Source of the DNA: Halomonas sp.
GTDB taxonomy: Bacteria > Pseudomonadota > Gammaproteobacteria > Pseudomonadales > Halomonadaceae
Length of the DNA stretch: 64,000 bases
Direction of reading: 5' to 3'
NCBI RefSeq assembly: GCF_017983445.1
Contig: NZ_JAGOBJ010000006.1
Location: forward strand, 181,585-245,584
Below are positions 1-64,000 of this stretch, one piece after another; position 1 is the stretch's first letter; each line of letters starts with the position of its first letter. Both the position numbers and the translations under genes were made by a program. The notes below the pieces were generated by a model, which saw only the letters and a program-made list of their open reading frames with translations, had not been told where the DNA came from and searched no databases.

Positions 1-35
1 CAAGCCGCCTTGGCGTTGGCACCGCAACCGGTGAC
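1..35. repeat. REP-array core fragment at window edge
   Basis: The first ~35 bases (CAAGCCGCCTTGGC...) match the central part of the REP-pair repeat seen at about 2919-2947, 3099-3127 and 3279-3307. The element probably continues to the left of the window. pgm would then be flanked on both sides, not tightly, by the same repeat family. Confidence 0.4.
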
Positions 36-40
36 AAACC

Positions 41-1618
41 CTAGCCCTTCAATACTTCGGCGAGTAAAGCGGTGGCGCTTTCAATCAGCTTATCCAGATG
101 CTCGGGGCCTTTAAAGCTTTCGGCATACACTTTATAAAGCGATTCCGTGCCACTGGGGCGTGCGGCAAACCAGCCGTTTTCGGTGGTCACTTTAATACCG
201 CCAATGTTGGCACCGCTACCCGGTGCGGCAACCAGTACGGCAGTGATCGCATCGCCTGCGAGCGTTTGAGCCGTCACGCTTTCGCTATCCAGCTTTTTGA
301 ACGCGGCCTTCTCTTCCGCTGTGCAGGCGGTATCCACGCGCTTGTAGAAAGGCTCGCCAAAGCGCTGAGTTAGCTCGCGGTAGTACTCACTAGGGGTTTT
401 ACCAGTCACCGCCAGAATTTCCGCGGCCAGTAAGCACAACGCAATGCCGTCTTTATCAGTGGACCACGCTTTGCCATCACGCGTTAACAAGCTAGCCCCG
501 GCGCTCTCTTCACCGCCAAATGCCAACCAGCCTTCGTGCAGGCCATCTACAAACCACTTAAAGCCAACCGGTACTTCATAAAGCTCGCGCTGATGAGACG
601 CCACCACGCGGTCGATCATCGAAGAAGACACCAGCGTTTTACCGATTTTAAGCGACGCTGCCCACTCAGGCCGATGAGTAATCAGGTAATCGATACACAC
701 AGCCAGAAAATGGTTGGGGTTCATCAGGCCGTTTGTGTCGACAATGCCGTGGCGGTCGGCATCTGGGTCGTTGCCAAACGCCACATCAAAGCGGTCCTTG
801 ATGTTCAGCAGATTCGCCATCGCCGCCGAGCTTGAACAATCCATACGGATCTTGCCGTCGTGATCGGGTGGCATAAACGCAAATTCAGGATCAACCGCGG
901 TATTCACCACCTCAAGGTTCAGGTTGTAGTGGGTAGCAACCGCTTGCCATACCGGCAATGCGGTACCGCCCATAGGGTCAACGCCTAATGTGAGGTTGGC
1001 ATTCTGGATGGCCGCCATATCCACGACGTCGCCCAGCTGGGCTACGTACTGCGCAGTAAAATCGTACTCCTGAGCATGGGCAAGCGCTTCTTCCACAGAA
1101 ACCATCGACACGTCGCCAAGCTCACGCAGCAGATAGGCGTTGGCACGTAGCTCTATCCACGATGTCGCTTCGGTATCCGCCGGGCCACCGTGGGACGGGT
1201 TGTACTTGATGCCACCATCTTCAGGCGGATTATGCGAAGGCGTAATGATCAGGCCATCAGCTAACGCTTGGTTTGAAGCGTTGTGCTGCAAAATCGCATG
1301 ACTAATCAAGGGTGTGGCGGTGTAGCCGGCCTCTTTTTCTACCAAAACCGTCACCTGGTTAGCGGCCAGCACTTGCAGCGCACACTCCCAGGCTGGCCGG
1401 GAAAGAGCGTGGGTATCAAAGCCTAAAAACAGCGGCCCTTGGTAGCCTGCTTCAGTACGATAATCCACCACCGCCTGAGTGATTGCATAAATATGCGCGG
1501 CGTTAAAGGTACGCTCGGTGGCGCGGCCACGGTGGCCGGATGTGCCAAAAGCAACCCGCTCTTTAGCTACATTGGCATCCGGTGTTTCATCAAAAAATGC
1601 TTTTACAATAGCGTCCAT
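41..1618 (-). CDS. pgm: Phosphoglucomutase (alpha-D-glucose-specific)
   Basis: Interconverts glucose 1-phosphate and glucose 6-phosphate in the cytoplasm, feeding UDP-glucose and dTDP-glucose synthesis. Seen in sequence: an N-terminal FGTSGHRG motif, the phosphoserine loop TPSHNPPEDGG near residue 130, the metal loop DPDADRHG, the sugar-binding GEESAG, and the C-terminal phosphate-binding RPSGTE. These are the hallmarks of the bacterial Pgm branch of the phosphohexomutase family; at about 525 residues it is slightly short at the N terminus compared with E. coli Pgm. The frame opens at a GTG (1627), but AAAGGAG lies 8 bases before the ATG at 1618, so I prefer that start. It is last in a minus-strand run of polysaccharide genes, which fits a precursor-supply role. 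Confidence 0.95.
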   Translation of the reverse strand: MDAIVKAFFDETPDANVAKERVAFGTSGHRGRATERTFNAAHIYAITQAVVDYRTEAGYQGPLFLGFDTHALSRPAWECALQVLAANQVTVLVEKEAGYTATPLISHAILQHNASNQALADGLIITPSHNPPEDGGIKYNPSHGGPADTEATSWIELRANAYLLRELGDVSMVSVEEALAHAQEYDFTAQYVAQLGDVVDMAAIQNANLTLGVDPMGGTALPVWQAVATHYNLNLEVVNTAVDPEFAFMPPDHDGKIRMDCSSSAAMANLLNIKDRFDVAFGNDPDADRHGIVDTNGLMNPNHFLAVCIDYLITHRPEWAASLKIGKTLVSSSMIDRVVASHQRELYEVPVGFKWFVDGLHEGWLAFGGEESAGASLLTRDGKAWSTDKDGIALCLLAAEILAVTGKTPSEYYRELTQRFGEPFYKRVDTACTAEEKAAFKKLDSESVTAQTLAGDAITAVLVAAPGSGANIGGIKVTTENGWFAARPSGTESLYKVYAESFKGPEHLDKLIESATALLAEVLKG

Positions 1619-1651
1619 ACATTTCACTCCTTTGTAAACTTGATCACTGCC

Positions 1652-2695
1652 CTACCGAGCCTGCCAGAACATGGCGGCATGTTGGAGATCACCGATACGC
1701 TGCGCGTCTAGTGCAGCCTGATGCGCCATTGCAGTGGCTGCCTGTGGGTCGTCCAGTAATTGCCGTAAGCCAGCCTGCCACGCTGCAGGGGAATCTTCTA
1801 CCAGCAAACCATTCTCACCGTGGCGCACGACCTCGGTATAAGGGTAGCGGTTTGAGTAAATACCCACGCCGCCCATTGCGGCGATATCCAGAAACTTAAT
1901 GAATGATTTGCCTGCGTTAAACGGCGTATCTAAAAGGGGCGCCAAACCGATATGCAGTAGGCGGTTCGCCTGGTAGTGACGAAATGCTTGCCAAGGCAGC
2001 GGGTCTGGTGTGTTGACCCGAGGCAAGTCAGCAAGCTGTTCAGCCGTATGTTTGCCCAGCATGATTTCAAGCTGAGTATCCTTTCGGCTCTGCTGAATAG
2101 CCCACAACGCAGGCGCTATATGCAGTAGATCATTAAGGTGGGCCCGCGTGCCATGAAAGCCAATTTGCCACGGCGCCTGCGCTGAGGGCGGCTGTATAAA
2201 ATGTTCAAGAGCTGGCAAGGGTGCGATCAACGGGGGCGTTAATACTGAAACATGAGAATGTCGGGCATAAAAACGCTGGGCAAGCTTTTCACTGCATGCC
2301 ACCACTTCATTACTAAGCGCCAGCAGGCGTGGCTGAAGATGCGCAATACGCGCCATACGCTGACGGTATGCCTTGGGCAATGTCGAGTCATAAGCCGCGG
2401 CGGCGATATCGTCATCAATTAAATAAGCGATATAGCCAAAAGCATTACGATGACGCTCCAGCCAGCGTAGCCAGCCATGCGGCAGTGAGCGGCAAAGTAG
2501 TAAATTGGCGCCGGAGTATTGACGTAGAAACGTTCGACCATGCAGCCATGCAGCGCCCAATGAACGTGAGGCGGTAACACGTTCCACCTCAATGCCTTGA
2601 CGCTTTAACGCAGGAGCCGCCGATTCCAGAAAGTAGATATCTTCCGTTGGCTGCCCGCCATCGCTGAGCACTACCCAGTGCGTCTTACTGCTCAA
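1652..2695 (-). CDS. Glycosyltransferase, GT-B fold (group 1-like)
   Basis: A protein of 347 residues resembling the C-terminal half of GT4-type glycosyltransferases. The N-terminal half is less typical (WVVLSDGGQPTEDIYFL). Towards the C terminus is a stretch like the donor-binding region: FNAGKSFIKFLDIAAMGGVGIYS followed by YTEVVRHGENGLLVED. This suggests transfer of an activated sugar to a growing glycan at the cytoplasmic face; donor and acceptor cannot be read from sequence. The only usable start is a TTG at 2695, preceded by GAGG at suitable spacing, and a stop codon lies just upstream in frame. It lies 24 bases upstream of pgm on the same strand. Its own upstream region (2696-2730) is degenerate GTGAGNN heptamer sequence. 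Confidence 0.75.
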   Translation of the reverse strand: MSSKTHWVVLSDGGQPTEDIYFLESAAPALKRQGIEVERVTASRSLGAAWLHGRTFLRQYSGANLLLCRSLPHGWLRWLERHRNAFGYIAYLIDDDIAAAAYDSTLPKAYRQRMARIAHLQPRLLALSNEVVACSEKLAQRFYARHSHVSVLTPPLIAPLPALEHFIQPPSAQAPWQIGFHGTRAHLNDLLHIAPALWAIQQSRKDTQLEIMLGKHTAEQLADLPRVNTPDPLPWQAFRHYQANRLLHIGLAPLLDTPFNAGKSFIKFLDIAAMGGVGIYSNRYPYTEVVRHGENGLLVEDSPAAWQAGLRQLLDDPQAATAMAHQAALDAQRIGDLQHAAMFWQAR

Positions 2696-2750
2696 ACTTA
2701 TGCCTCACTTTACATCTCACTACTTCACCTTCAGCGATAATATTTTGCAC

Positions 2751-3360
2751 TATGCCACCCAACCCCGGCAGCGCTTGGCGCGCTGCTCCCGCGGGTGCGC
2801 TGGCGCTTACCACGCGCTACATGTATATCGCGCGAGGTTAGCATCCGGCCACTAACCGTAGCGCGTGGTAACGTTTTGCGAGGCACGAGCAAATAAGGCA
2901 CCCGCGGGGGGTGGCGTCAAGCCGCCTTGGCTGCGCCGCCGAAACCGGCAGCGCTTGGCGCGCTGCTCCCGCGGGTGCGCTGGCGCTTACCACGCGCTAC
3001 ATGTATATCGCGCTAGGTTAGCATCCGGCCACTAGCCGTAGCGCGTGGTAACGTTTTGCGAGGCACGAGCAAATAAGGCACCCGCGGGTGGCGGCGACAA
3101 GCCGCCTTGGCTGCGCCGCCGAAACCGGCAGCGCTTGGCGCGCTTCTCCCGCGGGTGCGCTGGCGCTTACCACGCGCTACATGGGTATCGCGCTAGGTTA
3201 GCATCCGGCCACTAACCGTAGCGCGTGGTAACGTTTTGCGAGGTACGAGCAAATAAGGCACCTGCGGGTAGCGGCGACAAGCCGCCTTGGCTCCCCCGCC
3301 GAAACCGTCAGCGCTTGGCGCGCTGCTCTCGCGGGTGCGCTGGTGCTTACCACGCGCTAC
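2751..3360. repeat. Tandem REP-pair array, 180-bp period
   Basis: Three and a half copies of a unit with an exact 180-base period. Right arms (…TTACCACGCGCTAC) end at 2820, 3000, 3180 and 3360; left arms (GTAGCGCGTGGTAA…) begin at 2858, 3038 and 3218. Each unit therefore carries two oppositely oriented REP elements, joined tail to tail through a GC-rich core and head to head through a 37-base spacer. The core is shared with the 54-56 kb array, but the spacer is different. The array fills most of the 750-base gap between two glycosyltransferase genes; no gene is supported there. Confidence 0.9.
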
Positions 3361-3369
3361 AGGTTTAAC

Positions 3370-3444
3370 CACTTACCACTCACCACTCACCACTCACCAC
3401 TCACCACTCACCACTCACCACTCACCACTCACCACTCACCACTC
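3370..3444. repeat. CACTCAC heptanucleotide tandem repeat
   Basis: One variant unit (CACTTAC), nine perfect CACTCAC units (3377-3439) and a partial unit that ends exactly at the stop codon (3445-3447) of the next glycosyltransferase gene. It begins 9 bases beyond the GTAG head of the last REP arm. This is the most regular heptamer run in the window and the likeliest to vary in length. Confidence 0.95.
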
Positions 3445-5739
3445 TTAACGCAGCGAAAAATCTTCATGCACGAGGGTCAAGTTCGGATTATAAGCTGGAT
3501 CATTATCGAGCTGTTTCGCCCAGGTACGGCGCATATAAGCCACTTCACCAAGCCAGCGGGCGCGTTTTTTAGGCGTATCGTCCGCCCCACGCGAGATAGA
3601 CTCATGATGATAAAGCTCGGCATGAGGCGTCCATAAGTTACGGTAGCCAGCTTCACGCACCTTCAAACATAAGTCGACATCGTTATAGGCGATGGTCAAA
3701 TCATGTTCGTTTAACCCACCTACATTGTTGAACACGCTTTTACGCAGCAACAGGCACGCAGCGGTTACGGCAGAGAGGTTCTGAGTTAGCTTCAAACGCC
3801 CGGTATAGCCTTCGCTGTCACGGGGGAAGAAGCGGTGAGCATGGCCCGCTACATCGCCTAACCCCAGAATCACACCACCGTGCTGTAGCATGCCGTTGGG
3901 GTAATAAAGCTTGGCGCCTACACAGCCAATTTCAGAGCGACAAACGTGGCTTACCATTTCGGTTAACCACTCGTCATTGATTGGCTCTACATCGTTATTG
4001 ATCAAACCAATGATGCTGCCATGGGCCTGACTTGCCCCGAAGTTATTTATCGCCGAGTAGTTAAACGGCTCGTCCCAGCGTAATACGCGTACACGGTCAT
4101 CACGCTGCGTCACTTCTTGCATATAGGCCAGCGTTTCTGGGCAGTCACTTTGATTATCCAGAATCAGTAGCTCAAAGTGCTGGTACTGAGTGCGCTCTAA
4201 AATGGCATCTACGCAAGGACGCAATATTTGCACGCCATTGCGGGTAGGCACCAATAGGCTAACCAAGGGTTCGGGGGTAGGAATAGGCCACTCTATCCGT
4301 ACCGAAGCAGGCGTAAGCCCAGGGTGTACCTTAGCCTCAAGGCTGGCAACATGTTGCGCTAATACCTTGCTCACCAAAGAAACCGCTACTTCCTGCTGAA
4401 TATGTTTGGCCGCTTTTTCATGACGGTGATAAAGCATGAAAGGTACATGGCGCACCGTAGAAGCCGAGCCATAATTGCTCTGCCAATTCAAAAAAGTAAG
4501 CGCTAGGGCGTAATCCAGGGCAGGCGCATCATGCAACTCTGAACGCAGGGTTAACTGATCTGCTTCGAACTGCCAAAGCAAGCGTCGCTTGTAAACCGCC
4601 ATGCGGCCAACGTAATTAGTGGAAAGTAATAAATCAGGATTCCAGGCAGGCTTGAATACCGGCTGGCAACGCTCACTGCGCCTGTTCAGGCTATCCTCAT
4701 CGGAATAAATCAGCTGGGCATCCGGGTAGTCATTCCAGGCCTCTGCCATTTGGCACAAAGCTTCCATTGACAGCTGATCGCCCACGCTAATACGCATCAC
4801 ACCATCGCCTTGCGTATTGACAAAGCCTTGATGATCGAGCTGCGCAAAGTGGGCTTGATGGCTATGAATCAAATTGACGCGACTTGAAAGGGGAATCACG
4901 TTCTTTAATTCGTGGTGCTGTTCAGCTGAAATATCAGCCGACAAGACAATAAAGATTTCCCAGAAGAAGTAGCTCTGCGTTTTTAACGAATTCAGGGTAT
5001 CAACAAAGGCCCCTGTGCCACGCTCAAGATCGCTGGGCAACACCACCATAATAATGGAGAACAGCGGCGTGGAATGTAGCGCTGCCATTAGCTCATAAGG
5101 GTCTCGGCTAGCCGCCAGCTCAGTGGTATCAATCCACCGTGTATAGTCATCATTAACATGCTGCTTGATATGCGTTTCGTCATACACCGAAAGCCCTATA
5201 TTGCGCCACCCCTGGGCTTGAGCCACTGACTCGATATGGAGTGAACGCACTACCTGACGCGTTTGCATGCCTTTATAGCGCGAGTGATTATTAATCAAAC
5301 GCCGCGCCAAGCGATCATGAGCGAACCATGGGGTTAACCACACCCATTCGATTGAAACCTTGGCAAGCGCCTCTTCTGAGGCTAGAAAAGTAAGCGTAAT
5401 ACGCTTTACACCCAGGGGCACCCAGATCAGACGCTTCGTGATTTTGCCAGGCCGAAGCGAAACCGAAAACTCGCGCTCCTCCCCAGAGGTATAAAGCGTA
5501 AGTGAAGCGGCACCATGAGCCTCAGGCCCCAAGCCGTCTAGCTCAAGCATATTCCAGCCCGGCCATGGTTTTTGGCCACCAAGCTCACATAACGTACTCT
5601 TTTCCAGCGCTACCTCATCTTCAAACGCTGGCGCACCCAATACACGCAAAGCCGAGGTGCGCCGCCAAAAGGCAGGCAGCCCATGGATTGCCTGAGGGGC
5701 CACTATCTTACTTATACCCTTAACCGCTTGTTGCCACAT
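3445..5739 (-). CDS. Two-domain GT2 glycosyltransferase
   Basis: A 764-residue protein. Residues ~1-200 form an N-terminal region with no family I recognise. A first GT2-like domain follows (about 225-450), containing YSDEDSLN and KPAWNPDLLLSTNY, the pattern typical of the first module of tandem rhamnosyltransferase-like proteins. The second, canonical GT2-A domain starts at SLLVPTRNG (about 490) with the metal-binding NNDVEP and the acceptor-side YNDVDLCLKVREAGY. GT2 enzymes transfer sugars from nucleotide donors by inversion in the cytoplasm; with dTDP-rhamnose genes nearby a rhamnosyltransferase role is plausible but is inference. The ATG start has AAGG seven bases upstream. The gene ends directly against the heptamer run, so its 3' end may have been reshaped by the repeat. 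Confidence 0.85.
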   Translation of the reverse strand: MWQQAVKGISKIVAPQAIHGLPAFWRRTSALRVLGAPAFEDEVALEKSTLCELGGQKPWPGWNMLELDGLGPEAHGAASLTLYTSGEEREFSVSLRPGKITKRLIWVPLGVKRITLTFLASEEALAKVSIEWVWLTPWFAHDRLARRLINNHSRYKGMQTRQVVRSLHIESVAQAQGWRNIGLSVYDETHIKQHVNDDYTRWIDTTELAASRDPYELMAALHSTPLFSIIMVVLPSDLERGTGAFVDTLNSLKTQSYFFWEIFIVLSADISAEQHHELKNVIPLSSRVNLIHSHQAHFAQLDHQGFVNTQGDGVMRISVGDQLSMEALCQMAEAWNDYPDAQLIYSDEDSLNRRSERCQPVFKPAWNPDLLLSTNYVGRMAVYKRRLLWQFEADQLTLRSELHDAPALDYALALTFLNWQSNYGSASTVRHVPFMLYHRHEKAAKHIQQEVAVSLVSKVLAQHVASLEAKVHPGLTPASVRIEWPIPTPEPLVSLLVPTRNGVQILRPCVDAILERTQYQHFELLILDNQSDCPETLAYMQEVTQRDDRVRVLRWDEPFNYSAINNFGASQAHGSIIGLINNDVEPINDEWLTEMVSHVCRSEIGCVGAKLYYPNGMLQHGGVILGLGDVAGHAHRFFPRDSEGYTGRLKLTQNLSAVTAACLLLRKSVFNNVGGLNEHDLTIAYNDVDLCLKVREAGYRNLWTPHAELYHHESISRGADDTPKKRARWLGEVAYMRRTWAKQLDNDPAYNPNLTLVHEDFSLR

Positions 5740-5834
5740 TTTAATACCTTACACTGTTCGTCCATCTGCCAGGCAACAACCAATTCACACATACTTATTC
5801 ACAAAAACCAATTCATATATGCTTATCACAAATA

Positions 5835-8135
5835 CTACTTAACCAGTTCGCTGGCTATTTTTTCCCACGCTAGCAGCCCAACTTCTTGCAGATAATCGTC
5901 GGGCGCGATAATACGCTTTTCACGCACCCCCTCAAGGCCCTTCTCATCCAGCAAGGCGCTTTTTTGCTGAATAACCGCTTCGATATCATGCGACGCTGAC
6001 GGTATTTGCACGACAAAGCGTGCGTTGGTTTGCGCAGCCAAATAATCAGGTGCCACGGCTTTCACCAGCGCTGGGTCCAGGTTGCCTGCACTATGCACAA
6101 AAACCAAACGAGCAAAAATACGGCTTAAATAATTAAGCATCGAATAGCTGGAGGAAGACCCAAATACCAGGCAAGTACCCGGCACCAATGCTTTCGGATA
6201 CTCAATTACCAGAATACGGCCAAAGTTAGGCAGCCCATTTTCATAGGTTTTATAACGATTGTGATTAAACGATGTAAGCACTTCCACGTCGGAAGTTTGT
6301 TTGGGCGAGAGTTTATTGCCCAAATCACCACCCATTGTTTTTAATTTATAGGTGTCCTTGGCAAATAGTGCTTTGCAATCCGCTTCAGGCACCCCCAGCT
6401 TAGCCGCCAGGGCAACCGCTGCGACCATTGCGCCTTTATGCGTCCAGTGCGTATCAGTGGGAATAAAAGCACCATCTGACAATGCTTTTAACGCTTCCAC
6501 GGGGTACACCACATTGCTTGCTTCAGGAAGTGCCAGCACCTGGTGCATTGGCCCACCCACACCTTCCACGCGGGGGTGATAGCGCTTGCCCATGATGCTC
6601 TCTTTAGAAGGCGCTACCAATAGTGCCCAAGGCGTTGAAGCAGCAAGTTCAGCGCTTTGGGTTAAATACGTTTTCCAGCCCCCCGTACCATTTTCCGTCA
6701 AGTGCATTCGGCCCATAAACTGGTCGACACTGCCATTGGTATCGTTATCCAGAAACAGCCAACCTTGCTTTCCTTCTAATACTTTCAACGGCTGCTCGGT
6801 GGCTGCATCGCTGGTGTCGATACTCACTTCCTGCAATAGCCAGCGCTCGTCTCCCAGCGCTAGCCATAGGCGAAACTGGCCTAACCGAGGAGGCACCGTA
6901 AAGCGAAAACCGCTACGTCGCTGGGGGTGCGTCTCAGCCCCCTCCTCTAATACGTTTTCGATTACGTCAGGTCGATCTATCTCTAGTGGATGGCTAAGCT
7001 CGAACGCCTCTTTCCACTCAGCGACAATACGTACCTGATCCTGCATTTCCGCCAATGGCGCAGGTAACAATAACCAGCCCTGCACGACACGACCCGAAGG
7101 CATGAACCGTGAGCCCCGCTGCTCTGAAGGAAAATCCAGTGCCCAGCGTTCAATAGGTTGATCATCATCACTACTTGACGACCACGCCTTCACCTTACGT
7201 TTTAGCCAGCGCTTTAAATCGAACGACGCCTCTGCTGACGTTTCAGGCGTTGGAGCAAGCTCGGCAGCCGCCGCTATTTTATGCTGCAGCCATGCTATTC
7301 GCCGCTTCACTTCCGGTACCCTCTCAGCAGCCATCAGGCATTCGGTATCGTTACGGTCATGGCGCACAAAGTATTCACGCTGTTTTGTGTAATTGGGCGT
7401 TGCTGCACTACCCCGCTTGGCTTTACCCAGTACAAACTCTTCCACCGACTTTACCAGGTAGTGATTGATACGAGCGCCGCCCCATACCACCTGTTCACTT
7501 AACCCGATACGCGGCTGGCTATCTTTTCCTAAGCGGGGTTCCACGGGTTGGCCCAGAGCGTTAACGTATTCGCCTTGTTTCAGATAGGCGAAATGCGGGT
7601 TGGCAAAACGCTCGACCCAAGTAGGCCTTACTACGCTTTTAAAGTGGTGGTTAGGTCCAAACGCTTGCTTGGCACGCTTGGTAAAGCGCTCAATCACTAG
7701 CCCCTCGTCACGAAACTTTGCACCGTTGGAACCAAAACAGGCCCAATTCAAAGCCAGTGCACCAACCTTGGCTGAAGCAAAACGCTCCTCTAGCCAAGGC
7801 AACAAGCCAGGTGAAGTGTGATCTGTTCCACTGGCTTCATTGACCGGCAGCAAATACTCATCGGCATCGATAAACGCCACCAGATCCACATCCTTCGGGC
7901 ATTTATTAAGTAGCTTTTGATAGGCGGTTAACTGAGGCGGTTCATCAATGGTGGGCACTGACACCAGGGTAACCAAACCGCTGGCCGCTAACGGCTCCAG
8001 CAGTTCATAGGTACCATCATTACTTTCGTTATCGGCGATTAAAAAATGGCTGGCCCCCACCGCAAGGTGGAACGCCAGCCACTCAACTAAACTATCCGCT
8101 TCATTTTTAACAATGGCAGCAATGGCAAGCTTCAA
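5835..8135 (-). CDS. Fusion of a GT2-like domain and an AlgX/AlgJ-like acetylation domain
   Basis: A 766-residue protein of unusual make-up. Residues 1-~290 are a glycosyltransferase of the Glyco_tranf_2_4/GT92-like type: AIVKNEADSLVEWLAFH, ADNESNDGT and the DXD-like FIDADEYLLP. A lysine-rich linker and a beta-rich segment (~310-440) follow. The C-terminal part (~450-766) resembles the SGNH-like domain of alginate O-acetylation proteins AlgX/AlgJ: GWLFLDND near its start, the DTHW motif (Asp/His, about residue 560) and a serine cluster GSSSS near 658 that could supply the nucleophile. The known AlgX/J proteins act in the periplasm, yet no signal peptide is seen here, which is odd for a fusion. 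The start is TTG at 8135 with AGGAG six bases upstream. A single polypeptide may add a sugar and modify it with an acyl group (inference). Confidence 0.75.
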   Translation of the reverse strand: MKLAIAAIVKNEADSLVEWLAFHLAVGASHFLIADNESNDGTYELLEPLAASGLVTLVSVPTIDEPPQLTAYQKLLNKCPKDVDLVAFIDADEYLLPVNEASGTDHTSPGLLPWLEERFASAKVGALALNWACFGSNGAKFRDEGLVIERFTKRAKQAFGPNHHFKSVVRPTWVERFANPHFAYLKQGEYVNALGQPVEPRLGKDSQPRIGLSEQVVWGGARINHYLVKSVEEFVLGKAKRGSAATPNYTKQREYFVRHDRNDTECLMAAERVPEVKRRIAWLQHKIAAAAELAPTPETSAEASFDLKRWLKRKVKAWSSSSDDDQPIERWALDFPSEQRGSRFMPSGRVVQGWLLLPAPLAEMQDQVRIVAEWKEAFELSHPLEIDRPDVIENVLEEGAETHPQRRSGFRFTVPPRLGQFRLWLALGDERWLLQEVSIDTSDAATEQPLKVLEGKQGWLFLDNDTNGSVDQFMGRMHLTENGTGGWKTYLTQSAELAASTPWALLVAPSKESIMGKRYHPRVEGVGGPMHQVLALPEASNVVYPVEALKALSDGAFIPTDTHWTHKGAMVAAVALAAKLGVPEADCKALFAKDTYKLKTMGGDLGNKLSPKQTSDVEVLTSFNHNRYKTYENGLPNFGRILVIEYPKALVPGTCLVFGSSSSYSMLNYLSRIFARLVFVHSAGNLDPALVKAVAPDYLAAQTNARFVVQIPSASHDIEAVIQQKSALLDEKGLEGVREKRIIAPDDYLQEVGLLAWEKIASELVK

Positions 8136-8144
8136 AAAACACTC

Positions 8145-11100
8145 CTAACCGTTTGGCGACGTATTTATAAATTCGGGTACTTGTGAAAATTCATATGCGT
8201 TTGCCAGGGCGTTACGCAATGTTGAGGCGCCAAAACAGCGCTGAGCGCGTGTTCTACCTGCTTGGCCCATCTCAACGCAACGAGCGAGCGACTTGGCCAA
8301 TTTGGCTACCTGCTGCGCGGCCTTCAAAGGTGTTGCGTAAGGGACTAAATAGCCCGTTTTGCCGCTTTGCACCAACTCGCTCAAGGCGCCCCAGTTATAG
8401 GCTACTACGGGCCTGCCTGCCGCCATCGCTTCTAAAACAGTGCGCCCAAAAGACTCCTGGAAGCGGGATAGGTTCACCACAATATGCAGCTCGGCCAAGG
8501 CAGTGGCTGGTGCGTCTACGTAACCGGCGTAGATAAGATTGCCCGGCGCCTGCCCCTGCGCCTGGCGATGCTGCAGTGACTTGATAGCAGCCGTTAATGG
8601 CCCATAAAGCACCACCTCTACCTGGGGCGCCAGCGTTTGCAAGTGCGTGGCCATGGCCTCTACATCCGCCAGCCCTTTTTTGGCAACGTTGCTGCTTAGC
8701 ATGCCTACACGTACACGACCGTTTGCCATGAACGAGACATCAGGCAAGGCCAACAAGGGCGTCATCTCAATGGTATTGGGCACTACGCTAACAGGAGTAG
8801 CCTTTCCATCACACCCAGTTTTCAGGCTAAACGCCTGAGCTACACAATGTGAATTGGCAATAATGACATCAGCGTGCCGGTGTACGTGGGCGACCACCTC
8901 ATCCGCCGTTGCGCCCAGCAAATCACAAAGCGCCGTATCATGGGCGGGTAACTCGCGTATATGCACTAGCATTGCGATACCTTCCCGACGGGCCGCCACA
9001 TAGGGCTCCTGAAGTACTACCGTATTACCGTGCACGGCTTGTACATTAAAGCGTTTAAGCAATGCCTGAAAATGGGCGACGGTATCGTCACTAGCTACCC
9101 GCCCCACCTGCCACCAGCCATAAGGCAGTACGGCCAGCGCCTTGCAGCGGCTGAGCAGGCTTTGCTCGTATTCAACGTTATTCGCTTCAGGCAACGTGAC
9201 CACAACGTTCCAGCGAAGCTCGCCCATGGCTTCTAACACATCCAGCAAGCTGCGTTCGGCACCAAACAGCGTGCCCCCCGCCTGATGCCCACATAGCATG
9301 ACGGTAGGCCGCCCCGCGAATGATTGCTGCCCCTCCCATATGGGTAGCGCCTGCTGTATATCCGGACTTTCCTGGCTAAGGTAATGCACCAGCGGGTGCT
9401 TGCCTGCTGGCAAACCAGCAGGGTTAGCCCGCAAATAACCAGAGGTTGAGAAGTTAGGGCCGGGGTCGCGTCCTTCCTGAGCACCGCTTTCCCAAAAATG
9501 ACAAAGGGGCTCGATCACAACCTGCTGTAAATCGATGTAGCGCTCTAAATACCACCCGGCATCAAATAGCGCTGAATCAATCACTCGCTCGTAATCATGA
9601 TGGTAGGTATTGGCAGGCGCGGTGCTTCTTAGCATTGCCTGGGGTGCAACAAACAAACGCCCTTCTGGCGTTTGGGGCATATATAGCGCGTTGGGGCTTC
9701 TAGCCTGTTGATGCCAGTTTTGCGCCGCCTGCATGTAGTGAAACCGCATGCCCGCGAACTGGCTGGCCAAATGTGAGCGCGTATGTTGGCTTAACGACCC
9801 TTCATCGGCACGCCCAAACGCAAGTGGTACGCCTGGCAACACCTCTTGCAAGCTTTCTGGCCCGTAAGCGGCTTCTATGCGCAGGCGGTACTCGCTATCG
9901 GCATTAACGCTTACGTTATCCCAATAACCCAACCTATCCCTTACACTACGGCGGAACATCAGCGACGACATATTGGGGTACACCCACCCATACTCATCCA
10001 ACCGCCAACGGTGAAACAGTAATTCAGGCGTTACCCGCACCCAATGGGATAAACACGCGTTAAGGGAAGGATCGTTTAATAGCGCCTGACACTGAAGCGC
10101 CAACTTCTGAGGATACGACCAGTCATCGCTATCATGGGTGGTAATAAACTCACCACAAGCTACCGCCAGCCCCGTGTTACGGGCGGCATACGCCCCCTGA
10201 TTAACCGAATGGCGAATCAAGTGCAGAGAAATATGCGCAGGAGTATTTGCCTGGCACCATTCAATCACTTCGGCACTGCCATCCTGGCTTGCATCATCCA
10301 CCACGATGATTTCCAACCGCACACCCTGCTGATCAAATAGACTGCGCAACGCCGTCGCTACCGTATGTTGCGCGTTATAAAGCGGAATGATGACGGAAAT
10401 TAAGGGTAGCGAATGGTGAGTGGTGAGTGGTGAGTGGTGAGTAGCTAAACCTGTAGCGCGTGGTAAGCCTCCGCCGAAGGCGGTGCGCACCCGCGAAAGA
10501 TACTGCCACTGAAGCGTAGAGTAGCAAGGCACAAACCCCGTAGCGCGTGGTAAGCCTTCGCCACAGGCGGTGCGCACCCGCGAAAGATACTGCCACTGAA
10601 GCGTAGAGTAGTCAGCGGTGAATGGTAAGTGGTGAGGAGTGAATGATGGATGATTAAGTGCAAAACCCGTAGCGCGTGGTAAGCCTTCGCCGCAGGCGAT
10701 GCGCACCCGCGAAAGATACTGCCACTGAAGCGTAGAGTAGTCAGCGGTGAATGGTAAGTGGTGAGGAGTGAATGATGAATGATTAAGCGCAAAACCCGTA
10801 GCGCGTGGTAAGCCTTCGCCGCAGGCGATGCGCACCCGCGAAAGATCGTGCCACCGAGGTTTGGCACTGTTAGAAGCAAGGTTATCCAGATGCAGTGGCA
10901 ATTCATCGTCAGCCAAGGCAATAGGCTGCAATCCCTGCGCCTGAAAATGATGGTTGATAACCGCAAGCCGCTGTGAACCCTGTCCGGACGTTAAATGAAG
11001 CACATTGGCCTTTGCCAACGGCGTATCAGGGTGTTTTGGGAAACGTGCCTGTAAATCTTCCTGCGCCTGTTTAATCAAGCGGGCACTGATATTAGCACCA

Positions 11101-11576
11101 GGTTGGCGGTTGGCAATATCAATAACCAGCAAGGCGGGCCCTGGGTGCTCAAGCGCAATAAGCTTACCCTGGGGGGTTAACGTATCAAGTGCTGCTTGCC
11201 AATCCGCCTGCCAAACGTACCAGCGGGCCAATGCCCAGCGAGCGGTAAGCTGCTCTAGCGTATTTGAGTGCGGGTCGTTGAGTAAGCGTTGTAGCCTGGG
11301 CAATACGACCGCATGAGCACCACGCCATAGCCCATGCTCTAACGCCGGTGCCCGGTTACGGCAGGGCAAACGGCCTTCCGCTTTACCATGGCGCTGGTAA
11401 TGTTCCCAAGGATCAACACCGGCAGCCGCCACATCGGGATTAGCAGCCAAGTACCACTCGGTATCAAACTCCCGCTCTGCGAGGCTACCTTCAGTTGCCC
11501 CAGCTAGCGGCTCCGGGGTATTTACCCTCGCCACACGCTGCTGCCACCAGTTAGCTAGCTTTAAAAACATGGCCAC
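8145..11576 (-). CDS. GT2 + GT4 bifunctional glycosyltransferase carrying in-frame REP/heptamer repeats
   Basis: An 1143-residue polypeptide. Order: an FDxxWYLxxNPDV module (~32-70); a helical TPR-like region; a repeat-derived insert (~242-390); a GT2-A domain (SVIIPLYNAQ, HDSDDWSYPQK); a second FDxxWYL-type module; and a GT-B/GT4 domain with SFGRTVLEAMAAGRPV near the C terminus. The insert holds four in-frame copies of a REP-encoded peptide (SRVRIACGEGLPRATGF) plus heptamer-encoded TTHHSPL. The paralogue at 16781-18859 joins the same two domains with only a short linker, so the insert is secondary. Copies start at 10453, 10540, 10669 and 10798; the steps (87, 129, 129) are all multiples of three. 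The frame opens with GTG, but the ATG at 11570 is an alternative start. Confidence 0.85.
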   Translation of the reverse strand: MAMFLKLANWWQQRVARVNTPEPLAGATEGSLAEREFDTEWYLAANPDVAAAGVDPWEHYQRHGKAEGRLPCRNRAPALEHGLWRGAHAVVLPRLQRLLNDPHSNTLEQLTARWALARWYVWQADWQAALDTLTPQGKLIALEHPGPALLVIDIANRQPGANISARLIKQAQEDLQARFPKHPDTPLAKANVLHLTSGQGSQRLAVINHHFQAQGLQPIALADDELPLHLDNLASNSAKPRWHDLSRVRIACGEGLPRATGFALNHSSFTPHHLPFTADYSTLQWQYLSRVRIACGEGLPRATGFALNHPSFTPHHLPFTADYSTLQWQYLSRVRTACGEGLPRATGFVPCYSTLQWQYLSRVRTAFGGGLPRATGLATHHSPLTTHHSLPLISVIIPLYNAQHTVATALRSLFDQQGVRLEIIVVDDASQDGSAEVIEWCQANTPAHISLHLIRHSVNQGAYAARNTGLAVACGEFITTHDSDDWSYPQKLALQCQALLNDPSLNACLSHWVRVTPELLFHRWRLDEYGWVYPNMSSLMFRRSVRDRLGYWDNVSVNADSEYRLRIEAAYGPESLQEVLPGVPLAFGRADEGSLSQHTRSHLASQFAGMRFHYMQAAQNWHQQARSPNALYMPQTPEGRLFVAPQAMLRSTAPANTYHHDYERVIDSALFDAGWYLERYIDLQQVVIEPLCHFWESGAQEGRDPGPNFSTSGYLRANPAGLPAGKHPLVHYLSQESPDIQQALPIWEGQQSFAGRPTVMLCGHQAGGTLFGAERSLLDVLEAMGELRWNVVVTLPEANNVEYEQSLLSRCKALAVLPYGWWQVGRVASDDTVAHFQALLKRFNVQAVHGNTVVLQEPYVAARREGIAMLVHIRELPAHDTALCDLLGATADEVVAHVHRHADVIIANSHCVAQAFSLKTGCDGKATPVSVVPNTIEMTPLLALPDVSFMANGRVRVGMLSSNVAKKGLADVEAMATHLQTLAPQVEVVLYGPLTAAIKSLQHRQAQGQAPGNLIYAGYVDAPATALAELHIVVNLSRFQESFGRTVLEAMAAGRPVVAYNWGALSELVQSGKTGYLVPYATPLKAAQQVAKLAKSLARCVEMGQAGRTRAQRCFGASTLRNALANAYEFSQVPEFINTSPNG
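10411..10840. repeat. Composite REP + heptamer repeats inside a coding sequence
   Basis: Four GTAGCGCGTGGTAA-headed REP elements (starts 10453, 10540, 10669, 10798), with GTGAGTG-type heptamer runs at 10411-10445 and degenerate ones at ~10614-10658 and ~10743-10787. The whole block is an open frame on the minus strand and encodes the linker between the helical and GT2 domains of the surrounding gene. The last two full units are almost identical over 129 bases, indicating recent tandem duplication. Confidence 0.95.
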
Positions 11577-11643
11577 CTATCCATGATACCTACTCACCAC
11601 CCACTCCTGGGTAATCCCGTCATATTGCAATCATAACGTAAAA

Positions 11644-11669
11644 CGGGGCCTGTAAGACACAGAACCCCG
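11644..11669 (-). terminator. Likely intrinsic terminator after ugd
   Basis: On the minus strand GGGG-TT-CTGT, a five-base loop, then ACAG-G-CCCC, followed by TTTT. It lies about 60 bases past the ugd stop codon. The T-tract is short, so termination may be partial. The rest of the 149-base gap before the next gene shows only a short heptamer-like patch (~11591-11610). Confidence 0.5.
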
Positions 11670-11725
11670 CTTAAACAATAGGTTAAATAAACGTGATCAG
11701 GCAGTATAATGCTTCATAGCATGTA

Positions 11726-12892
11726 TTAATCGTTACCAAACAAATCGCGGGTATACACTTTTTCGACTACATCTTGCAGCTCATCCACCATACGATTAGC
11801 AAGAATCACATCCGCCTGTTGCTTGAAGGCATCAAAATCCTGGATTACTTTAGAATTGAAAAACGCATCGGCTTTCAAGGCGGGCTCATAAACTACAACC
11901 TCGATCCCCTTGGCCTTAAGGCGTTTCATCACACCCTGCATGGCACTGGCACGGAAATTATCCGACCCCGTTTTCATGATAAGACGGTATACGCCAACCA
12001 CTTTGGGATTACGTTTTAACACCGACTCTGCAATGAAATCCTTACGGGTACGGTTCGCCTCTACGATGGCCTGAATCATGTTGTTAGGCACATCTTCGTA
12101 GTTGGCAAGCAGCTGCTTGGTATCTTTGGGCAGGCAGTAGCCTCCATATCCAAAGCTTGGGTTGTTGTAGTGCTTACCAATACGTGGGTCTAACCCCACC
12201 CCTTGTATGATCTGCTTGGCATCCAGCCCATGGGTTTCAGCGTAGGTATCCAGCTCATTAAAGTAGGCTACGCGCATGGCCAAATAGGTATTGGCAAAGA
12301 GCTTGATCGCTTCGGCTTCAGTGCTGTTGGTTAGCAGTACATCAATATCCTGCTTCAAGGCGCCCTGCTTCAAAAGCTCAGCAAACTGCGCGGCACGCTC
12401 AGAACGCTCACCCACAATAATCCGTGAGGGATAAAGGTTATCGTGCAGGGCTTTGCCTTCACGCAAGAACTCAGGCGAGAAAAGCAGGTTCTCGGTTTTA
12501 AGCCGTTCGGCGGTTTCCTGGGTATAGCCTACCGGCACGGTAGATTTAAGAATCATGACCGCATCAGGGTTTATCTGCATGACCTGATGAATAACCGACT
12601 CAACGCTTTTAGTGTTGAAGTAGTTGGTATCGGCGTCATAATCTGTGGGCGTGGCAATAATGACAAATTGAGCATCGCGATAAGCCGCTTCGGCATCCAA
12701 GGTTGCCGTAAAGTGCAGATCTTCACGGGCAAGAAAGGCTGAAATTTCCGCATCCACAATAGGCGAGATACGCTGATTCAGCATCTCCACCTTTTCCGGC
12801 ACGATATCCACCGCCACCACCTCATGGTGCTGTGCCAATAACATTGCGTTGGAAAGCCCTACATAACCCGTTCCAGCTACTGCAATTTTCAT
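11726..12892 (-). CDS. ugd: UDP-glucose 6-dehydrogenase
   Basis: Oxidises UDP-glucose to UDP-glucuronate with NAD, giving the acidic sugar of many capsules. The N-terminal Rossmann motif is [19 protein letters not shown], the [11 protein letters not shown] catalytic-cysteine motif and the [10 protein letters not shown] region are all present. At 388 residues it matches the short enterobacterial Ugd type. The open frame extends 30 codons upstream (to 12982), but the family start and a GGAG upstream favour the ATG at 12892. It is 22 bases downstream of a polysaccharide-lyase-like gene, which supports a uronic-acid-containing product. Confidence 0.95.
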
Positions 12893-12914
12893 CCTAGGGA
12901 ATCTCCAACAAGTA

Positions 12915-13712
12915 TTAACGTTCAAACGTTGACGTGAGCGCGATATTATCAAAAAAAGCGCAGTCCGTTTTATAGCTGCCATCGGCCATTCGGGGCGCCC
13001 ATTCGGGGCTGCTTCCCCCGTGAAAGGTATTGAACATCAACCGCTGAATCTCGCTTTCCGGTGTTAACCGATCACGAAAGCGCAAACCTTGATGCTCAAT
13101 CAGTAGCTCATCGTCTACCCATACTTTTATAAGGCCATTGGCTTCTTCAGCAGGCGCGTTCAACATTACCTGCATAACAACATGCTGATATTGGCCCGGC
13201 TGAAAGGTGAAGTTAGGTGCAATAGCGGTATCGCCATACTTGCCGCTCATATCCTGATGGTACACGTAGGTTTGCAGACCCCCATCACCACGAAACATCA
13301 GTCGAGCGCTCCAGCCTTCTGGCGTAATAGGGTTACCACCGCCAACGGGAGCAGTCGGCCCTACCCCATGAAGCTTGCCTCCTCGCGCAAAATCGAACCC
13401 GTCGCAAAAGCGCACCCAGTAAGAAAGTTCGTATTGGGCAGCAGGCGATATAGGCGGCGAAACTACTACACGATGGCTGCCGCGCTCGTAACCTTCATAA
13501 TCCACCCGTAAGGCTGTGCTCCCCTCGATGCCTTGATTGGGTACCAGCTGGGTACGCGAGTGCTCTAGGATTGCCTGCCCCTGCGGTGAGAAGTTATCGC
13601 TGTCTAAAGTTTCATTCCATAGAAAGTTTTTAGTATCGCTTGACGTCCACTCCCAAATCGTTAGAACAGCTATCCCTGCTATTAACAAGATAATTAGAAG
13701 CTTATCTTTCAT
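12915..13712 (-). CDS. Membrane-anchored polysaccharide-lyase-like protein (PL14-type jelly roll)
   Basis: A 265-residue protein with an N-terminal hydrophobic segment ([16 protein letters not shown]) that is probably an uncleaved signal anchor, placing the rest in the periplasm. The body resembles the beta-jelly-roll of alginate/glucuronan lyases: a [19 protein letters not shown]-like strand, GWSARLMFR, a lysine/tyrosine pair in IKVWVDDE, and a late [12 protein letters not shown]. Such enzymes cleave uronate-containing polymers by beta-elimination. Next to ugd it may trim or edit the polymer made here, as AlgL does in alginate systems (inference). Catalytic residues cannot be assigned with certainty without a structural alignment. 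Confidence 0.65.
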
Positions 13713-13731
13713 TACAAATAGACTCGACTAA

Positions 13732-14943
13732 TCATGAAGTTGAAATTTTGCTTGGGAATATAGTTCTTCTCAATGGATATTTAATAGCAACCTCCCTTCC
13801 ATAAAAATCTTCGACTGTCGCACTAACAACCAACTTATTAATTAAATTCTTATCAGTTATTTTAAAAACTGCTTGAAGCAAATAGCTTCCCATTAAAAAT
13901 CCACTTGAACTATAAACTTCACCAGTTTCAGCATAGACAAGAGAAATCTTCAATTGAAAACCTTTATAAAACTCACCTAAATTACTTCTTACCAACAATT
14001 TATCATCCAATAAAATAGAATACAGCTGTATATCTTCCTTTTTAAAACCCGATGCTTCCGAAATAATTAAGTTTATCTTATTGGAGTGCTCCATGCTTTC
14101 TAAAAAGCTAACACTTATGCCATCGAAACCGTGGTCATTAATCTGCTTTATCACTTTAACGATAGTTTTTTTTGGCGGCGGTATATGTCCATAACCCCAC
14201 TCACCTACATAAATATATTTATCGTGATATTTATAGCTCGAGTTAGCAAAATCTAGAACAGAACTTTCATCTAAAATACCACGAATCTGTTTGCGCAAAT
14301 GATTTTGGTCATAACCATTTATAAATATAATGCTGTTCTGAACGCCAGAAAAATCAACTTTCGAGTCTAAACAGTTTTTAAAAAAAAGATGCCAACCATT
14401 CTTTTTCTCAGTATAAGGGCTAGATTTAAACTCTTTTTTATAACAAGCCTCAATGTACCTTTTAGAAAAAGCATCGTTATAATCGTAAGCTTTAATCTGA
14501 GGATTCCATACAAAAGAAAATGCCTTTCCCTTTTCATTCATCATAGAGTGTACATTTAAAGCTGCAAAACCTCCACCACTACCACCCGAGAGTATGACTT
14601 TGGATTTTTTATAAACAATGACCTCATCTAGAAAAGAAGCAATAGCGCTAGTTAGCTTTCCCTCTGTTTCACATCCTATAAACCATGCTAAATTAATATT
14701 TTCACTTTTCTCTAAACTGGGATCTGAAAAAGAGATTAAAGGTATGTTAATTTCTCTAGCTACTCCTCGGAAATGGAAATAAGGAGGAGCGGTCTTAGCT
14801 CTATTTCTGATAGCCCCATGGAAACCAGCTAAAAAAAACTCAAAATCACTAAAAAAATCACCTTGTATATAAACGCTAAAAGAAACCCCATTATAATTTA
14901 TACGATGAACACCTTCTTTTAAAATCTCTTTAAAACGCTGCAT
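13732..14943 (-). CDS. Alpha/beta-hydrolase-like protein of unknown function
   Basis: A 403-residue protein in an AT-rich patch; I do not recognise the family with confidence. The clearest feature is a nucleophile-elbow sequence SGGSGGGFAAL at residues 119-128 after a hydrophobic strand (KVILSGG), as in serine alpha/beta hydrolases. GYGH near residue 250 could carry the histidine. No signal peptide. The ATG is preceded by GAGAAAAG. It is followed by a rhamnosyltransferase-like gene oriented the same way. A role in modifying the glycan or as an unusual glycosyltransferase-associated hydrolase is possible. Confidence 0.55.
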   Translation of the reverse strand: MQRFKEILKEGVHRINYNGVSFSVYIQGDFFSDFEFFLAGFHGAIRNRAKTAPPYFHFRGVAREINIPLISFSDPSLEKSENINLAWFIGCETEGKLTSAIASFLDEVIVYKKSKVILSGGSGGGFAALNVHSMMNEKGKAFSFVWNPQIKAYDYNDAFSKRYIEACYKKEFKSSPYTEKKNGWHLFFKNCLDSKVDFSGVQNSIIFINGYDQNHLRKQIRGILDESSVLDFANSSYKYHDKYIYVGEWGYGHIPPPKKTIVKVIKQINDHGFDGISVSFLESMEHSNKINLIISEASGFKKEDIQLYSILLDDKLLVRSNLGEFYKGFQLKISLVYAETGEVYSSSGFLMGSYLLQAVFKITDKNLINKLVVSATVEDFYGREVAIKYPLRRTIFPSKISTS

Positions 14944-14958
14944 ACTTTTCTCTTCAGA

Positions 14959-15762
14959 TCAGACTTTTACGGCAAAAAGATTATTAATATCTTTTTTCGA
15001 AACCTCGTCACCTTTTAAAAACTTTTTCTTCAGCTCCATACTATAGACATCGCTTTCCTCATGCATAGTCCTTATATACATAATTTTTTTGGATATCATA
15101 ACAACTGGATAACGTTCATCAATATTAGAATGCTTACCTAATCCGTATATAGACAATGGATTAGGTTTATTCCCACTCACTGTATAAACGTTAATAAACG
15201 ACAAACCTAATGCAGTCAAAGGGGTTTTACGCTTATTAAAACCAATATATTTCTCTCCATTAAAAAAACCTACCACTCCGACTGGAAATGAAATGGCATG
15301 GCCTTGATAAACGGGGTCAACATACTTAAAGAGATGTTCGCCAAAGTCATTTGATAAAGCATCATCATCATCAACACGCACAGTTGCATAACAAACATCT
15401 TCCTCAAACAACTGTAATTGTTGATATAAAAAATCATGCATCTGACTAATTAACTTTCCACTTCTAGGAAGTAGCACCACTTTAAAATTATCTAAATCAC
15501 CCACCATTTCATTCAGATTATTCATATATTTAAATGGAAGCTCATCCGAAGTAAAAATCAAAACAGTGGTTGATTCCTTATCCATATTCTTTAAGGATGG
15601 GAGAGTAACCTCGCGGAATAGCTTTTCGTGTAATGTTAATCTATCGTTAGAAAAAAGCATCTCCCTATAGCTTTCAAAGTTTTTATTTCTTCCAATAGCC
15701 CAGGCACTACTGCTTTCAGTCAGCGCGCTATATCTTATCATTACAAAAATGTGCTTTTTCAT
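14959..15762 (-). CDS. Putative rhamnosyltransferase
   Basis: A 267-residue protein resembling the 'putative rhamnosyl transferase' family (Pfam Rhamno_transf type): an N-terminal IRYSAL, a conserved LFREVTLPSLKNMD with TVLIFTSDELP, then the acidic VRVDDDDALS that would bind the metal-nucleotide. It is AT-rich like its downstream neighbour. Its start codon overlaps the stop of the ATP-grasp gene by four bases (ATGA type), so the two are probably co-translated. The donor is likely dTDP-rhamnose from the rfb genes, by inference only. Confidence 0.65.
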   Translation of the reverse strand: MKKHIFVMIRYSALTESSSAWAIGRNKNFESYREMLFSNDRLTLHEKLFREVTLPSLKNMDKESTTVLIFTSDELPFKYMNNLNEMVGDLDNFKVVLLPRSGKLISQMHDFLYQQLQLFEEDVCYATVRVDDDDALSNDFGEHLFKYVDPVYQGHAISFPVGVVGFFNGEKYIGFNKRKTPLTALGLSFINVYTVSGNKPNPLSIYGLGKHSNIDERYPVVMISKKIMYIRTMHEESDVYSMELKKKFLKGDEVSKKDINNLFAVKV

Positions 15763-16796
15763 GCAACATCACCATTAATATATTTCTTTAGCAACCGCCC
15801 TTCCGCACTCAAGTAGCACTCCCCCAAATACCGATCAAACTCTTTACTAAATGAGGAGAACTGGCCTGGCCGCGGCGTAAATTCACCAAATGAGAATGTA
15901 TGCTTGCTTTTAATAAAGTCGATTCGCATGAAAGGTGTGGAAATGGCTTGGCTGATACGTTTGGCTATTTCAAGTTGTTCGTTGCTGAAACCATTGCCCA
16001 CGAAGGTTCTTCCAGCATAGCGCCCGGTTTCTGCCAAGCGGCCGTCCGGCAGCCATTCGCAGTAGCGGGTCTTATCAGCGCGCTCTACTTCCAAGATAAA
16101 TCCTACTTCACCGTAGAAGCAGTAGAACTTCAGATCCACGGTGGGAAGCGGTTTACCATCTTCAAAATCGCCAATAAATTCTTCGAGTAGCCACGAGTCT
16201 TTCTTGATGGTGCCTTGCACCATGAGGTTGTTAGCGTGAGTGAGCGCATCACTTGCAGAAGGTAGCGCTTTTCCCGTACGAACCTCGAATGCACCACCCT
16301 GCTGATCAAAAATGAACACACCCTGGCTAGAAGAGCCGTTCTCAGGCTTCAGCACTGTGCCTTTTCTAGGTTCAATGCTGGATAACGGCTTATTAAAAGC
16401 AAAGGTCTCAGGCCGCTTAACACCCAACTGATCGATAAACTGGTAGGCTGTCCGCTTGTTATTAAGCTTCCATTCCGGCTGAAAATTAAAAAGCTGCCTG
16501 CGCCGAGTGGCTTGTACCAATAATTGCTGGAAAGAAGCCGCACTGGTTAGCGGCAACTTATGCTGGCTGAGTAAGCGTGTGAATTTTTCAGTCAGCTCGT
16601 CTGCAGACAGCTGCTGTGACAGCTGTTCCAACACCGCCTGGCGCTCGTTTTCAGGCAGTGCTTGAGTAGCAGCAATCAATTGATTAGCAATAGCACGTTT
16701 CTTCGCTTTTTCGCTTTGTACTTTTTCTTCTGCTTGATCGAGGGCCTTTAACAAAGCCCCCACATCTTGCTGGCGTTTACTCACAGAACTCCCCAA
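15759..16796 (-). CDS. ATP-grasp protein (TupA-like)
   Basis: A 345-residue protein with an N-terminal helical region (~1-110, charged, coiled-coil-like) and a C-terminal ATP-grasp domain (~115-345) resembling TupA-like proteins of surface-polysaccharide clusters. Seen: VLKPENGSSSQGVFI (ATP-binding loop), LLEEFIGD, VDLKFYCFYGEVGFILEVER and the metal-ligand FMRIDFIK...FGEFTPRPG. ATP-grasp enzymes join a carboxylate to an amine; in glycan loci this could attach an amino acid to a uronic acid, which would fit the ugd gene here (inference). The gene overlaps the preceding glycosyltransferase stop by 16 bases and the following gene by four, so the three form one translational unit. Confidence 0.7.
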   Translation of the reverse strand: MGSSVSKRQQDVGALLKALDQAEEKVQSEKAKKRAIANQLIAATQALPENERQAVLEQLSQQLSADELTEKFTRLLSQHKLPLTSAASFQQLLVQATRRRQLFNFQPEWKLNNKRTAYQFIDQLGVKRPETFAFNKPLSSIEPRKGTVLKPENGSSSQGVFIFDQQGGAFEVRTGKALPSASDALTHANNLMVQGTIKKDSWLLEEFIGDFEDGKPLPTVDLKFYCFYGEVGFILEVERADKTRYCEWLPDGRLAETGRYAGRTFVGNGFSNEQLEIAKRISQAISTPFMRIDFIKSKHTFSFGEFTPRPGQFSSFSKEFDRYLGECYLSAEGRLLKKYINGDVA

Positions 16797-18859
16797 CTTT
16801 TCAAGCCTGTAAATTCAGGATATCCATCTAGAGGATACTCAGTTAACGAATTATCAGCTGTTTTGTATTGATTGGCATTAACCGATTGCCCCATAACCAC
16901 AGGCTCTACCTTACCCTGTTTGAGAAGCTCGAAATAGAGATTGCACAGGGCTTCAGGCGCCTTATGGAAGCTTGGCCAATGGAACATGGCCACCTTCTGC
17001 TTCGGGTGCTTGCGAATGAATTCCGCCGCCTTCTGGCAATCTTCCAAACGTGAAAAATCGCCTGCAATCACAATTTCGAAGTTAAGGGGTTCACCTGAAC
17101 GTTCAAACATACTGCGCGGCGCCGGGAATGCCCGCTTGGTTTTCGCGTCAGTCACATTCAAATGGCGTTGCGTAGTATGCCACCAAGCGCAAATTTCACG
17201 GTAAATGTGACGCAGACCAAAATACACGGTGCGCACATGAGTGGCCTTGGTACGGGTCAGGGATGACTCTTCATCCAACGCAAACGCGAGGGGTGTATCT
17301 GCATGAATCTTGGCGAACGATTTTTTGCCAAACTGCGCCTGCATTCGCCAAATGTATTCGGTATCCCCCCCGATACGTACGTGATCCCACTCGCCAATGG
17401 TTTCCAGCACTTCCCTACGGAACATAAACGAGGATTGGCTCCAGTGGGTCAGGCTGTTATTGGGCCGCCAGTTCTGGGTAAATGCCAAATTATCAAGCGC
17501 ACGTATCCAGTGAGCGGAACATCCTTTTACAGAAGGATGCTTTTCAAGGTATGCCACCTGGGTTGCTATTTTCTGGGGGTGCGACCAGTCATCACTATCA
17601 TGGGTGGTCAGCAAATCGCCGGTGGCGAAGCGCAGCCCATAGTTACGTGCGGCATAGGCGCCACCATTCTGGGAGGGCTGTACGGCTTTAACACGCGGAT
17701 CCTGTGCTTCCAGCGCTTTCAATATCTCAAAGGTGTTGTCTGGGGAGCAGTCATCAACCGCAATAATTTCGATATTATCGTAGGTTTGCGCTAACAGCGA
17801 CTCAATGGCTATGCGCACCTGCTCACCTGCACTGTAAATAGGCATGACGATAGAAACTTTCATCGCCCCTTTCACTTTAGGCGCAGGTAGTCCGACCACG
17901 TTGCCAATGGAAAGCGGTTTGGCTTTATCCTTGCGGCGAATACCTGTAAATCCGTGGATGGCAAACGCCTGATTAATGAGCTCTATGCGCTGATCATCAT
18001 CGCCTAATGCATTCGTCAGGGCAAAGTGGGCATCGGCGTCGTTCGGGTGGCGCGCTACATAAGGTTTTAAAGCAGCATGAGCCTCTTCGGCGCGCCCAAG
18101 GTTCAACAGGCAAAAGTAAGCAAGATAAACCGTTTCTTTGCGTGATTTATCGGCACCTGCCAGCTCGCGCATCTTGCCTGCAAAGGCTAGGGCTTGCTTA
18201 ATTTCTCCACAGAAGTAAAGCCAGCGAGCGGTATGCCACATGGCCCACCAGCGTGACGCTTCGGTGGCGGAAGGGTCGTTATACACCTCTTCCAAGGCTT
18301 TAAGCGCTGAAGTCGAATGGCCGTTCCATAACTGCACAGCAAGATTCGCAGTGCCATTAACTTCTTTATCTTTAATCTCGTTACCGTTGGCCTTACCTTT
18401 GTAAAGGTAATGCAGCAATGGCACTTCGCCATCCTGCATTTGGCTTTTGTGACTTTCCAAATAAAAGTCGCTATCAAATCGCTTGCAGGGGTTAAGGCCA
18501 AGTCGCCACCCCACCACCAAGTAGTGCAGAATGGGATCGACATGCTTAGGTACCCAAACCGCGTGCTCTGCCAAGTACCATTTACCGTTTACAAGGCGGG
18601 ACTTTTTAATCAGCGTAATATCTTCTTCAACCTTGCCCGGTCGGATAACAGATAGGGCTTCAAGCAGGAGCCGATCGCACACCTTTTTACTTTCAATCTT
18701 ACGCAAAGAAAGGGCTAAATTTACGTAAACCGGCTTAAAATTACTATTTGCTTTAAGTTCATTTACGTAGAAAGAGGCAGCCTGCTCATAGGCTCCTTGC
18801 CGATATAACTCATTTCCTTTTTGAAAATTCATAGGGCTGATCAGGCTCTCTGTGTCCAT
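16781..18859 (-). CDS. TPR-containing GT2 glycosyltransferase
   Basis: A 692-residue protein. N-terminal TPR-like helices (~10-90: FQKGNELYRQGAYEQAASFYV), then two WYL/HYL modules (~110-180: DPILHYLVVGWRLG, FDSDFYLESH), more TPR-like helices, and a GT2-A domain from about residue 330 (KVSIVMPIYSAG) with the metal-binding HDSDDW near 420. The GT2 domain and the preceding helical region align by eye with the first half of the 8145-11576 protein, so these are paralogues. A C-terminal ~100 residues is unlike standard GT2 proteins. Start: ATG 18859 has a poor ribosome site; ATG at residue 11 (MNFQKGNELY) is an alternative. Confidence 0.8.
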   Translation of the reverse strand: MDTESLISPMNFQKGNELYRQGAYEQAASFYVNELKANSNFKPVYVNLALSLRKIESKKVCDRLLLEALSVIRPGKVEEDITLIKKSRLVNGKWYLAEHAVWVPKHVDPILHYLVVGWRLGLNPCKRFDSDFYLESHKSQMQDGEVPLLHYLYKGKANGNEIKDKEVNGTANLAVQLWNGHSTSALKALEEVYNDPSATEASRWWAMWHTARWLYFCGEIKQALAFAGKMRELAGADKSRKETVYLAYFCLLNLGRAEEAHAALKPYVARHPNDADAHFALTNALGDDDQRIELINQAFAIHGFTGIRRKDKAKPLSIGNVVGLPAPKVKGAMKVSIVMPIYSAGEQVRIAIESLLAQTYDNIEIIAVDDCSPDNTFEILKALEAQDPRVKAVQPSQNGGAYAARNYGLRFATGDLLTTHDSDDWSHPQKIATQVAYLEKHPSVKGCSAHWIRALDNLAFTQNWRPNNSLTHWSQSSFMFRREVLETIGEWDHVRIGGDTEYIWRMQAQFGKKSFAKIHADTPLAFALDEESSLTRTKATHVRTVYFGLRHIYREICAWWHTTQRHLNVTDAKTKRAFPAPRSMFERSGEPLNFEIVIAGDFSRLEDCQKAAEFIRKHPKQKVAMFHWPSFHKAPEALCNLYFELLKQGKVEPVVMGQSVNANQYKTADNSLTEYPLDGYPEFTGLKSWGVL

Positions 18860-18915
18860 TATGTTCGTTTAGCTAAATTTGATATATCTAGTACAAAAAA
18901 TCTACCGTGGATAGA

Positions 18916-20092
18916 TAATCCTCCCATTTTTAGAGGGGTTCAAAAGTAGACTTTAGGCCACTGCGGCCAGTTTCTATTGTGGGGCCATGCCCCAAGCGCC
19001 ATGTTCGGTCGTACGTGATTGTAGGTCCATAACCATCGCGTTGCATATTTCTGCACTTCTTCGATGGAACTGAACAGATATTGAGCCAGCCAGTCATAAC
19101 GCACGGTGCGGTTGTAGCACTCGATATACGCGTTTTGCTGCGGATTGCTAGGTTGGATAAAGACCAGCATGATTTCGTGCTTTCGGCCCAGGTTGCCAAG
19201 GCGGCGCTTATGTATTCTGGACCGTGTCACAGCGAATCCTGGCAGGTTTTCCCTGCCACTCGATAATCTGATCCAGGGCTCGCATTACCCACCCAGAGGG
19301 AGGGACAGCTCCACCTCTATATCAGGACCTCCCGGTTGTAATCATTGATCACATTGAATAGCCGGTAGCTACGCCCATCTTTCAGTTGGTAGTGCATGAA
19401 ATCCATGGACCAACTGGCGTTGATGGAAGTGGGTACCACCAGCAGCTCGAGCTTTTCACGTACCAGCCGCTTGCGGGATTTGATACGAAGGTTCAGTTCA
19501 AGCTCCCGATAAATGCAGTAAACGCGTTTATAGTACCAGGGATAGCCCTTCACGTTGCGCAGATACAGAAAACATAGGCCAAAACCCAGCTACACTGGTG
19601 ATGGGTTAAACGCACCAGCAGGTCGGCAATCTCGGCGTTTTGACAGTATGGTCTTGTAGCGATAGCAAGACTCGTTGACACTGAAGGTGGCGCAAGCCAG
19701 GCGAATGCTACAGCGGGCCTTCGCTACCGCTTTGCGAGCCATCTCACGGCGGAGAGATGGCTTTACAACTTTCCTCCAGAGCCTCCTTGCGCAGCTCGGA
19801 CTTGAGGCGCTCTTCGGCGTATATTTTCTTCAGTTACCGGTTTTCATCTTCCAGCTCTTTCATGCGCTTGATCATGGAGGTATCCATGCCGCCGAATTTG
19901 GCCCGCCATTTGTAAAAGCTAGCGCTGCTCATATCGTGTTCACAGCAGAGCTCAGGCACCGGTACGCCGCTCTCGGCTTGATTAAGGATTGCCATAACCT
20001 GACTGTCAGAAAAACGTTTTTCATGTAGAATCTCCTTGCGTTTAGCTTACGGAAAATTCTACTTCTGATCACCGCGGTTTTTCGGGGGATTA
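18916..20092 (-). mobile_element. Decayed IS3-family (IS407-group-like) insertion sequence
   Basis: On the minus strand the pieces of an orfA/orfB transposase can be read in order. An orfA-like stretch (RFSDSQVMAILNQAESGVPV, ~20020-19830) lacks an in-frame ATG and carries an in-frame stop. Then follow orfB fragments at 19553-19317 (GYPWYYKRVYCIYRELELNLRI, WSMDFMHYQL) and, in another frame, 19230-18940 (QPSNPQQNAYIECYNRTVRYDW, the last catalytic Glu region). Imperfect terminal repeats TAATCCTCCC (18916) and the complement of GGGGGATTA (20092) suggest the ends; no target duplication is evident. It occupies the whole 1.2-kb gap between two glycosyltransferase genes and cannot transpose by itself. 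Confidence 0.8.
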
Positions 20093-20097
20093 CCTAG

Positions 20098-23000
20098 TTA
20101 TAATCTACACAGTCCAAACAAATAATCTCGCATTATCGCTTTATCACTACCAAAACGATTAATAGTGCCATTTTCAGTACCAACGTTATACCTATAGAGC
20201 ACCTGATCAATTCTTTTAAAATTACTCGGGCATACATTAGACAAGATAGCCAAATACAAACCCAAATCAGAACAGTACTTTAACCATTCCCTATCAGGCC
20301 CAAACAAAAAGCGTTTATCAGCTTTATCGTAAGCAGACTTAACAAAACTACGAGGATGACCAAACTTAAACTTACCAACAATGTTATCTAACGACGTTAG
20401 CTCAGATTGGATATGACTTGGCCAAGTTTTCTTAATTTTATCATTAAACATCCAACCACCAAAGGTACCTAAAATTTCAGGATAACAAATGTACTCTGAC
20501 AAAATCCTTCTGATCAACTCTGGTTCAACCTCATCATCGGAATCTAAAAAAATACAAATGGCATCACTTTCAGGGATTTTATCAAATAAATATGAGCGGC
20601 TAAATGCAGGTCCTTTATTTGCATCTCCTTTAAACACCTCCCAGTCCCAAGCAGTAAAATTATCTGTAAAATATCTTTCAAGCTTTTCAGCAGAGCTATC
20701 AGAGGAACAATCATCGTAAGCTAATATTTTTATATTATCATAATTGCAAGCTCTTAGCGCATGCCATAAACCGCGAGAAAACTTAACGGCAAATCCAGCA
20801 TAATTATATCCTGTGCAGCAAATATAAACTTTCCTATTAAATTCATTAAACCATAAATGGTCTGATTTATCATTAAAATGAAGCTTTAGAGGATCAACTT
20901 TTCTATAGACAGTGTTAGTGCCGTTCTTATTACCGAGGTTTGATTGGATTTTCTTAATATATTTATTGATTAACAGTTCACGATCAATCTTTTGGTTTTC
21001 CTGATAAAGTTTAGGTGCTTCTTTTTTTATGCTTATAGCTATGGACTCAGCTTCAACAACCCAATTCCGTCTCCTACTAATTGCAATAATATCAATTTTA
21101 TTTTTCGAGCAATACTCTGCAAATACAATATCGACCATTCCAAAAGGGGGTGCGTTAAAAGGAATAATTTCAACATCTGGTGGAATGAAAACAGTACCTG
21201 TACCAGCAACATCAACCTTAACGTCACAATCTACTTTTTCTTTAAAGTGATAATATCTACCTCGTTTCTTTCTATCTTTGTGAATACTATCTAATGGCTC
21301 CCATAAACAATAACCATGAACAGTTAGAACTCTTTTATGATTATAAAGGCTACTTTTATAAATAAGCGTATCAACATAGTCACATGGATAAACTAAATCA
21401 TCATCCAAAGTCAAATAAAAATCTTTACCAGTAAACTCGTTTGCATAATGAAATTTTGCATTATCGCGATAGTCACCGACCTCGCTGCTCTTAATAATAT
21501 TTACCTTACTGTTTCGGAGCAGATCACTTAAGCCAAAAGCGGTAAGATCAACATCACCATTTAAAAACAAATTGAGTTTATCAACTTGAAATAAAAGAGA
21601 GCTTATAGAACATTTCAATTGGTACTCTCTGCCAGGAATAGTTGCCATATTAGCAATAACTTTATATTTTTCACCTTCAAATGTATTGCCAAATCTATAG
21701 TTATAGTCTAATCCTAAATTTTTATGATTAGACTTATAATTTGTCTCAAAAACAACTCGAGAGTTGTCACCTTCAAATTTGTAAACAATAGGAGATTTTT
21801 CGACATTTGTTTTGAAAATATCAGATGTTAGCCTACTTTCATTTACATTATCCATTAGTGCAAAATAAAACTCCCTATCAAGTTCAAAAACTTTTCTTTT
21901 AGACAGGCGCTTAAATCTATCGAAAAGTTCGCTATCGCCACTGCGTCTAACAGAAAGAAATAAACCATATTTAAAGAAATTCTCTCTTTCAGTATGCCAA
22001 GTCATCAATCCTTTGCGAAAAGTCTTTAAATTTTCATTATTTTTTTTCATGGATAGTATATTAAAAAAACTATCCACCCTTGCATGATTACAAACTAAAA
22101 AATCTACTTCTTTGGTACAGTAGAATACATTCGAAATATAAACTCTTTGGGGTGTTGAAAAATCATCCAAATCCTGTCCGAACAAATAGTCAGATTCTGA
22201 TTTTATTACAGCAGTGTTTCTACATGTATATACGCCAACATTTTCGTCTTTCGCAATAAGCTTTGTTTTAACATAAGGAAAAAGGCTTAGAAAGCCACTT
22301 ATCAGTTTTAGCGAATTATCACTTGAATTGTCATCAACAATCACTAACTCAATATTTTTAACAGACTGAGACAAAATACTTATTAAAGAACTAATAACTG
22401 TGTCTGAATTATTAAAACATGCCGAAATCATACCAAACTTTCTTTTTGCATCAGGAAAAACCCAATTTCTAACATTGTAATTGTTTTTTGGTATTCTTTT
22501 TAAAACTGGCACGGTCAAATAAATAGGTATTTTTGCTTCACCTTTTAAATTTTCAATATTCACAATTTTATAAGATCTTAGAGGGAGCAAGTCTATGTAA
22601 TTCAACTCACTATCAGTTTCAAAAACTGATAACATATCTTGTTTTTTAGAAGCATAATTGCTTAATGTAACTATTGAAAAGTCTTCAATCTTATCAATTG
22701 ATAAAAAATCTTCTTTTTTAATATTATCGCTTACACCAGCTCTTTCCAAGTATTCTTTAAAGCAAAATAAGTTTGCTTTGCTTGTGAAAGAAGAAGAGTC
22801 GTCATAAAACTCAACAATCTCACTAGCACCACCTAGAATTGACAGAGGCAATGCACGGTACTTTTCAATGTTTTCTACTGCTTTGGCAAATGGCTCCTGA
22901 CTATAAATCTCTAAATTTTGTTCTATCCAGTGATTTAGAACTTGTAACGAAAGTTCTGTTTTTTCTTTAAAAGAAATACAGCCAGCTAATTTTTCAAACT

Positions 23001-23757
23001 CGAACGTTGAAATAAAACTATAAGATAATAATCGTTTGAAAAACTCATATATTGCGTAAGAATTTTCAAAAGGATATAAGAAACCTATCTTTTCTTTTAT
23101 AAGGGTATAATTAATTGAGTAACCACATAATGAACCATTTGCAAAAACAAATTCACAATGATCGTTTTCTATTTGAACGTTAACTACTTTAAAACGACTT
23201 GCACCTTTGATCTCTTTGGTATTAATTATTAATGCTTTATTAAATTCGTTGCAATTTAATATGTAAGATATCCAGAAATTATCACTTGCTTTAAAAGGTC
23301 TTATATATATTTCATCAAAAATTTCATTCGAATGCGTTAGGTTTTTTAAATCTACACTTTGCATATCAAGTAGTAAAGTAACTTTAACACCGTTACTTTT
23401 ATGTTTTTTTATAGTCTCAAAGGCTTCGATTTTATTTAAATCATCGAAATTGTGAGCTATAAAAACCATTAAGTTATTACTAGTACTGGGGGAAAGATCA
23501 GTATCACTAAAATAAATTAAATTATCTAAAACAAACTCTTCTAATCCTTTACTTTTTATTTCAATTGATTTTTTTTTACAAGTCTCAAGACTTGGGAGTT
23601 GATCCAGTCCAGGTAGCTTTTCTAAGCATTTTTTTATATTGTAATCATATGCATTTGTTTTTAATGTTTCTTTCAGCTCTTGGTAAAGCTTTAAAGATTT
23701 ACCGTAGTTTTTGTTTTTAAACTCAAAAAATGCTTGTGCTGTCAAACTTTTACTCAT
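20098..23757 (-). CDS. Very large glycosyltransferase with three GT-A-like modules
   Basis: A 1219-residue protein in AT-rich DNA. A short TPR-like N terminus (QAFFEFKNKNYGKSLKLYQEL) leads into ~400 residues without a recognised family. Three glycosyltransferase-like modules follow: a GT2 domain near 440 (MISACFNNSDTVISSL, IVDDNSSDNS, QDLDDFS); a second near 700 (VIANMATIPGREYQLK, LTLDDDLVYP); a third from about 975 (VYICCTGYNYAGFAVK, YDDCSSDSS, FLDSDDEVEPE). Each has an acidic metal-binding motif, so one chain may add several sugars. GGGGAG lies just before the ATG. The stop codon is 5 bases from the IS end, so the C terminus could have been altered by the insertion. Confidence 0.8.
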   Translation of the reverse strand: MSKSLTAQAFFEFKNKNYGKSLKLYQELKETLKTNAYDYNIKKCLEKLPGLDQLPSLETCKKKSIEIKSKGLEEFVLDNLIYFSDTDLSPSTSNNLMVFIAHNFDDLNKIEAFETIKKHKSNGVKVTLLLDMQSVDLKNLTHSNEIFDEIYIRPFKASDNFWISYILNCNEFNKALIINTKEIKGASRFKVVNVQIENDHCEFVFANGSLCGYSINYTLIKEKIGFLYPFENSYAIYEFFKRLLSYSFISTFEFEKLAGCISFKEKTELSLQVLNHWIEQNLEIYSQEPFAKAVENIEKYRALPLSILGGASEIVEFYDDSSSFTSKANLFCFKEYLERAGVSDNIKKEDFLSIDKIEDFSIVTLSNYASKKQDMLSVFETDSELNYIDLLPLRSYKIVNIENLKGEAKIPIYLTVPVLKRIPKNNYNVRNWVFPDAKRKFGMISACFNNSDTVISSLISILSQSVKNIELVIVDDNSSDNSLKLISGFLSLFPYVKTKLIAKDENVGVYTCRNTAVIKSESDYLFGQDLDDFSTPQRVYISNVFYCTKEVDFLVCNHARVDSFFNILSMKKNNENLKTFRKGLMTWHTERENFFKYGLFLSVRRSGDSELFDRFKRLSKRKVFELDREFYFALMDNVNESRLTSDIFKTNVEKSPIVYKFEGDNSRVVFETNYKSNHKNLGLDYNYRFGNTFEGEKYKVIANMATIPGREYQLKCSISSLLFQVDKLNLFLNGDVDLTAFGLSDLLRNSKVNIIKSSEVGDYRDNAKFHYANEFTGKDFYLTLDDDLVYPCDYVDTLIYKSSLYNHKRVLTVHGYCLWEPLDSIHKDRKKRGRYYHFKEKVDCDVKVDVAGTGTVFIPPDVEIIPFNAPPFGMVDIVFAEYCSKNKIDIIAISRRRNWVVEAESIAISIKKEAPKLYQENQKIDRELLINKYIKKIQSNLGNKNGTNTVYRKVDPLKLHFNDKSDHLWFNEFNRKVYICCTGYNYAGFAVKFSRGLWHALRACNYDNIKILAYDDCSSDSSAEKLERYFTDNFTAWDWEVFKGDANKGPAFSRSYLFDKIPESDAICIFLDSDDEVEPELIRRILSEYICYPEILGTFGGWMFNDKIKKTWPSHIQSELTSLDNIVGKFKFGHPRSFVKSAYDKADKRFLFGPDREWLKYCSDLGLYLAILSNVCPSNFKRIDQVLYRYNVGTENGTINRFGSDKAIMRDYLFGLCRL

Positions 23758-23758
23758 T

Positions 23759-26080
23759 TTAGCTCCCCGCTTTATCTTTAAAAGCCCACGACAGAATTAA
23801 CTTTTGGACGCTTAATACATTTATTTCCATTTTACAAACCATTAACTCACCTTGTTCAATTGTAGAGCCAATGTTTTCAACGTTACTATTTAAAACCTCC
23901 AAATCATGGTCTATATTAAATTCCAACTCTTTAACTTCTCCATCAAAACCAATAAATATAAATGTATGATCACTTACACTCAGCACTTCTTTGCCTAAAG
24001 GCAAATAATATAAAATAGAAACAATACTAGCTTCAGCATTCAAAAAGATTTCTTGCTGAGCAGATATAAAACCACTACCAAATGTGTAACTAGTTTTTAA
24101 GTGACTACTCAGTTCTTTATCAGGTATTTTGCAAAAAAATTGAGTAAAACCTTTGTTTTCGAAACTCACCAGCAATGAGCTCTCCTTTTTATCAAAGAAA
24201 ATGTTTTCATAGCACGGGTGAGGAATGTATTGAACGTTAGACTCTGCTTGCAAGATTGGACTCAAAACATGCGTTCTTAAATCAGGCACAACGCTAAACC
24301 ACGATTTCGTAAATGGTATAGCTTGGTATGCCATCTGATTATGATATCTCTCACCATTAATTAAAGGAAGGATAGTATTAACTTTATTTGAAAAATAGCT
24401 AATGAAAGAATAATTACAATCATTTTTTTTAAATTTTATAATTAGAGAATTTTCTCTATTTTTACACCAGCCATTAAATTTTTTATAAAGTAGGTTATCA
24501 TTATTATAGAACTCATATCTTTCCCATATTTTTTGACAGTATAAATGTTGGTGTAGTAGTGAGAAATTCTCTCCTAATATCCTATGCTTCCCCCTGTAAG
24601 CATCTGTTGAACGACCGTCTGTCCAAATATTTATGCTCATACGATCAGATTGAAACCAGAAGTATAAAAATTTATAAGTTATTTTTTTTATAAAGTAGCA
24701 TGCTACTAGTTTCTCATCTTCATTTAACAAGTTATGGATATATGCTGCTGTCAAAATTTCCAGATAAGCGCTATCACCATACGCTCCAATGCTTCTCCCC
24801 CATTGAAAGCCATCGCCATCATCATTGACGTTATAAAGAACAAAGCTCGCAGAAGCTTTAAGATAGCTTTTCATTTTCTTTGTTAGAGGCATTGATGACT
24901 CATAAAAACGATAAGCTATTTCTGCTATCAATAAAAAACTATACCTGTCATAACGCCCATAACCATTGGTTTCATCTGCAAAACCAGAATCGCTAGAATA
25001 TTTATCATAATGATTTAGCTCTAGTTCTAACAAAATTTGACTGTGCTTAGCACTTTCCCAACCTAACTCATATCGTGCAAAGGCTATTGAATACGCAACA
25101 CCATAAAAGTTATTAGCTTTATCAATAAGTTTATAATTATTTTCATCAACAAAATTACGCCAATCTAATTTAAACTGCAGGTTCACTAAATCTTGATAAT
25201 CGAAACATTCAAATAAAAGCTCATTTTCACTTAATAGCTTTAGCGCTTTTAAATAAAAAGCAATACCCCAGCTTTCAATTTTAACAAAATTAAATTTTTT
25301 CATTACACGTTTGAAATAAAAACATCTTTTTCGCGTTTCTCTACTTCCTGGTGAAAACTCAATTACCCAATAAGCCAAACCTAAAGCTATTTTACCTTGT
25401 AGAAATGGATCTTGCTCTTTAAAGACCTCCACGTTATCTATAGTTAAATTTTCTCCTTCGTTAATAATTTTAAATGCAAAATAATTTATTATTGACATTA
25501 ATTTTGATGTATAAGATATATTACTACTTAAATCATTTGGCTCTATTTCTTCTTTTGAATTATTCTTATTGACTGAAAACCTAATTTCCAATTGCTCCGC
25601 CTGCTGAGATGCTCTAGCTTTTGCTAAAAGATTCAGGTTTGTTAAAGTTTCATCCAACTCAAGCGCTTGTTTAAAGTAATTTAGAGCTGAATTATTTTTA
25701 TTTAGCAATAATTCAAAACGTCCTAATGAATTATACACGCTTGATGTTAATATTTTCGCCACATCAAAATTTGACATCCCCCACTCTATAGCTTTATCAA
25801 GATAATACTCAGCTTCGACAAACTCATTTTCTTGATAATTCGCAACCGCAATTAATGCGGCTAATAGTGCCTTATTACTATCTTTTTCTAAGACCTCTTT
25901 AGGTATAGATTTTAGATCAGCCCAATTTCCAATTACCCAATGTGCGCCTATTTCACTAGAACAGTTTATTAATTCTTTTTTATTTGAAGACTTATTGGAA
26001 AGTGCTTTATTTTTTATTTGCATAGAATGGACACTTTTATCTTTCGAAAACGAATTTTTTAATTTTTCGGATTTGAACAT
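23759..26080 (-). CDS. TPR protein with a large uncharacterised C-terminal region
   Basis: About 773 residues, AT-rich. Residues ~50-165 look like TPR helices (EAEYYLDKAIEWG, ALNYFKQALELDE). The remaining ~550 residues contain GYGRYDRYSFLLIAEIAYRF, DDGDGFQWGRSIGAYGDSAYLE and WTDGRSTDAYRGKHRILGEN, followed by a beta-rich end. The helix-then-beta layout with Trp/Tyr/Arg/His-rich motifs recalls (alpha/alpha)-barrel polysaccharide lyases or glycoside hydrolases, but I cannot name a family and there is no signal peptide. Start: the frame opens at a TTG (26090-26092), but the ATG at 26080 has GAGAAAG upstream. It overlaps the preceding gene by 44 bases and ends one base before the next gene starts. 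Confidence 0.6.
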   Translation of the reverse strand: MFKSEKLKNSFSKDKSVHSMQIKNKALSNKSSNKKELINCSSEIGAHWVIGNWADLKSIPKEVLEKDSNKALLAALIAVANYQENEFVEAEYYLDKAIEWGMSNFDVAKILTSSVYNSLGRFELLLNKNNSALNYFKQALELDETLTNLNLLAKARASQQAEQLEIRFSVNKNNSKEEIEPNDLSSNISYTSKLMSIINYFAFKIINEGENLTIDNVEVFKEQDPFLQGKIALGLAYWVIEFSPGSRETRKRCFYFKRVMKKFNFVKIESWGIAFYLKALKLLSENELLFECFDYQDLVNLQFKLDWRNFVDENNYKLIDKANNFYGVAYSIAFARYELGWESAKHSQILLELELNHYDKYSSDSGFADETNGYGRYDRYSFLLIAEIAYRFYESSMPLTKKMKSYLKASASFVLYNVNDDGDGFQWGRSIGAYGDSAYLEILTAAYIHNLLNEDEKLVACYFIKKITYKFLYFWFQSDRMSINIWTDGRSTDAYRGKHRILGENFSLLHQHLYCQKIWERYEFYNNDNLLYKKFNGWCKNRENSLIIKFKKNDCNYSFISYFSNKVNTILPLINGERYHNQMAYQAIPFTKSWFSVVPDLRTHVLSPILQAESNVQYIPHPCYENIFFDKKESSLLVSFENKGFTQFFCKIPDKELSSHLKTSYTFGSGFISAQQEIFLNAEASIVSILYYLPLGKEVLSVSDHTFIFIGFDGEVKELEFNIDHDLEVLNSNVENIGSTIEQGELMVCKMEINVLSVQKLILSWAFKDKAGS

Positions 26081-27257
26081 GTGCTTTCTCAAGTTCTTTT
26101 TTCATGCTGTCTATTCGTGATGTCAACACTTGATTCTCTTGAGAAACTTTTTTATGATTCTGTGAAAGTTCAAGCAACTGTTCTTGCTGCTCTTTTTCCT
26201 TTTCTTTATTTTTAGTTAAACGAAGACGATTATCTTCAATTTCTTGCGAAATCTTTGCTTTGACATTAATTGCTTCGCGTAAGGCATCTTCAAGCTCCTT
26301 ATTTTTCTCAAGCAGTTGTTTTTCACTGTGCCTATATTCACTTACCTTGATTTTAAAATCATTCAAATCTTTTTTAACTTTATCAACTTCATTAAGAATG
26401 GATTGACAGTACTTTTCTTTATTCTCACAATCAACTTGATAAGAAAAGAGATCCTTTTCTTTAACTTCTATATTTTTTTTAATAAGTTCAATATTAGACC
26501 TAAGGGATTTATTTTTATCGATTAGCTTTTTAACTTTATAATCAAGACTGGAAACTTTTTCCTTTTCTAATTTCAAAGCATTTTTATCGTTACTGTTTTG
26601 GAAATCCTTTTCTAATACTTTGAGCTTCTTTGTAAGTGAATCAGCGCGTTTTAACTCCTCTTGCCACCGCTTATAAAACGTGTGGCGGGCTAGCTGCAGC
26701 AAGGGCAAATCAGGGTCGTCTTCGTTGGTTACCTGTAGCTCGAAACCTTGTTCCTGACACCAAATGAGTATCTCGTCTGCTTCTGGCGTGCCCTCATAAA
26801 GCGGTACGGCCCCTACTCTTAGACACAGTTCGCTTAACTGCTTGTAGCTAGGCAGTGCAGCCAGTGCCTGCAATAGCGGCCATACTAGTTCAGGCTGTTC
26901 GATCACAAGGGTATCAGGTGCGCTTGGCAGATCACTCAGCAGCGCTTCCGCGCCAACCAGAGGCTGAGGGCTGCTTTCCATGAGCTCTAACCCTGGGTAC
27001 AGGGTATAGAGCCCTGAAGCGGGCTGGCTTGCATTGAATTCCGGCAGGTTGTATTCGTAGTAAGGCAGTTCGCCGCTGGTTTCGGCTACTTTGGTTATCT
27101 GTTGCTTGGCCTGTGGAAATAGCCCCAACACTTCTTCCCACAGCGGCGCATTGGGTGTCGGGATAACGAACAAGGCGTGTTCAGCCGGGGGAAGTGCTTC
27201 CAGCAGCGCCAGCGTTTCTGGCCGTAGTGGGCCGATATAGAGCAGATTGGTGTGCAT
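26037..27257 (-). CDS. Coiled-coil protein with compositionally chimeric halves
   Basis: A 406-residue protein. Residues 1-~200 form a globular domain of unknown family (NLLYIGPLRPETLALLEALP) coded by GC-rich DNA. Residues ~200-406 are one long charged coiled coil (LTKKLKVLEKDFQNSNDK, ENQVLTSRIDSMKKEL) coded by AT-rich, lysine/asparagine-rich DNA. The change occurs near 26650. The N-terminal domain recalls that of the next gene (27274-29049) in layout. A scaffold or length-setting role in glycan assembly is possible, by analogy with coiled-coil rulers in O-antigen systems, but this is inference. Confidence 0.65.
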   Translation of the reverse strand: MHTNLLYIGPLRPETLALLEALPPAEHALFVIPTPNAPLWEEVLGLFPQAKQQITKVAETSGELPYYEYNLPEFNASQPASGLYTLYPGLELMESSPQPLVGAEALLSDLPSAPDTLVIEQPELVWPLLQALAALPSYKQLSELCLRVGAVPLYEGTPEADEILIWCQEQGFELQVTNEDDPDLPLLQLARHTFYKRWQEELKRADSLTKKLKVLEKDFQNSNDKNALKLEKEKVSSLDYKVKKLIDKNKSLRSNIELIKKNIEVKEKDLFSYQVDCENKEKYCQSILNEVDKVKKDLNDFKIKVSEYRHSEKQLLEKNKELEDALREAINVKAKISQEIEDNRLRLTKNKEKEKEQQEQLLELSQNHKKVSQENQVLTSRIDSMKKELEKAHVQIRKIKKFVFER

Positions 27258-27273
27258 GATGGCTCGCTTCTAT

Positions 27274-29049
27274 TTACCGGGCAGTCAGGTGGGCATCTTG
27301 TTCCCCAACGGGGGCTGGCAACTGCTGGCGGGGCCTTGCCGGGAAACGCTCTTCATGCTGGCCGTAGCGCAAATAGTGCAGCAGCGGGTTCTGACCGGAA
27401 ACGGCAACGTCTGGGTATTCGCACAGGTAGTAGAGCGTATCGAATTTCTCGCTAGGGTTACGTCCTTCAATGGCGCCAAACTTGAGATAGTGTTCGGCTG
27501 GCTCAATGCCTGATGTGGTTACATCAGGGTATTGCTCGCAGTACCACTGGGCATCGAAGAAGCTGCTTTGCTTGATGGTGGCCACCTGTTGGGGCAGCGC
27601 GCGCTTGAAGGGGCGACTGTAACGGTAGGCGGCGGCGGCATTACGGTGCCCGCTCACGCGCAGCCACTGTGTAACGCTTTCATACTGATGGCAAGTAAGC
27701 TGCTGCTCTTGCTTAAGTACGTTGATGGTTTTCTGACGGTTATCCGCCTGACCTTTATAGTGCTCGACATTTTCGACGTTTTTCGCCAGCTGCTCTTGTG
27801 TTTCGTGCAGCTGTGTAACGATTAGCGATTTTTCAATAGACTCTTGCTCTAACTGCTGGCGGCTTACAGTTGCCTGTTTTTCGGCCTCTTCATACTGTTC
27901 TTGCAGCTTGGTTTGAGCTTGGCCTAATGCTTGAACATGTTTTTGTTTTTCGTCTAAAGCTTTTTTATGGTCTTCCTTCAGCTGGCTTAGCGCTGTTTTA
28001 TGTTCTTCTAGCTTGGCTTCTTGGTTTTTGGTTTTCTTCCTTAGCCAGTTAAGCTTGATCTCTTTTTCTGCGAAATCTACTTGGTGTGCCTGGTTCGCCA
28101 AAATGTTTTCTTCTAGCGCTTCTTGCACCTTCATAAGCTGTTCTAGCAGCGCGGCATTCTCTTTTTCTATATTGTGCGCGTGATCTTGCAGCTTAGCGTG
28201 TGTTTCTTGCTCTTTGTTGAGCTGTGCGCGTAGAGCGTCTTTGGTCTTTTCAGTTTCAAGCAACTGAGCATTTTTTTCAGAAAGTCGTTCCTTTATCTGC
28301 TTCTGGCCGGCCTGTAATTCTTTCAGTTGCTTGCGAAGCTGAATGCTGCTTTGCTGTGAACTGCTGAGTTCTTTTTGAACCGTGTCAGCGTTGGCCTTTA
28401 AAGCCTCCAACTGTTGGTTTTCTTGTTTAAGGTAGTGCAGGCTTTGTTCTACGGCATCAACCGCTGGCAACTGCCACGCGGCTACGTGTGCGCTGCTGGC
28501 TTTAAGGTAGTTGTAGGTTTGCTGTAGCAAGCTGTCTTCTTGGGTAAGCTGATGTGCCATCAAACGGTCAATGGGCGTAGTGCTGGCTAGCGTCAGTTCC
28601 GCCACTAAAGGCACCTGGCTTTCAGGGGTTACGCCGGGCAGGTAGCCCTCAAGCGTTACTTGACGGCGCTTTCGCTTATATAGCTTTAAGATGAGGTCTG
28701 CTTGATAGCTCCATTGCCAAAGCGCCTCTTTAGGGCGGCTTTCCTGTTGAAGGCTAGCGGCTAACCAAGCGCTGGGGTGCGGCCATGCCAATATGCAGGT
28801 GCGCTCGGCATCTTTTTTTAGCCAGCCCTCTAATGCTACTAGCGCTTCTTCCGTAAAATCGGAAAGAAGTAATGATGGATGCCCTTCGCTGGTATGGCTT
28901 TGCTGCCCATTCGCAATATCGCTTAGGGTGACAGCGTTGACAGGCTGCGCTTGTGCTTCTCCCTTTAGCTCATCATGGAATTTTTCTGTTCCGATATATA
29001 CGGCTAAGGACATGGTATGGGCAGCTCCATTCACTTCTTTGGTAGTCAT
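27274..29049 (-). CDS. Coiled-coil protein with C-terminal WYL/PDV modules
   Basis: A 591-residue protein: an N-terminal globular domain (~15-190; AVYIGTEKFHDEL), a long glutamine/glutamate/lysine-rich coiled coil (~190-460) and, from about 490, two copies of the module FDxxWYCxxYPDV ... GIEPAEHYLKFGAIEGR. The same module occurs in the glycosyltransferases at 8145 and 16781. No membrane segment is visible, so a cytoplasmic scaffold that groups glycosyltransferases is a reasonable inference. Start: ATG 29049 has no clear ribosome site; ATG at 29013 (MSLAVYIG) aligns better with the neighbour's start and has GGAG 11 bases upstream. Confidence 0.7.
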   Translation of the reverse strand: MTTKEVNGAAHTMSLAVYIGTEKFHDELKGEAQAQPVNAVTLSDIANGQQSHTSEGHPSLLLSDFTEEALVALEGWLKKDAERTCILAWPHPSAWLAASLQQESRPKEALWQWSYQADLILKLYKRKRRQVTLEGYLPGVTPESQVPLVAELTLASTTPIDRLMAHQLTQEDSLLQQTYNYLKASSAHVAAWQLPAVDAVEQSLHYLKQENQQLEALKANADTVQKELSSSQQSSIQLRKQLKELQAGQKQIKERLSEKNAQLLETEKTKDALRAQLNKEQETHAKLQDHAHNIEKENAALLEQLMKVQEALEENILANQAHQVDFAEKEIKLNWLRKKTKNQEAKLEEHKTALSQLKEDHKKALDEKQKHVQALGQAQTKLQEQYEEAEKQATVSRQQLEQESIEKSLIVTQLHETQEQLAKNVENVEHYKGQADNRQKTINVLKQEQQLTCHQYESVTQWLRVSGHRNAAAAYRYSRPFKRALPQQVATIKQSSFFDAQWYCEQYPDVTTSGIEPAEHYLKFGAIEGRNPSEKFDTLYYLCEYPDVAVSGQNPLLHYLRYGQHEERFPARPRQQLPAPVGEQDAHLTAR

Positions 29050-29058
29050 TGGGTTTAC

Positions 29059-29604
29059 TTAAAATAGGGGCGCATTATTTACGCTAAGCCCTTTCTCATC
29101 TTTAGCGGAAAGGATGGGAGGTTGTTGGTTTATTAGGGGCCATTCAATAGCCAAGGTTGGGTCATCCCAACGTAGCGATACTTCATCACCGGGTGCGTAG
29201 TAGTCAGTGCATTTATACTGAAACTCGGCTTTCTCGCTCATTACGTAAAAGCCGTGCGCAAATCCGGGTGGCACCCATAGAAGCTGCTTGTTCTCTGCAT
29301 TGAGTGTTGCCCCTACCCATTGCCCAAAGGTGGGCGAGTTTTTGCGCATGTCTACTGCTACATCGAACACTTCCCCTTGGGTAACGCGTACTAACTTGCC
29401 CTGGGGCTGCTTATACTGGTAATGCAGGCCACGCAGGATGCCTTGGGCGGATTGGCTATGATTATCCTGCACGAATTGGTAATTTCCGCAATGGGCTTCA
29501 AATTCGTTCTGGCGGAAGGTTTCCATAAAGAAGCCACGTTCGTCACCGAAAACCTTTGGTGTAAGGAGCACGACCTCGGGAATGGCTAGTTTTTCGTAGT
29601 GCAT
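29059..29604 (-). CDS. rfbC: dTDP-4-dehydrorhamnose 3,5-epimerase
   Basis: Third step of dTDP-L-rhamnose synthesis. The 181-residue protein has the RmlC cupin signatures: PKVFGDERGFFMETF, QDNHSQSAQGILRGLHYQ with the catalytic histidine, GEVFDVAVDMRKNSPTFG, WVPPGFAHGFYV and YKCTDYYAPGDE. The open frame extends to 29688, but the added 28 residues are translated heptamer repeat (TIHHSLFTID) and the family start is the ATG at 29604. The usual ribosome-binding region is occupied by the heptamers, and no good Shine-Dalgarno is visible, so translation may be weak or coupled. Confidence 0.95.
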   Translation of the reverse strand: MHYEKLAIPEVVLLTPKVFGDERGFFMETFRQNEFEAHCGNYQFVQDNHSQSAQGILRGLHYQYKQPQGKLVRVTQGEVFDVAVDMRKNSPTFGQWVGATLNAENKQLLWVPPGFAHGFYVMSEKAEFQYKCTDYYAPGDEVSLRWDDPTLAIEWPLINQQPPILSAKDEKGLSVNNAPLF

Positions 29605-29616
29605 GTGTAAACCGTC

Positions 29617-29704
29617 AATGGTGAATAGTGAGTGGTGAATTGTGGGTGGTAGGTACGATGATAGCCATGGGGCCACTCCCCCCTTCACTACTTACTTCTT
29701 ACTC
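29617..29704. repeat. Opposed heptamer runs between rfbA and rfbC
   Basis: GTGAATAGTGAGTGGTGAAT (29620 onward) faces CCACTCCCCCCTTCACTACTTACTTCTTACTC (to about 29704), giving two heptamer runs in opposite orientation that could pair as a hairpin in the rfbA-rfbC message. The outer end reaches into the last codons of rfbA. Confidence 0.75.
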
Positions 29705-30609
29705 TTTAAAAGACGCTGAAGGTATTGGCCGTATTGAGTTTTGGCTAGCGGCTTGGCCAACTCGGCCAGGCATTCATCACTAATCCAGCCGTTTTGCCAG
29801 GCGATTTCTTCCAGGCAGGCGATTTTGAGGCCTTGGCGATGCTCTATGGTTTGTACGTATTGGCTGGCTTCTAGCAGGCTATCGTGGGTGCCGGTATCCA
29901 GCCAGGCGAAGCCTCGGCCCAGGCGTTCTACGTTTAAATCCCCGCGCTTGAGGTAAGCGTTATTGATGCTGGTGATTTCCAGCTCACCCCGCTCAGAAGG
30001 TGTCACCGCTTTAGCGATTTCGACTACGTCGTTGTCGTAGAAGTAGAGGCCTGTTACGGCATAGGCCGATTTGGGCTTTTTGGGCTTCTCTTCAATGGAA
30101 ATTGCCCTGCCCGCCTCGTCAAATTCAACCACGCCAAACCGCTCGGGGTCTTTTACCAGATAACCAAATACAGTTGCACCTTTGGGCTGTGTGCTGGCCC
30201 GTTTAAGCTGGTCAGAGAAGTGCTGGCCGTGAAAGATGTTGTCGCCCAGCACGAGGCAAACGGGGCTTTGACCGATGAACGCTTCGCCTATGATAAATGC
30301 CTGTGCCAGCCCATCGGGGCTTGGCTGTTCGGCGTATTCAAATTGCAGGCCGAAATCTTCACCGCTACCTAACAGATTTTGATATTGAGGTAGGTCTTCT
30401 GGCGTGGAGATAATCAGAATTTCGCGAATGCCGGCTAGCATAAGTACCGAGATCGAATAATAGATCATCGGTTTGTCGTAAACGGGTAGCAGCTGTTTTG
30501 AGACACCCCGAGTAATGGGGTGAAGGCGCGTGCCGGAACCGCCGGCCAGGATGATGCCCTTTCTTTGTGAGGGGTGAGAAGTTAGGGGTGAGGAGTTCAT
30601 ATCAGTCAT
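29692..30609 (-). CDS. rfbA: Glucose-1-phosphate thymidylyltransferase
   Basis: Joins dTTP and glucose 1-phosphate to dTDP-glucose, first step of the rhamnose pathway. Signatures: [67 protein letters not shown], and [16 protein letters not shown]. The body matches the ~290-residue family, but the N terminus is longer: before RKGIILAGG come ~14 residues including SSPLTSHPS, which are heptamer-encoded. Starts at 30609 or 30600 are both possible; either includes the repeat. The gene's original start region thus seems to have been rewritten by the heptamer family. Confidence 0.95.
30562..30600. repeat. Heptamer run at the start of rfbA
   Basis: GTGAGGGGTGAGAAGTTAGGGGTGAGGAG lies over the first codons of rfbA with a seven-base rhythm (complement CTCACCC, CTAACTT, CTCACCC). 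It encodes the extra N-terminal residues of RfbA. Confidence 0.75.
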
Positions 30610-30628
30610 CCGTGAGTACGTCTGTGTA

Positions 30629-30685
30629 CGGTGTTAGGAGTGAGGCGTAAGGACATCGACACCTTACTCATTTACCCTTCACTCT
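30629..30685. repeat. Opposed heptamers between rfbD and rfbA
   Basis: GAGTGAGGCGTAAGG (about 30638-30652) is followed after a nine-base loop by CCTTACTCATTTACCCTTCACTC (30662-30684). GTAAGG pairs with CCTTAC and GAGTGA with TCACTC, so the intergenic RNA can form a hairpin. The gap contains nothing else recognisable. Confidence 0.75.
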
Positions 30686-31600
30686 TCACAATTCACAATA
30701 TTCGCTTAGCGTCAGCGCTAGCTGGCTTTGCCAGTTTGGTAATGTGACACCCAACGCTGCCTCAAGTTTAGCCAGGCTCATGCGTGAATTGAGCGGGCGC
30801 TTTGCAGGTGTTGGGTATTCTAACGTGGGTATGCCAGCGGTGTTCTCGGGTGTGATTGCCAGCGCTTTGTCTGCATTGGCGGCTTGGCTGAAAATCTCAC
30901 AGGCAAAGCCGTGCCAGCTAGTTTCGCCGCGTGGGGCCAGGTGGTAGATGCCTTGTGGTATGTGAATGGTGAATCGTGAGCGGTGAATAGTGAGTGGTGA
31001 ATCGTGAGGTGTAAATGCTAAAGCGGTTACTTGGGCGATTAGGCGGGCGGGTGTGGGCGCGCCTATTTGGTCGTTTACGATGCTTAACGCTTCACGCTCA
31101 TAGCCCAGGCGTAGCATGGTTTTCATAAAGTTATTGCCACGTGCGGCGTATACCCAGCTGGTGCGGAAAATCAGGTGGTCGGCGCCACTTCCCGTTATCG
31201 CGTTATCACCTTCCAGCTTGGTTTGGCCGTAGGTGCTTAGCGGGCCAGTGGGGCTGTCTTCCTGCCAGGGGGTTTCGCCATTACCGGGGTACACGTAATC
31301 ACTTGAGTAGTGCACCAGGGTAATACCGTTTTGAGCGGCGTATTGGGCAAGCTGTGCGGGTAGTTCTGCATTCAGCCGCTTGGCCTGCTCAGGTTCGCTT
31401 TCGGCTTTGTCTACCGCTGTGTAGGCGGCTGCGTTGAGAATTAGTGCGGGCTTGTGCTCAGCAAGATAGGTATCGACGGCTTGAGCGTTGGTTAAATCGA
31501 GTTCCTGGCGTGTAGGGGCCAGGAGGTTACCGAAAATGGCAAATTGGCGTTGAAGCTCAAAACCGACTTGGCCGTTGCCACCGGTGATGAAGATGTTCAT
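30686..31600 (-). CDS. rfbD: dTDP-4-dehydrorhamnose reductase with heptamer-encoded insert
   Basis: Last step of dTDP-L-rhamnose synthesis (NADPH-dependent). Signatures: ITGGNGQVGFEL (nucleotide binding), LNAAAYTAVDKAESEP, the catalytic YSSDYVYPG...YGQTKLEGD, and GTYHLAPRGETSWHGFA-like GIYHLAPRGETSWHG. Between LAFTP and GIYHLAP lie about 20 residues (HDSPLTIHRSRFTIHI) not found in the family; they are coded by GTGAATN heptamers at 30957-31018. The insertion is in frame and at a surface-loop position before the substrate domain. AAGGAT sits five bases before the ATG. Confidence 0.93.
   Translation of the reverse strand: MNIFITGGNGQVGFELQRQFAIFGNLLAPTRQELDLTNAQAVDTYLAEHKPALILNAAAYTAVDKAESEPEQAKRLNAELPAQLAQYAAQNGITLVHYSSDYVYPGNGETPWQEDSPTGPLSTYGQTKLEGDNAITGSGADHLIFRTSWVYAARGNNFMKTMLRLGYEREALSIVNDQIGAPTPARLIAQVTALAFTPHDSPLTIHRSRFTIHIPQGIYHLAPRGETSWHGFACEIFSQAANADKALAITPENTAGIPTLEYPTPAKRPLNSRMSLAKLEAALGVTLPNWQSQLALTLSEYCEL
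30957..31018. repeat. Heptamer run inside rfbD
   Basis: Degenerate GTGAATG/GTGAGNN heptamers, about eight units, within the rfbD reading frame. The coding (minus) strand reads as the stop-free TCACCAN phase. Confidence 0.85.
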
Positions 31601-31639
31601 TGAAAATCCTTTTCGGGTGTTGCGGCCTTAATCGTATTG

Positions 31640-32013
31640 GCGTGCTGGCCTTCGGCAGCGCTAATCGCGCTGCTTTCGCGGGTGCGCTGGCGCTTACCAC
31701 GCGCTACAAAATCTGCTGCGTGCTTTTTTAGCGCGGTGTAACGAGCCTTGAGAGGAACGAAAAAGCGAGGCACCCGCGTAGCATCTGCAGAACTCTTTGC
31801 CGTTGCCTAGGCAACGCTGTGCGTTACTCCCGCGGATGCGCTGGCGCTTACCACGCGCTACAAAATTTGCTGCGTGCTTTTTTGCGCGGCGTAACGAGCC
31901 TTGTGAAGAACGAACAAGCGAGGCACCCGCGTGGCATCCACAGAACTCTTTGCCATGCCTGAGCAACGCTGTGCGTTGCTCCCGCGGGCGCGCTGACATT
32001 TACCACGCGCTAC
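31640..32013. repeat. REP-pair array, ~153-bp period
   Basis: Three right arms ending CCACGCGCTAC at 31707, 31861 and 32013 with two intervening tail segments GAGGCACCCGCG. The period is 154 then 152 bases. The central sequence (AGAACTCTTTGCC, GAGCAACGCTGTGCG) differs from that of the arrays at 2.8 and 54 kb, so this is a separate subfamily sharing only the REP ends. With the surrounding sequence it fills the ~500-base gap between rfbD and the phosphoribosyltransferase remnant. Confidence 0.85.
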
Positions 32014-32100
32014 AGGCGCGGCCATACGTTATGGTTGAATAGCTAGCCGAAGGGCGTAAGTGAGAGATACGTAATCAAAACCAAATAGCCTACTTACCGC

Positions 32101-32849
32101 TCACTGGCGATGCGCGCTTGAATAATTTTTTGATAATAACCGCTTAGTTGTTTCTTTTTCTGCCTTAATGCATCGATTTCGGATCTCGTCAGTGGTTCTA
32201 AAGCCGACGAGATAACTTGCTTCGTTGGCGGTAAGTGCTGAGGTTTGTATTCCGAAAATATCTTTGATTTCATCACCAAAGCGCTCCTCTAATAACTGGA
32301 TATGCTTTTTTACTGCGAGAAAATATGTTGACCGGCCTGCATTCACTAGCAGTATAGACCCAATGACGGTACCACCGTTCATTAACAGGTAGTTGGCAAG
32401 TTCTGCCAATGTACTCCCCATGCTGGTCACGTCATCTACAAGCACGTATTTGCCACCTTGCTTCACAGTACCTTCAAATGAGGGCCTTGAGATTAGCCTT
32501 TCCATAGGGTCGGCACCGGTATGAAACACTTTTTGTAATTGAACAATATCTGTCTCACTGGTGCCCCTAACGCTTCGGCACACAAAAGTGAAAGCATTAA
32601 TGGTATAGCATTATCGCCGGTTGCTTCCTTAGCATAAGGGGAAACAAAAATAGCATCCTCAGGGAGCTCTCCATTGAGTGACGCTAGAAATTCAAGAGCC
32701 AGGTCAACTACAAGTTGTAACGCAGCATCAGGGTCGCCAGCTTTCGCAGCTCTGTAGTCCGGATGCTGCTTTATATCATTATCATCGATAAAACAATGAA
32801 AGTGCTTAGCCCCTTTCGGGAAGGCATATACTCTATCCAATGCCTTCAC
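32101..32849 (-). pseudogene. Phosphoribosyltransferase-like gene split by a frameshift
   Basis: Two overlapping frames together make one protein. The upstream part (32849-about 32556) encodes MKALDRVYAFPKGAKHFHCF...LCAEALGAPV; the downstream part (about 32556-32101) continues ETDIVQLQKVFHTGAD and contains the PRPP-binding motif YVLVDDVTSMGSTLAELA. The join needs one extra base at about 32556 (GTGAG for an expected GTGGAG). The family salvages bases or acts in amidotransfer; the exact role is unknown. Either a real pseudogene or a one-base sequencing error. It lies between rfbB and rfbD, unrelated in function to the pathway. Confidence 0.75.
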
Positions 32850-32907
32850 CTACAGTTCGTAGCCTTGTATGCACAATGTACTTTTTGTATGACGCTATTG
32901 GATCCAT

Positions 32908-34020
32908 CTAAACGTTTTTGCCTAGGCGTTGCCCTTGGTAGCTGCGGTCTTGTACGCGTTTCCACCAGGTTTCGTTGGCTAGATACCACTCAACAGTTTT
33001 ACGTAGGCCGGTCTCAAACGTTTCTTCTGGGGTCCAGCCTAGTTCGCGCTCAATCTTACTGGCATCAATGGCGTAACGCACGTCGTGGCCTGGGCGGTCA
33101 GTGACGAAGGTGATTAGTTTTTTGTAAGTGGTGAATGGTGAATGGTGAATGGTAAGCGATGACTCTTGGGTGTCCTCGTCTGCTTTTAGGGGCACCAGCT
33201 CATCCAGGATTTCACATATGGTTTCCACTACGTGCAAATTCGTTTGCTCGTTGTGGCCGCCGATGTTGTAGGTTTCGCCTACTTGACCTTCGGTGGCTAC
33301 CTTGATGAGTGCGCGGGCGTGGTCTTCTACATAGAGCCAGTCGCGGATCTGCTGACCATCGCCGTACACCGGCAGAGGTTTGCCTGCCAGGGCGTTGAGA
33401 ATCATTAGTGGGATGAGTTTTTCAGGGAAGTGGTACGGGCCGTAATTATTGGAGCAGTTGGTGACCAACGTTGGCAGGCCGTAAGTGCGCTGCCAGGCAC
33501 GGACCAAGTGATCAGAACTAGCTTTGCTGGCGGAATAAGGCGAGCTGGGCGCATAGGGCGTTTGCTCGGTAAACAAGTCCTCCGTACCTTCCAGATCGCC
33601 ATACACCTCATCGGTGCTTATGTGGTGGAAGCGAAAGACAGCACGGCGCTCGCCTTCTAGGCTATTCCAGTAGCTGCGTGCCGCTTCAAGCAATACAGCT
33701 GTACCCACTACGTTAGTTTGAATAAACTCGGCCGGGCCGTCGATGGAGCGGTCTACATGGCTTTCCGCCGCCAAGTGCATCACTACATCAGGCTGGTACT
33801 GTTCAAATAGCCGCTGCATGGCATGCACATCACAAATATCAGCTTGCTCAAAGGTATAGCGATCACTGCCTTCAACCCTGGCCAGTGACTCTAGATTGCC
33901 TGCGTAGGTAAGCTTATCGATATTTACAACGGTGTGCTGAGTGTTACGAATCAACTCACGCACTACGGCAGAGCCAATAAAACCGGCACCGCCAGTAATT
34001 AAAAAGGTTTTAACGTCCAT
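32908..34020 (-). CDS. rfbB: dTDP-glucose 4,6-dehydratase with heptamer-encoded insert
   Basis: Second step of dTDP-rhamnose synthesis. Signatures: [16 protein letters not shown], the [15 protein letters not shown] motif, [11 protein letters not shown], the catalytic [15 protein letters not shown] and [15 protein letters not shown]. The 370-residue length exceeds the norm slightly because of about ten residues ([13 protein letters not shown]) inserted between DELVPLKAD and [14 protein letters not shown]. They are coded by GTGAATG heptamers at 33124-33158. The catalytic core is untouched, so the enzyme is probably active. Confidence 0.95.
33124..33158. repeat. Heptamer run inside rfbB
   Basis: GTAAGTG GTGAATG GTGAATG GTGAATG GTAAGCG: about five seven-base units within the rfbB frame, coding-strand phase CCATTCA. 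Confidence 0.9.
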
Positions 34021-34069
34021 ATTTTTTATCTACTTAATGCTAACTTACTAGCGGCGTTTGGTTTATGGC

Positions 34070-34984
34070 TTACGCTGACTTCTGCTTTTCGTTGCGCTGT
34101 TTTTCTTCCAATGCTTCAAGGTGCAGGCGGACTTCTTTAGCCGTTTTACCCGCCGTATTAACTTCCTGCTTGGCGGCCTTGACCTGCTCTTCAGGAGCGC
34201 CCTCTTCTACCAGGTCTTTTAACGTCTCTTGAGCGCCTTTCAGAATCTGGTGGCATTCAGCCAGGTAGCGTCTTGCACCAATCACATCGTTGGGTAAATC
34301 ACTTTCACCGGCTTTTTTCTTGGCATCGACATCAGCGTGGTAGGCCGCGATGGCTTCGTTTATATCGTCATACCAAAAGGCACTGCCGCCTTTGAGGTAT
34401 AAACCGGCTTGGCAAAGATCTTTCAGAATGCCTTCCGAGTGTGAAACCATAATCAACGATGCTTGACCTACCTTTGATTTGAAGAGCGCTTTGGCTTTTT
34501 CTTTAAAGGCTCTGTCACCTACAGCCGTTGCTTCATCCGAAATGTACACTTCAAAATCAAACGCGAGCGAAAGCCCAAACGAAATACGCGATTTCATGCC
34601 TGAAGAGTAAGTGCGTATTGGCTCATCAAACGCTTGGCCTATTTCGGCGAAGTCTTCCACAAAATTAATAACACGCTGGACTTCTTTAGGGCTACTGCCT
34701 TGTACGCGGGCTACAAACTTGGCGTTTTGGCGACCGGTCATATTATTTTGCATGCCGCCGGAAAGGCCGATTGGCCAGGAAACTCGGCTATGGCGGATAA
34801 CTTCACCACGTTCAGGTGAGTCCATGCCCGCAATCAGGCGTAAAAGCGTTGATTTACCCGCACCGTTGGCACCTATCAAGCCTACCCCTACTCCGGTGGG
34901 AATAGTGACGTTGATATCTTTAAGTACCCAATCGCTGCCATGATGATTGTGGTAGCGCTTGTAGAGGTTCTTGATTTCGATCAT
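34070..34984 (-). CDS. Capsule-export ABC transporter ATPase (KpsT/BexA/Wzt-like)
   Basis: Energises export of a finished glycan across the inner membrane with the KpsM-like permease. Seen: Walker A GANGAGKST (~39-47), the signature YSSGMKSRISFG, Walker B VYISDEATAVGD, switch histidine in MVSHSEG. Nucleotide-binding domain ends near residue 215. The remaining ~90 residues are a charged coiled-coil tail (EEQVKAAKQEVNTAGKTAKE) longer than in KpsT, and lacking the beta-sandwich glycan-binding domain of Wzt. Upstream of the ATG no strong ribosome site is seen; instead a hairpin of inverted heptamers occupies the leader. Confidence 0.9.
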   Translation of the reverse strand: MIEIKNLYKRYHNHHGSDWVLKDINVTIPTGVGVGLIGANGAGKSTLLRLIAGMDSPERGEVIRHSRVSWPIGLSGGMQNNMTGRQNAKFVARVQGSSPKEVQRVINFVEDFAEIGQAFDEPIRTYSSGMKSRISFGLSLAFDFEVYISDEATAVGDRAFKEKAKALFKSKVGQASLIMVSHSEGILKDLCQAGLYLKGGSAFWYDDINEAIAAYHADVDAKKKAGESDLPNDVIGARRYLAECHQILKGAQETLKDLVEEGAPEEQVKAAKQEVNTAGKTAKEVRLHLEALEEKQRNEKQKSA

Positions 34985-34994
34985 GGGTTTTGAT

Positions 34995-35055
34995 TCGTGA
35001 GGTGTAAGGGGTGAAGAGTGAGGCGTGATAACTCCTCCTCACTCCTTACGCTTCA
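34995..35055. repeat. Inverted heptamer pair forming a hairpin
   Basis: GTAAGG (35004-35009) and AGTGAGG (35017-35023) face CCTCACT (35037-35043) and CCTTAC (35044-35049). All 13 bases pair, with one seven-base bulge and a 13-base loop. It lies in the message just before the transporter ATPase gene and just after the MBL-hydrolase gene. Confidence 0.85.
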
Positions 35056-35058
35056 GTC

Positions 35059-36450
35059 CTAACTATTAAACACGCTCAATGTTGTGCCTTTACGCTCATA
35101 CATCGCCTCTAGCTCTAGCTGAAGGGCAGTGCGGGCGTTTTGGTCGCCGTGCACCAAGCGTATGGTGTGGGGCCAGCGGTGCATGCGTTTTACGAAGTTG
35201 AGTAAGTCTTTTTGGTCCGCGTGGGCGGAGTAGCCGCTGATCGAGGTAACGCCTGCTTTAATATCGATACGCTCGCCGTCTAACTCTACCCAACCGCCCT
35301 TCGGGCCGTACTGCTGAATATCACGCCCGGGGGTGCCTGCGCCTTGGTAGCCTACAAACAGCACTTGATGGCGAGCGTCACTTAGCATGGCTTTCAGGTA
35401 GTTCATGATGCGTCCGCCTGCGCACATGCCACTGGCGGCAATCACTACGGCGGGTCTGCCCGTTTTAGTCAGGTACGCAACGGTTTGCTCGTGTTCTTCG
35501 TGGCTATCTACCGTATAAAGATTGGCAAAATTGAGCGGATGGCGGCCACTGCGCAGGCGGTGTTGGGCTTCTTTGTCCCAAAACGGTTTTAGCTCGCGGT
35601 ATACCTGGGTAAAACGTGCGGCTAGTGGTGAATCGACAATTATTTCTAGGTCTTTCCACTGGCCTTTCTTGGCGTCGGCAATAATGCCTTCAAGCTCGTA
35701 AAGTAGCTCTTGAGTGCGGCCAATACTGAAGGCTGGCACCATCACCGTGCCTCCGTTCGCAAGCGCATGCTCTATCGCCCTTTTTAATACTGCTTGACGC
35801 TGGCTACGGTCAGGGTGAGTGCGGTTACCGTAGGTGCTTTCCAGCACTAGTTGATCGCAGCCATACGGCGATTGTGGCGTTGGTAACAACGGTGCATGGG
35901 GAGCACCCAGGTCCCCAGAGAATACAACGCGCTCTTTTTCACGGGTTATTGCGTGCTGATAAGCCACTTCAACGTAACAAGAACCTAAAATATGCCCTGC
36001 CCGCTTAAGTTTTATGCGTGTTGTGCCGATAGTGCTAGTAGCAACACGATGCCACTTACCGTAAGGCACGCTGATAATCTGCTTTTTTAGCTGATCCTGG
36101 AATCGGTTGATCAGCTGGGTATTGCGGGTGAAGCCAATTTTAATCGCGTCTTCAATGACCAGTGGCAGTAGCTTGGCGGAAGGCTCTGAGCAAATAATCG
36201 GGCCTTTGAAACCTGCCGCCAGTAAATACGGTAACCGTCCTACATGATCGATATGCACGTGGGTGATGACCAGAGCTTTAACCGTTGAGATATCGAATTC
36301 GATCTGGAGCTGTTCGAAGCTGTCTTTGGCGGCGTCTTCACCTTGGAAGAGGCCGCAATCGATAAGGAGTGAGTGTTCGTTATTCAGTATTAATTGATGG
36401 CAACTTCCGGTTACGCCGGTGGCGCCGCCATGGTGGATGATATCGAGCAT
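35059..36450 (-). CDS. MBL-fold hydrolase with beta-CASP/RNA-specificity domain
   Basis: A 463-residue metallo-beta-lactamase-fold protein of the CPSF/YSH1-like bacterial group. Seen: GVTGSCHQLI, the zinc site THVHIDHVGRLPYLL, GHILGSCYVEV, FSGDLGAPHAPLLP, the beta-CASP FSIGRTQELLYELEGI, VVIAASGMCAGGRIMNYL and SGYSAHADQKDLLNFV. Members are RNA exo- or endonucleases, or have unknown substrates. It is inserted in the export operon between the KpsE-like and KpsT-like genes, so it is cotranscribed with capsule functions. Its role there is unknown; control of the long transcript is one possibility (inference). Confidence 0.85.
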   Translation of the reverse strand: MLDIIHHGGATGVTGSCHQLILNNEHSLLIDCGLFQGEDAAKDSFEQLQIEFDISTVKALVITHVHIDHVGRLPYLLAAGFKGPIICSEPSAKLLPLVIEDAIKIGFTRNTQLINRFQDQLKKQIISVPYGKWHRVATSTIGTTRIKLKRAGHILGSCYVEVAYQHAITREKERVVFSGDLGAPHAPLLPTPQSPYGCDQLVLESTYGNRTHPDRSQRQAVLKRAIEHALANGGTVMVPAFSIGRTQELLYELEGIIADAKKGQWKDLEIIVDSPLAARFTQVYRELKPFWDKEAQHRLRSGRHPLNFANLYTVDSHEEHEQTVAYLTKTGRPAVVIAASGMCAGGRIMNYLKAMLSDARHQVLFVGYQGAGTPGRDIQQYGPKGGWVELDGERIDIKAGVTSISGYSAHADQKDLLNFVKRMHRWPHTIRLVHGDQNARTALQLELEAMYERKGTTLSVFNS

Positions 36451-36495
36451 CCAGCTCTCCCATTTTGATCAGTTACGTGGCCCATCAGGAAGCCG

Positions 36496-36614
36496 CTTCG
36501 CGTCTTCTCCCGCGGGTGCCTCACTCGCTCGTTCCTCGCGAATTCGTTACCACGCGCTACGAAACCTCAAAACTCACCACTCACCACTCACCACTCACCA
36601 CTTACCACTTACCA
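36496..36614. repeat. Single REP followed by heptamer run
   Basis: A reverse-oriented REP (CCCGCGGGTGCC ... TTACCACGCGCTAC, ending at 36560) is followed after about 10 bases by (ACTCACC)n and ACTTACC units at 36571-36614. The same order and spacing recur at 3360-3444 and 38584-38668. The block fills the gap between the MBL and KpsE-like genes. Confidence 0.85.
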
Positions 36615-36619
36615 ATTTT

Positions 36620-37717
36620 TTAATCCCGGTGATCTTTCACAATCATCATTATCATGCTGAAGATAAAGGCTAAAAAGATGGTGATGATAGCAAAGACACT
36701 GCTGTTATAAAGCCGATTAGGTTCTGTGGGGTATTCAGGGTATAGCGGGCTTTGCAGCACGCTTACCTGCTTAAGCTGACGTGCGGCTTCAAGGCGAGTA
36801 TTTTCCAGGGCGGCTAATGCGCTTGAATAGGTTTCCTGGGCGAACTGGGCCTGAAGTTCCAGCGTTTCATATTCTGCGGAAACACGGTTAAGCGCACCGC
36901 CTGCGGCTTGGGCTAGGCGTTCGCTTTGCTCGCTGATTTGGTCACGTAACGCGGTAATATTGCGCTCTACCTGGCGCAGCTCGGCGGATTGCGAGCTTTG
37001 AAAGCTGGCAAGGGCATCTCGCTGTGCTTGCAGGCGGGCAAGGTCACCTTCCAGCGTGGCTACTACTTGGTTAAGGCTTTCCACGGTGGCCGTGGGCGAT
37101 ATCAGGCCATACTCATTCTGGAAATCAAGCAGCTCGGCGCGCGTTTCGCGAAAGCGCTCCTCCAGGCGGACCATCTGTTGTTCCAGAAAGCGTACTTGTT
37201 CATCTGCCAAACGGTGACCCATCTGGTTCATGTGGTCTTCGCCAGCTTCCAACAGCATTTGGGCCATGTCGTGGGCGAACTCGGGAGTATAGCCCTGCAC
37301 CTCGACATTGAGTACGCCAGCATACTCATCTAGCTCGATATTGACCCTTCGCAGGTAGTATTTGTGCAGTTCTTCAATGGGGGCATCGGCGTTCCATAGC
37401 GTAGCGAAGATATCACCGTGCTCGCTGTAATGTTCGCGAAAGCCGAGCGCGTCGTCCAGGCGGCGCAGCATGTCCACGGAAAGCAAATGCTCGCGCAGCA
37501 GCAGTAAGTCGTGAGTGTTGCCGCCGCCGCCGCTTCCCATTAGTGAAGAGAGACTGAATTCCGGCGTGGCTACTTGAGGGCTATCTAGCACAACCGTAGC
37601 GCGAGATACGTAACGGTCTTGCGCCCAAATAAACCAGTAAAAGGACACCAGCAATATGGCAAGCAGCGCGATGGCCCAGTGCGGCGATTGGGTAACGAAA
37701 CGACGAAGTGAATGCAT
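36620..37717 (-). CDS. Capsule export inner-membrane protein (KpsE/BexC/CtrB-like)
   Basis: A 365-residue PCP/Wzz-type protein with an N-terminal membrane segment (HWAIALLAILLVSFYWFIW, ~14-32), a periplasmic domain, a coiled coil (~170-290, including LEQQMVRLEERFRETRAELL and LARLQAQRDALASF), a proline-rich stretch PLYPEYPTEPNRLY and a second membrane segment at the C terminus. This matches KpsE/CtrB, which link the ABC transporter to the outer-membrane channel. It is preceded by the permease gene with 3 bases between. Confidence 0.88.
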   Translation of the reverse strand: MHSLRRFVTQSPHWAIALLAILLVSFYWFIWAQDRYVSRATVVLDSPQVATPEFSLSSLMGSGGGGNTHDLLLLREHLLSVDMLRRLDDALGFREHYSEHGDIFATLWNADAPIEELHKYYLRRVNIELDEYAGVLNVEVQGYTPEFAHDMAQMLLEAGEDHMNQMGHRLADEQVRFLEQQMVRLEERFRETRAELLDFQNEYGLISPTATVESLNQVVATLEGDLARLQAQRDALASFQSSQSAELRQVERNITALRDQISEQSERLAQAAGGALNRVSAEYETLELQAQFAQETYSSALAALENTRLEAARQLKQVSVLQSPLYPEYPTEPNRLYNSSVFAIITIFLAFIFSMIMMIVKDHRD

Positions 37718-37720
37718 GAA

Positions 37721-38530
37721 TTAGCTTGCCTTTAACCGATCAATAAAGCGTAGGTGCATGATAAGCCCCAGGGCGATGAGCGAGAGCGTAAACAGCCAGA
37801 AATAGAGCATATCGGTGCCCGGTACCACATGATAGTTTTCAAAGAACCCAAGACGCAGCGTTTCTAGCCCATGAGGAATGGGATTGAGCATCAGATACTC
37901 GAGTAGCCAGTGCGGCAAACTGTTTAGTGGCAAAATCACCCCCGAAAGTAACATTAAGGGAAGTGATAGCATTCTTATAACTTTGCCTACTTCGGGTACA
38001 AGTGCGTTGGCTACGGACGTAAAAAGCCCTAGCCCCAAGCCTAGGCTCCAGAGTGAAAACCAGGCTGCCATGACGCGAATGGCGTTATCCGGATACATAT
38101 CCTGGCCAAGCATCAACCCGCCCACGATAAAGATCAAAAAAACGAACGTGCGCAACATACCTTCCAGAAAGTTACGCGAAAGCACGGGGTCTACGGGCTG
38201 AACTTGACGATAGGCAAACAACGCCTTGTTGCCTTCTATTGCGCCCATACCGCGTAGCATTCCTTCACGTACCAGCATAAACCCCATTAAACCGCTGATT
38301 AGCCAAGGAATGAATTCTGCGTTGACGACTAGTCTGTCACCACGAATAAAACTTCGAATGCCCACCATGATGGCCACAAAGGCCACTGGCTCAAAAATCA
38401 TCCAGAACCAGCCCATGCGGTCGGCCATGGTGCGCGAGATAGCTTCGCGCATGAACATGGCGTACCACACACTGCGAGTTACTTGCCAGGGCGTACGGGC
38501 GCCGCGGGGTGCCGTTGGGTTATCGGCCAT
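37721..38530 (-). CDS. Capsule-export ABC transporter permease (KpsM/BexB-like)
   Basis: A 269-residue integral-membrane protein of the ABC-2 type: after an N-terminal cytoplasmic stretch (TRSVWYAMFMREAISR) come six likely membrane segments, e.g. IFEPVAFVAIMVGIRSFI, FVFLIFIVGGLMLG and MLYFWLFTLSLIALGLIM, with the conserved PLMLLSGVILPLNSLPHW before the last. It forms the inner-membrane pore for the KpsT-like ATPase. The gene sits between the KpsE-like gene and the OPX gene, as in bexDCBA-type operons. Confidence 0.9.
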   Translation of the reverse strand: MADNPTAPRGARTPWQVTRSVWYAMFMREAISRTMADRMGWFWMIFEPVAFVAIMVGIRSFIRGDRLVVNAEFIPWLISGLMGFMLVREGMLRGMGAIEGNKALFAYRQVQPVDPVLSRNFLEGMLRTFVFLIFIVGGLMLGQDMYPDNAIRVMAAWFSLWSLGLGLGLFTSVANALVPEVGKVIRMLSLPLMLLSGVILPLNSLPHWLLEYLMLNPIPHGLETLRLGFFENYHVVPGTDMLYFWLFTLSLIALGLIMHLRFIDRLKAS

Positions 38531-38583
38531 TGGGGTTATCCTACGGATTTTTTTATGCAGGCTTGGGGCGGCTGGCGCCGCCC

Positions 38584-38668
38584 TCTCGCGGGTGCCTCGC
38601 TGCGCTCGTTACCACGCGCTACGGGGCCTCGCGCTTACCATTTACTATTAACTACTCACCATTCACCA
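38584..38668. repeat. Single REP followed by heptamer run
   Basis: A reverse-oriented REP (TCGCGGGTGCCTCGC ... TTACCACGCGCTAC, ending 38622), then after ~11 bases the degenerate heptamers CTTACCATTTACTATTAACTACTCACCATTCACC (38634-38668). It fills the gap between the OPX and permease genes. Confidence 0.8.
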
Positions 38669-38672
38669 GCAA

Positions 38673-40394
38673 TTACAGATCAACCGCGACGCGGGTGGCG
38701 ACGGCTACTTGGTAGAGGATCTGTGTGAGCGTGGCGGCCAGCTGCAGGTTATGGGTGGGTGCGGCGGGCATAACAAGGATTTCGTCACCCGGGCGCAGGT
38801 TCACCTTGCGGGCGTTTTCTACCGCGCCGTTCTGGCGAACGATCAGAATGTGATCATCATCGGCGCGGTTGGTAAAGCCACCGGCGCTTTCGATGTAATC
38901 AATTACGTTCATGCCGGGGCGATATACGGCGGCTTGAGGTACCAGCACTTCACCGCTGATCAGCATGGAATCGCTGATTTCAGGAATGGTGATGACATCG
39001 CCATCCTGCAGGCGAATATCGGAAATACGCCCATCGTACGCCACCACCATACGGCCACTGGGCTCAAGCTCACGGGCACGCTGTACAAAGTTCTGGATCA
39101 ACTCTGCTTCTTGGGCACGCACTTGGGCTTCTTCATTGGTGCTCGAAGAGGCGCTCAGGTAAGTGGTTTCCAGGCGGCGCAGGCTGTCTTCCATGGATTG
39201 GCGCTGCTGTTCTTTTACGCTTTCACGCTGCAGCGAAATGCTTTCGACAGCAGTCATGTTTTCGGGCACCGCAATGGCATCCAGCAGTTCGCTCAAACGT
39301 GCGTCGCGGGGTAGCGCATAGCGCGAGGGGCCGTAGTAACTGCCCTCCACTTCAACCACAATGGTTTCGCTGCGCTTGTCGGCGCTGAACAGCACTTCAT
39401 CACCACTGCGGATGGTTTGGCCGTAGAACATATCGATGGGATAGTACTGGGCAATAGGCCCTTCTTCACGGCTACCGCGTAGCAGTACATGGGAAACGCC
39501 GCTTTTTAAACGGGCTAGATTGACAAGCTCGGCACCGCTTAGCTGGTTGCCTACTAGCTCGTAGCGGTGTTCGCGGTGCACATCACCACCTACGGCAATC
39601 GCCGGGCCGCGCTCTTCAACCACGATAGTGTCGCCATCCTGAAACTGCGGGCGCGCAATGCTGCCGTTAATAAGGAAGTCGTATAAGTCGACCGTGGCGA
39701 CGGTTTGATTATTACGCAGAACGCGAATTTGACGGTAGCTACCCAGATCCTGATCGATCCCACCGGCCTGATCTAAAAAGTAGAGCAGTGAGTCATTGGG
39801 GGTACCGGCGTAGCGGCCTGGGCTTTCAACATAACCCGTGACAAATACCGCAACGGGCTGAACGCCCTGCAGGTTGGTGTAAACCTCAACGTTATCTGGA
39901 TAGACTGAGGTAATCGCACGACGCACGCTATTATCAACCTGCTGGCTGTTCTGGCCTTCAATGTTAAGCGGGCCTGAACCAGGGATAAAAATATTGCCTT
40001 GGGCATCTACCGGCAGCACACGGTCCAGCTCAAACGCGCCCCAGGCGCGCACGGTTACCTGATCGCCCGGCTTTACCTGATAATCTGAATTCAGGCCATC
40101 ACCCATGGCGCCACGGAAACCACCGGTAAACAGGTTGGCGCCAAAGGGAGGCAGCATATCGGGGTCGCGCGGGGGCTGATTTACCGGGCCATAGGTTCCG
40201 CTGCGCCAGTCAGCCCGGGGTGTATCATTCACTTCTTCTTGCTGTTGGCCTTGTAACTGACCCTGTTGCTGCGCGGGCACAATGCTATTGGGCAGGCTGA
40301 TACTTTGCGCCAAGGCTGTACTGGCAGCGCAGCTACCCACCACGGCCAAGGCAACCACCGCTAACGGGCGTTTAAGTAAGCGGATAACGTTCAT
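38673..40394 (-). CDS. Outer-membrane polysaccharide export protein (Wza/BexD/KpsD, OPX)
   Basis: A 573-residue protein with a signal peptide (RPLAVVALAVVGSCAASTALAQ). The polysaccharide-export domain is around GDQVTVRAWGAFELD...VDAQGNIFIPGSGP; repeated SLBB-like domains follow (VFVTGYVESPGRYAGTPNDSL, GGIDQDLGSY, MLISGEVLVPQAAVYRPGMN). OPX proteins form the outer-membrane or periplasmic conduit. No lipobox cysteine is obvious at the signal cleavage site, unlike Wza. Its start codon overlaps the stop of the upstream lipoprotein gene by one base, so the two are translationally coupled. Confidence 0.9.
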   Translation of the reverse strand: MNVIRLLKRPLAVVALAVVGSCAASTALAQSISLPNSIVPAQQQGQLQGQQQEEVNDTPRADWRSGTYGPVNQPPRDPDMLPPFGANLFTGGFRGAMGDGLNSDYQVKPGDQVTVRAWGAFELDRVLPVDAQGNIFIPGSGPLNIEGQNSQQVDNSVRRAITSVYPDNVEVYTNLQGVQPVAVFVTGYVESPGRYAGTPNDSLLYFLDQAGGIDQDLGSYRQIRVLRNNQTVATVDLYDFLINGSIARPQFQDGDTIVVEERGPAIAVGGDVHREHRYELVGNQLSGAELVNLARLKSGVSHVLLRGSREEGPIAQYYPIDMFYGQTIRSGDEVLFSADKRSETIVVEVEGSYYGPSRYALPRDARLSELLDAIAVPENMTAVESISLQRESVKEQQRQSMEDSLRRLETTYLSASSSTNEEAQVRAQEAELIQNFVQRARELEPSGRMVVAYDGRISDIRLQDGDVITIPEISDSMLISGEVLVPQAAVYRPGMNVIDYIESAGGFTNRADDDHILIVRQNGAVENARKVNLRPGDEILVMPAAPTHNLQLAATLTQILYQVAVATRVAVDL

Positions 40395-40807
40395 TAGTAG
40401 CGCCCTTGTGTTGCGGATGAATCAATCTGGGTAACTACGCGTTGATTAACCCAGCCGTTAGGTGTTTCACACACCAGAGCTGAGCGCGCACTGCTACCCA
40501 TTTCCACTACGCGTAACTTGCGACATTCACGCCCGCTGGCCGCCAGATAGGGTGCATCGGCAACGACTTCGACGTTATGGCCCCAGGGGCTACGGCCAAC
40601 ATTCAAGACCGCCCCGGCTGGTGATTTGGAAAGAAAGTCGTTCAGGCTTTCATCCTGCAGCAGCGTGGCGGGGTCGTTATTCAGCACGTACTGAGCTTGC
40701 TGTGCATTACTCTTGGGATAAGAGGCGCAACCGGCTATCACGGCAACGCTTAGCGCGGCCAGCAGCATGCGAGCCGGCCGCGCTATTAAAAATCGGGTAT
40801 TTGACAT
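40394..40807 (-). CDS. Small lipoprotein at the head of the capsule operon
   Basis: A 137-residue predicted lipoprotein: an N-terminal signal (MLLAALSVAVIAGC) with lipobox-like VIAGC, then YPKSNAQQAQYVLNND and a beta-rich C-terminal half containing two cysteines (ECRKLRVVE, SALVCETPNGWVNQ), which resemble surface-antigen-type small domains. The function is unknown; its place immediately before the OPX gene suggests it assists outer-membrane export. First gene after the ops element at 40828-40839. Confidence 0.75.
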   Translation of the reverse strand: MSNTRFLIARPARMLLAALSVAVIAGCASYPKSNAQQAQYVLNNDPATLLQDESLNDFLSKSPAGAVLNVGRSPWGHNVEVVADAPYLAASGRECRKLRVVEMGSSARSALVCETPNGWVNQRVVTQIDSSATQGRY

Positions 40808-40827
40808 GATGAATTCCAGAAAAAAGG

Positions 40828-40839
40828 CACGCTACCGCC
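40828..40839 (-). promoter_or_regulatory. ops element (RfaH recruitment site)
   Basis: The minus strand reads GGCGGTAGCGTG, an exact match to the 12-base ops element that pauses RNA polymerase and loads the NusG paralogue RfaH in enterobacterial capsule, LPS and haemolysin operons. It begins 32 bases before the ATG of the first export gene, on the coding strand. Just upstream CGCCC and GGGCG can pair around it. The surrounding 257-base gap (40808-41064) also holds the terminator below; the promoter itself could not be placed confidently. Confidence 0.8.
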
Positions 40840-41005
40840 CAGGGATTATAACGGGCGTATTCCCTTGCCCTACGCTGCGCGGATGTAGTTGAGTTACATT
40901 TACTTCAAATTACCAAGCGCCATTGTAAGGGATTAGCTGCCTAGGCTCTACAATAACAGCCCACTCCTTTATATCGGCAATGCAAACATTTGAAATAAAT
41001 ATAAA

Positions 41006-41026
41006 AAACCGGCTATAAGCCGGTTT
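41006..41026 (-). terminator. Intrinsic terminator after the Wzx/Wzy operon
   Basis: AAACCGGCT-ATA-AGCCGGTTT: a perfect 9-base stem with a three-base loop. On the minus strand it is followed by a T-rich tract (TTTTTTATATTT). It lies about 40 bases past the stop codon of the ligase-like gene and separates that operon from the export operon. Confidence 0.85.
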
Positions 41027-41064
41027 CCTAATGGTTATTCCCCATTACCATGTTTTGCCATTTA

Positions 41065-42324
41065 TTAGTTTAATTCTTTTTGATTTACAAATACGCCCCA
41101 CAGTACAGCTAACATAAAGGCATACATCATTACGCCACTATTATGAGTCAAAAATGCTTGACTCAAACCAAAATCGATATAGGTAACCGGCAGTAATACG
41201 CCAGCAGTAGCTACCGCGCGAGTAGCCAAATTAGGTGCCTTTAACTGCTTGGCGAATAAGCGCATAGGTACGAAATAAAGCGCTAACAAAACCAATAGCC
41301 CCAGTAAGCCACGCTTGGCAAAAGCATCAATAAATTCATTGTGGGCATGCCCATACTGCGCAGCCTGGTTATCAATAACGCCCTGTTCGCCTAGTTCTTG
41401 CATTGCCTGTGCGTAGCCTTGTGTTCCCCAACCGGTTAACGGCTTTTCTATTATCAGATGGCTGGCGCCGCGCCACATTTCAAATCTAGCGCCTAGGGAG
41501 TTAGCACGATTATCACCGCTAATGTAGTTATTAATATCTATAACCGTATACTGCACACGCTCTTGAACGCCTGTTTGCGGTATTAAATAAACTGCCGCTC
41601 CTCCTGTAAGTACAGCAACCACGACCATTAATTTCATCCAGGCGGCTAGATGCTTACCGTAAGCACGGTAAAGTACAAAGAGTACGAAAGGAAAACCTAC
41701 CCATCCACCTCGGCTACCTGAAAATAGCGAACCTGATATTCCACCCAAAAAACCAATAGAAAGCAAAATTATCCACGCTAAGCGGTGTTGACGTTGAAGA
41801 TGTGCCCAGCCTAACCCTGCCAGACAAAGCACCCCCAGCAACATACTCAAGTTGCCGAATTGAATAACATGCGTAAACCCTTGTGATCTTTCAATACCTT
41901 CTACTAATTTTTGCCACCCAGCCCAGCCTCCTGCCCCTATTCCTCCCACCGCCATACCGGCCCACATAAAGCTTAATCGGGGTGGATAGCGTAGTACCCA
42001 CAAGAGCGCAGGCACGGCAAGTGCAAAACGCAATGGCTTGTCAATTCCACGACCGCCCTGACCATCCCAAAACGCTTCAGCTATACCTACCAAGGCATAC
42101 ACACACAATACGGCTATAATCAGCCAATCTTCACGGGCTAACTGCGGAAGTCGCCACCGCATCAACATACCTGTACCTGCAAGCATTAAAATAACGGCGC
42201 CTAGCGAGTATCCACTGGGTACAATGAGGGCAATAGCTGCAAGCAGGAAAACAGCAACATCAGTGATGACTAATGGAGGGGAAAACGGCGTATGTGCAAA
42301 ACGCGCATTCATTGCAGGTTTCAA
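41065..42324 (-). CDS. O-antigen ligase/polymerase family membrane protein
   Basis: A protein of about 420 residues with some ten or more hydrophobic segments and, between later ones, a periplasmic loop with the family pattern RFEMWRGASHLIIEKPLTGWGTQGY and GHAHNEFIDAFAKRGLLGL (histidine and arginine typical of WaaL/Wzy_C). It either attaches the glycan to a lipid acceptor or polymerises repeat units; with another Wzy-like gene nearby, ligase is favoured (inference). The frame opens at a TTG (42354); AAGGA lies eight bases before a TTG at 42324, and an ATG follows at 42312. Last gene of its operon. Confidence 0.8.
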   Translation of the reverse strand: MKPAMNARFAHTPFSPPLVITDVAVFLLAAIALIVPSGYSLGAVILMLAGTGMLMRWRLPQLAREDWLIIAVLCVYALVGIAEAFWDGQGGRGIDKPLRFALAVPALLWVLRYPPRLSFMWAGMAVGGIGAGGWAGWQKLVEGIERSQGFTHVIQFGNLSMLLGVLCLAGLGWAHLQRQHRLAWIILLSIGFLGGISGSLFSGSRGGWVGFPFVLFVLYRAYGKHLAAWMKLMVVVAVLTGGAAVYLIPQTGVQERVQYTVIDINNYISGDNRANSLGARFEMWRGASHLIIEKPLTGWGTQGYAQAMQELGEQGVIDNQAAQYGHAHNEFIDAFAKRGLLGLLVLLALYFVPMRLFAKQLKAPNLATRAVATAGVLLPVTYIDFGLSQAFLTHNSGVMMYAFMLAVLWGVFVNQKELN

Positions 42325-42526
42325 GACATGAGTCCTTTTGAAATGCCGTAACAAGCGACAATAGAAAGGGCAGGGATGCTACCACAATTCAAAACAAAGA
42401 CTAGGGAAAGAGGTTATCGTTCCCTAGCCATTGCATTCGTGCTTATTAATGCCCCTTTCATTTCATCGCTTTTTCGACTCACCCGATGTTTTTTTTCGAA
42501 GGCGCATTGACGCTTTCTAATAGCTT

Positions 42527-43534
42527 TTAGAGACCATGGGTAATGGCATATTGTTGCCAGCGCCATGTATCTGACAGCATATCGTTAAGCGTTTTTTCGG
42601 CGCGCCATGATAGGTCATGTTCCGCCTTGGTGACATTTGCCCAAAACGCAGCCAGATCGCCTTCACGGCGCGGCGCAAAGCGATAGGGAATATCAATTCC
42701 CGTTACTTCGATAAAACTCTTCAGCATGCTTAACACTGAGATCCCCTGCCCAGTGCCCAAGTTGTAATAATGCACGCCTGGCATATTCAGTATCTGCAGC
42801 GCCGCACGATGCCCTACCGCTAGATCCATTACGTGTAAATAATCGCGCACGCAGGTTCCATCAGCGGTTGGATAGTCATTACCAAAAATCATCAGCTCAG
42901 GAAGGATACCAGCGGCTACTTGACCAATATAAGGCATTAGATTATTGGGGGTGCCTTGTGGAGACTCGCCTATCATTCCTGAGGGGTGAGCACCGATAGG
43001 GTTAAAATAACGCAGTGTTACAATCGACCAGGCAGGATCGCTTGTGCTGAGATCCTCGAGCACTTTTTCCACCATACCCTTGGAGACACCATATGGGCTG
43101 GCCGCTATGCCTCTTGGCATGCTTTCAAGATAAGGCACTTCTGCTTCAGAACCATAAACCGTCGCTGAAGAGCTAAAAATAAGTTTCTTGACACCCGCTT
43201 TTTGCATCGCCTGACATAGGCAAATAGTGCCATATACATTGGCACTGTAGTAAGCCAATGGCATTTTGACGCTCTCACCCACCGCTTTTAAACCAGCGCA
43301 ATGCACTACCGTCTCAATCTGATGTGCATTAAAAATCGTTTCTAAAAAAACGGTATCGCTTATATCACCTTCGTAAAAGATGACCGGCCGCTGGGTGATT
43401 GCTTCAATCCGGTTAATAACACTTCTGTCGCTATTGCAAAAATTATCAACAATCGCTACCTCAGCTCCCATTTCAAGCAGTTCAACCGCAATATGGGAAC
43501 CAATATAGCCAGCGCCACCTGTTAGTAAAATCAT
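42527..43534 (-). CDS. galE: UDP-glucose 4-epimerase
   Basis: Interconverts UDP-glucose and UDP-galactose (possibly the GlcNAc forms). Seen: the Rossmann motif TGGAGYIGSH, HCAGLKAVGESVKMPL, the catalytic SSSATVYG and YGVSKGMVE (Tyr-x-x-x-Lys), RYFNPIGAHPSG, GTCVRDYLHVMDLA. The 335-residue length is standard. GGA precedes the ATG. It is 12 bases downstream of the initiating transferase gene, so it supplies sugar for this cluster. Confidence 0.95.
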   Translation of the reverse strand: MILLTGGAGYIGSHIAVELLEMGAEVAIVDNFCNSDRSVINRIEAITQRPVIFYEGDISDTVFLETIFNAHQIETVVHCAGLKAVGESVKMPLAYYSANVYGTICLCQAMQKAGVKKLIFSSSATVYGSEAEVPYLESMPRGIAASPYGVSKGMVEKVLEDLSTSDPAWSIVTLRYFNPIGAHPSGMIGESPQGTPNNLMPYIGQVAAGILPELMIFGNDYPTADGTCVRDYLHVMDLAVGHRAALQILNMPGVHYYNLGTGQGISVLSMLKSFIEVTGIDIPYRFAPRREGDLAAFWANVTKAEHDLSWRAEKTLNDMLSDTWRWQQYAITHGL

Positions 43535-43546
43535 AACAACATTCCG

Positions 43547-44953
43547 TCAATAGGCATTCTTGTTCTTGAATCCTTTAAAAACCGTCATGAAAACAATCTT
43601 CAGGTCCAGCCAAATAGACCAGTTGTCGATATACCATAGGTCGTATTCAACTCTTCGCTGCATTTTTTCCAGCGTATCGGTTTCACCCCTTAATCCATTC
43701 ACCTGGGCCCAACCTGTAATACCGGGTTTGACCTTATGCCGACGCATATAGGATTCCACGAGTTCTTTGTAATACTCGTTATGCGCCAAGGCGTGCGGCC
43801 TGGGCCCTACCACCGACATCCTTCCTTGCAGAACGTTATAAAACTGTGGCAATTCGTCTAGCGATGTTTTACGCAGGAAAGCACCTATCGGAGTAATCCG
43901 ACTGTCTCCTTTTGTGGCTTGCGTTACAACGCCCCCCTCTTCCTGATGAATCTTCATGGAACGGAATTTGTATACCTTGAAGACCTTGCCGCTTGACCCT
44001 GTCCTATGCTGTTTAAATACAATAGGCCCTGGCGACGTAATTTTTATAATAATGGCAATGGCTATACAAATAGGCAGAATCATTAATGAGATAAGCGTAC
44101 CCAGTACAATATCTTCAGCACGTTTAAAAAACCGTGACATACCATTGATAGGTGACACACTTAAATCGATTGCCAAGTGGCCAGCCATTTCGCTTGTACG
44201 ATGATTCAGCAAGCGCATGTCCTTGAAGTCAGGAATTAGACGAATATCTTCAGTATGGTTTCTTAACGCGTAAAAAAGCGCATGCACTGTCTCCCCCATT
44301 TCAAGGGGGGCACAAATCCATACCTCTGCCGCACCAGAACGGCTAATTCTATCCGACATGCTTTTTAACTGCTCGCTATCAGGGGTCATGGTTGTATGAA
44401 AACGCTCTACCCCCGCTATGGAATGCCCTTCCCAGGCAGCCGCACGCATTCCTTTGGCCACTTTTAGAACATTTTTGCTAGGCCCTACCAGGAAAATTGG
44501 GCGCCGAGCGCCACCCCGCAAACGAATTCTACGTAATCCCAGTTGCACTAACGCTCTGGCTCCAGCCGCCAGTAAAAAGGAACTGAGTAAAGTTAAACCC
44601 ACCCATAAACGCGAGTACCGCTCTGAGGCATCTGCGAAATATATAATGGAGGTCACAATAATACCAACGGCTAACCATACAAAAAGAAGCTTACTAATCA
44701 ACGTCATTGTTGACGAAACACGCCATCGCTTATAACTACTTGTTGAACTATTGATGGCGACTACTATCAATGACATGCTCATTAGAGCAAGTACATAACG
44801 TTCATGCAGATTGACGGTACCAAACCTCAGTAGATATATACCTATCCCACAAAGTGACACCATTACTATATCTAGTATCGGGAAAACGATTTGTGGCGGA
44901 AAACGCTCTGAGAAGAAAATTCCTTTTTTCCGTCGATTTTTTGTACCGTCCAT
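43547..44953 (-). CDS. Undecaprenyl-phosphate sugar-1-phosphate transferase (WcaJ-like)
   Basis: Starts a repeat unit by moving a sugar phosphate to the lipid carrier. The 468-residue protein has several N-terminal membrane segments, a middle nucleotide-binding-like region (RRPIFLVGPSKNVLKVAKG), one more membrane segment (VLGTLISLMILPICIAIAIIIK) and the C-terminal transferase domain: GPIVFKQHRTGSSGKVFKVYKFRSM, RKTSLDELPQFYNVLQGRMSVVGPRPH, KPGITGWAQVNGLRGET. These are the polyisoprenyl-phosphate hexose-1-phosphate transferase (PHPT) signatures. The ATG follows the upstream stop codon directly (TAAATG). Confidence 0.93.
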   Translation of the reverse strand: MDGTKNRRKKGIFFSERFPPQIVFPILDIVMVSLCGIGIYLLRFGTVNLHERYVLALMSMSLIVVAINSSTSSYKRWRVSSTMTLISKLLFVWLAVGIIVTSIIYFADASERYSRLWVGLTLLSSFLLAAGARALVQLGLRRIRLRGGARRPIFLVGPSKNVLKVAKGMRAAAWEGHSIAGVERFHTTMTPDSEQLKSMSDRISRSGAAEVWICAPLEMGETVHALFYALRNHTEDIRLIPDFKDMRLLNHRTSEMAGHLAIDLSVSPINGMSRFFKRAEDIVLGTLISLMILPICIAIAIIIKITSPGPIVFKQHRTGSSGKVFKVYKFRSMKIHQEEGGVVTQATKGDSRITPIGAFLRKTSLDELPQFYNVLQGRMSVVGPRPHALAHNEYYKELVESYMRRHKVKPGITGWAQVNGLRGETDTLEKMQRRVEYDLWYIDNWSIWLDLKIVFMTVFKGFKNKNAY

Positions 44954-46234
44954 TTAATCACCACTCTGCTTGAAGCATTTTTTAACATACGCCAGGGGGA
45001 AAATGCTGATTTTTTTTCCACCATCCTGCTGCAAAAAAATAAATGCTGTAATATAAATAAATAGAAAGCTAACTATATTAGTAGACTTGGTTGTGTAAGA
45101 CTCTGTAATATTTGAAATCAAAAAAAGCGTTATAAAGGCAAAACAAATTATCAACTCTTTAAACAAAAGGTCACTTTTAACAAAAGTCATAATTATATAA
45201 TAAAACAAAACACAATAAAGAAATATGCCTAATATACCGCCCTGAACAAGGATATCAATATAACCATTGTGGCCATCTTCTGGGAAAAAATCCCCCATAC
45301 CTTGGATCGGACCAATTGATAAAAAATTCTCATTTGTCCAAAAATTATCTAATCCATAACCAAGCCAGAAATGTACGCCATTAGCATGAGCAAGAGCAAA
45401 ATCCCAGATAGTAAGGCGCCCTGTTAAAGATAAAAAATGGTCATATACGCTAATCCCATCGATTCCCGTATATAAATCAACCACTTCTGTATTAACTGCT
45501 ATTAAAGTAGAGGCAACAACAACCTCAACACCTAAAATAATTAAAAAGAGTTTTTTATGTAGATAATCGCTTTTTAAAACATAGTAAACCAAGCCGAAAG
45601 CAAATGTTAGAAGAGCCACTAATATACCAGTGGCCAAACCGGTACGCGATCCTGCATGTAATGCCACTATTACTGCCGATATCAGTGCAAAAAATGAATA
45701 TAGCTGAACCGCTCTATCCTTACTATAGAAGATTAATAACATAGAGAAAACCATAAGAAGAGCGCCAACTCTGCCTAAGGCATTTTTTTGATCGTAAACA
45801 CCCTTCCAATCTCCTTGAAATTTACCAATTTCCAAGCCTATATCTGGAAAAAACTCTGCCACAATAGTATTGACGGCTACTAATAAGAAGAGAGAAACAA
45901 CTAGGGTTTCCAAGAACTCTAACAGTGTCAATCTATTAGCACAAAAAGCAGCCATTACTACTACTAAGCTAAAGGCCAAAACTTTAATCACTACATCTAA
46001 ACCACCACCAAAAAACAAACTAACTATTAACATATAGAAAAACAAAGCTGGAAATAAAAGAATTTTTGGACTAAAAACAACTCCTTTAAAAAAAATAAGA
46101 ACACAAAAAAACATTAGCACAGCAAGCATCAAACTGTACTGTTGTCCAAACGTAAGAATTCTATCATCAATATTTCCGCCGCTTAGAAAAAACCAGCCTC
46201 CCAGAAATATTAAAATTACATTAATACTTTTCAT
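44954..46234 (-). CDS. Wzy-like polysaccharide polymerase
   Basis: A 426-residue, AT-rich-coded membrane protein with about a dozen hydrophobic segments. The central periplasmic loop has the O-antigen ligase/polymerase pattern: HAGSRTGLATGIL, LTGRLTIWDFALAH and PEDGHNGYIDILVQGGILG. In a Wzx/Wzy cluster the polymerase role is the natural reading. GAGG precedes the ATG. Divergence from the other ligase-like protein (41065) indicates separate origin. Confidence 0.8.
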   Translation of the reverse strand: MKSINVILIFLGGWFFLSGGNIDDRILTFGQQYSLMLAVLMFFCVLIFFKGVVFSPKILLFPALFFYMLIVSLFFGGGLDVVIKVLAFSLVVVMAAFCANRLTLLEFLETLVVSLFLLVAVNTIVAEFFPDIGLEIGKFQGDWKGVYDQKNALGRVGALLMVFSMLLIFYSKDRAVQLYSFFALISAVIVALHAGSRTGLATGILVALLTFAFGLVYYVLKSDYLHKKLFLIILGVEVVVASTLIAVNTEVVDLYTGIDGISVYDHFLSLTGRLTIWDFALAHANGVHFWLGYGLDNFWTNENFLSIGPIQGMGDFFPEDGHNGYIDILVQGGILGIFLYCVLFYYIIMTFVKSDLLFKELIICFAFITLFLISNITESYTTKSTNIVSFLFIYITAFIFLQQDGGKKISIFPLAYVKKCFKQSGD

Positions 46235-46298
46235 TCCATCCTCTTAATTAAACATTTAATAATTCTGAAAAACTGATCAAACTTACATTGACTACTAA

Positions 46299-46940
46299 CT
46301 ATTTAAATAACTTTCTTTTTACCTTTTCAATAACATTCATTTTCCACCCTTTTCCCCAGTGATGTATTAAATACGTCTCCTTCTCAATATAGCTATACAT
46401 CAGCTGCTTTCTATCATGCGCTTTGGCATAGGGGTTGTATGGGTAAAAACATGGCCAAGGCAATAATTCTATACCCGATGAATCTTTCTCCACACAGGTA
46501 TCTGCCACTTCAGGGGCGATCAGAAAAGGCTTTTTCATTCGGTGGCGGCTTTCGATAAGCTCTATAGCATCATGAAAAAAGTGATGCCCCTGAATTCCGC
46601 CCACGACAGCCGTATTAAGCCTCCCCTCATCCTCATAGCCTAAAAAACAATCATGCTTTAACAGAGGCTCCAGGCTTTGAACTGCTTCAATGTCCACATC
46701 CAGATACACGCCGCCATGGTCGCGTAACGCTACCATGCGCATATAATCTGAAAGGAATGCCCACTGTTTTTTTTCTAGGCAAGATGCGATGAACGGATGG
46801 CTACGATCAAGAGAGTTCTCGTTCCACTCCATTACCTCAAAATCAGGCATTACCTGACGCCACGTTTCTAAGCATTGCTTATATAGCGGTGACATTTCAC
46901 GCCCGCCGAACCAACAAAAATGAATCTTTTTAGGTATCAT
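46299..46940 (-). CDS. DXD-type glycosyltransferase (GT32-like)
   Basis: A 213-residue protein beginning IPKKIHFCWFGG, with CLETWRQVMPDFEVMEWNE, AFLSDYMRMVALRDHGGVYLDVDIE (the DXD motif) and HHWGKGW at the C terminus. These match the small sugar-binding-region glycosyltransferases related to OCH1 and the clostridial toxins, common in capsule loci. Cytoplasmic; donor unknown. It ends 64 bases before the next gene starts and begins 3 bases after the upstream gene stops. Confidence 0.88.
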   Translation of the reverse strand: MIPKKIHFCWFGGREMSPLYKQCLETWRQVMPDFEVMEWNENSLDRSHPFIASCLEKKQWAFLSDYMRMVALRDHGGVYLDVDIEAVQSLEPLLKHDCFLGYEDEGRLNTAVVGGIQGHHFFHDAIELIESRHRMKKPFLIAPEVADTCVEKDSSGIELLPWPCFYPYNPYAKAHDRKQLMYSYIEKETYLIHHWGKGWKMNVIEKVKRKLFK

Positions 46941-46943
46941 AAA

Positions 46944-47618
46944 TTACTCAATCTTATTCCCAAACTTGATCAAAAAATAAGGATAGTCTTTAAAATAACG
47001 CTTCGATAGTCGACGCGGCTCTTTTAACAGGCGATAGAGCCAACGCAGATGCAGCTTGTCCACAAATTGTGGATAGTAGTCATCCCCCCGCGCTTGGACC
47101 AGCTGATCCAGATACCCACCGCAAGTAAAGCCCGTACCCTGCCACCCAATAGCACGTGTATCAAGCAGAGCTTTCTCTTGCTTTCCTGCTCCCATACCTA
47201 CAATTAAAATATCAGCGGAGGCTGCTGTATGTAGGCACTTTTGATACTCCTCATCATCAGCAAAATAACCCGGCTGAGCAAGAACAATGCGTATGCCTGG
47301 GTATTTCCGCTCCAACAGAATTTTCGCTTGTTGGATATTATCCTTCGTACCCCCGATGAGAGCGATGGTTAGTTCATTTTGACAGGCACGATTAAACACT
47401 ATGGGCGCCAATGAAGTATCATCAAAGCTGGTGCGTTCAATAGCTTTATTTTTGAATATTCGCGTATAAATAACAATCGCTATACCGTCTGCCAAGAAAT
47501 TAATTTTCTTACATTCTTGCTCAGAGAGAGATTGACAAACCACACCCAATGAATACGGGTTTATAAAGCTATAATCATCACCAAGGTTAAAATCGAATTT
47601 TTTCTCTAATTTAATCAT
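46944..47618 (-). CDS. WecG/TagA/CpsF-family glycosyltransferase (GT26)
   Basis: A 224-residue protein with the family pattern: FLADGIAIVIYTRIF, a TSFD-like acceptor region, LIGGTKDNIQQAKILLERKYPGIRIV, ADILIVGMGAGKQEKALLD, GVGGYLDQ-like CGGYLDQLVQARGD, and HLRWLYRLLKEPRRL at the C terminus. GT26 enzymes add the second sugar (e.g. ManNAcA or UDP-GlcNAc derivatives) to the lipid-linked first one, at the cytoplasmic membrane face. It therefore probably acts just after the WcaJ-like enzyme. Confidence 0.88.
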   Translation of the reverse strand: MIKLEKKFDFNLGDDYSFINPYSLGVVCQSLSEQECKKINFLADGIAIVIYTRIFKNKAIERTSFDDTSLAPIVFNRACQNELTIALIGGTKDNIQQAKILLERKYPGIRIVLAQPGYFADDEEYQKCLHTAASADILIVGMGAGKQEKALLDTRAIGWQGTGFTCGGYLDQLVQARGDDYYPQFVDKLHLRWLYRLLKEPRRLSKRYFKDYPYFLIKFGNKIE

Positions 47619-47641
47619 TACTGACTACCCTGTTCGAAAGC

Positions 47642-48988
47642 TTAAATTTGATGTTTACTCGAATCAAACGTACTTCGCCAATCGATAATTAAAAAACCGA
47701 ATTTCTTTTTAACAATATACACTGCTAAGAAGTTTTGAATCACTAGACATATAAATAGCGAAGCTGCGGCGCCTTCCGCACCAAATCGTGGGATTAAAAA
47801 AACTGAAGCCACTCCACCAATTACTACAGATAAAACTAAAATATCTCTTGCTACTTTCTGACTATCCGTCATCAACAGGAATAAGACGACAGAGCCAGTC
47901 ATTACGTTAATTAATTGTGCTATTACCAAAATTCTCAAAACACTGCTTGCCGTTGAATAATCTGTGCCAAAAAAACCTAATACCCACTGTGGCCATACAA
48001 GAAAAACAACTGAAGGAATTAGTGAAAAACAAAACATTTGCAAAGCACTTTTTTGTGCTAAATCTTTTAAGCCCTGATTATTACCCTCATGGTAAAGCCT
48101 AGAAAACCTAGGCCCTAGGATACTATCGTAGACAGTGAGGATAAATCCCACAATCATGGCCATTCTCAAACCAAGACTGAATATTGCCACTTCACTTTCT
48201 GTTTCAAAAAAGCCGAGTACAATACTAAGCCCCCATTGTGTATAGTAAAATATAATACCCACCAGTAAAAAGTCAGGTAAGCTTTTATAAAACCCTCGTT
48301 CAAAACTAATCTTATCCGTTAACATCAGTGTGCTTTTTTTATAAACTCTTACAACCAAACCAAAAGCAACGATAAGGTATACTGCCAAAACTGACGCCAG
48401 CATCTGCATTAAATTAACGACATTCAGTTGAAAATTAAAAATTTTCGAAGCGATTACAATCATAATGCTTAGAATGATTGAAATACATCCTATTTCAAAT
48501 AAACATGAAACGTTAGCCTTCCCCCATCCCTTTAAAATGAAGTTACACAAATAGATGATGCTATATAAAGGCGTAACCAAAGCTGTAACTTTTAAGCTCG
48601 TAACCCCTAAATCCTGATCGGTAAACAGCCAATCAGAAATCAATGGCGCAAACACCCATAATAAAATAGAAAACAACACGCCGATAATTAAATTGATTAT
48701 AAAACCTTGGCGATATATCCAATTCACTTCGTTTTTACTATTATTTGAAACAGCCACCCCCATAAATTTCAGCGTAGCCCTATCTGTTCCTATACTTGAA
48801 AAAACCTGTAAGCCAATCATGATAGAAAAACATATCATAAAGGCACCAAAATCTTGAACGCTTACCAATGTAGCAAGTATATAAGAAAGTAAGAAGGTTC
48901 CTCCAGCAGCTACTCCCCTTGCAGCAAAGGTAGTTAGCAACTGATTCTTGATTAGACCCATTAACGTCATATATATTCTCGTCAACAT
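47642..48988 (-). CDS. Wzx-type oligosaccharide flippase
   Basis: A 448-residue, AT-rich-coded membrane protein with about 12-14 hydrophobic segments. The N terminus LLTTFAARGVAAGGTFLLSYILA and VQDFGAFMICFS pattern is typical of the polysaccharide-synthesis (MATE-like) flippases that turn lipid-linked repeat units outward. It is the first gene of the minus-strand Wzx/Wzy operon. Starts at 48988 or 48970 are both possible. Confidence 0.88.
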   Translation of the reverse strand: MLTRIYMTLMGLIKNQLLTTFAARGVAAGGTFLLSYILATLVSVQDFGAFMICFSIMIGLQVFSSIGTDRATLKFMGVAVSNNSKNEVNWIYRQGFIINLIIGVLFSILLWVFAPLISDWLFTDQDLGVTSLKVTALVTPLYSIIYLCNFILKGWGKANVSCLFEIGCISIILSIMIVIASKIFNFQLNVVNLMQMLASVLAVYLIVAFGLVVRVYKKSTLMLTDKISFERGFYKSLPDFLLVGIIFYYTQWGLSIVLGFFETESEVAIFSLGLRMAMIVGFILTVYDSILGPRFSRLYHEGNNQGLKDLAQKSALQMFCFSLIPSVVFLVWPQWVLGFFGTDYSTASSVLRILVIAQLINVMTGSVVLFLLMTDSQKVARDILVLSVVIGGVASVFLIPRFGAEGAAASLFICLVIQNFLAVYIVKKKFGFLIIDWRSTFDSSKHQI

Positions 48989-49032
48989 TAATAAATATTT
49001 ACATTAATTTAGCAAAAACAATTTACTGATGT

Positions 49033-49038
49033 TGTCAA
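49033..49038 (-). promoter_or_regulatory. Possible -35 box (TTGACA) before the wzx operon
   Basis: A perfect TTGACA occurs on the minus strand about 45 bases before the wzx start, in AT-rich DNA. No convincing -10 box lies at 16-18 bases, so this is only a candidate. The rest of the 320-base gap 48989-49309 contains the porin terminator and no gene. Confidence 0.3.
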
Positions 49039-49171
49039 ATGCTTTATCAATATGGTGCTTGTTATCATACCGTGTTATTTATTCTATGTAACCGTATGTT
49101 TCATCAATCGTTAGCGTTTATGTGAGTGCGCATGCTTGCAGGCCCCAAGCGGAATTATAAAAATTAAAAAA

Positions 49172-49198
49172 GCGCCCCCGCATGAAAAGCGAGGGCGC
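49172..49198 (-). terminator. Intrinsic terminator after the first porin gene
   Basis: GCGCCCCCGC and GCGAGGGCGC pair (one mismatch) around a seven-base loop; the minus-strand copy continues into TTTTTTAATTTTT. It lies 110 bases past the porin stop codon. Confidence 0.8.
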
Positions 49199-49309
49199 GG
49201 GAGGATGATAAACGTTATTTGAAGCCTATGCACGAAATAGGAAGGTTTCGATAATAGCTCAGCTTCACCCTTCTTACAGAAACTGACTCGTAATATAAGA
49301 AGCTAGTTT

Positions 49310-50341
49310 TTAAAAAAGATATCTCGCCCCGGTCAGCCAATATACGTTGTCAGTCAGATCACCCAAGCGAGTATCACGATTGACGCTGGGCGCATCACCA
49401 TCGGCGATTTCTATAAAAACATCAAACGCAGAAGACACCTTGTAATAAGTGCCCGCTGCCCAGGCGTTGCTATTATTCTGGCTGTCGCGTTCAATATTGT
49501 AATAGTCGGCAGTGAATGCCCAGGGGCCTGTCGAGTAAGTGCCGCCTACCCCTACGGTATCAAAACCGCCACCATAAACATCGCTTTCATTTTGCGTTTC
49601 ATACCCTAAGCGTGCCGCGAATTGATCTGTGACTTTATAGCTGCCTATCAGGCCATAAAGCATTTCGCCATTGCCACCGCCACGCACAGCATCTTCTACA
49701 GCCCCTAAGCCAATAATTAGTGGGCCTTGCTGATAGCGCACACCACCTTGAGCGGCGACTACGCTGCCCTCCCCGCTTTGCTCTTCAACTGCCAACCCAC
49801 GCTCACTGTAGTGCTTGAGCTGAACGAAGGTAGTGAAACCATTAAGCTCCGGCGTGTAATAACCGATAGAGTCACCACGTGACTGGATGCCCGATGACTT
49901 GAACAGCAGCCCACGGTCCAGGTAGACGTCAAACGGCAAAGAAACGAACTGAGCATAAAAGCTATCGAAGCTACCCGCCTGCAATGTTCCGTACTGCTGA
50001 CTGGCAAGACCTATATAACTCTGGCGAAGCTCGTTAAAGCCCTGATCTGTACGGCGCTCATCTCCAGAAAAGCGCCATTCCAGCCGACCAAATGCGGTCA
50101 GGTCAGAGGTCACTTCCTGGCTCATACGAAAGCCCAAGCGTGAATACACATCTACGAACTCAACACCGTCATTTATCTTATTGCCATCGCTATCAAAATC
50201 GGCGCCACCACCAGCAATACCCATGGAGATGCGTCCATAGATATCCAGTTTTGTACCATCCTGATCATATACGGTGGTTGCTTGCGCGGTGCCAGCCCAT
50301 AAGGTGCTTGTAACGGCAATCGCAAGTAGCGTTTTTTTCAT
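49310..50341 (-). CDS. Outer-membrane porin (OmpC/OmpF-like)
   Basis: A 343-residue beta-barrel porin. Signal peptide KKTLLAIAVTSTLWAGTAQA; mature start TTVYDQDGTKLDIYGRIS; alternating beta strands with girdles of aromatic residues; the constriction-loop-like QYGTLQAGSFDSFYAQFV; and the C-terminal YWLTGARYLF with terminal phenylalanine needed for barrel insertion. It is about 60 percent similar by eye to the porin encoded next to it. AAGGGA precedes the ATG. Confidence 0.93.
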   Translation of the reverse strand: MKKTLLAIAVTSTLWAGTAQATTVYDQDGTKLDIYGRISMGIAGGGADFDSDGNKINDGVEFVDVYSRLGFRMSQEVTSDLTAFGRLEWRFSGDERRTDQGFNELRQSYIGLASQQYGTLQAGSFDSFYAQFVSLPFDVYLDRGLLFKSSGIQSRGDSIGYYTPELNGFTTFVQLKHYSERGLAVEEQSGEGSVVAAQGGVRYQQGPLIIGLGAVEDAVRGGGNGEMLYGLIGSYKVTDQFAARLGYETQNESDVYGGGFDTVGVGGTYSTGPWAFTADYYNIERDSQNNSNAWAAGTYYKVSSAFDVFIEIADGDAPSVNRDTRLGDLTDNVYWLTGARYLF

Positions 50342-50390
50342 TTCGATCCCTTAAATACTTTTATAGCGCAGCAGCTGAAAAGCACTACGT

Positions 50391-50420
50391 TGTTTAGTCT
50401 GCCTAAACTCACCTGGTCAA
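50391..50420 (-). promoter_or_regulatory. Candidate sigma-70 promoter of the first porin
   Basis: TTGACC (50415-50420) and TAAACA (50391-50396) on the minus strand with an 18-base spacer, about 50 bases before the start codon. The match to consensus is moderate. The remaining 308-base gap (50342-50649) contains the upstream porin's terminator and an AT-rich stretch without a gene. Confidence 0.35.
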
Positions 50421-50573
50421 GATAACCGGCTAGGCAGCACAAGCACCAGAGATGTTATAAGATAACAATAATAATGAAAAGAAAAATGTCATTAAGATGA
50501 CATAGGTATCATGAAACACCACGCCATCAAGTGCTATTTCATCAAGCGGCATAATGAAAAAAACCACAAAAAA

Positions 50574-50597
50574 AACCGGCCTCAAAAGAGGCCGGTT
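50574..50597 (-). terminator. Intrinsic terminator after the second porin gene
   Basis: AACCGGCCTC-AAAA-GAGGCCGGTT: a perfect 10-base stem and four-base loop, followed on the minus strand by TTTTTT. About 50 bases beyond the porin stop codon. Confidence 0.9.
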
Positions 50598-50649
50598 CTA
50601 TTAGGTCTGCTAGGCAGGTTACCTTTAAAGCGTGGCAGTTAAGCCAAGC

Positions 50650-51720
50650 TTAGAAGTGGTAACGAGCGCCTGTCAGCCAGTATACGTCTTCCGTCAGGTC
50701 ACCAGCCAAGTCGCCAATGTTAGTACGGCTGTTAACGCGGCTAGCGGCATCAGCGTCAGCTACTTCCAGGAATACGTCAAAAGCGCTGGAAACTTTGTAG
50801 TAGCTGCCCAGTGCCCAAGACTTACTGTTCTCGGCATTGTCACGCTCGATGTTGTAGAAATCACCGGTGAATGCCCAAGGACCAGTGGTGAACGTGCCAC
50901 CCAGACCAACTTTGTCGTAACCGTTTTCATCGCTAGCGCCACGCAGATCGTAGCCGCTGTTGTTGTCACGAGTTTCATAACCCAGACGAGCAGAGAACTG
51001 GTCGGTGAACGCGTACTGACCGATCAGGCCGTACATCATTTCGCCGTTACCGCCGCCACGCTGTACGTCTTCAACAAAACCCAGACCTACAGTTACCGGG
51101 CCCTGTGCGTAACGAACACCACCTTGCGGTGCAACAACTGAACCTTCATCACTTTGCTGCGCTTCAGTCAGGCCGCGCTCGCTGTAGTGTTTCAGCTGCA
51201 GGAACGCAGTGAAGCCTTCTAGGTCAGGCGTGTAGTAACCGATAGAGTCGCCACGCGACTGTTTCGGGTGACCAGCGAACTCCAGGCCTTGGTCGATGTA
51301 AACATCGAACGGCAGAGAAACGAATTGGTTGTAGAAGCTGTCGAAGTTACCAGCCTGGAAGGTACCGAACTGGTCGCTTTGCAGACCGAGGTAGCTCTGA
51401 CGCGTTTCACGGAATGCTTCGCCGTTGCGACGCTCGTCAGCGCGGAAGCGCCACTCAAGACGACCGAAAGCAGTCAGGTCACGAGTAACTTCGTGGCTCA
51501 TACGCAGACCAAGACGTGAGTAAACGTCTACGAATTCAGCACCGTCGTCAATCCGATCGCCGTTGCCGTCAAACTCGGGGCCGCCACCGGCGATACCCAT
51601 GGCGATACGACCATAGACGTCCAGCTTGGTGCCTTCCTGGTCATATACAGTGGCTGCTTGGGCGGCAGCAGAAGCGCCCAGTGCACCAATGATAGCAGTC
51701 GCTAAAAGTGTCTTTTTCAT
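50650..51720 (-). CDS. Outer-membrane porin (OmpC/OmpF-like), paralogue
   Basis: A 356-residue porin with signal peptide KKTLLATAIIGALGASAAAQA and mature TVYDQEGTKLDVYGRIA. Same plan as the porin at 49310: QFGTFQAGNFDSFYNQFV, YGLIGQYAFTDQFSARLGYE, and the terminal YWLTGARYHF. Codon use is more uniform than in its neighbour, suggesting higher expression (inference). AAGGAACC precedes the ATG. Its own terminator separates it from the second porin, so the two can be regulated separately. Confidence 0.94.
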   Translation of the reverse strand: MKKTLLATAIIGALGASAAAQAATVYDQEGTKLDVYGRIAMGIAGGGPEFDGNGDRIDDGAEFVDVYSRLGLRMSHEVTRDLTAFGRLEWRFRADERRNGEAFRETRQSYLGLQSDQFGTFQAGNFDSFYNQFVSLPFDVYIDQGLEFAGHPKQSRGDSIGYYTPDLEGFTAFLQLKHYSERGLTEAQQSDEGSVVAPQGGVRYAQGPVTVGLGFVEDVQRGGGNGEMMYGLIGQYAFTDQFSARLGYETRDNNSGYDLRGASDENGYDKVGLGGTFTTGPWAFTGDFYNIERDNAENSKSWALGSYYKVSSAFDVFLEVADADAASRVNSRTNIGDLAGDLTEDVYWLTGARYHF

Positions 51721-51989
51721 GATGTAGGTTCCTTAACTAGCTTACTGTTTCGATCGTAGCTGCCGGGCTTTTTTAAAGAGCCTTCAGCAGTTGGCCTGTG
51801 GGCTGTGCTCGTTTTTCGCATCCGTTGGTTTTTCCCAGCGGTATGTGGCACATCCTCAATCAAACCTTGTTATAGTCCAATGCTCGCAGGTCAAACTCTA
51901 TACCGGGATTCCAGGGAACGCAATAGAAAAAAACAGTGTTCTCTTACGATTTATGCATTTTTATGGAACCCAGGGTAGCAAAACGGGTC

Positions 51990-52781
51990 TCATCGCCCTT
52001 CGAATTTTTGCTGCAGCCCTTTTAATTTATCTCCCAGACTTTGCGGCTTTTCCTGCTCGATCTTTTGATCTTTTACCTGCCGAGGTGCTTGGAACTCACG
52101 CTTTTCCTGCACATCAGGTAAATTAGCTTTTTCTTCTAAATGTTTTTTTTCCGCTAAAACACGTGTGCTTTTAAGCGACACTTCGCCCTGCTTTTCTTTA
52201 CGTTTTTCGTTGGCGTGCAAGGAGGCTTCTTTATCGACCTTACCTGCCGGCTGACCGTCCAAATCGATACGATCAACCCCTTCACGAACTGATTTTAGAT
52301 ACCGCGGCAGGTTAACGTAGTTGGCCAACGTACGGCGAATCAGCTTTCCAGACCAAGGCTCTCTAGTGGCAAGATCCTGATGAATACCTATTTTTAAAGG
52401 TTTCGTATGTCCTTTAAAGAAAGCCTGCGGATAACGCTGGTACCACTCTTTCAAAAGACTATGTGGCGAGGGCTGCTCAGCAACCGCTGCTTGAGGCACC
52501 ACTTCTTGCTCTGGTGCCTTTTGCGCTTGCATAGAATCAATAGGCTCAAAAGCCACCTGCTCCGTTGCATTTGCTTCAGGCGTTGCAGGTTGTGCTTCAG
52601 GTGCAGGCGTTTCTTGAGCAGGCACGCGGGGCTCATCGAGTGTTTTTTGTAGCGCTACAGCTTGCTCTACTAGCTGCTGTTTTAGCTGCGCATTTTCGCT
52701 ACGCAGGTTTTGTAATTCGGCCTGAGCCTGTTCAAGGCGCGACTCCAGGCTGTCTAGTAGATGCATTACACTGGCGGTCAT
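51990..52781 (-). CDS. ProQ/FinO-domain RNA-binding protein with long disordered ends
   Basis: A 263-residue protein: an N-terminal coiled coil (MHLLDSLESRLEQAQAELQNL), a proline/alanine/glutamate-rich linker (~50-105), a ProQ/FinO domain at about 110-190 (EWYQRYPQAFFKGHTKPLKIGIHQ, LIRRTLANYVNLPRYLKSV, RIDLDGQPAGKVD) and a lysine/glutamate-rich tail. ProQ/FinO proteins bind structured sRNAs and mRNA 3' ends and steady or pair them. The domain is central rather than N-terminal as in E. coli ProQ, and the N-terminal coiled coil suggests oligomerisation. GGAG precedes the ATG. The 269-base gap to the porin shows no gene. Confidence 0.8.
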   Translation of the reverse strand: MTASVMHLLDSLESRLEQAQAELQNLRSENAQLKQQLVEQAVALQKTLDEPRVPAQETPAPEAQPATPEANATEQVAFEPIDSMQAQKAPEQEVVPQAAVAEQPSPHSLLKEWYQRYPQAFFKGHTKPLKIGIHQDLATREPWSGKLIRRTLANYVNLPRYLKSVREGVDRIDLDGQPAGKVDKEASLHANEKRKEKQGEVSLKSTRVLAEKKHLEEKANLPDVQEKREFQAPRQVKDQKIEQEKPQSLGDKLKGLQQKFEGR

Positions 52782-52801
52782 ACCCTCTCCTTTGACCTTT
52801 T

Positions 52802-53362
52802 TCAGTCAGCGTTGCGCTCATAAACCACAAAATCGTAGGCCGGTTTGCCTTCGGAGGGCGTTCCAGCGACGCGCTGTACTTCCCGCCACTCATCTGTTTT
52901 CAATTCAGGAAATTCAGCGTCGCCGCTCACTTCGATATCAACTTCGGTAATATAAAGCCGCTGGGCGTACGGTAATGCCTGACGATAAATCTCCCCTCCG
53001 CCCATTACCATGATTTCTTCAGCAGCATCGATTGTTGCCTGCTGGTCGGCCAACGCTAGTGCAGCGGGCAAGTCATGACAGACTCTCACACCGTCGGGTG
53101 CAAAATCTTTATTACGCGTTACGACTATATTAAGCCGATTAGGCAAGGGCTTGCCAATGGAAGTGTAGGTTTTACGCCCCATTACCAGCGGTTTTGCCTG
53201 AGTCATGCGCTTGAAGAATTTAAGGTCTTCAGGCAAATGCCAGGGCAGATTACCTTCAACACCGATCACCCGGTTTTTCGACATTGCCACAATCATGGCA
53301 ACGGGCACCAGGGGGTCGATCTCGCTGTTATAAGCACTGTCATGAAGGTTACTAGAACTCAT
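52802..53362 (-). CDS. folA: Dihydrofolate reductase
   Basis: Reduces dihydrofolate to tetrahydrofolate with NADPH. Signatures: [27 protein letters not shown] (active-site loop and Asp/Glu-equivalent), [17 protein letters not shown], and [19 protein letters not shown]. The 186-residue form has an N-terminal extension of about 18 residues relative to E. coli FolA. The chosen ATG overlaps the thyA stop codon by four bases (ATGA), which supports it and implies coupled translation with thyA, the enzyme that regenerates the substrate. Confidence 0.95.
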
Positions 53363-54186
53363 ACCGCTACCTTGGCTTTTATATGGGGGTGAGCGTCATA
53401 CGCTTCGATCTGAATATCATCAAAGCTGAAATCGAACAGATCCGCTACCTGAGGGTTAAGCACCAGCTTGGGCGCTTCTTTAGGTTCACGTGTCAGTTGC
53501 TCTTTCGCTTGCTCAAAATGGTTACTATAAAGATGTGCATCACCCAGCGTATGAATGAACTCGCCCGGCTCAAGCCCCGTTACCTGGGCGACCATGCTTA
53601 CCAACAGCGCATAGCTTGCAATGTTAAACGGTACGCCGAGGAAAATATCGGCGCTGCGCTGATAAAGCTGACAAGATAAGCGACCATTTGCAACATAGAA
53701 CTGGAACAGGCAGTGACAAGGCGGCAGCTGCATTTCATCGACCTGGGCAGGATTCCAGGCGGAAACGATCAGACGGCGTGACTGAGGCGTCGTACGGATC
53801 TGCTCCAGCACTTTGCCAATCTGGTCGACACTCCCCCCTTTGGGGTCTGGCCAACTGCGCCATTGGTAACCGTATACGGGGCCCAGATTGCCGTTTTCAT
53901 CGGCCCACTCATCCCAGATGCGCACACCGTTTTCCTGGAGATAGGCAATATTGGTGTCGCCTTTCAAAAACCACAGAAGCTCATGAATAATTGAGCGCAA
54001 ATGCAGCTTTTTGGTCGTTAACAGTGGGAAGCCACGTGATAGGTCAAAACGCATTTGGTGCCCAAACACCGAACGGGTGCCCACACCGGTGCGGTCGTTG
54101 CGGTCCACGCCGTGCTCCAATACGGTGCGCATTAGATCCAAATACGGCTGTTCAAGCGCAGGCTTAGCGCTGGTGTTCATGGTCAT
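53359..54186 (-). CDS. thyA: Thymidylate synthase
   Basis: Methylates dUMP to dTMP, consuming methylene-tetrahydrofolate. Seen: [51 protein letters not shown], the catalytic cysteine in [34 protein letters not shown]. The frame extends upstream to a GTG at 54213; the ATG at 54186 or 54180 agrees better with the family, which starts just before YLDLM. Followed by folA with a four-base overlap; the region upstream (54214-56180) is repeat array. Confidence 0.95.
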
Positions 54187-54312
54187 ATTTGACGTAGGCG
54201 TTGTAACGGTCACAAGGTTTCCAAAATTGCAGGCGATATGGGGATGTATTCTAGGCTTCCAGCCTGCGGGGGTCTAGCATAGGGAATTAATGGCGGGTGG
54301 AAACCGATATTT

Positions 54313-56168
54313 GTAGCGCGTGGTAACGTTTTGCGAGGAACGAGCAAATACGGCACCCGCGGGTGGCGGCGTCGAGCCGCCCTGGCCTTGCTACCCAACC
54401 CCGGCAGCGCTGGGCGCGCTGCTCCCGCGCCGGGCCGCCGCTGCGGGTGCGCTGGCGCTTACCACGCGCTACGGTTAGCGCCTCTCAGATTATTGGTGAA
54501 TCCCCATATGTAGCGCGTGGTAATGTTTTGCGAGGAACGAGCAAATACGGCACCCGCGGGTGGCGGCGTCGAGCCGCCTTGGCCGTGCCACCCAACCCCG
54601 GCAGCGCTGGGCGCGCTGCTCCCGCGGGTGCGCTGGCGCTTACCACGCGCTACGGTTAGCGGCCTCTCAGATTATTGGAGGTCAGTTCATATGTAGCGCG
54701 TGGTAACGTTTTGTGAGGTACGAGCAAATACGGCACCCGCGGGTGGCGGCGTCGAGCCGCCGTGGCCGTGCCACCCAACCCCGGCAGCGCTGGGCGCGCT
54801 GCTCTCGCGGGTGCGCTGGCGCTTACCACGCGCTACGGTTAGCGCCTCTCAGATTATTGGGGGAATCCCCATATGTAGCGCGTGGTAATGTTTTGCGAGG
54901 AACGAGCAAATAAGGCACCCGCGGGTGGCGGCGTCAAGCCGCCCTGGCCTTGCTACCCAACCCCGGCAGCGCTGGGCGCGCTGCTCCCGCGGGTGCGCTG
55001 GCGCTTACCACGCGCTACGGTTAGCGCCTCTCAGATTATTGGGGAATCCCCATATGTAGCGCGTGGTAACGTTTTGTGAGGTATGAGCAAATAAGGCACC
55101 CGCGAGTGCGCCGCGTCGAGCCGCCCTGGCCGCCCCCCAACCCCGGCAGCGCTGGGCGCTGCTTCCGCGGGTGCGCTGGCGCTTACCACGCGCTACGGTT
55201 AGCGCCTCTCAGATTATTGGGGAATCCCCATATGTAGCGCGTGGTAATGTTTTGCGAGGTACGAGCAAATACGGCACCCGCGGGTGGCGGCGTCGAGCCG
55301 CCCTGGCCTTGCTACCCAACCCCGGCAGCGCTGGGCGCGCTGCTCCCGCGCCGGGCCGCCGCTGCGGGTGCGCTGGCGCTTACCACGCGCTACGGTTAGC
55401 GCCTCTCAGATTATTGGGGGAATCCCCATATGTAGCGCGTGGTAATGTTTTGCGAGGAACGAGCAAATACGGCACCCGCGGGTGGCGGCGTCGAGCCGCC
55501 CTGGCCTTGCTACCCAACCCCGGCAGCGCTGGGCGCGCTGCTCCCGCGGGTGCGCTGGCGCTTACCACGCGCTACGGTTAGCGCCTCTCAGATTATTGGA
55601 GGTCAGTTCATATGTAGCGCGTGGTAACGTTTTGTGAGGTACGAGCAAATACGGCACCCGCGGATGGCGGCGCTAAGCCGCCTTGGCCGTGCCACCCAAC
55701 CCCGGCAGCGCTGGGCGCTGCTTCCGCGGGTGCGCTGGCGCTTACCACGCGCTACGGTTAGCGGCCTCTCAGATTATTGGAGAATCCTCATATGTAGCGC
55801 GTGGTAATGTTTTGCGAGGAACGAGCAAATACGGCACCCGCGGGTGGCGGCGTCGAGCCGCCTTGGCCGTGCCACCCAACCCCGGCAGCGCTGGGCGCGC
55901 TGCTCCCGCGGGTGCGCTGGCGCTTACCACGCGCTACGGTTAGCGGCCTCTCAGATTATTGGGGAATCCCCATATGTAGCGCGTGGTAACGTTTTGTGAG
56001 GTACGAGCAAATACGGCACCCGCGGGTGGCGGCGTCGAGCCGCCCTGGCCTTGCTACCCAACCCCGGAAGCGCTGGGCGCTGCTTCCGCGGGTGCGCTGG
56101 CGCTTACCACGCGCTACGGTTAGCGCCTCTCAGATTATTGGTGAATCCCCATATGTAGCGCGTGGTAA
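54313..56168. repeat. Ten-unit tandem array of inverted REP pairs
   Basis: Left arms GTAGCGCGTGGTAA start at 54313, 54510, 54693, 54875, 55056, 55234, 55432, 55614, 55794, 55976, plus a lone arm at 56155. The spacing is 178-198 bases. In each unit the left REP, a GC-rich core, and an inverted right REP (TTACCACGCGCTAC) make a ~145-160-base palindrome-like element. A 36-base spacer (GGTTAGCGCCTCTCAGATTATTGG...) follows. Two units carry a 16-base extra block. It lies between lgt and thyA; open frames within it are repeat translations and I do not call genes. This is the whole content of the ~2-kb gap. Confidence 0.95.
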
Positions 56169-56180
56169 TGAATAAAAATC

Positions 56181-56969
56181 TTATCGCTTAGCATCTACCG
56201 GCTGTGAGCGCGACCACGCCATGAGCACCAAGCCTAGTGCGATCATGGGCAGAGTTAGCAGCATGCCCATGGTGACCCAGCCAAACGCGATAAAGCCGAT
56301 GTGTGCATCCGGTAGACGGACAAATTCAACCAGGAAGCGGAACGCACCGTAACCGAGCAAAAACAGCCCGGAAATAAAGCCGCGCGCGCGGGGTTTTGCA
56401 GATACCCACCACAAGATCACAAACAGCACGAGGCCTTCGAGCAGCGCTTCATAAAGCGCTGAGGGGTGGCGTGGTTCTGGCCCCATGCCGGGAAAAGGCA
56501 TGGCCCAGGGCAGCGAAGAGATCCGCCCCGGCAATTCGTGATTAATAAAGTTGCCAATTCGGCCAGCGCCCAAACCAATCGGGACAAGGGGTGCGATAAA
56601 GTCGGTAAGCGCAAAGAAGGCAAGCTGCTTACGGCGCGCAAACCACCAGGCGGCCAAGAGCACCCCTAAGAGCCCGCCGTGGAAGCTCATGCCGCCATCC
56701 CAGACTTTGAAAATCCATAGCGGATCGGCGGACCACTGCCCTAAACCATAGAAAAGCGCATATCCTAGCCGCCCGCCTGCTACGACGCCGATAGCGCAAT
56801 AGAACAATAAATCGCTAATATCATCCTTGGTAAGCCCTATACGAGCGGCGCGCCTGCAACCTAACCACCAGGCGGCGACAAATCCCACCACATACATCAA
56901 GCCATACCAATGCACTTGCAGTGGCCCAAGGGAGAACACCACGGGGTCAATTGCTGGGTAGTTAATCAT
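56181..56969 (-). CDS. lgt: Prolipoprotein diacylglyceryl transferase
   Basis: Transfers diacylglycerol from phosphatidylglycerol to the lipobox cysteine of prolipoproteins, in the inner membrane. The 262-residue protein has seven membrane segments; conserved elements seen are [54 protein letters not shown], the [16 protein letters not shown] loop with catalytic arginine and asparagine, and [13 protein letters not shown]. Its stop codon lies 12 bases past the last repeat arm, so the array directly abuts the 3' end of the gene. Confidence 0.97.
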
Positions 56970-57023
56970 CGAGATACTCTAATCATTCAGGAAGAAGAAA
57001 ACACATCGCGGTTATGGCGCCCA

Positions 57024-57821
57024 TCAAGCTAGTACGAAGCGCAAGCCGACCACTGTCAACAGCAGCGCAAAGCATAACCTTAATACATGGGCAGGCAAGA
57101 CATGGGCAAGGCGAACGCCAATGCGCGCAAACGGCACGCTGGTTAACACAATGCCGAAAAAGGCTGGCCACATGACAAATCCGGTGGCCCAGGCAGGCAG
57201 GAGTGGATTACCCCATCCCATTATAATAAAGGTGACCGCCCCGACCACGGCAATAGGTAGCCCGCAGGCAGCCGAGGTGCCTACGGCCTGGGTCATCGTC
57301 GCGCCACACCGGGATAGCCACGGCACCGTCATAGCGCCGCCGCCAATACCGAACAAGGCTGAAATAGCCCCCACCACCGCACCGGCTATGGACATAGCGA
57401 TTTTGCCCGGTGCGATGAACCCCGGCTTGGGAGATAAGCCAAATACCATTTTGGCGGCCAAGAGCAAAACGAAGATTCCAAACAGCATACCCAAGACAGT
57501 GCCGGATAGATTACCGGCAATAAACACACCGCCTATCGCCCCCATCATGAGCCCTGGCAATAATGCCAAAAACCAGGAGCGGTGAATGCTGCCTTTACGA
57601 TAATGACCAAGCGTGGAGGAAGCCCCCGTCACTACAATAGTGGCAAGCGACGTACCTACCGCCAGGTGCATGGTGATCTCTGAAGGAATATTCTGCAGGC
57701 CAAACGCAAACATCAGCACGGGAACGATGATAATCCCACCACCGACGCCGAATACTCCTGCCATAGTGCCCGCCGCCGCGCCTAACCCCAGGTAGCCTAA
57801 CAACATTGCCGTTGCGCTCAT
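57024..57821 (-). CDS. TauE/SafE-family permease
   Basis: A 265-residue membrane protein with about eight hydrophobic segments and the duplicated family signature: GAAAGTMAGVFGVGGGIIIVPVLM near the N terminus and GAISALFGIGGGAMTVPWLSR in the middle. Members export sulfite, sulfoacetate or other small anions; the substrate here is unknown. Same family members lie next to lgt and ptsP in pseudomonads. Its start overlaps the upstream gene's stop by four bases. Confidence 0.9.
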   Translation of the reverse strand: MSATAMLLGYLGLGAAAGTMAGVFGVGGGIIIVPVLMFAFGLQNIPSEITMHLAVGTSLATIVVTGASSTLGHYRKGSIHRSWFLALLPGLMMGAIGGVFIAGNLSGTVLGMLFGIFVLLLAAKMVFGLSPKPGFIAPGKIAMSIAGAVVGAISALFGIGGGAMTVPWLSRCGATMTQAVGTSAACGLPIAVVGAVTFIIMGWGNPLLPAWATGFVMWPAFFGIVLTSVPFARIGVRLAHVLPAHVLRLCFALLLTVVGLRFVLA

Positions 57822-58999
57822 TGATTAGGCGCCTTGATTGACGCACCGGGCAGCCATTTCGAAATCATCCCGAGCAGCTTTTCAGGTTGGTACGGCTTGG
57901 TCAGCAAGTCATCCATGCCCACTGCTTCACATTCAGCCATCCCGGCGTTGTCGGCATTGGCCGTTAGGGCGACGAGAATGCTGCGATGCCCGCTTTTCTG
58001 CTCATAGGCACGCCAGCGGCGGGTGGTTTCCAGGCCGTCTAAAGTGGGCATAAAAATATCCATAAAGACTAAATCAAATGACGTGGTTTGTTGGCGTTCG
58101 AGCGCCTGCTCTCCACTGCTCACCCCTTCGACGTTCAATCCGTGCGCTTCCAGCATCTGTCGAGCCAACATAAGATTAACAGGGCCATCATCAACGACTA
58201 GCACACGCAGCGCACGGCTTTGCGATGCTGCCATAGCGGGGGTAGGGTCTTCATCATTGACACTTTGATACACCAGGTTGATGAGCAGCGCGCGCACGTC
58301 TGCCAGGCGTTCGCGTATACCTAGAATCTGCTGACGACATGCATGGCACTCGCCATTTTCCAGGATATGGCCTAAATGGTCACTGAGATCGTGCGTCTCA
58401 CGCTGAAGCAAGGCTAAATAGCCTGACTTTAAACGCGACTCCTCTCTAGCACGGTCGCGCCCGGCAATAAGATGTTTAAGCTGCTGTTGCTGATGGTGTA
58501 AATCATCCAGGAGTGCCTGCTCATGATCTTCTTTGGCATGCTCGGTGGGAATATTCAGCCGCTGGGCGCCACTAATCGTGTGTTCAAGCCCTGAAACCAT
58601 TTCGTTGACCCGTGCCAAACGCTTTAATGGCCGCACGTAGCTTGTGTCGATGGCGGGAGTGGTGAGTGCGTTATCTGGAAGCACCTGCATGATTGCGCGG
58701 CGCAGCGCTTCGCTATGGCGCTCAAGGCCCTGTAACTCGTGCATGAAGTGTGTATCTTTCTGCTTGGCGCGGGCTTTCACCAGCATCAGGAACGCGCCCA
58801 CGTTCATAGAGCTACCCAGCAACAGCGCAAGCGCCAGCCATAGGGTAGTGCTCCAGGAAACTTCGCTTGGCGACATCCACCAAACGGCTAGACCTACCAA
58901 AAGGCACAGCACGATTAGCGTGGTCTGGATAAGTAGCATTGGCCAGAGAATGGGCCAGATGATGGCATTCCAGAAATGCTCTTCGCGATTGCGTTGCAT
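57818..58999 (-). CDS. Membrane-anchored response-regulator-like protein without a kinase domain
   Basis: About 393 residues. Two N-terminal membrane segments (WPMLLIQTTLIVLCLLVGLAVWW and TLWLALALLLGSSMNVGAFLML) lead to a long helical region with a possible coiled coil and a Cys-x-x-Cys pair (ECHACRQQ). The C-terminal receiver domain starts at LRVLVVDDGPVNLMLARQML; the phospho-acceptor Asp is in LVFMDIFMPTLDG; TANA and KPYQ follow. No HATPase catalytic part is present, so it depends on a kinase elsewhere or acts as a phosphorelay sink. The ATG at 58999 with GGAAGG upstream is preferred to a TTG at 59017. It overlaps the permease gene by four bases. Confidence 0.7.
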   Translation of the reverse strand: MQRNREEHFWNAIIWPILWPMLLIQTTLIVLCLLVGLAVWWMSPSEVSWSTTLWLALALLLGSSMNVGAFLMLVKARAKQKDTHFMHELQGLERHSEALRRAIMQVLPDNALTTPAIDTSYVRPLKRLARVNEMVSGLEHTISGAQRLNIPTEHAKEDHEQALLDDLHHQQQQLKHLIAGRDRAREESRLKSGYLALLQRETHDLSDHLGHILENGECHACRQQILGIRERLADVRALLINLVYQSVNDEDPTPAMAASQSRALRVLVVDDGPVNLMLARQMLEAHGLNVEGVSSGEQALERQQTTSFDLVFMDIFMPTLDGLETTRRWRAYEQKSGHRSILVALTANADNAGMAECEAVGMDDLLTKPYQPEKLLGMISKWLPGASIKAPNQ

Positions 59000-59069
59000 G
59001 CGTTCGCGCCTTCCCAATTGGCTTGAGTCAATTCACACCGGCGAGGTGATGAGCGTTACGTTACACGAA

Positions 59070-59098
59070 CAAGTGTACGACTATCTCAAGTGTACGAC
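59070..59098. repeat. Two direct copies of CAAGTGTACGAC
   Basis: CAAGTGTACGAC occurs at 59070-59081 and again at 59087-59098 (17-base period) in the divergent gap between the receiver-protein gene and the NRDE gene. The spacing is between one and two helical turns; a possible operator or just a short duplication. Confidence 0.4.
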
Positions 59099-59170
59099 CA
59101 TGCCCTTTAGCTGTCATGCTGCGCTTGTAGATGTAGATAATGATCCATGTTGGCAGTTTGAGGACACGAT

Positions 59171-59929
59171 ATGTGCTTAATGGCTTTCGCCTGGCACCCT
59201 GGCACAGCACTCCCCTTGCGTTTGGCGGGAAATCGCGATGAACGCCATGCCCGACCAACGGCAGCGTTACATCACTGGGTAGATAACCCATCCATTCTAG
59301 GCGGGCGTGACCTTGAAGCGGGCGGTTCCTGGCTTGCTGGTATAAAGGGTGGCCGAGTGGCAGCGCTGACCAATGTCCGCGATATGGCGCTAATCGCACC
59401 CATCGATGCGCCTAGCCGAGGTGAACTCGTTGCCAATGCGCTTCAATGCGATGATATTGAGCAGTGGCTGACAGACCTTGCCCAGCACAAGGCTGATCGT
59501 TATGCAGGATTTAATTTACTGGTCGCCACGCCCCACCGCCTTTGGCACCTTCACCGCGGCCAGCATGGCGTGACGCTCAACGATGTACCTCCTGGCGTGC
59601 ACGGTCTTTCCAACGCTGATTTAAACGTCCCCTGGCCCAAGCTTCAAAGCGTACGCGGGGCACTCGAGCAAAGCTCACTAGATACCTGGCATTCTCAGAT
59701 AGGCCAAGCGCTGCATAACTCCCAGCAAGCGCCAGACGCCCAGCTTCCTGATACAGGTGTTGAGCTGACACTTGAGCGCCAGCTCTCTGCTGCCTTTATT
59801 ATCGGTGAGACGTACGGTACGCGGGCAACAACGTGGTTAACGCTCGACCACCAGGGAGATATCGCCATCACGGAACAGCGCTTTGGCCCGCAGGGTCGTT
59901 TTGAAGGCGAAACGACCCTGCGTGTATAG
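59171..59929 (+). CDS. NRDE-family (TANGO2-like) protein
   Basis: A 252-residue protein with the NRDE motif NRDERHARPT near residue 25, GGRDLEAGGSWLAG and ALTNVRD. It begins MCLMAF: the cysteine at position 2, conserved in this family and proposed as an N-terminal-nucleophile-like residue, supports the ATG at 59171. The family has been tied to haem handling and lipid metabolism in eukaryotes; bacterial role uncertain. It is the only plus-strand gene in this part and runs towards ptsP (convergent, 17 bases apart). Confidence 0.85.
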   Translation: MCLMAFAWHPGTALPLRLAGNRDERHARPTAALHHWVDNPSILGGRDLEAGGSWLAGIKGGRVAALTNVRDMALIAPIDAPSRGELVANALQCDDIEQWLTDLAQHKADRYAGFNLLVATPHRLWHLHRGQHGVTLNDVPPGVHGLSNADLNVPWPKLQSVRGALEQSSLDTWHSQIGQALHNSQQAPDAQLPDTGVELTLERQLSAAFIIGETYGTRATTWLTLDHQGDIAITEQRFGPQGRFEGETTLRV

Positions 59930-59946
59930 ATGCTTAATCCTGTTGC

Positions 59947-62208
59947 TTAATCCCGCGGGGGGAGCAAGTGAGAAAGCTGCCACTCGTCCATGCGCTTGTT
60001 GATATGCTCATGTACTTGAGCGGGGGTGTCCAAGGCCATGATTTCTGCTAATAACGCCTTGGCATCGTGAAGCGTTACCCGACGAATGGCGGCACGCACC
60101 TTGGGCAGGCTGGGTGCATTCATCGAAAGCCCGGTGAAGCCCATCGCCATGAGCAGCAAGGCGCCAGCAGGGTCACCCGCCAGCTCTCCGCACAGGGAAA
60201 TTGGCTTGTTGAGGCGCTGCGCATCCTGCGACAGCTCCTGCAAAGCGCCTAACAGCGCGGGATGCAAAGCGTCGTAAAGACTGGACACTCGGGGGTTATT
60301 GCGGTCGACCGCGAGCAAATACTGGGTCAGATCGTTACTGCCCACGGAGAAAAAGTCGACCCGCTTGGCCAATGCATCCATCTGATAGATGGTCGCCGGC
60401 ACCTCGATCATCACGCCTACTTTAGGACGCTTGATGGTAATGCCCTCTTCTCCCAGCTCTAGAATCGCACGATCCAGCAGCCTTAATGCCTCATCGACTT
60501 CCTCGACATTGGTAATCATCGGGAAAAGTACGTAAAGATTATTAAGCCCGTGGGAGGCTTTCAACATGGCACGCAGCTGCACCATCAGTACTTCGGGGTG
60601 ATCCAGCGTTACCCGCATGCCGCGCCAGCCAAGAAAAGGGTTGGCTTCTTCAATCGGGAAGTACGGCAGGTCTTTATCACCGCCAATATCCAGCGTGCGC
60701 ATTACCACCGGCAATGGTGCAAAGCCTTCCAGCTGCTCGCGATACATGCGCATCTGTTCTTTCTCACCGGGAAAGCGCTCGGTGATCATAAACGGCACTT
60801 CGGTACGATAGAGCCCCACGCCCGCAATCCGGCTTTTAAGCAGGGCGGCAGCATCGACGGCCAGGCCAGTGTTGACCAACAGCGGCATCCCGTAGCCGTC
60901 CTGGGTAACGCTTGGCAGATCCTGCTCGTGTTCCAGAAGCTCGCTGAGCACCTGTTCTTCTGCGATAAGGCTTTCATAGCGCGCTTTAAGGTCGGCAGCC
61001 GGGCGTACAAATAGCCGACCACGATGGCCATCCAGAACGACCGGGGCGCCATTGAGACGCGGTAAAGGTAAATCTACCATGCCCAGCACCGTGGGGATCC
61101 CCATTGCGCGGGCCACAATGGCAACATGAGACGTGCTGGAACCACGCACGGACACCAGCCCTTTCAGCTTATCGCGAGGCACCTCGCCCAGCATGGCAAC
61201 GCTAATTTCGTCACCCACTAAAATGGCGTTATCCGGATAGGTTTCCGGTGTTGAGGGAGCACCTTCCTGCAAGTGGGCTAATACCCGACGACCGAGATCG
61301 CGGATATCAGCGGCACGCTCGCGCAAGTAGTCATCATCTACCCGCTCAAGATATTGAACGTGACGCCTTACGACATCGGCCAGTGCTCCAGGCGCCCACT
61401 GGCCTTCGCGAATGCGCTTTTCAACTTCTTCGGAAAGCGCCGCCTCCCCCAGCATCTGCTGGTAGACATCGAAAAGCGCCAGCTCCTGTGAAGAAATACG
61501 GTTTGCCAAACGCTCACCCGCCGAGCGGATTTCCTCTCGCGTTTTTGCAATCGCCTCTTTTAGCCGGGCAATCTCGTACGCTTGATCGTTAGGTATCAGG
61601 TCAGGCACGCTATTAAGGTCAGCGGGCGGTGTAATAACCACGACTTCGCCCATGGCAACACCAGGGGATGCCGCCACCCCTTTGAACATGGCCTGCCCAC
61701 CGGGTAAGGCCGGGCGTGCCAGATTCCCCGTCGCTAATGCGTGAGCTAAAACGCCTGCCAGCTGGGCTGCCATGGTAACCAGAAAGGCTTCGTCTTCATC
61801 GTCGTAGCGGCGCTTTTCAGCTTGCTGAACAACCAGTACGCCCAACATATGGCGCTGGTGAATGATCGGCACACCCAGAAAGCTTGAATAACGCTCCTCA
61901 CCCGTGGCTTCAAAATAGCGAAAGAGTGGATGCGTCCGAGCGTCTTCAAGGTTTAAAGGCTCGCTACGCTTGGCGACCATGCCGACCAGCCCTTCCCCTA
62001 GTGGTAGCACAACACGGCCGACTGCCTGGGTACGCAGCCCGATGGTTTCCATCAGAACGAGTGATTCAAGCTCTTTATCATAAAGATAAAACGAGCACAC
62101 GTCGGTCTGCATGGCCTTGCGAATGCGGCGTACCATCGTCGACAGCGCGGCGTCTAGGGTGCGTGCGCCGTTCACCTCCTGAATAACACGACGCAGTACC
62201 TCAAGCAT
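59947..62208 (-). CDS. ptsP: PTS phosphoenolpyruvate-protein phosphotransferase (EI-Ntr)
   Basis: First phosphotransferase of the nitrogen PTS: an N-terminal GAF domain (~10-160: TLDAALSTMVRRIRKAMQTDVCSF), an EI N-domain with the phospho-histidine in SVRGSSTSHVAIVARAMGIPTV, and the PEP-binding barrel with YRTEVPFM, MRTLDIGGDKDLPYFP, FLGWRGMRV, VGVMIEVPA and SLCGELAGDP. The usual start of the family, MLEVLRRVIQEVN, is the ATG at 62208; a GTG at 62226 with GAGG upstream is an alternative, and the frame reaches 62274. Just downstream of rppH. Confidence 0.95.
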   Translation of the reverse strand: MLEVLRRVIQEVNGARTLDAALSTMVRRIRKAMQTDVCSFYLYDKELESLVLMETIGLRTQAVGRVVLPLGEGLVGMVAKRSEPLNLEDARTHPLFRYFEATGEERYSSFLGVPIIHQRHMLGVLVVQQAEKRRYDDEDEAFLVTMAAQLAGVLAHALATGNLARPALPGGQAMFKGVAASPGVAMGEVVVITPPADLNSVPDLIPNDQAYEIARLKEAIAKTREEIRSAGERLANRISSQELALFDVYQQMLGEAALSEEVEKRIREGQWAPGALADVVRRHVQYLERVDDDYLRERAADIRDLGRRVLAHLQEGAPSTPETYPDNAILVGDEISVAMLGEVPRDKLKGLVSVRGSSTSHVAIVARAMGIPTVLGMVDLPLPRLNGAPVVLDGHRGRLFVRPAADLKARYESLIAEEQVLSELLEHEQDLPSVTQDGYGMPLLVNTGLAVDAAALLKSRIAGVGLYRTEVPFMITERFPGEKEQMRMYREQLEGFAPLPVVMRTLDIGGDKDLPYFPIEEANPFLGWRGMRVTLDHPEVLMVQLRAMLKASHGLNNLYVLFPMITNVEEVDEALRLLDRAILELGEEGITIKRPKVGVMIEVPATIYQMDALAKRVDFFSVGSNDLTQYLLAVDRNNPRVSSLYDALHPALLGALQELSQDAQRLNKPISLCGELAGDPAGALLLMAMGFTGLSMNAPSLPKVRAAIRRVTLHDAKALLAEIMALDTPAQVHEHINKRMDEWQLSHLLPPRD

Positions 62209-62294
62209 GGACGTTTTACTTTTCACTATTGTTTGCCTCGCTGAGGATCTTTTCGACAGACTTTCACGACTCATCCATAGCCGTGGAGCACGCG

Positions 62295-62789
62295 TTATCC
62301 TTCGTCATTTTGTGCCAGACGCTGAACGCGGGGAGAAAGTTCCCTTAGTGCGCGTCGATACACCTCTCGTTTGAACGGTACCACTTGCCCAAGCGGGTAC
62401 CAATAGCTCACCCATCGCCACCCATCAAACTCCGGCTTGGGCGTGGCCGTCATACAAATTTGATTTTCCTGGCAGCGAATCTTCAGCAAGTACCATTTTT
62501 GTTTCTGGCCAATACACACTGGCCGCGAATGTGTGCGAATCATGCGTCGTGGCAGACGGTAGCGTAGCCAACCCCGGGTGCAGGCAACAATATCAACGTC
62601 GTCGGCGGTCAGGCCGATCTCCTCAAAAAGCTCACGAAAAAGGGCTTGTTGTGGTGTCTCGCTTGATTTAATGCCCCCCTGGGGAAATTGCCACGCATTT
62701 TGTCCTACACGGCGCGCCCAAAGCAGTTGTCCCTGGCTGTTGGTAATAATGATGCCAACATTGGGACGAAAGCCGTCAGCGTCGATCAC
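62295..62789 (-). CDS. rppH: RNA 5'-pyrophosphohydrolase
   Basis: Removes pyrophosphate from 5' ends of mRNAs, triggering decay. The Nudix box is [39 protein letters not shown] and [35 protein letters not shown] follow the family. I choose the GTG at 62789 (VIDADGF, aligning with MIDDDGY of E. coli) because AAGG lies eight bases before it; a GTG at 62798 is also in frame. The ptsP-rppH pair is conserved in gammaproteobacteria. Confidence 0.94.
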
Positions 62790-63009
62790 GGACGTCACCT
62801 TATTAAATTTTCAGTTATCCCCATTTTTCCACAAGGGCGACAAGCGTATCAATACAATATAACGCTAAGTCGTTAATGCTTGCCCACTTTGGTGGGAAAG
62901 GGCTAACGACTCTGCGATAATCCGCCCTTTTGTTTCACGGTTAATGCCTAGCTGTTCATAGCTATTTTTTTCATACCTATAAATTAACGACGACTATAAG
63001 GGGAGCGCC

Positions 63010-63666
63010 GTGAGTCTGGCTATTTTCGACTTGGATAATACGTTGATATCCATCGACAGCGATCATGCCTGGGGTGAGTTCTTGCTTGAGCAAGGCGCGG
63101 TGGATCCGGTTGCCTATCGTGAAGCCAATGAACGGTTTATGGCCGACTATAATGCTGGCACGCTGGATATGGCGGCGTTTCTGGAAATGGCGCTGAAGCC
63201 TCTGGCCGATAATACTCCTGAGCAGCTAACCGCCTGGCACCAGCAGTTCATGATCAGTAAAATCGAGCCGCATATTTTGCCCAAAGCCGAGGAGCTGCTG
63301 GCTCGCCACCGTACCAAGGGCGATACGCTTTTGATCATTACCGCGACCAACCGCTTTATTACCGCACCGATTGCCGAGCGTCTAGGCGTCGATTATTTGA
63401 TAGCGGTCAATCCAGAAGTGGAAAACGGCCGTTATACCGGTCGCGTCTCCGGCGTTCCTAGCTACCGGGAAGGCAAGATTACCCGGCTGCATGAGTGGTT
63501 AGTAGACAAGGACTTCACGCTCGACGGCGCGTGGTTCTATAGCGACTCGCACAATGATCTTCCCCTGCTTGAAGAAGTTGATCATCCTGTAGCCGTTGAC
63601 CCGGATGCTACCCTTCGCCGCGTTGCTGAAGAGCGTCAATGGCGGGTTATGAGCCTGCGGGATTAG
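63010..63666 (+). CDS. HAD-family hydrolase, subfamily IB (PSPase-like)
   Basis: A 218-residue phosphatase-like protein. Motif I is IFDLDNTLI (the aspartate nucleophile), motif II a threonine in LLIITATN, motif III and IV around YSDSHNDLPLLEEVDHPVAVDPD. The cap domain and length match the HAD-IB group, which includes phosphoserine phosphatase; the substrate is unknown. GTG start with AAGGGGAG upstream. Plus strand, divergent from rppH; the 220-base gap between them holds promoters for both but none that I can place confidently. Confidence 0.9.
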   Translation: MSLAIFDLDNTLISIDSDHAWGEFLLEQGAVDPVAYREANERFMADYNAGTLDMAAFLEMALKPLADNTPEQLTAWHQQFMISKIEPHILPKAEELLARHRTKGDTLLIITATNRFITAPIAERLGVDYLIAVNPEVENGRYTGRVSGVPSYREGKITRLHEWLVDKDFTLDGAWFYSDSHNDLPLLEEVDHPVAVDPDATLRRVAEERQWRVMSLRD

Positions 63667-63694
63667 TGCTTTAATACTGATGCTTTAATACTGA
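63667..63694. repeat. Short direct repeat after the HAD gene
   Basis: TGCTTTAATACTGA occurs twice in immediate succession (about 63667-63680 and 63681-63694) directly after the HAD-gene stop codon. No terminator hairpin is evident. Confidence 0.6.
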
Positions 63695-63737
63695 GCACTC
63701 ACTGCCCCAGCCGTTAATTAAGTGAATAGATCTGAAC

Positions 63738-64000
63738 ATGGCGTTCGACCCACCTACCATACTGACCTTGACCATTGCGATCGCCGCTGCGGCGGCGGTG
63801 TATCTACTCATGGAGTGGCGCAGCGCTCGCGATGGCTCACTTCTCAGCTGGTCGGCGGGCTTTGCAATGATCACCCTTGGCTCGAGCCTTTCTTTACTGC
63901 GTGCTAACGGTTATTTTCTGGTCGGCATCTGGGTTGCCAACGGCTTACTGATACTTGCCCATTGGCTGTTTTTATTAGGCGTCATACGTTTTGTGGGTGG
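63738..64000 (+). CDS. N-terminal membrane part of a protein running off the window
   Basis: An open frame from ATG 63738 continues to the window edge without a stop. It codes for at least three hydrophobic segments (ILTLTIAIAAAAAVYLLM, FAMITLGSSLSLLRA, VANGLLILAHWLFLLGVI) separated by short loops. The pattern fits the six-helix sensor region often found ahead of GGDEF or similar output domains, but no such domain is visible yet. Confidence 0.55.
   Translation, partial: MAFDPPTILTLTIAIAAAAAVYLLMEWRSARDGSLLSWSAGFAMITLGSSLSLLRANGYFLVGIWVANGLLILAHWLFLLGVIRFVG

Follow-up and report, generated by a model that had tools for sequence, protein, structure and literature searches.

How does DNA that is repeated mainly between the genes of a bacterial genome come to be translated in the middle of an enzyme? 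The question is raised by a glycosyltransferase of 1143 residues, encoded at 8145-11576 on the minus strand of the 64,000-nt stretch of Halomonas sp. DNA that we analyzed (the window; contig NZ_JAGOBJ010000006.1, positions 181,585 to 245,584). Its 1143 codons run without interruption through an N-terminal domain, a repeat-derived linker, a GT2 domain, and a GT4-like C-terminal domain. The protein belongs to both the GT2 and the GT4 class by its Pfam matches, to PF00535 (GT2; 3e-25, residues 394-517) and to the GT1/GT4 families PF13692 (1.5e-19, residues 972-1095) and PF13439 (2.5e-8, residues 772-937); none of the 25 NCBIfam models listed reached its own cut-off. A preliminary description, made from the letters alone, had proposed that REP elements and heptamers were amplified in frame within this gene, and the repeats, the reading frame, and the variation among orthologues agree with that proposal.

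Four direct-repeat copies start at 10445, 10532, 10661, and 10790, and the spacing of 87, 129, and 129 nt given previously was reproduced. The corresponding REP copies, 43 nt long and in frame, occupy 10453-10495 (copy 1, GTAG...GCGCACCCGCG), 10540-10582 (copy 2), 10669-10711 (copy 3), and 10798-10840 (copy 4, closest to the N-terminal domain), all read on the plus strand. On the same strand, a heptamer array at 10403-10449 (TGGTGAG, perfect from 10414 to 10442, giving TTHHSPL on the coding strand) adjoins the GT2 domain, and degenerate heptamer arrays separate copies 2 and 3 (10606-10648) and copies 3 and 4 (10735-10781). Tandem Repeats Finder (TRF) reported TGGTGAG in 4.1 copies at 10414-10442 and a 129-nt unit in 2.5 copies at 10532-10854. 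The longest exact direct repeat of the gene measures 78 nt, and 200 codon shuffles gave at most 15 nt. In the protein, the REP-derived peptide LSRVR... begins at residues 245, 288, 331, and 360, and LPLISVIIP at residue 390 marks the onset of the GT2 domain. The repeat-derived segment of about 150 residues is therefore real, as described before, with bounds better placed at about 245-390 than at 242-390; likewise, the heptamer run begins near 10403, slightly ahead of the earlier start at 10411. All three spacings within the gene are divisible by three, against 33 of 82 extragenic spacings in the genome, a small sample on the genic side and a pattern that any open frame would impose. For this count, one REP-core site in an unrelated open reading frame (ORF) was excluded, and sites in three short ORFs made of REP array (121, 136, and 166 residues) were treated as extragenic.

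A paralogue encoded at 16781-18859 aligns to the GT2 part (38%) and the N-terminal part (26%) of the glycosyltransferase, with only about 13 residues between the aligned parts, which bears out the earlier remark that it joins equivalent domains by a short linker. That a change in copy number alters the length of the linker, as also anticipated, follows from the sequence; the reach of the enzyme, named in the same remark, might change with it. A structure model of the glycosyltransferase was poor (mean pLDDT 43, from six sequences). Residues 231-380 scored 19-30 in blocks of ten, but parts of 511-690 scored as low (22-35), and the model thus gives no proof of a disorder specific to the linker.

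The in-gene copies belong to a family that is abundant in this genome. All four begin with GTAG, the tag that marks one end of the short imperfect hairpins of this family, and GTAGCGCGTGGTAAGC and GCGCACCCGCG are common to them and the hairpin family of the genome; when folded, copy 3 forms a hairpin that leaves GTAG unpaired. The pattern GTAGCGCGTGGTAA(8-38)CACCCGC has 99 exact matches in the genome, all of which have the outer stem of the four 43-nt copies in common with them, and the reversed-pattern control gave none. Ninety of these matches fall within 107 kb (C1:171762-279144), 7 lie on contig C6, and 2 on C3. This REP cluster around the polysaccharide region may serve as a set of recombination points for the exchange of polysaccharide genes. 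The gene at C1:174606-175115, which ends about 140 nt ahead of the first REP of a large array, encodes a RAYT (NF047646, 189 bits; cut-off 80) and is the sole Y1_Tnp match of the genome at an E value of 0.001. Extragenic REPs recur every 152-207 nt on one strand. The window contains extragenic REP arrays at 2765-3361 (180-nt period, 3.3 copies) and 54443-56170 (182-nt period, 9.5 copies). The REP pattern is present in 47 of 82 genomes of the genus (window genome included). The 43-nt form, searched for in the same 82 genomes with up to 3 mismatches, occurs only in the glycosyltransferase gene, in four copies in the window genome and in one copy, with two mismatches, in the orthologue of genome G037. 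GTAG REPs are typically extragenic, and the four copies lie within an intact gene; this does not exclude them from the family, because intragenic copies are documented (PMC3733652). They are GTAG REPs in the sense of that work.

The second kind of repeat is equally concentrated. A search that allowed up to 2 mismatches per 21 nt and counted overlapping registers gave 28 heptamer matches in the genome, 27 of them within C1:184949-220252, and heptamers are found as tandem 7-nt units in 41 of the 82 genomes of the genus (window genome included). The reversed-pattern control is not independent for heptamers, TGGTGAG read backwards being a rotation of itself. Tandem 7-nt units that are spread across a genome and mostly non-coding are familiar from the STRR repeats of cyanobacteria. 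In the window, arrays on the minus strand lie at 3363-3452 (11 units with 98% matches by TRF, at the 3' edge of the ORF 3445-5739 and abutting a GTAG REP at 3346) and, extragenic and each followed by a GTAG REP, at 36546-36617 and 38608-38668. In the rmlC ORF as listed (29059-29688), a plus-strand array at 29610-29651 occupies the 5' end. The listed start is a GTG upstream of this array; translation probably begins at MHYEKL..., and the array would then lie between rmlA and rmlC, in the 5' leader.

Part of the heptamer arrays are composite with REPs, in a constant order. The junction TAAACCT|GTAG is identical at 10453, in the gene, and at 3346. Among 33 arrays at 30 loci of the genus, 6 have a GTAG REP after them, on their own strand and no more than 60 nt away, and none has one ahead of it, against a background of 1%; the other 27 arrays have no such REP after them. 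We recognized only 3 of the 33 sampled arrays as lying inside genes, and these were again RmlD, glycosyltransferase, and RmlB genes. Since the genic arrays recognized are so few and fall in the same three genes, heptamers may have entered genes rarely and long ago. Some further sampled arrays sit in open frames of 170-310 codons, mostly near the ORF start; in other genomes, the heptamer arrays of L055 (1492-1558), L056, and L062 lie within open frames of 174-286 codons. A class-wide peptide search found a heptamer-type peptide in 17 of 274 genomes (window genome included), from which related heptamers probably extend past the genus. In that search, such peptides lie within open frames 395-833 residues long in genomes G328, G208, and G253, where heptamers may thus also be translated.

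The repeats differ in what their two strands can encode. Read as CTCACCA, the heptamer is open in all three frames, each of which encodes the cyclic peptide TTHHSPL, and the opposite strand has a stop in every frame. In the repeated 129-nt unit, two of the three minus-strand frames are wholly open and the third contains stops, as do all plus-strand frames. In the glycosyltransferase, rmlD, and rmlB genes of the window, the coding strand is the stop-poor strand of the repeats. Several RmlB alleles of other genomes have heptamers of the opposite strand with the stops mutated, so that the stop-poor orientation is a tendency and not a strict rule.

A segment shared by all orthologues would have spoken for a conserved domain, the outcome that the preliminary description had named as contrary to its own reading. 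Among the 81 other genomes of the genus (apparently Vreelandella/Halomonas), 14 have a full-length orthologue, of 995-1061 residues. The four-copy segment is absent from all 14, which rules out a conserved domain; the segment is inserted and amplified. Judged by eye, 5 of the 14 orthologue linkers contain heptamers together with a REP, which is clear in two of them (L004, L006) and degenerate in three (L005, L007, L008), 1 contains heptamers only (L002), and 8 contain neither. A scan of named genomes gave five loci, in V. andesensis, V. alkaliphila, V. stevensii, V. lutescens, and H. alkaliantarctica FS-N4, and the genus assignment above goes back to these. At the same position, the linkers of L009 and L010 have another in-frame repeat, 15-nt units encoding KEVNN, in one and two copies.

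The history of the segment is not a simple one. In a glycosyltransferase tree built with the linker left out, the window gene groups with L003, whose linker has no recognizable repeat, and not with the REP-bearing L004-L008. The tree requires two changes for the REP and three for the heptamers. A single REP insertion with simple vertical inheritance is not supported; the history calls for losses, for a transfer of the segment, or for repeated insertion. The window gene and L004 are 79% identical in the linker (64/81) and 68% identical in the GT2 domain (602/885); for the other six rows compared, the values are 61-80% (53/87 to 65/81) and 68-69%. These identities are only suggestive of linker transfer as the source of the window segment, because REPs and heptamers are alike throughout the genus and the aligned part is short.

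The glycosyltransferase lies in one cluster with RmlD and RmlB, and all three contain translated heptamers; the preliminary description had reported only those of the glycosyltransferase. RmlD (dTDP-4-dehydrorhamnose reductase, 30686-31600, minus strand; TIGR01214, 282.5 bits, cut-off 224; PRK09987, 291 bits, under its cut-off of 308) has a heptamer-derived loop, encoded by a plus-strand array at 30960-31017 that yields the peptide FTPHDSPLTIHRSRFTIHIP. We took 50 of the 55 RmlD matches of the genus and measured the loop in 49 (all but L136). The heptamer-bearing alleles are contained in a clade of 32 rows (support 98/89), named after inspection of the tree, in which the loop is 32 (19 rows), 39 (11 rows), 46 (1 row), or 81 residues long (1 row); all 32 lengths equal 4 modulo 7. 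The heptamer peptide itself has decayed in several rows of the clade, e.g., L097, L098, and L100. The sister of the clade, L132, has a 25-residue loop without heptamers, and in the remaining 17 measured alleles, 8 loops equal 4 modulo 7 and 9 do not. At least 11 changes in loop length are needed on the clade tree, each a multiple of seven residues, which is expected if three heptamers (21 nt) form the step that keeps the frame. If any length modulo 7 were allowed, the chance of 11 such multiples would be about 5e-10, on a minimum count from a tree with open forks. The longest measured loop (81 residues, L143, from the rmlD gene of genome G014) has a 14-residue unit repeated about four times (FTPHDSPSTMHHSR).

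RmlB (dTDP-glucose 4,6-dehydratase, 32908-34020, minus strand; TIGR01181, 520 bits, cut-off 365; PRK10217, 657 bits, under its cut-off of 698) likewise contains a heptamer-derived loop, of which a plus-strand array at 33120-33164 encodes 15 residues. Among the best 30 matches, to which the alignment was confined, 10 have an insert and 20 do not; an upstream 10-residue haplotype accompanies all 10 inserts, and NEKANL stands in all 20 other rows. In L104, L106, L108, L111, and L125, opposite-strand heptamers (AGTGAGG with AGTTAGG units, encoding a SEELGVR-type peptide) occur beside forward ones, and the inserts of L104, L111, and L125 have an additional SPQGAHPSQA-like segment. The solved relatives of RmlD (1kbz) and RmlB (1g1a) align with gaps at the positions of the inserts, i.e., they lack them.

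We propose, with a probability of roughly 0.8, that repetitive DNA has turned coding at this locus and that the repeats are tolerated in linkers and loops, where they evolve by frame-preserving changes in copy number. The proposal builds on the observed identity of the genic repeats with the REP and heptamer families of the genome, the variation among orthologues, the seven-residue steps of RmlD, and the composite build of part of the arrays. The starting material would have been the TGGTGAG-type heptamer arrays of the genus, some of them directly followed by a GTAG-type REP. In the window genome, both kinds of repeat are mainly intergenic and lie around the polysaccharide locus, near the single gene for a RAYT (REP transposase). 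Repeat material would have come to occupy the linker between the domains of the glycosyltransferase, and heptamers one loop each of RmlD and RmlB, either through the RAYT, which may mobilize the REP, or through recombination with neighboring arrays. After entry, the copy number would have changed by slippage or unequal recombination, with only frame-preserving changes surviving; in RmlD these are multiples of three heptamers (21 nt, or seven residues), and in the glycosyltransferase they are units of 87 and 129 nt. Inserts in such linkers and loops are presumably nearly neutral. Several observations count against the proposal: the grouping of the window gene with the repeat-free L003, the small share of sampled arrays with an adjoining REP (6 of 33), the opposite-strand heptamers of RmlB, and the small number of genic arrays. 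Neither transposition nor a change of copy number inside one species was seen.

A bolder version of this proposal seems to us rather doubtful, if conceivable. Since a 7-nt unit is coprime to the codon and one of its strands is open in all three frames, the heptamer could act as a generator of TTHHSPL independent of frame wherever it inserts in that orientation; drift in copy number would set the loops and linkers of polysaccharide enzymes in seven-residue quanta, with on/off intermediates. Because the heptamer can travel with a REP in this genus, REP arrays would supply and expand protein linkers at the polysaccharide locus.

Selection on the length of the insert would also produce variable arrays. 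Copy number might be selected because it spaces the N-terminal and GT2 domains, or because it sets the length of the RmlB or RmlD loop, and it is true that the linker varies strongly in length among the 15 glycosyltransferase rows and that the RmlD loop has changed repeatedly. Neutrality predicts the variation of the linker equally well, however, and 8 of the 14 orthologues have no recognizable repeat in the linker, while the sequence of the inserts drifts; the structure model, with its mean pLDDT of 43, is too weak for a judgment. We consider such selection unlikely. The arrays could instead form a phase-variable contingency locus, in which slippage of the heptamers would turn one of the three enzymes (glycosyltransferase, RmlB, or RmlD) on or off and surface polysaccharide would vary from cell to cell. 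As in such loci, the unit lies inside the reading frame and is not a multiple of three, so that the change of a unit shifts the frame: arrays longer or shorter by 7 or 14 nt would truncate the glycosyltransferase to 389-402 of its 1143 residues, RmlD to 222-264 of 304, and RmlB to 299-309 of 370, and the addition of 21 nt to any of the three arrays leaves the frame open. Surface-polysaccharide genes are, moreover, typical targets of phase variation. However, the shortness and impurity of the genic arrays speak against frequent switching. The longest perfect heptamer tract of the glycosyltransferase gene is 29 nt, and the longest perfect period-7 run has a median of 16 nt in 40 genic segments versus 36 nt at 27 other loci, a comparison biased because the search pattern for the other loci favors pure arrays. 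The genic arrays inspected are in open frames as well, although the rows were found by protein match and switched-off alleles are perhaps under-sampled. On balance, switching of this kind appears improbable here.

Two further explanations concern the nucleic acid and the assembly. If the REPs acted as nucleic acid, with mRNA hairpins that affect transcript stability, pausing, or gyrase binding, the peptide would be a by-product. The in-gene hairpin is indeed kept (copy 3, -19.7 kcal/mol on one strand and -21.2 kcal/mol on the other), and by eye a C-G pair of the inner stem has changed to T-A between copies, with a T-G intermediate. The copies are very few, however, hairpins are a trait of the REP family in any case, and in the orthologues L005, L007, and L008 the hairpin sequence is largely gone (by eye) while the frame is kept; we give this explanation very little weight. 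The genome is a draft of 16 contigs, and drafts fail at repeats, which could make the segment an artefact of assembly. Against this, the four copies are not identical in base sequence or in unit length, the frame is intact across 1143 codons, and related segments occupy the same place in independent genomes, so that an artefact is highly improbable. We retain the proposal that repetitive DNA has turned coding and is tolerated in linkers and loops. With it, REPs in genes become a countable system, in which the RmlD loop shows repeated length changes of a fixed step across the genus and the glycosyltransferase offers linkers with zero, one, and four related repeat units. Such a system makes it possible to test directly if protein derived from repeats is neutral, tuned, or switched, and by which route intergenic repeats turn into coding sequence.

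The preliminary description had regarded several REPs within one gene as unusual. Their presence there is no surprise in light of Di Nocera et al. 2013 (PMC3733652), who describe REPs within ORFs of several species. In Thauera and Rickettsia conorii, the REP clusters of that paper encode 43-82 residues; it also describes tandem reiteration of REP units along with flanking DNA, and REP arrays on the flanks of the exopolysaccharide genes of Thauera MZ1T. With these intragenic GTAG REPs, the copies studied here share the GTAG-tagged hairpin, the grouping of copies in ORFs, the association with a RAYT, and a suggested neutrality in flexible linkers or loops. They differ in that four copies have been co-amplified with heptamers, a word absent from the main text of PMC3733652, into a segment of about 145 residues, compared with 43-82 in the larger clusters reported there. 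Rickettsia palindromic elements, as described in the same paper, are also palindromic repeats in frame within protein genes, but the R. conorii elements have CGTC at one end where ours have GTAG, and the genic cases recognized here are in three polysaccharide genes. The heptameric repeats of Xanthomonas and Nostoc (PMC4692102) resemble ours as seven-nucleotide tandem units that are found genome-wide and mainly in non-coding DNA; their unit is GGGNATC rather than TGGTGAG, they are reported as under-represented in coding regions, and the passages on them make no mention of seven-residue steps in proteins.

Simple-sequence contingency loci, finally, also combine a tandem unit that is not a multiple of three with surface-polysaccharide genes. 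Here, in contrast, the arrays are short and degenerate, their length varies between species in a frame-preserving manner, and no switching was observed. In the open-licence literature that we searched, literal strings such as TTHHSPL gave no match, and among the papers listed we found neither heptamer-encoded peptides with seven-residue steps nor the heptamer-REP composite nor heptamer peptides in RmlB or RmlD. Compared with all of these systems, the seven-residue length steps of RmlD across related species appear to be new.
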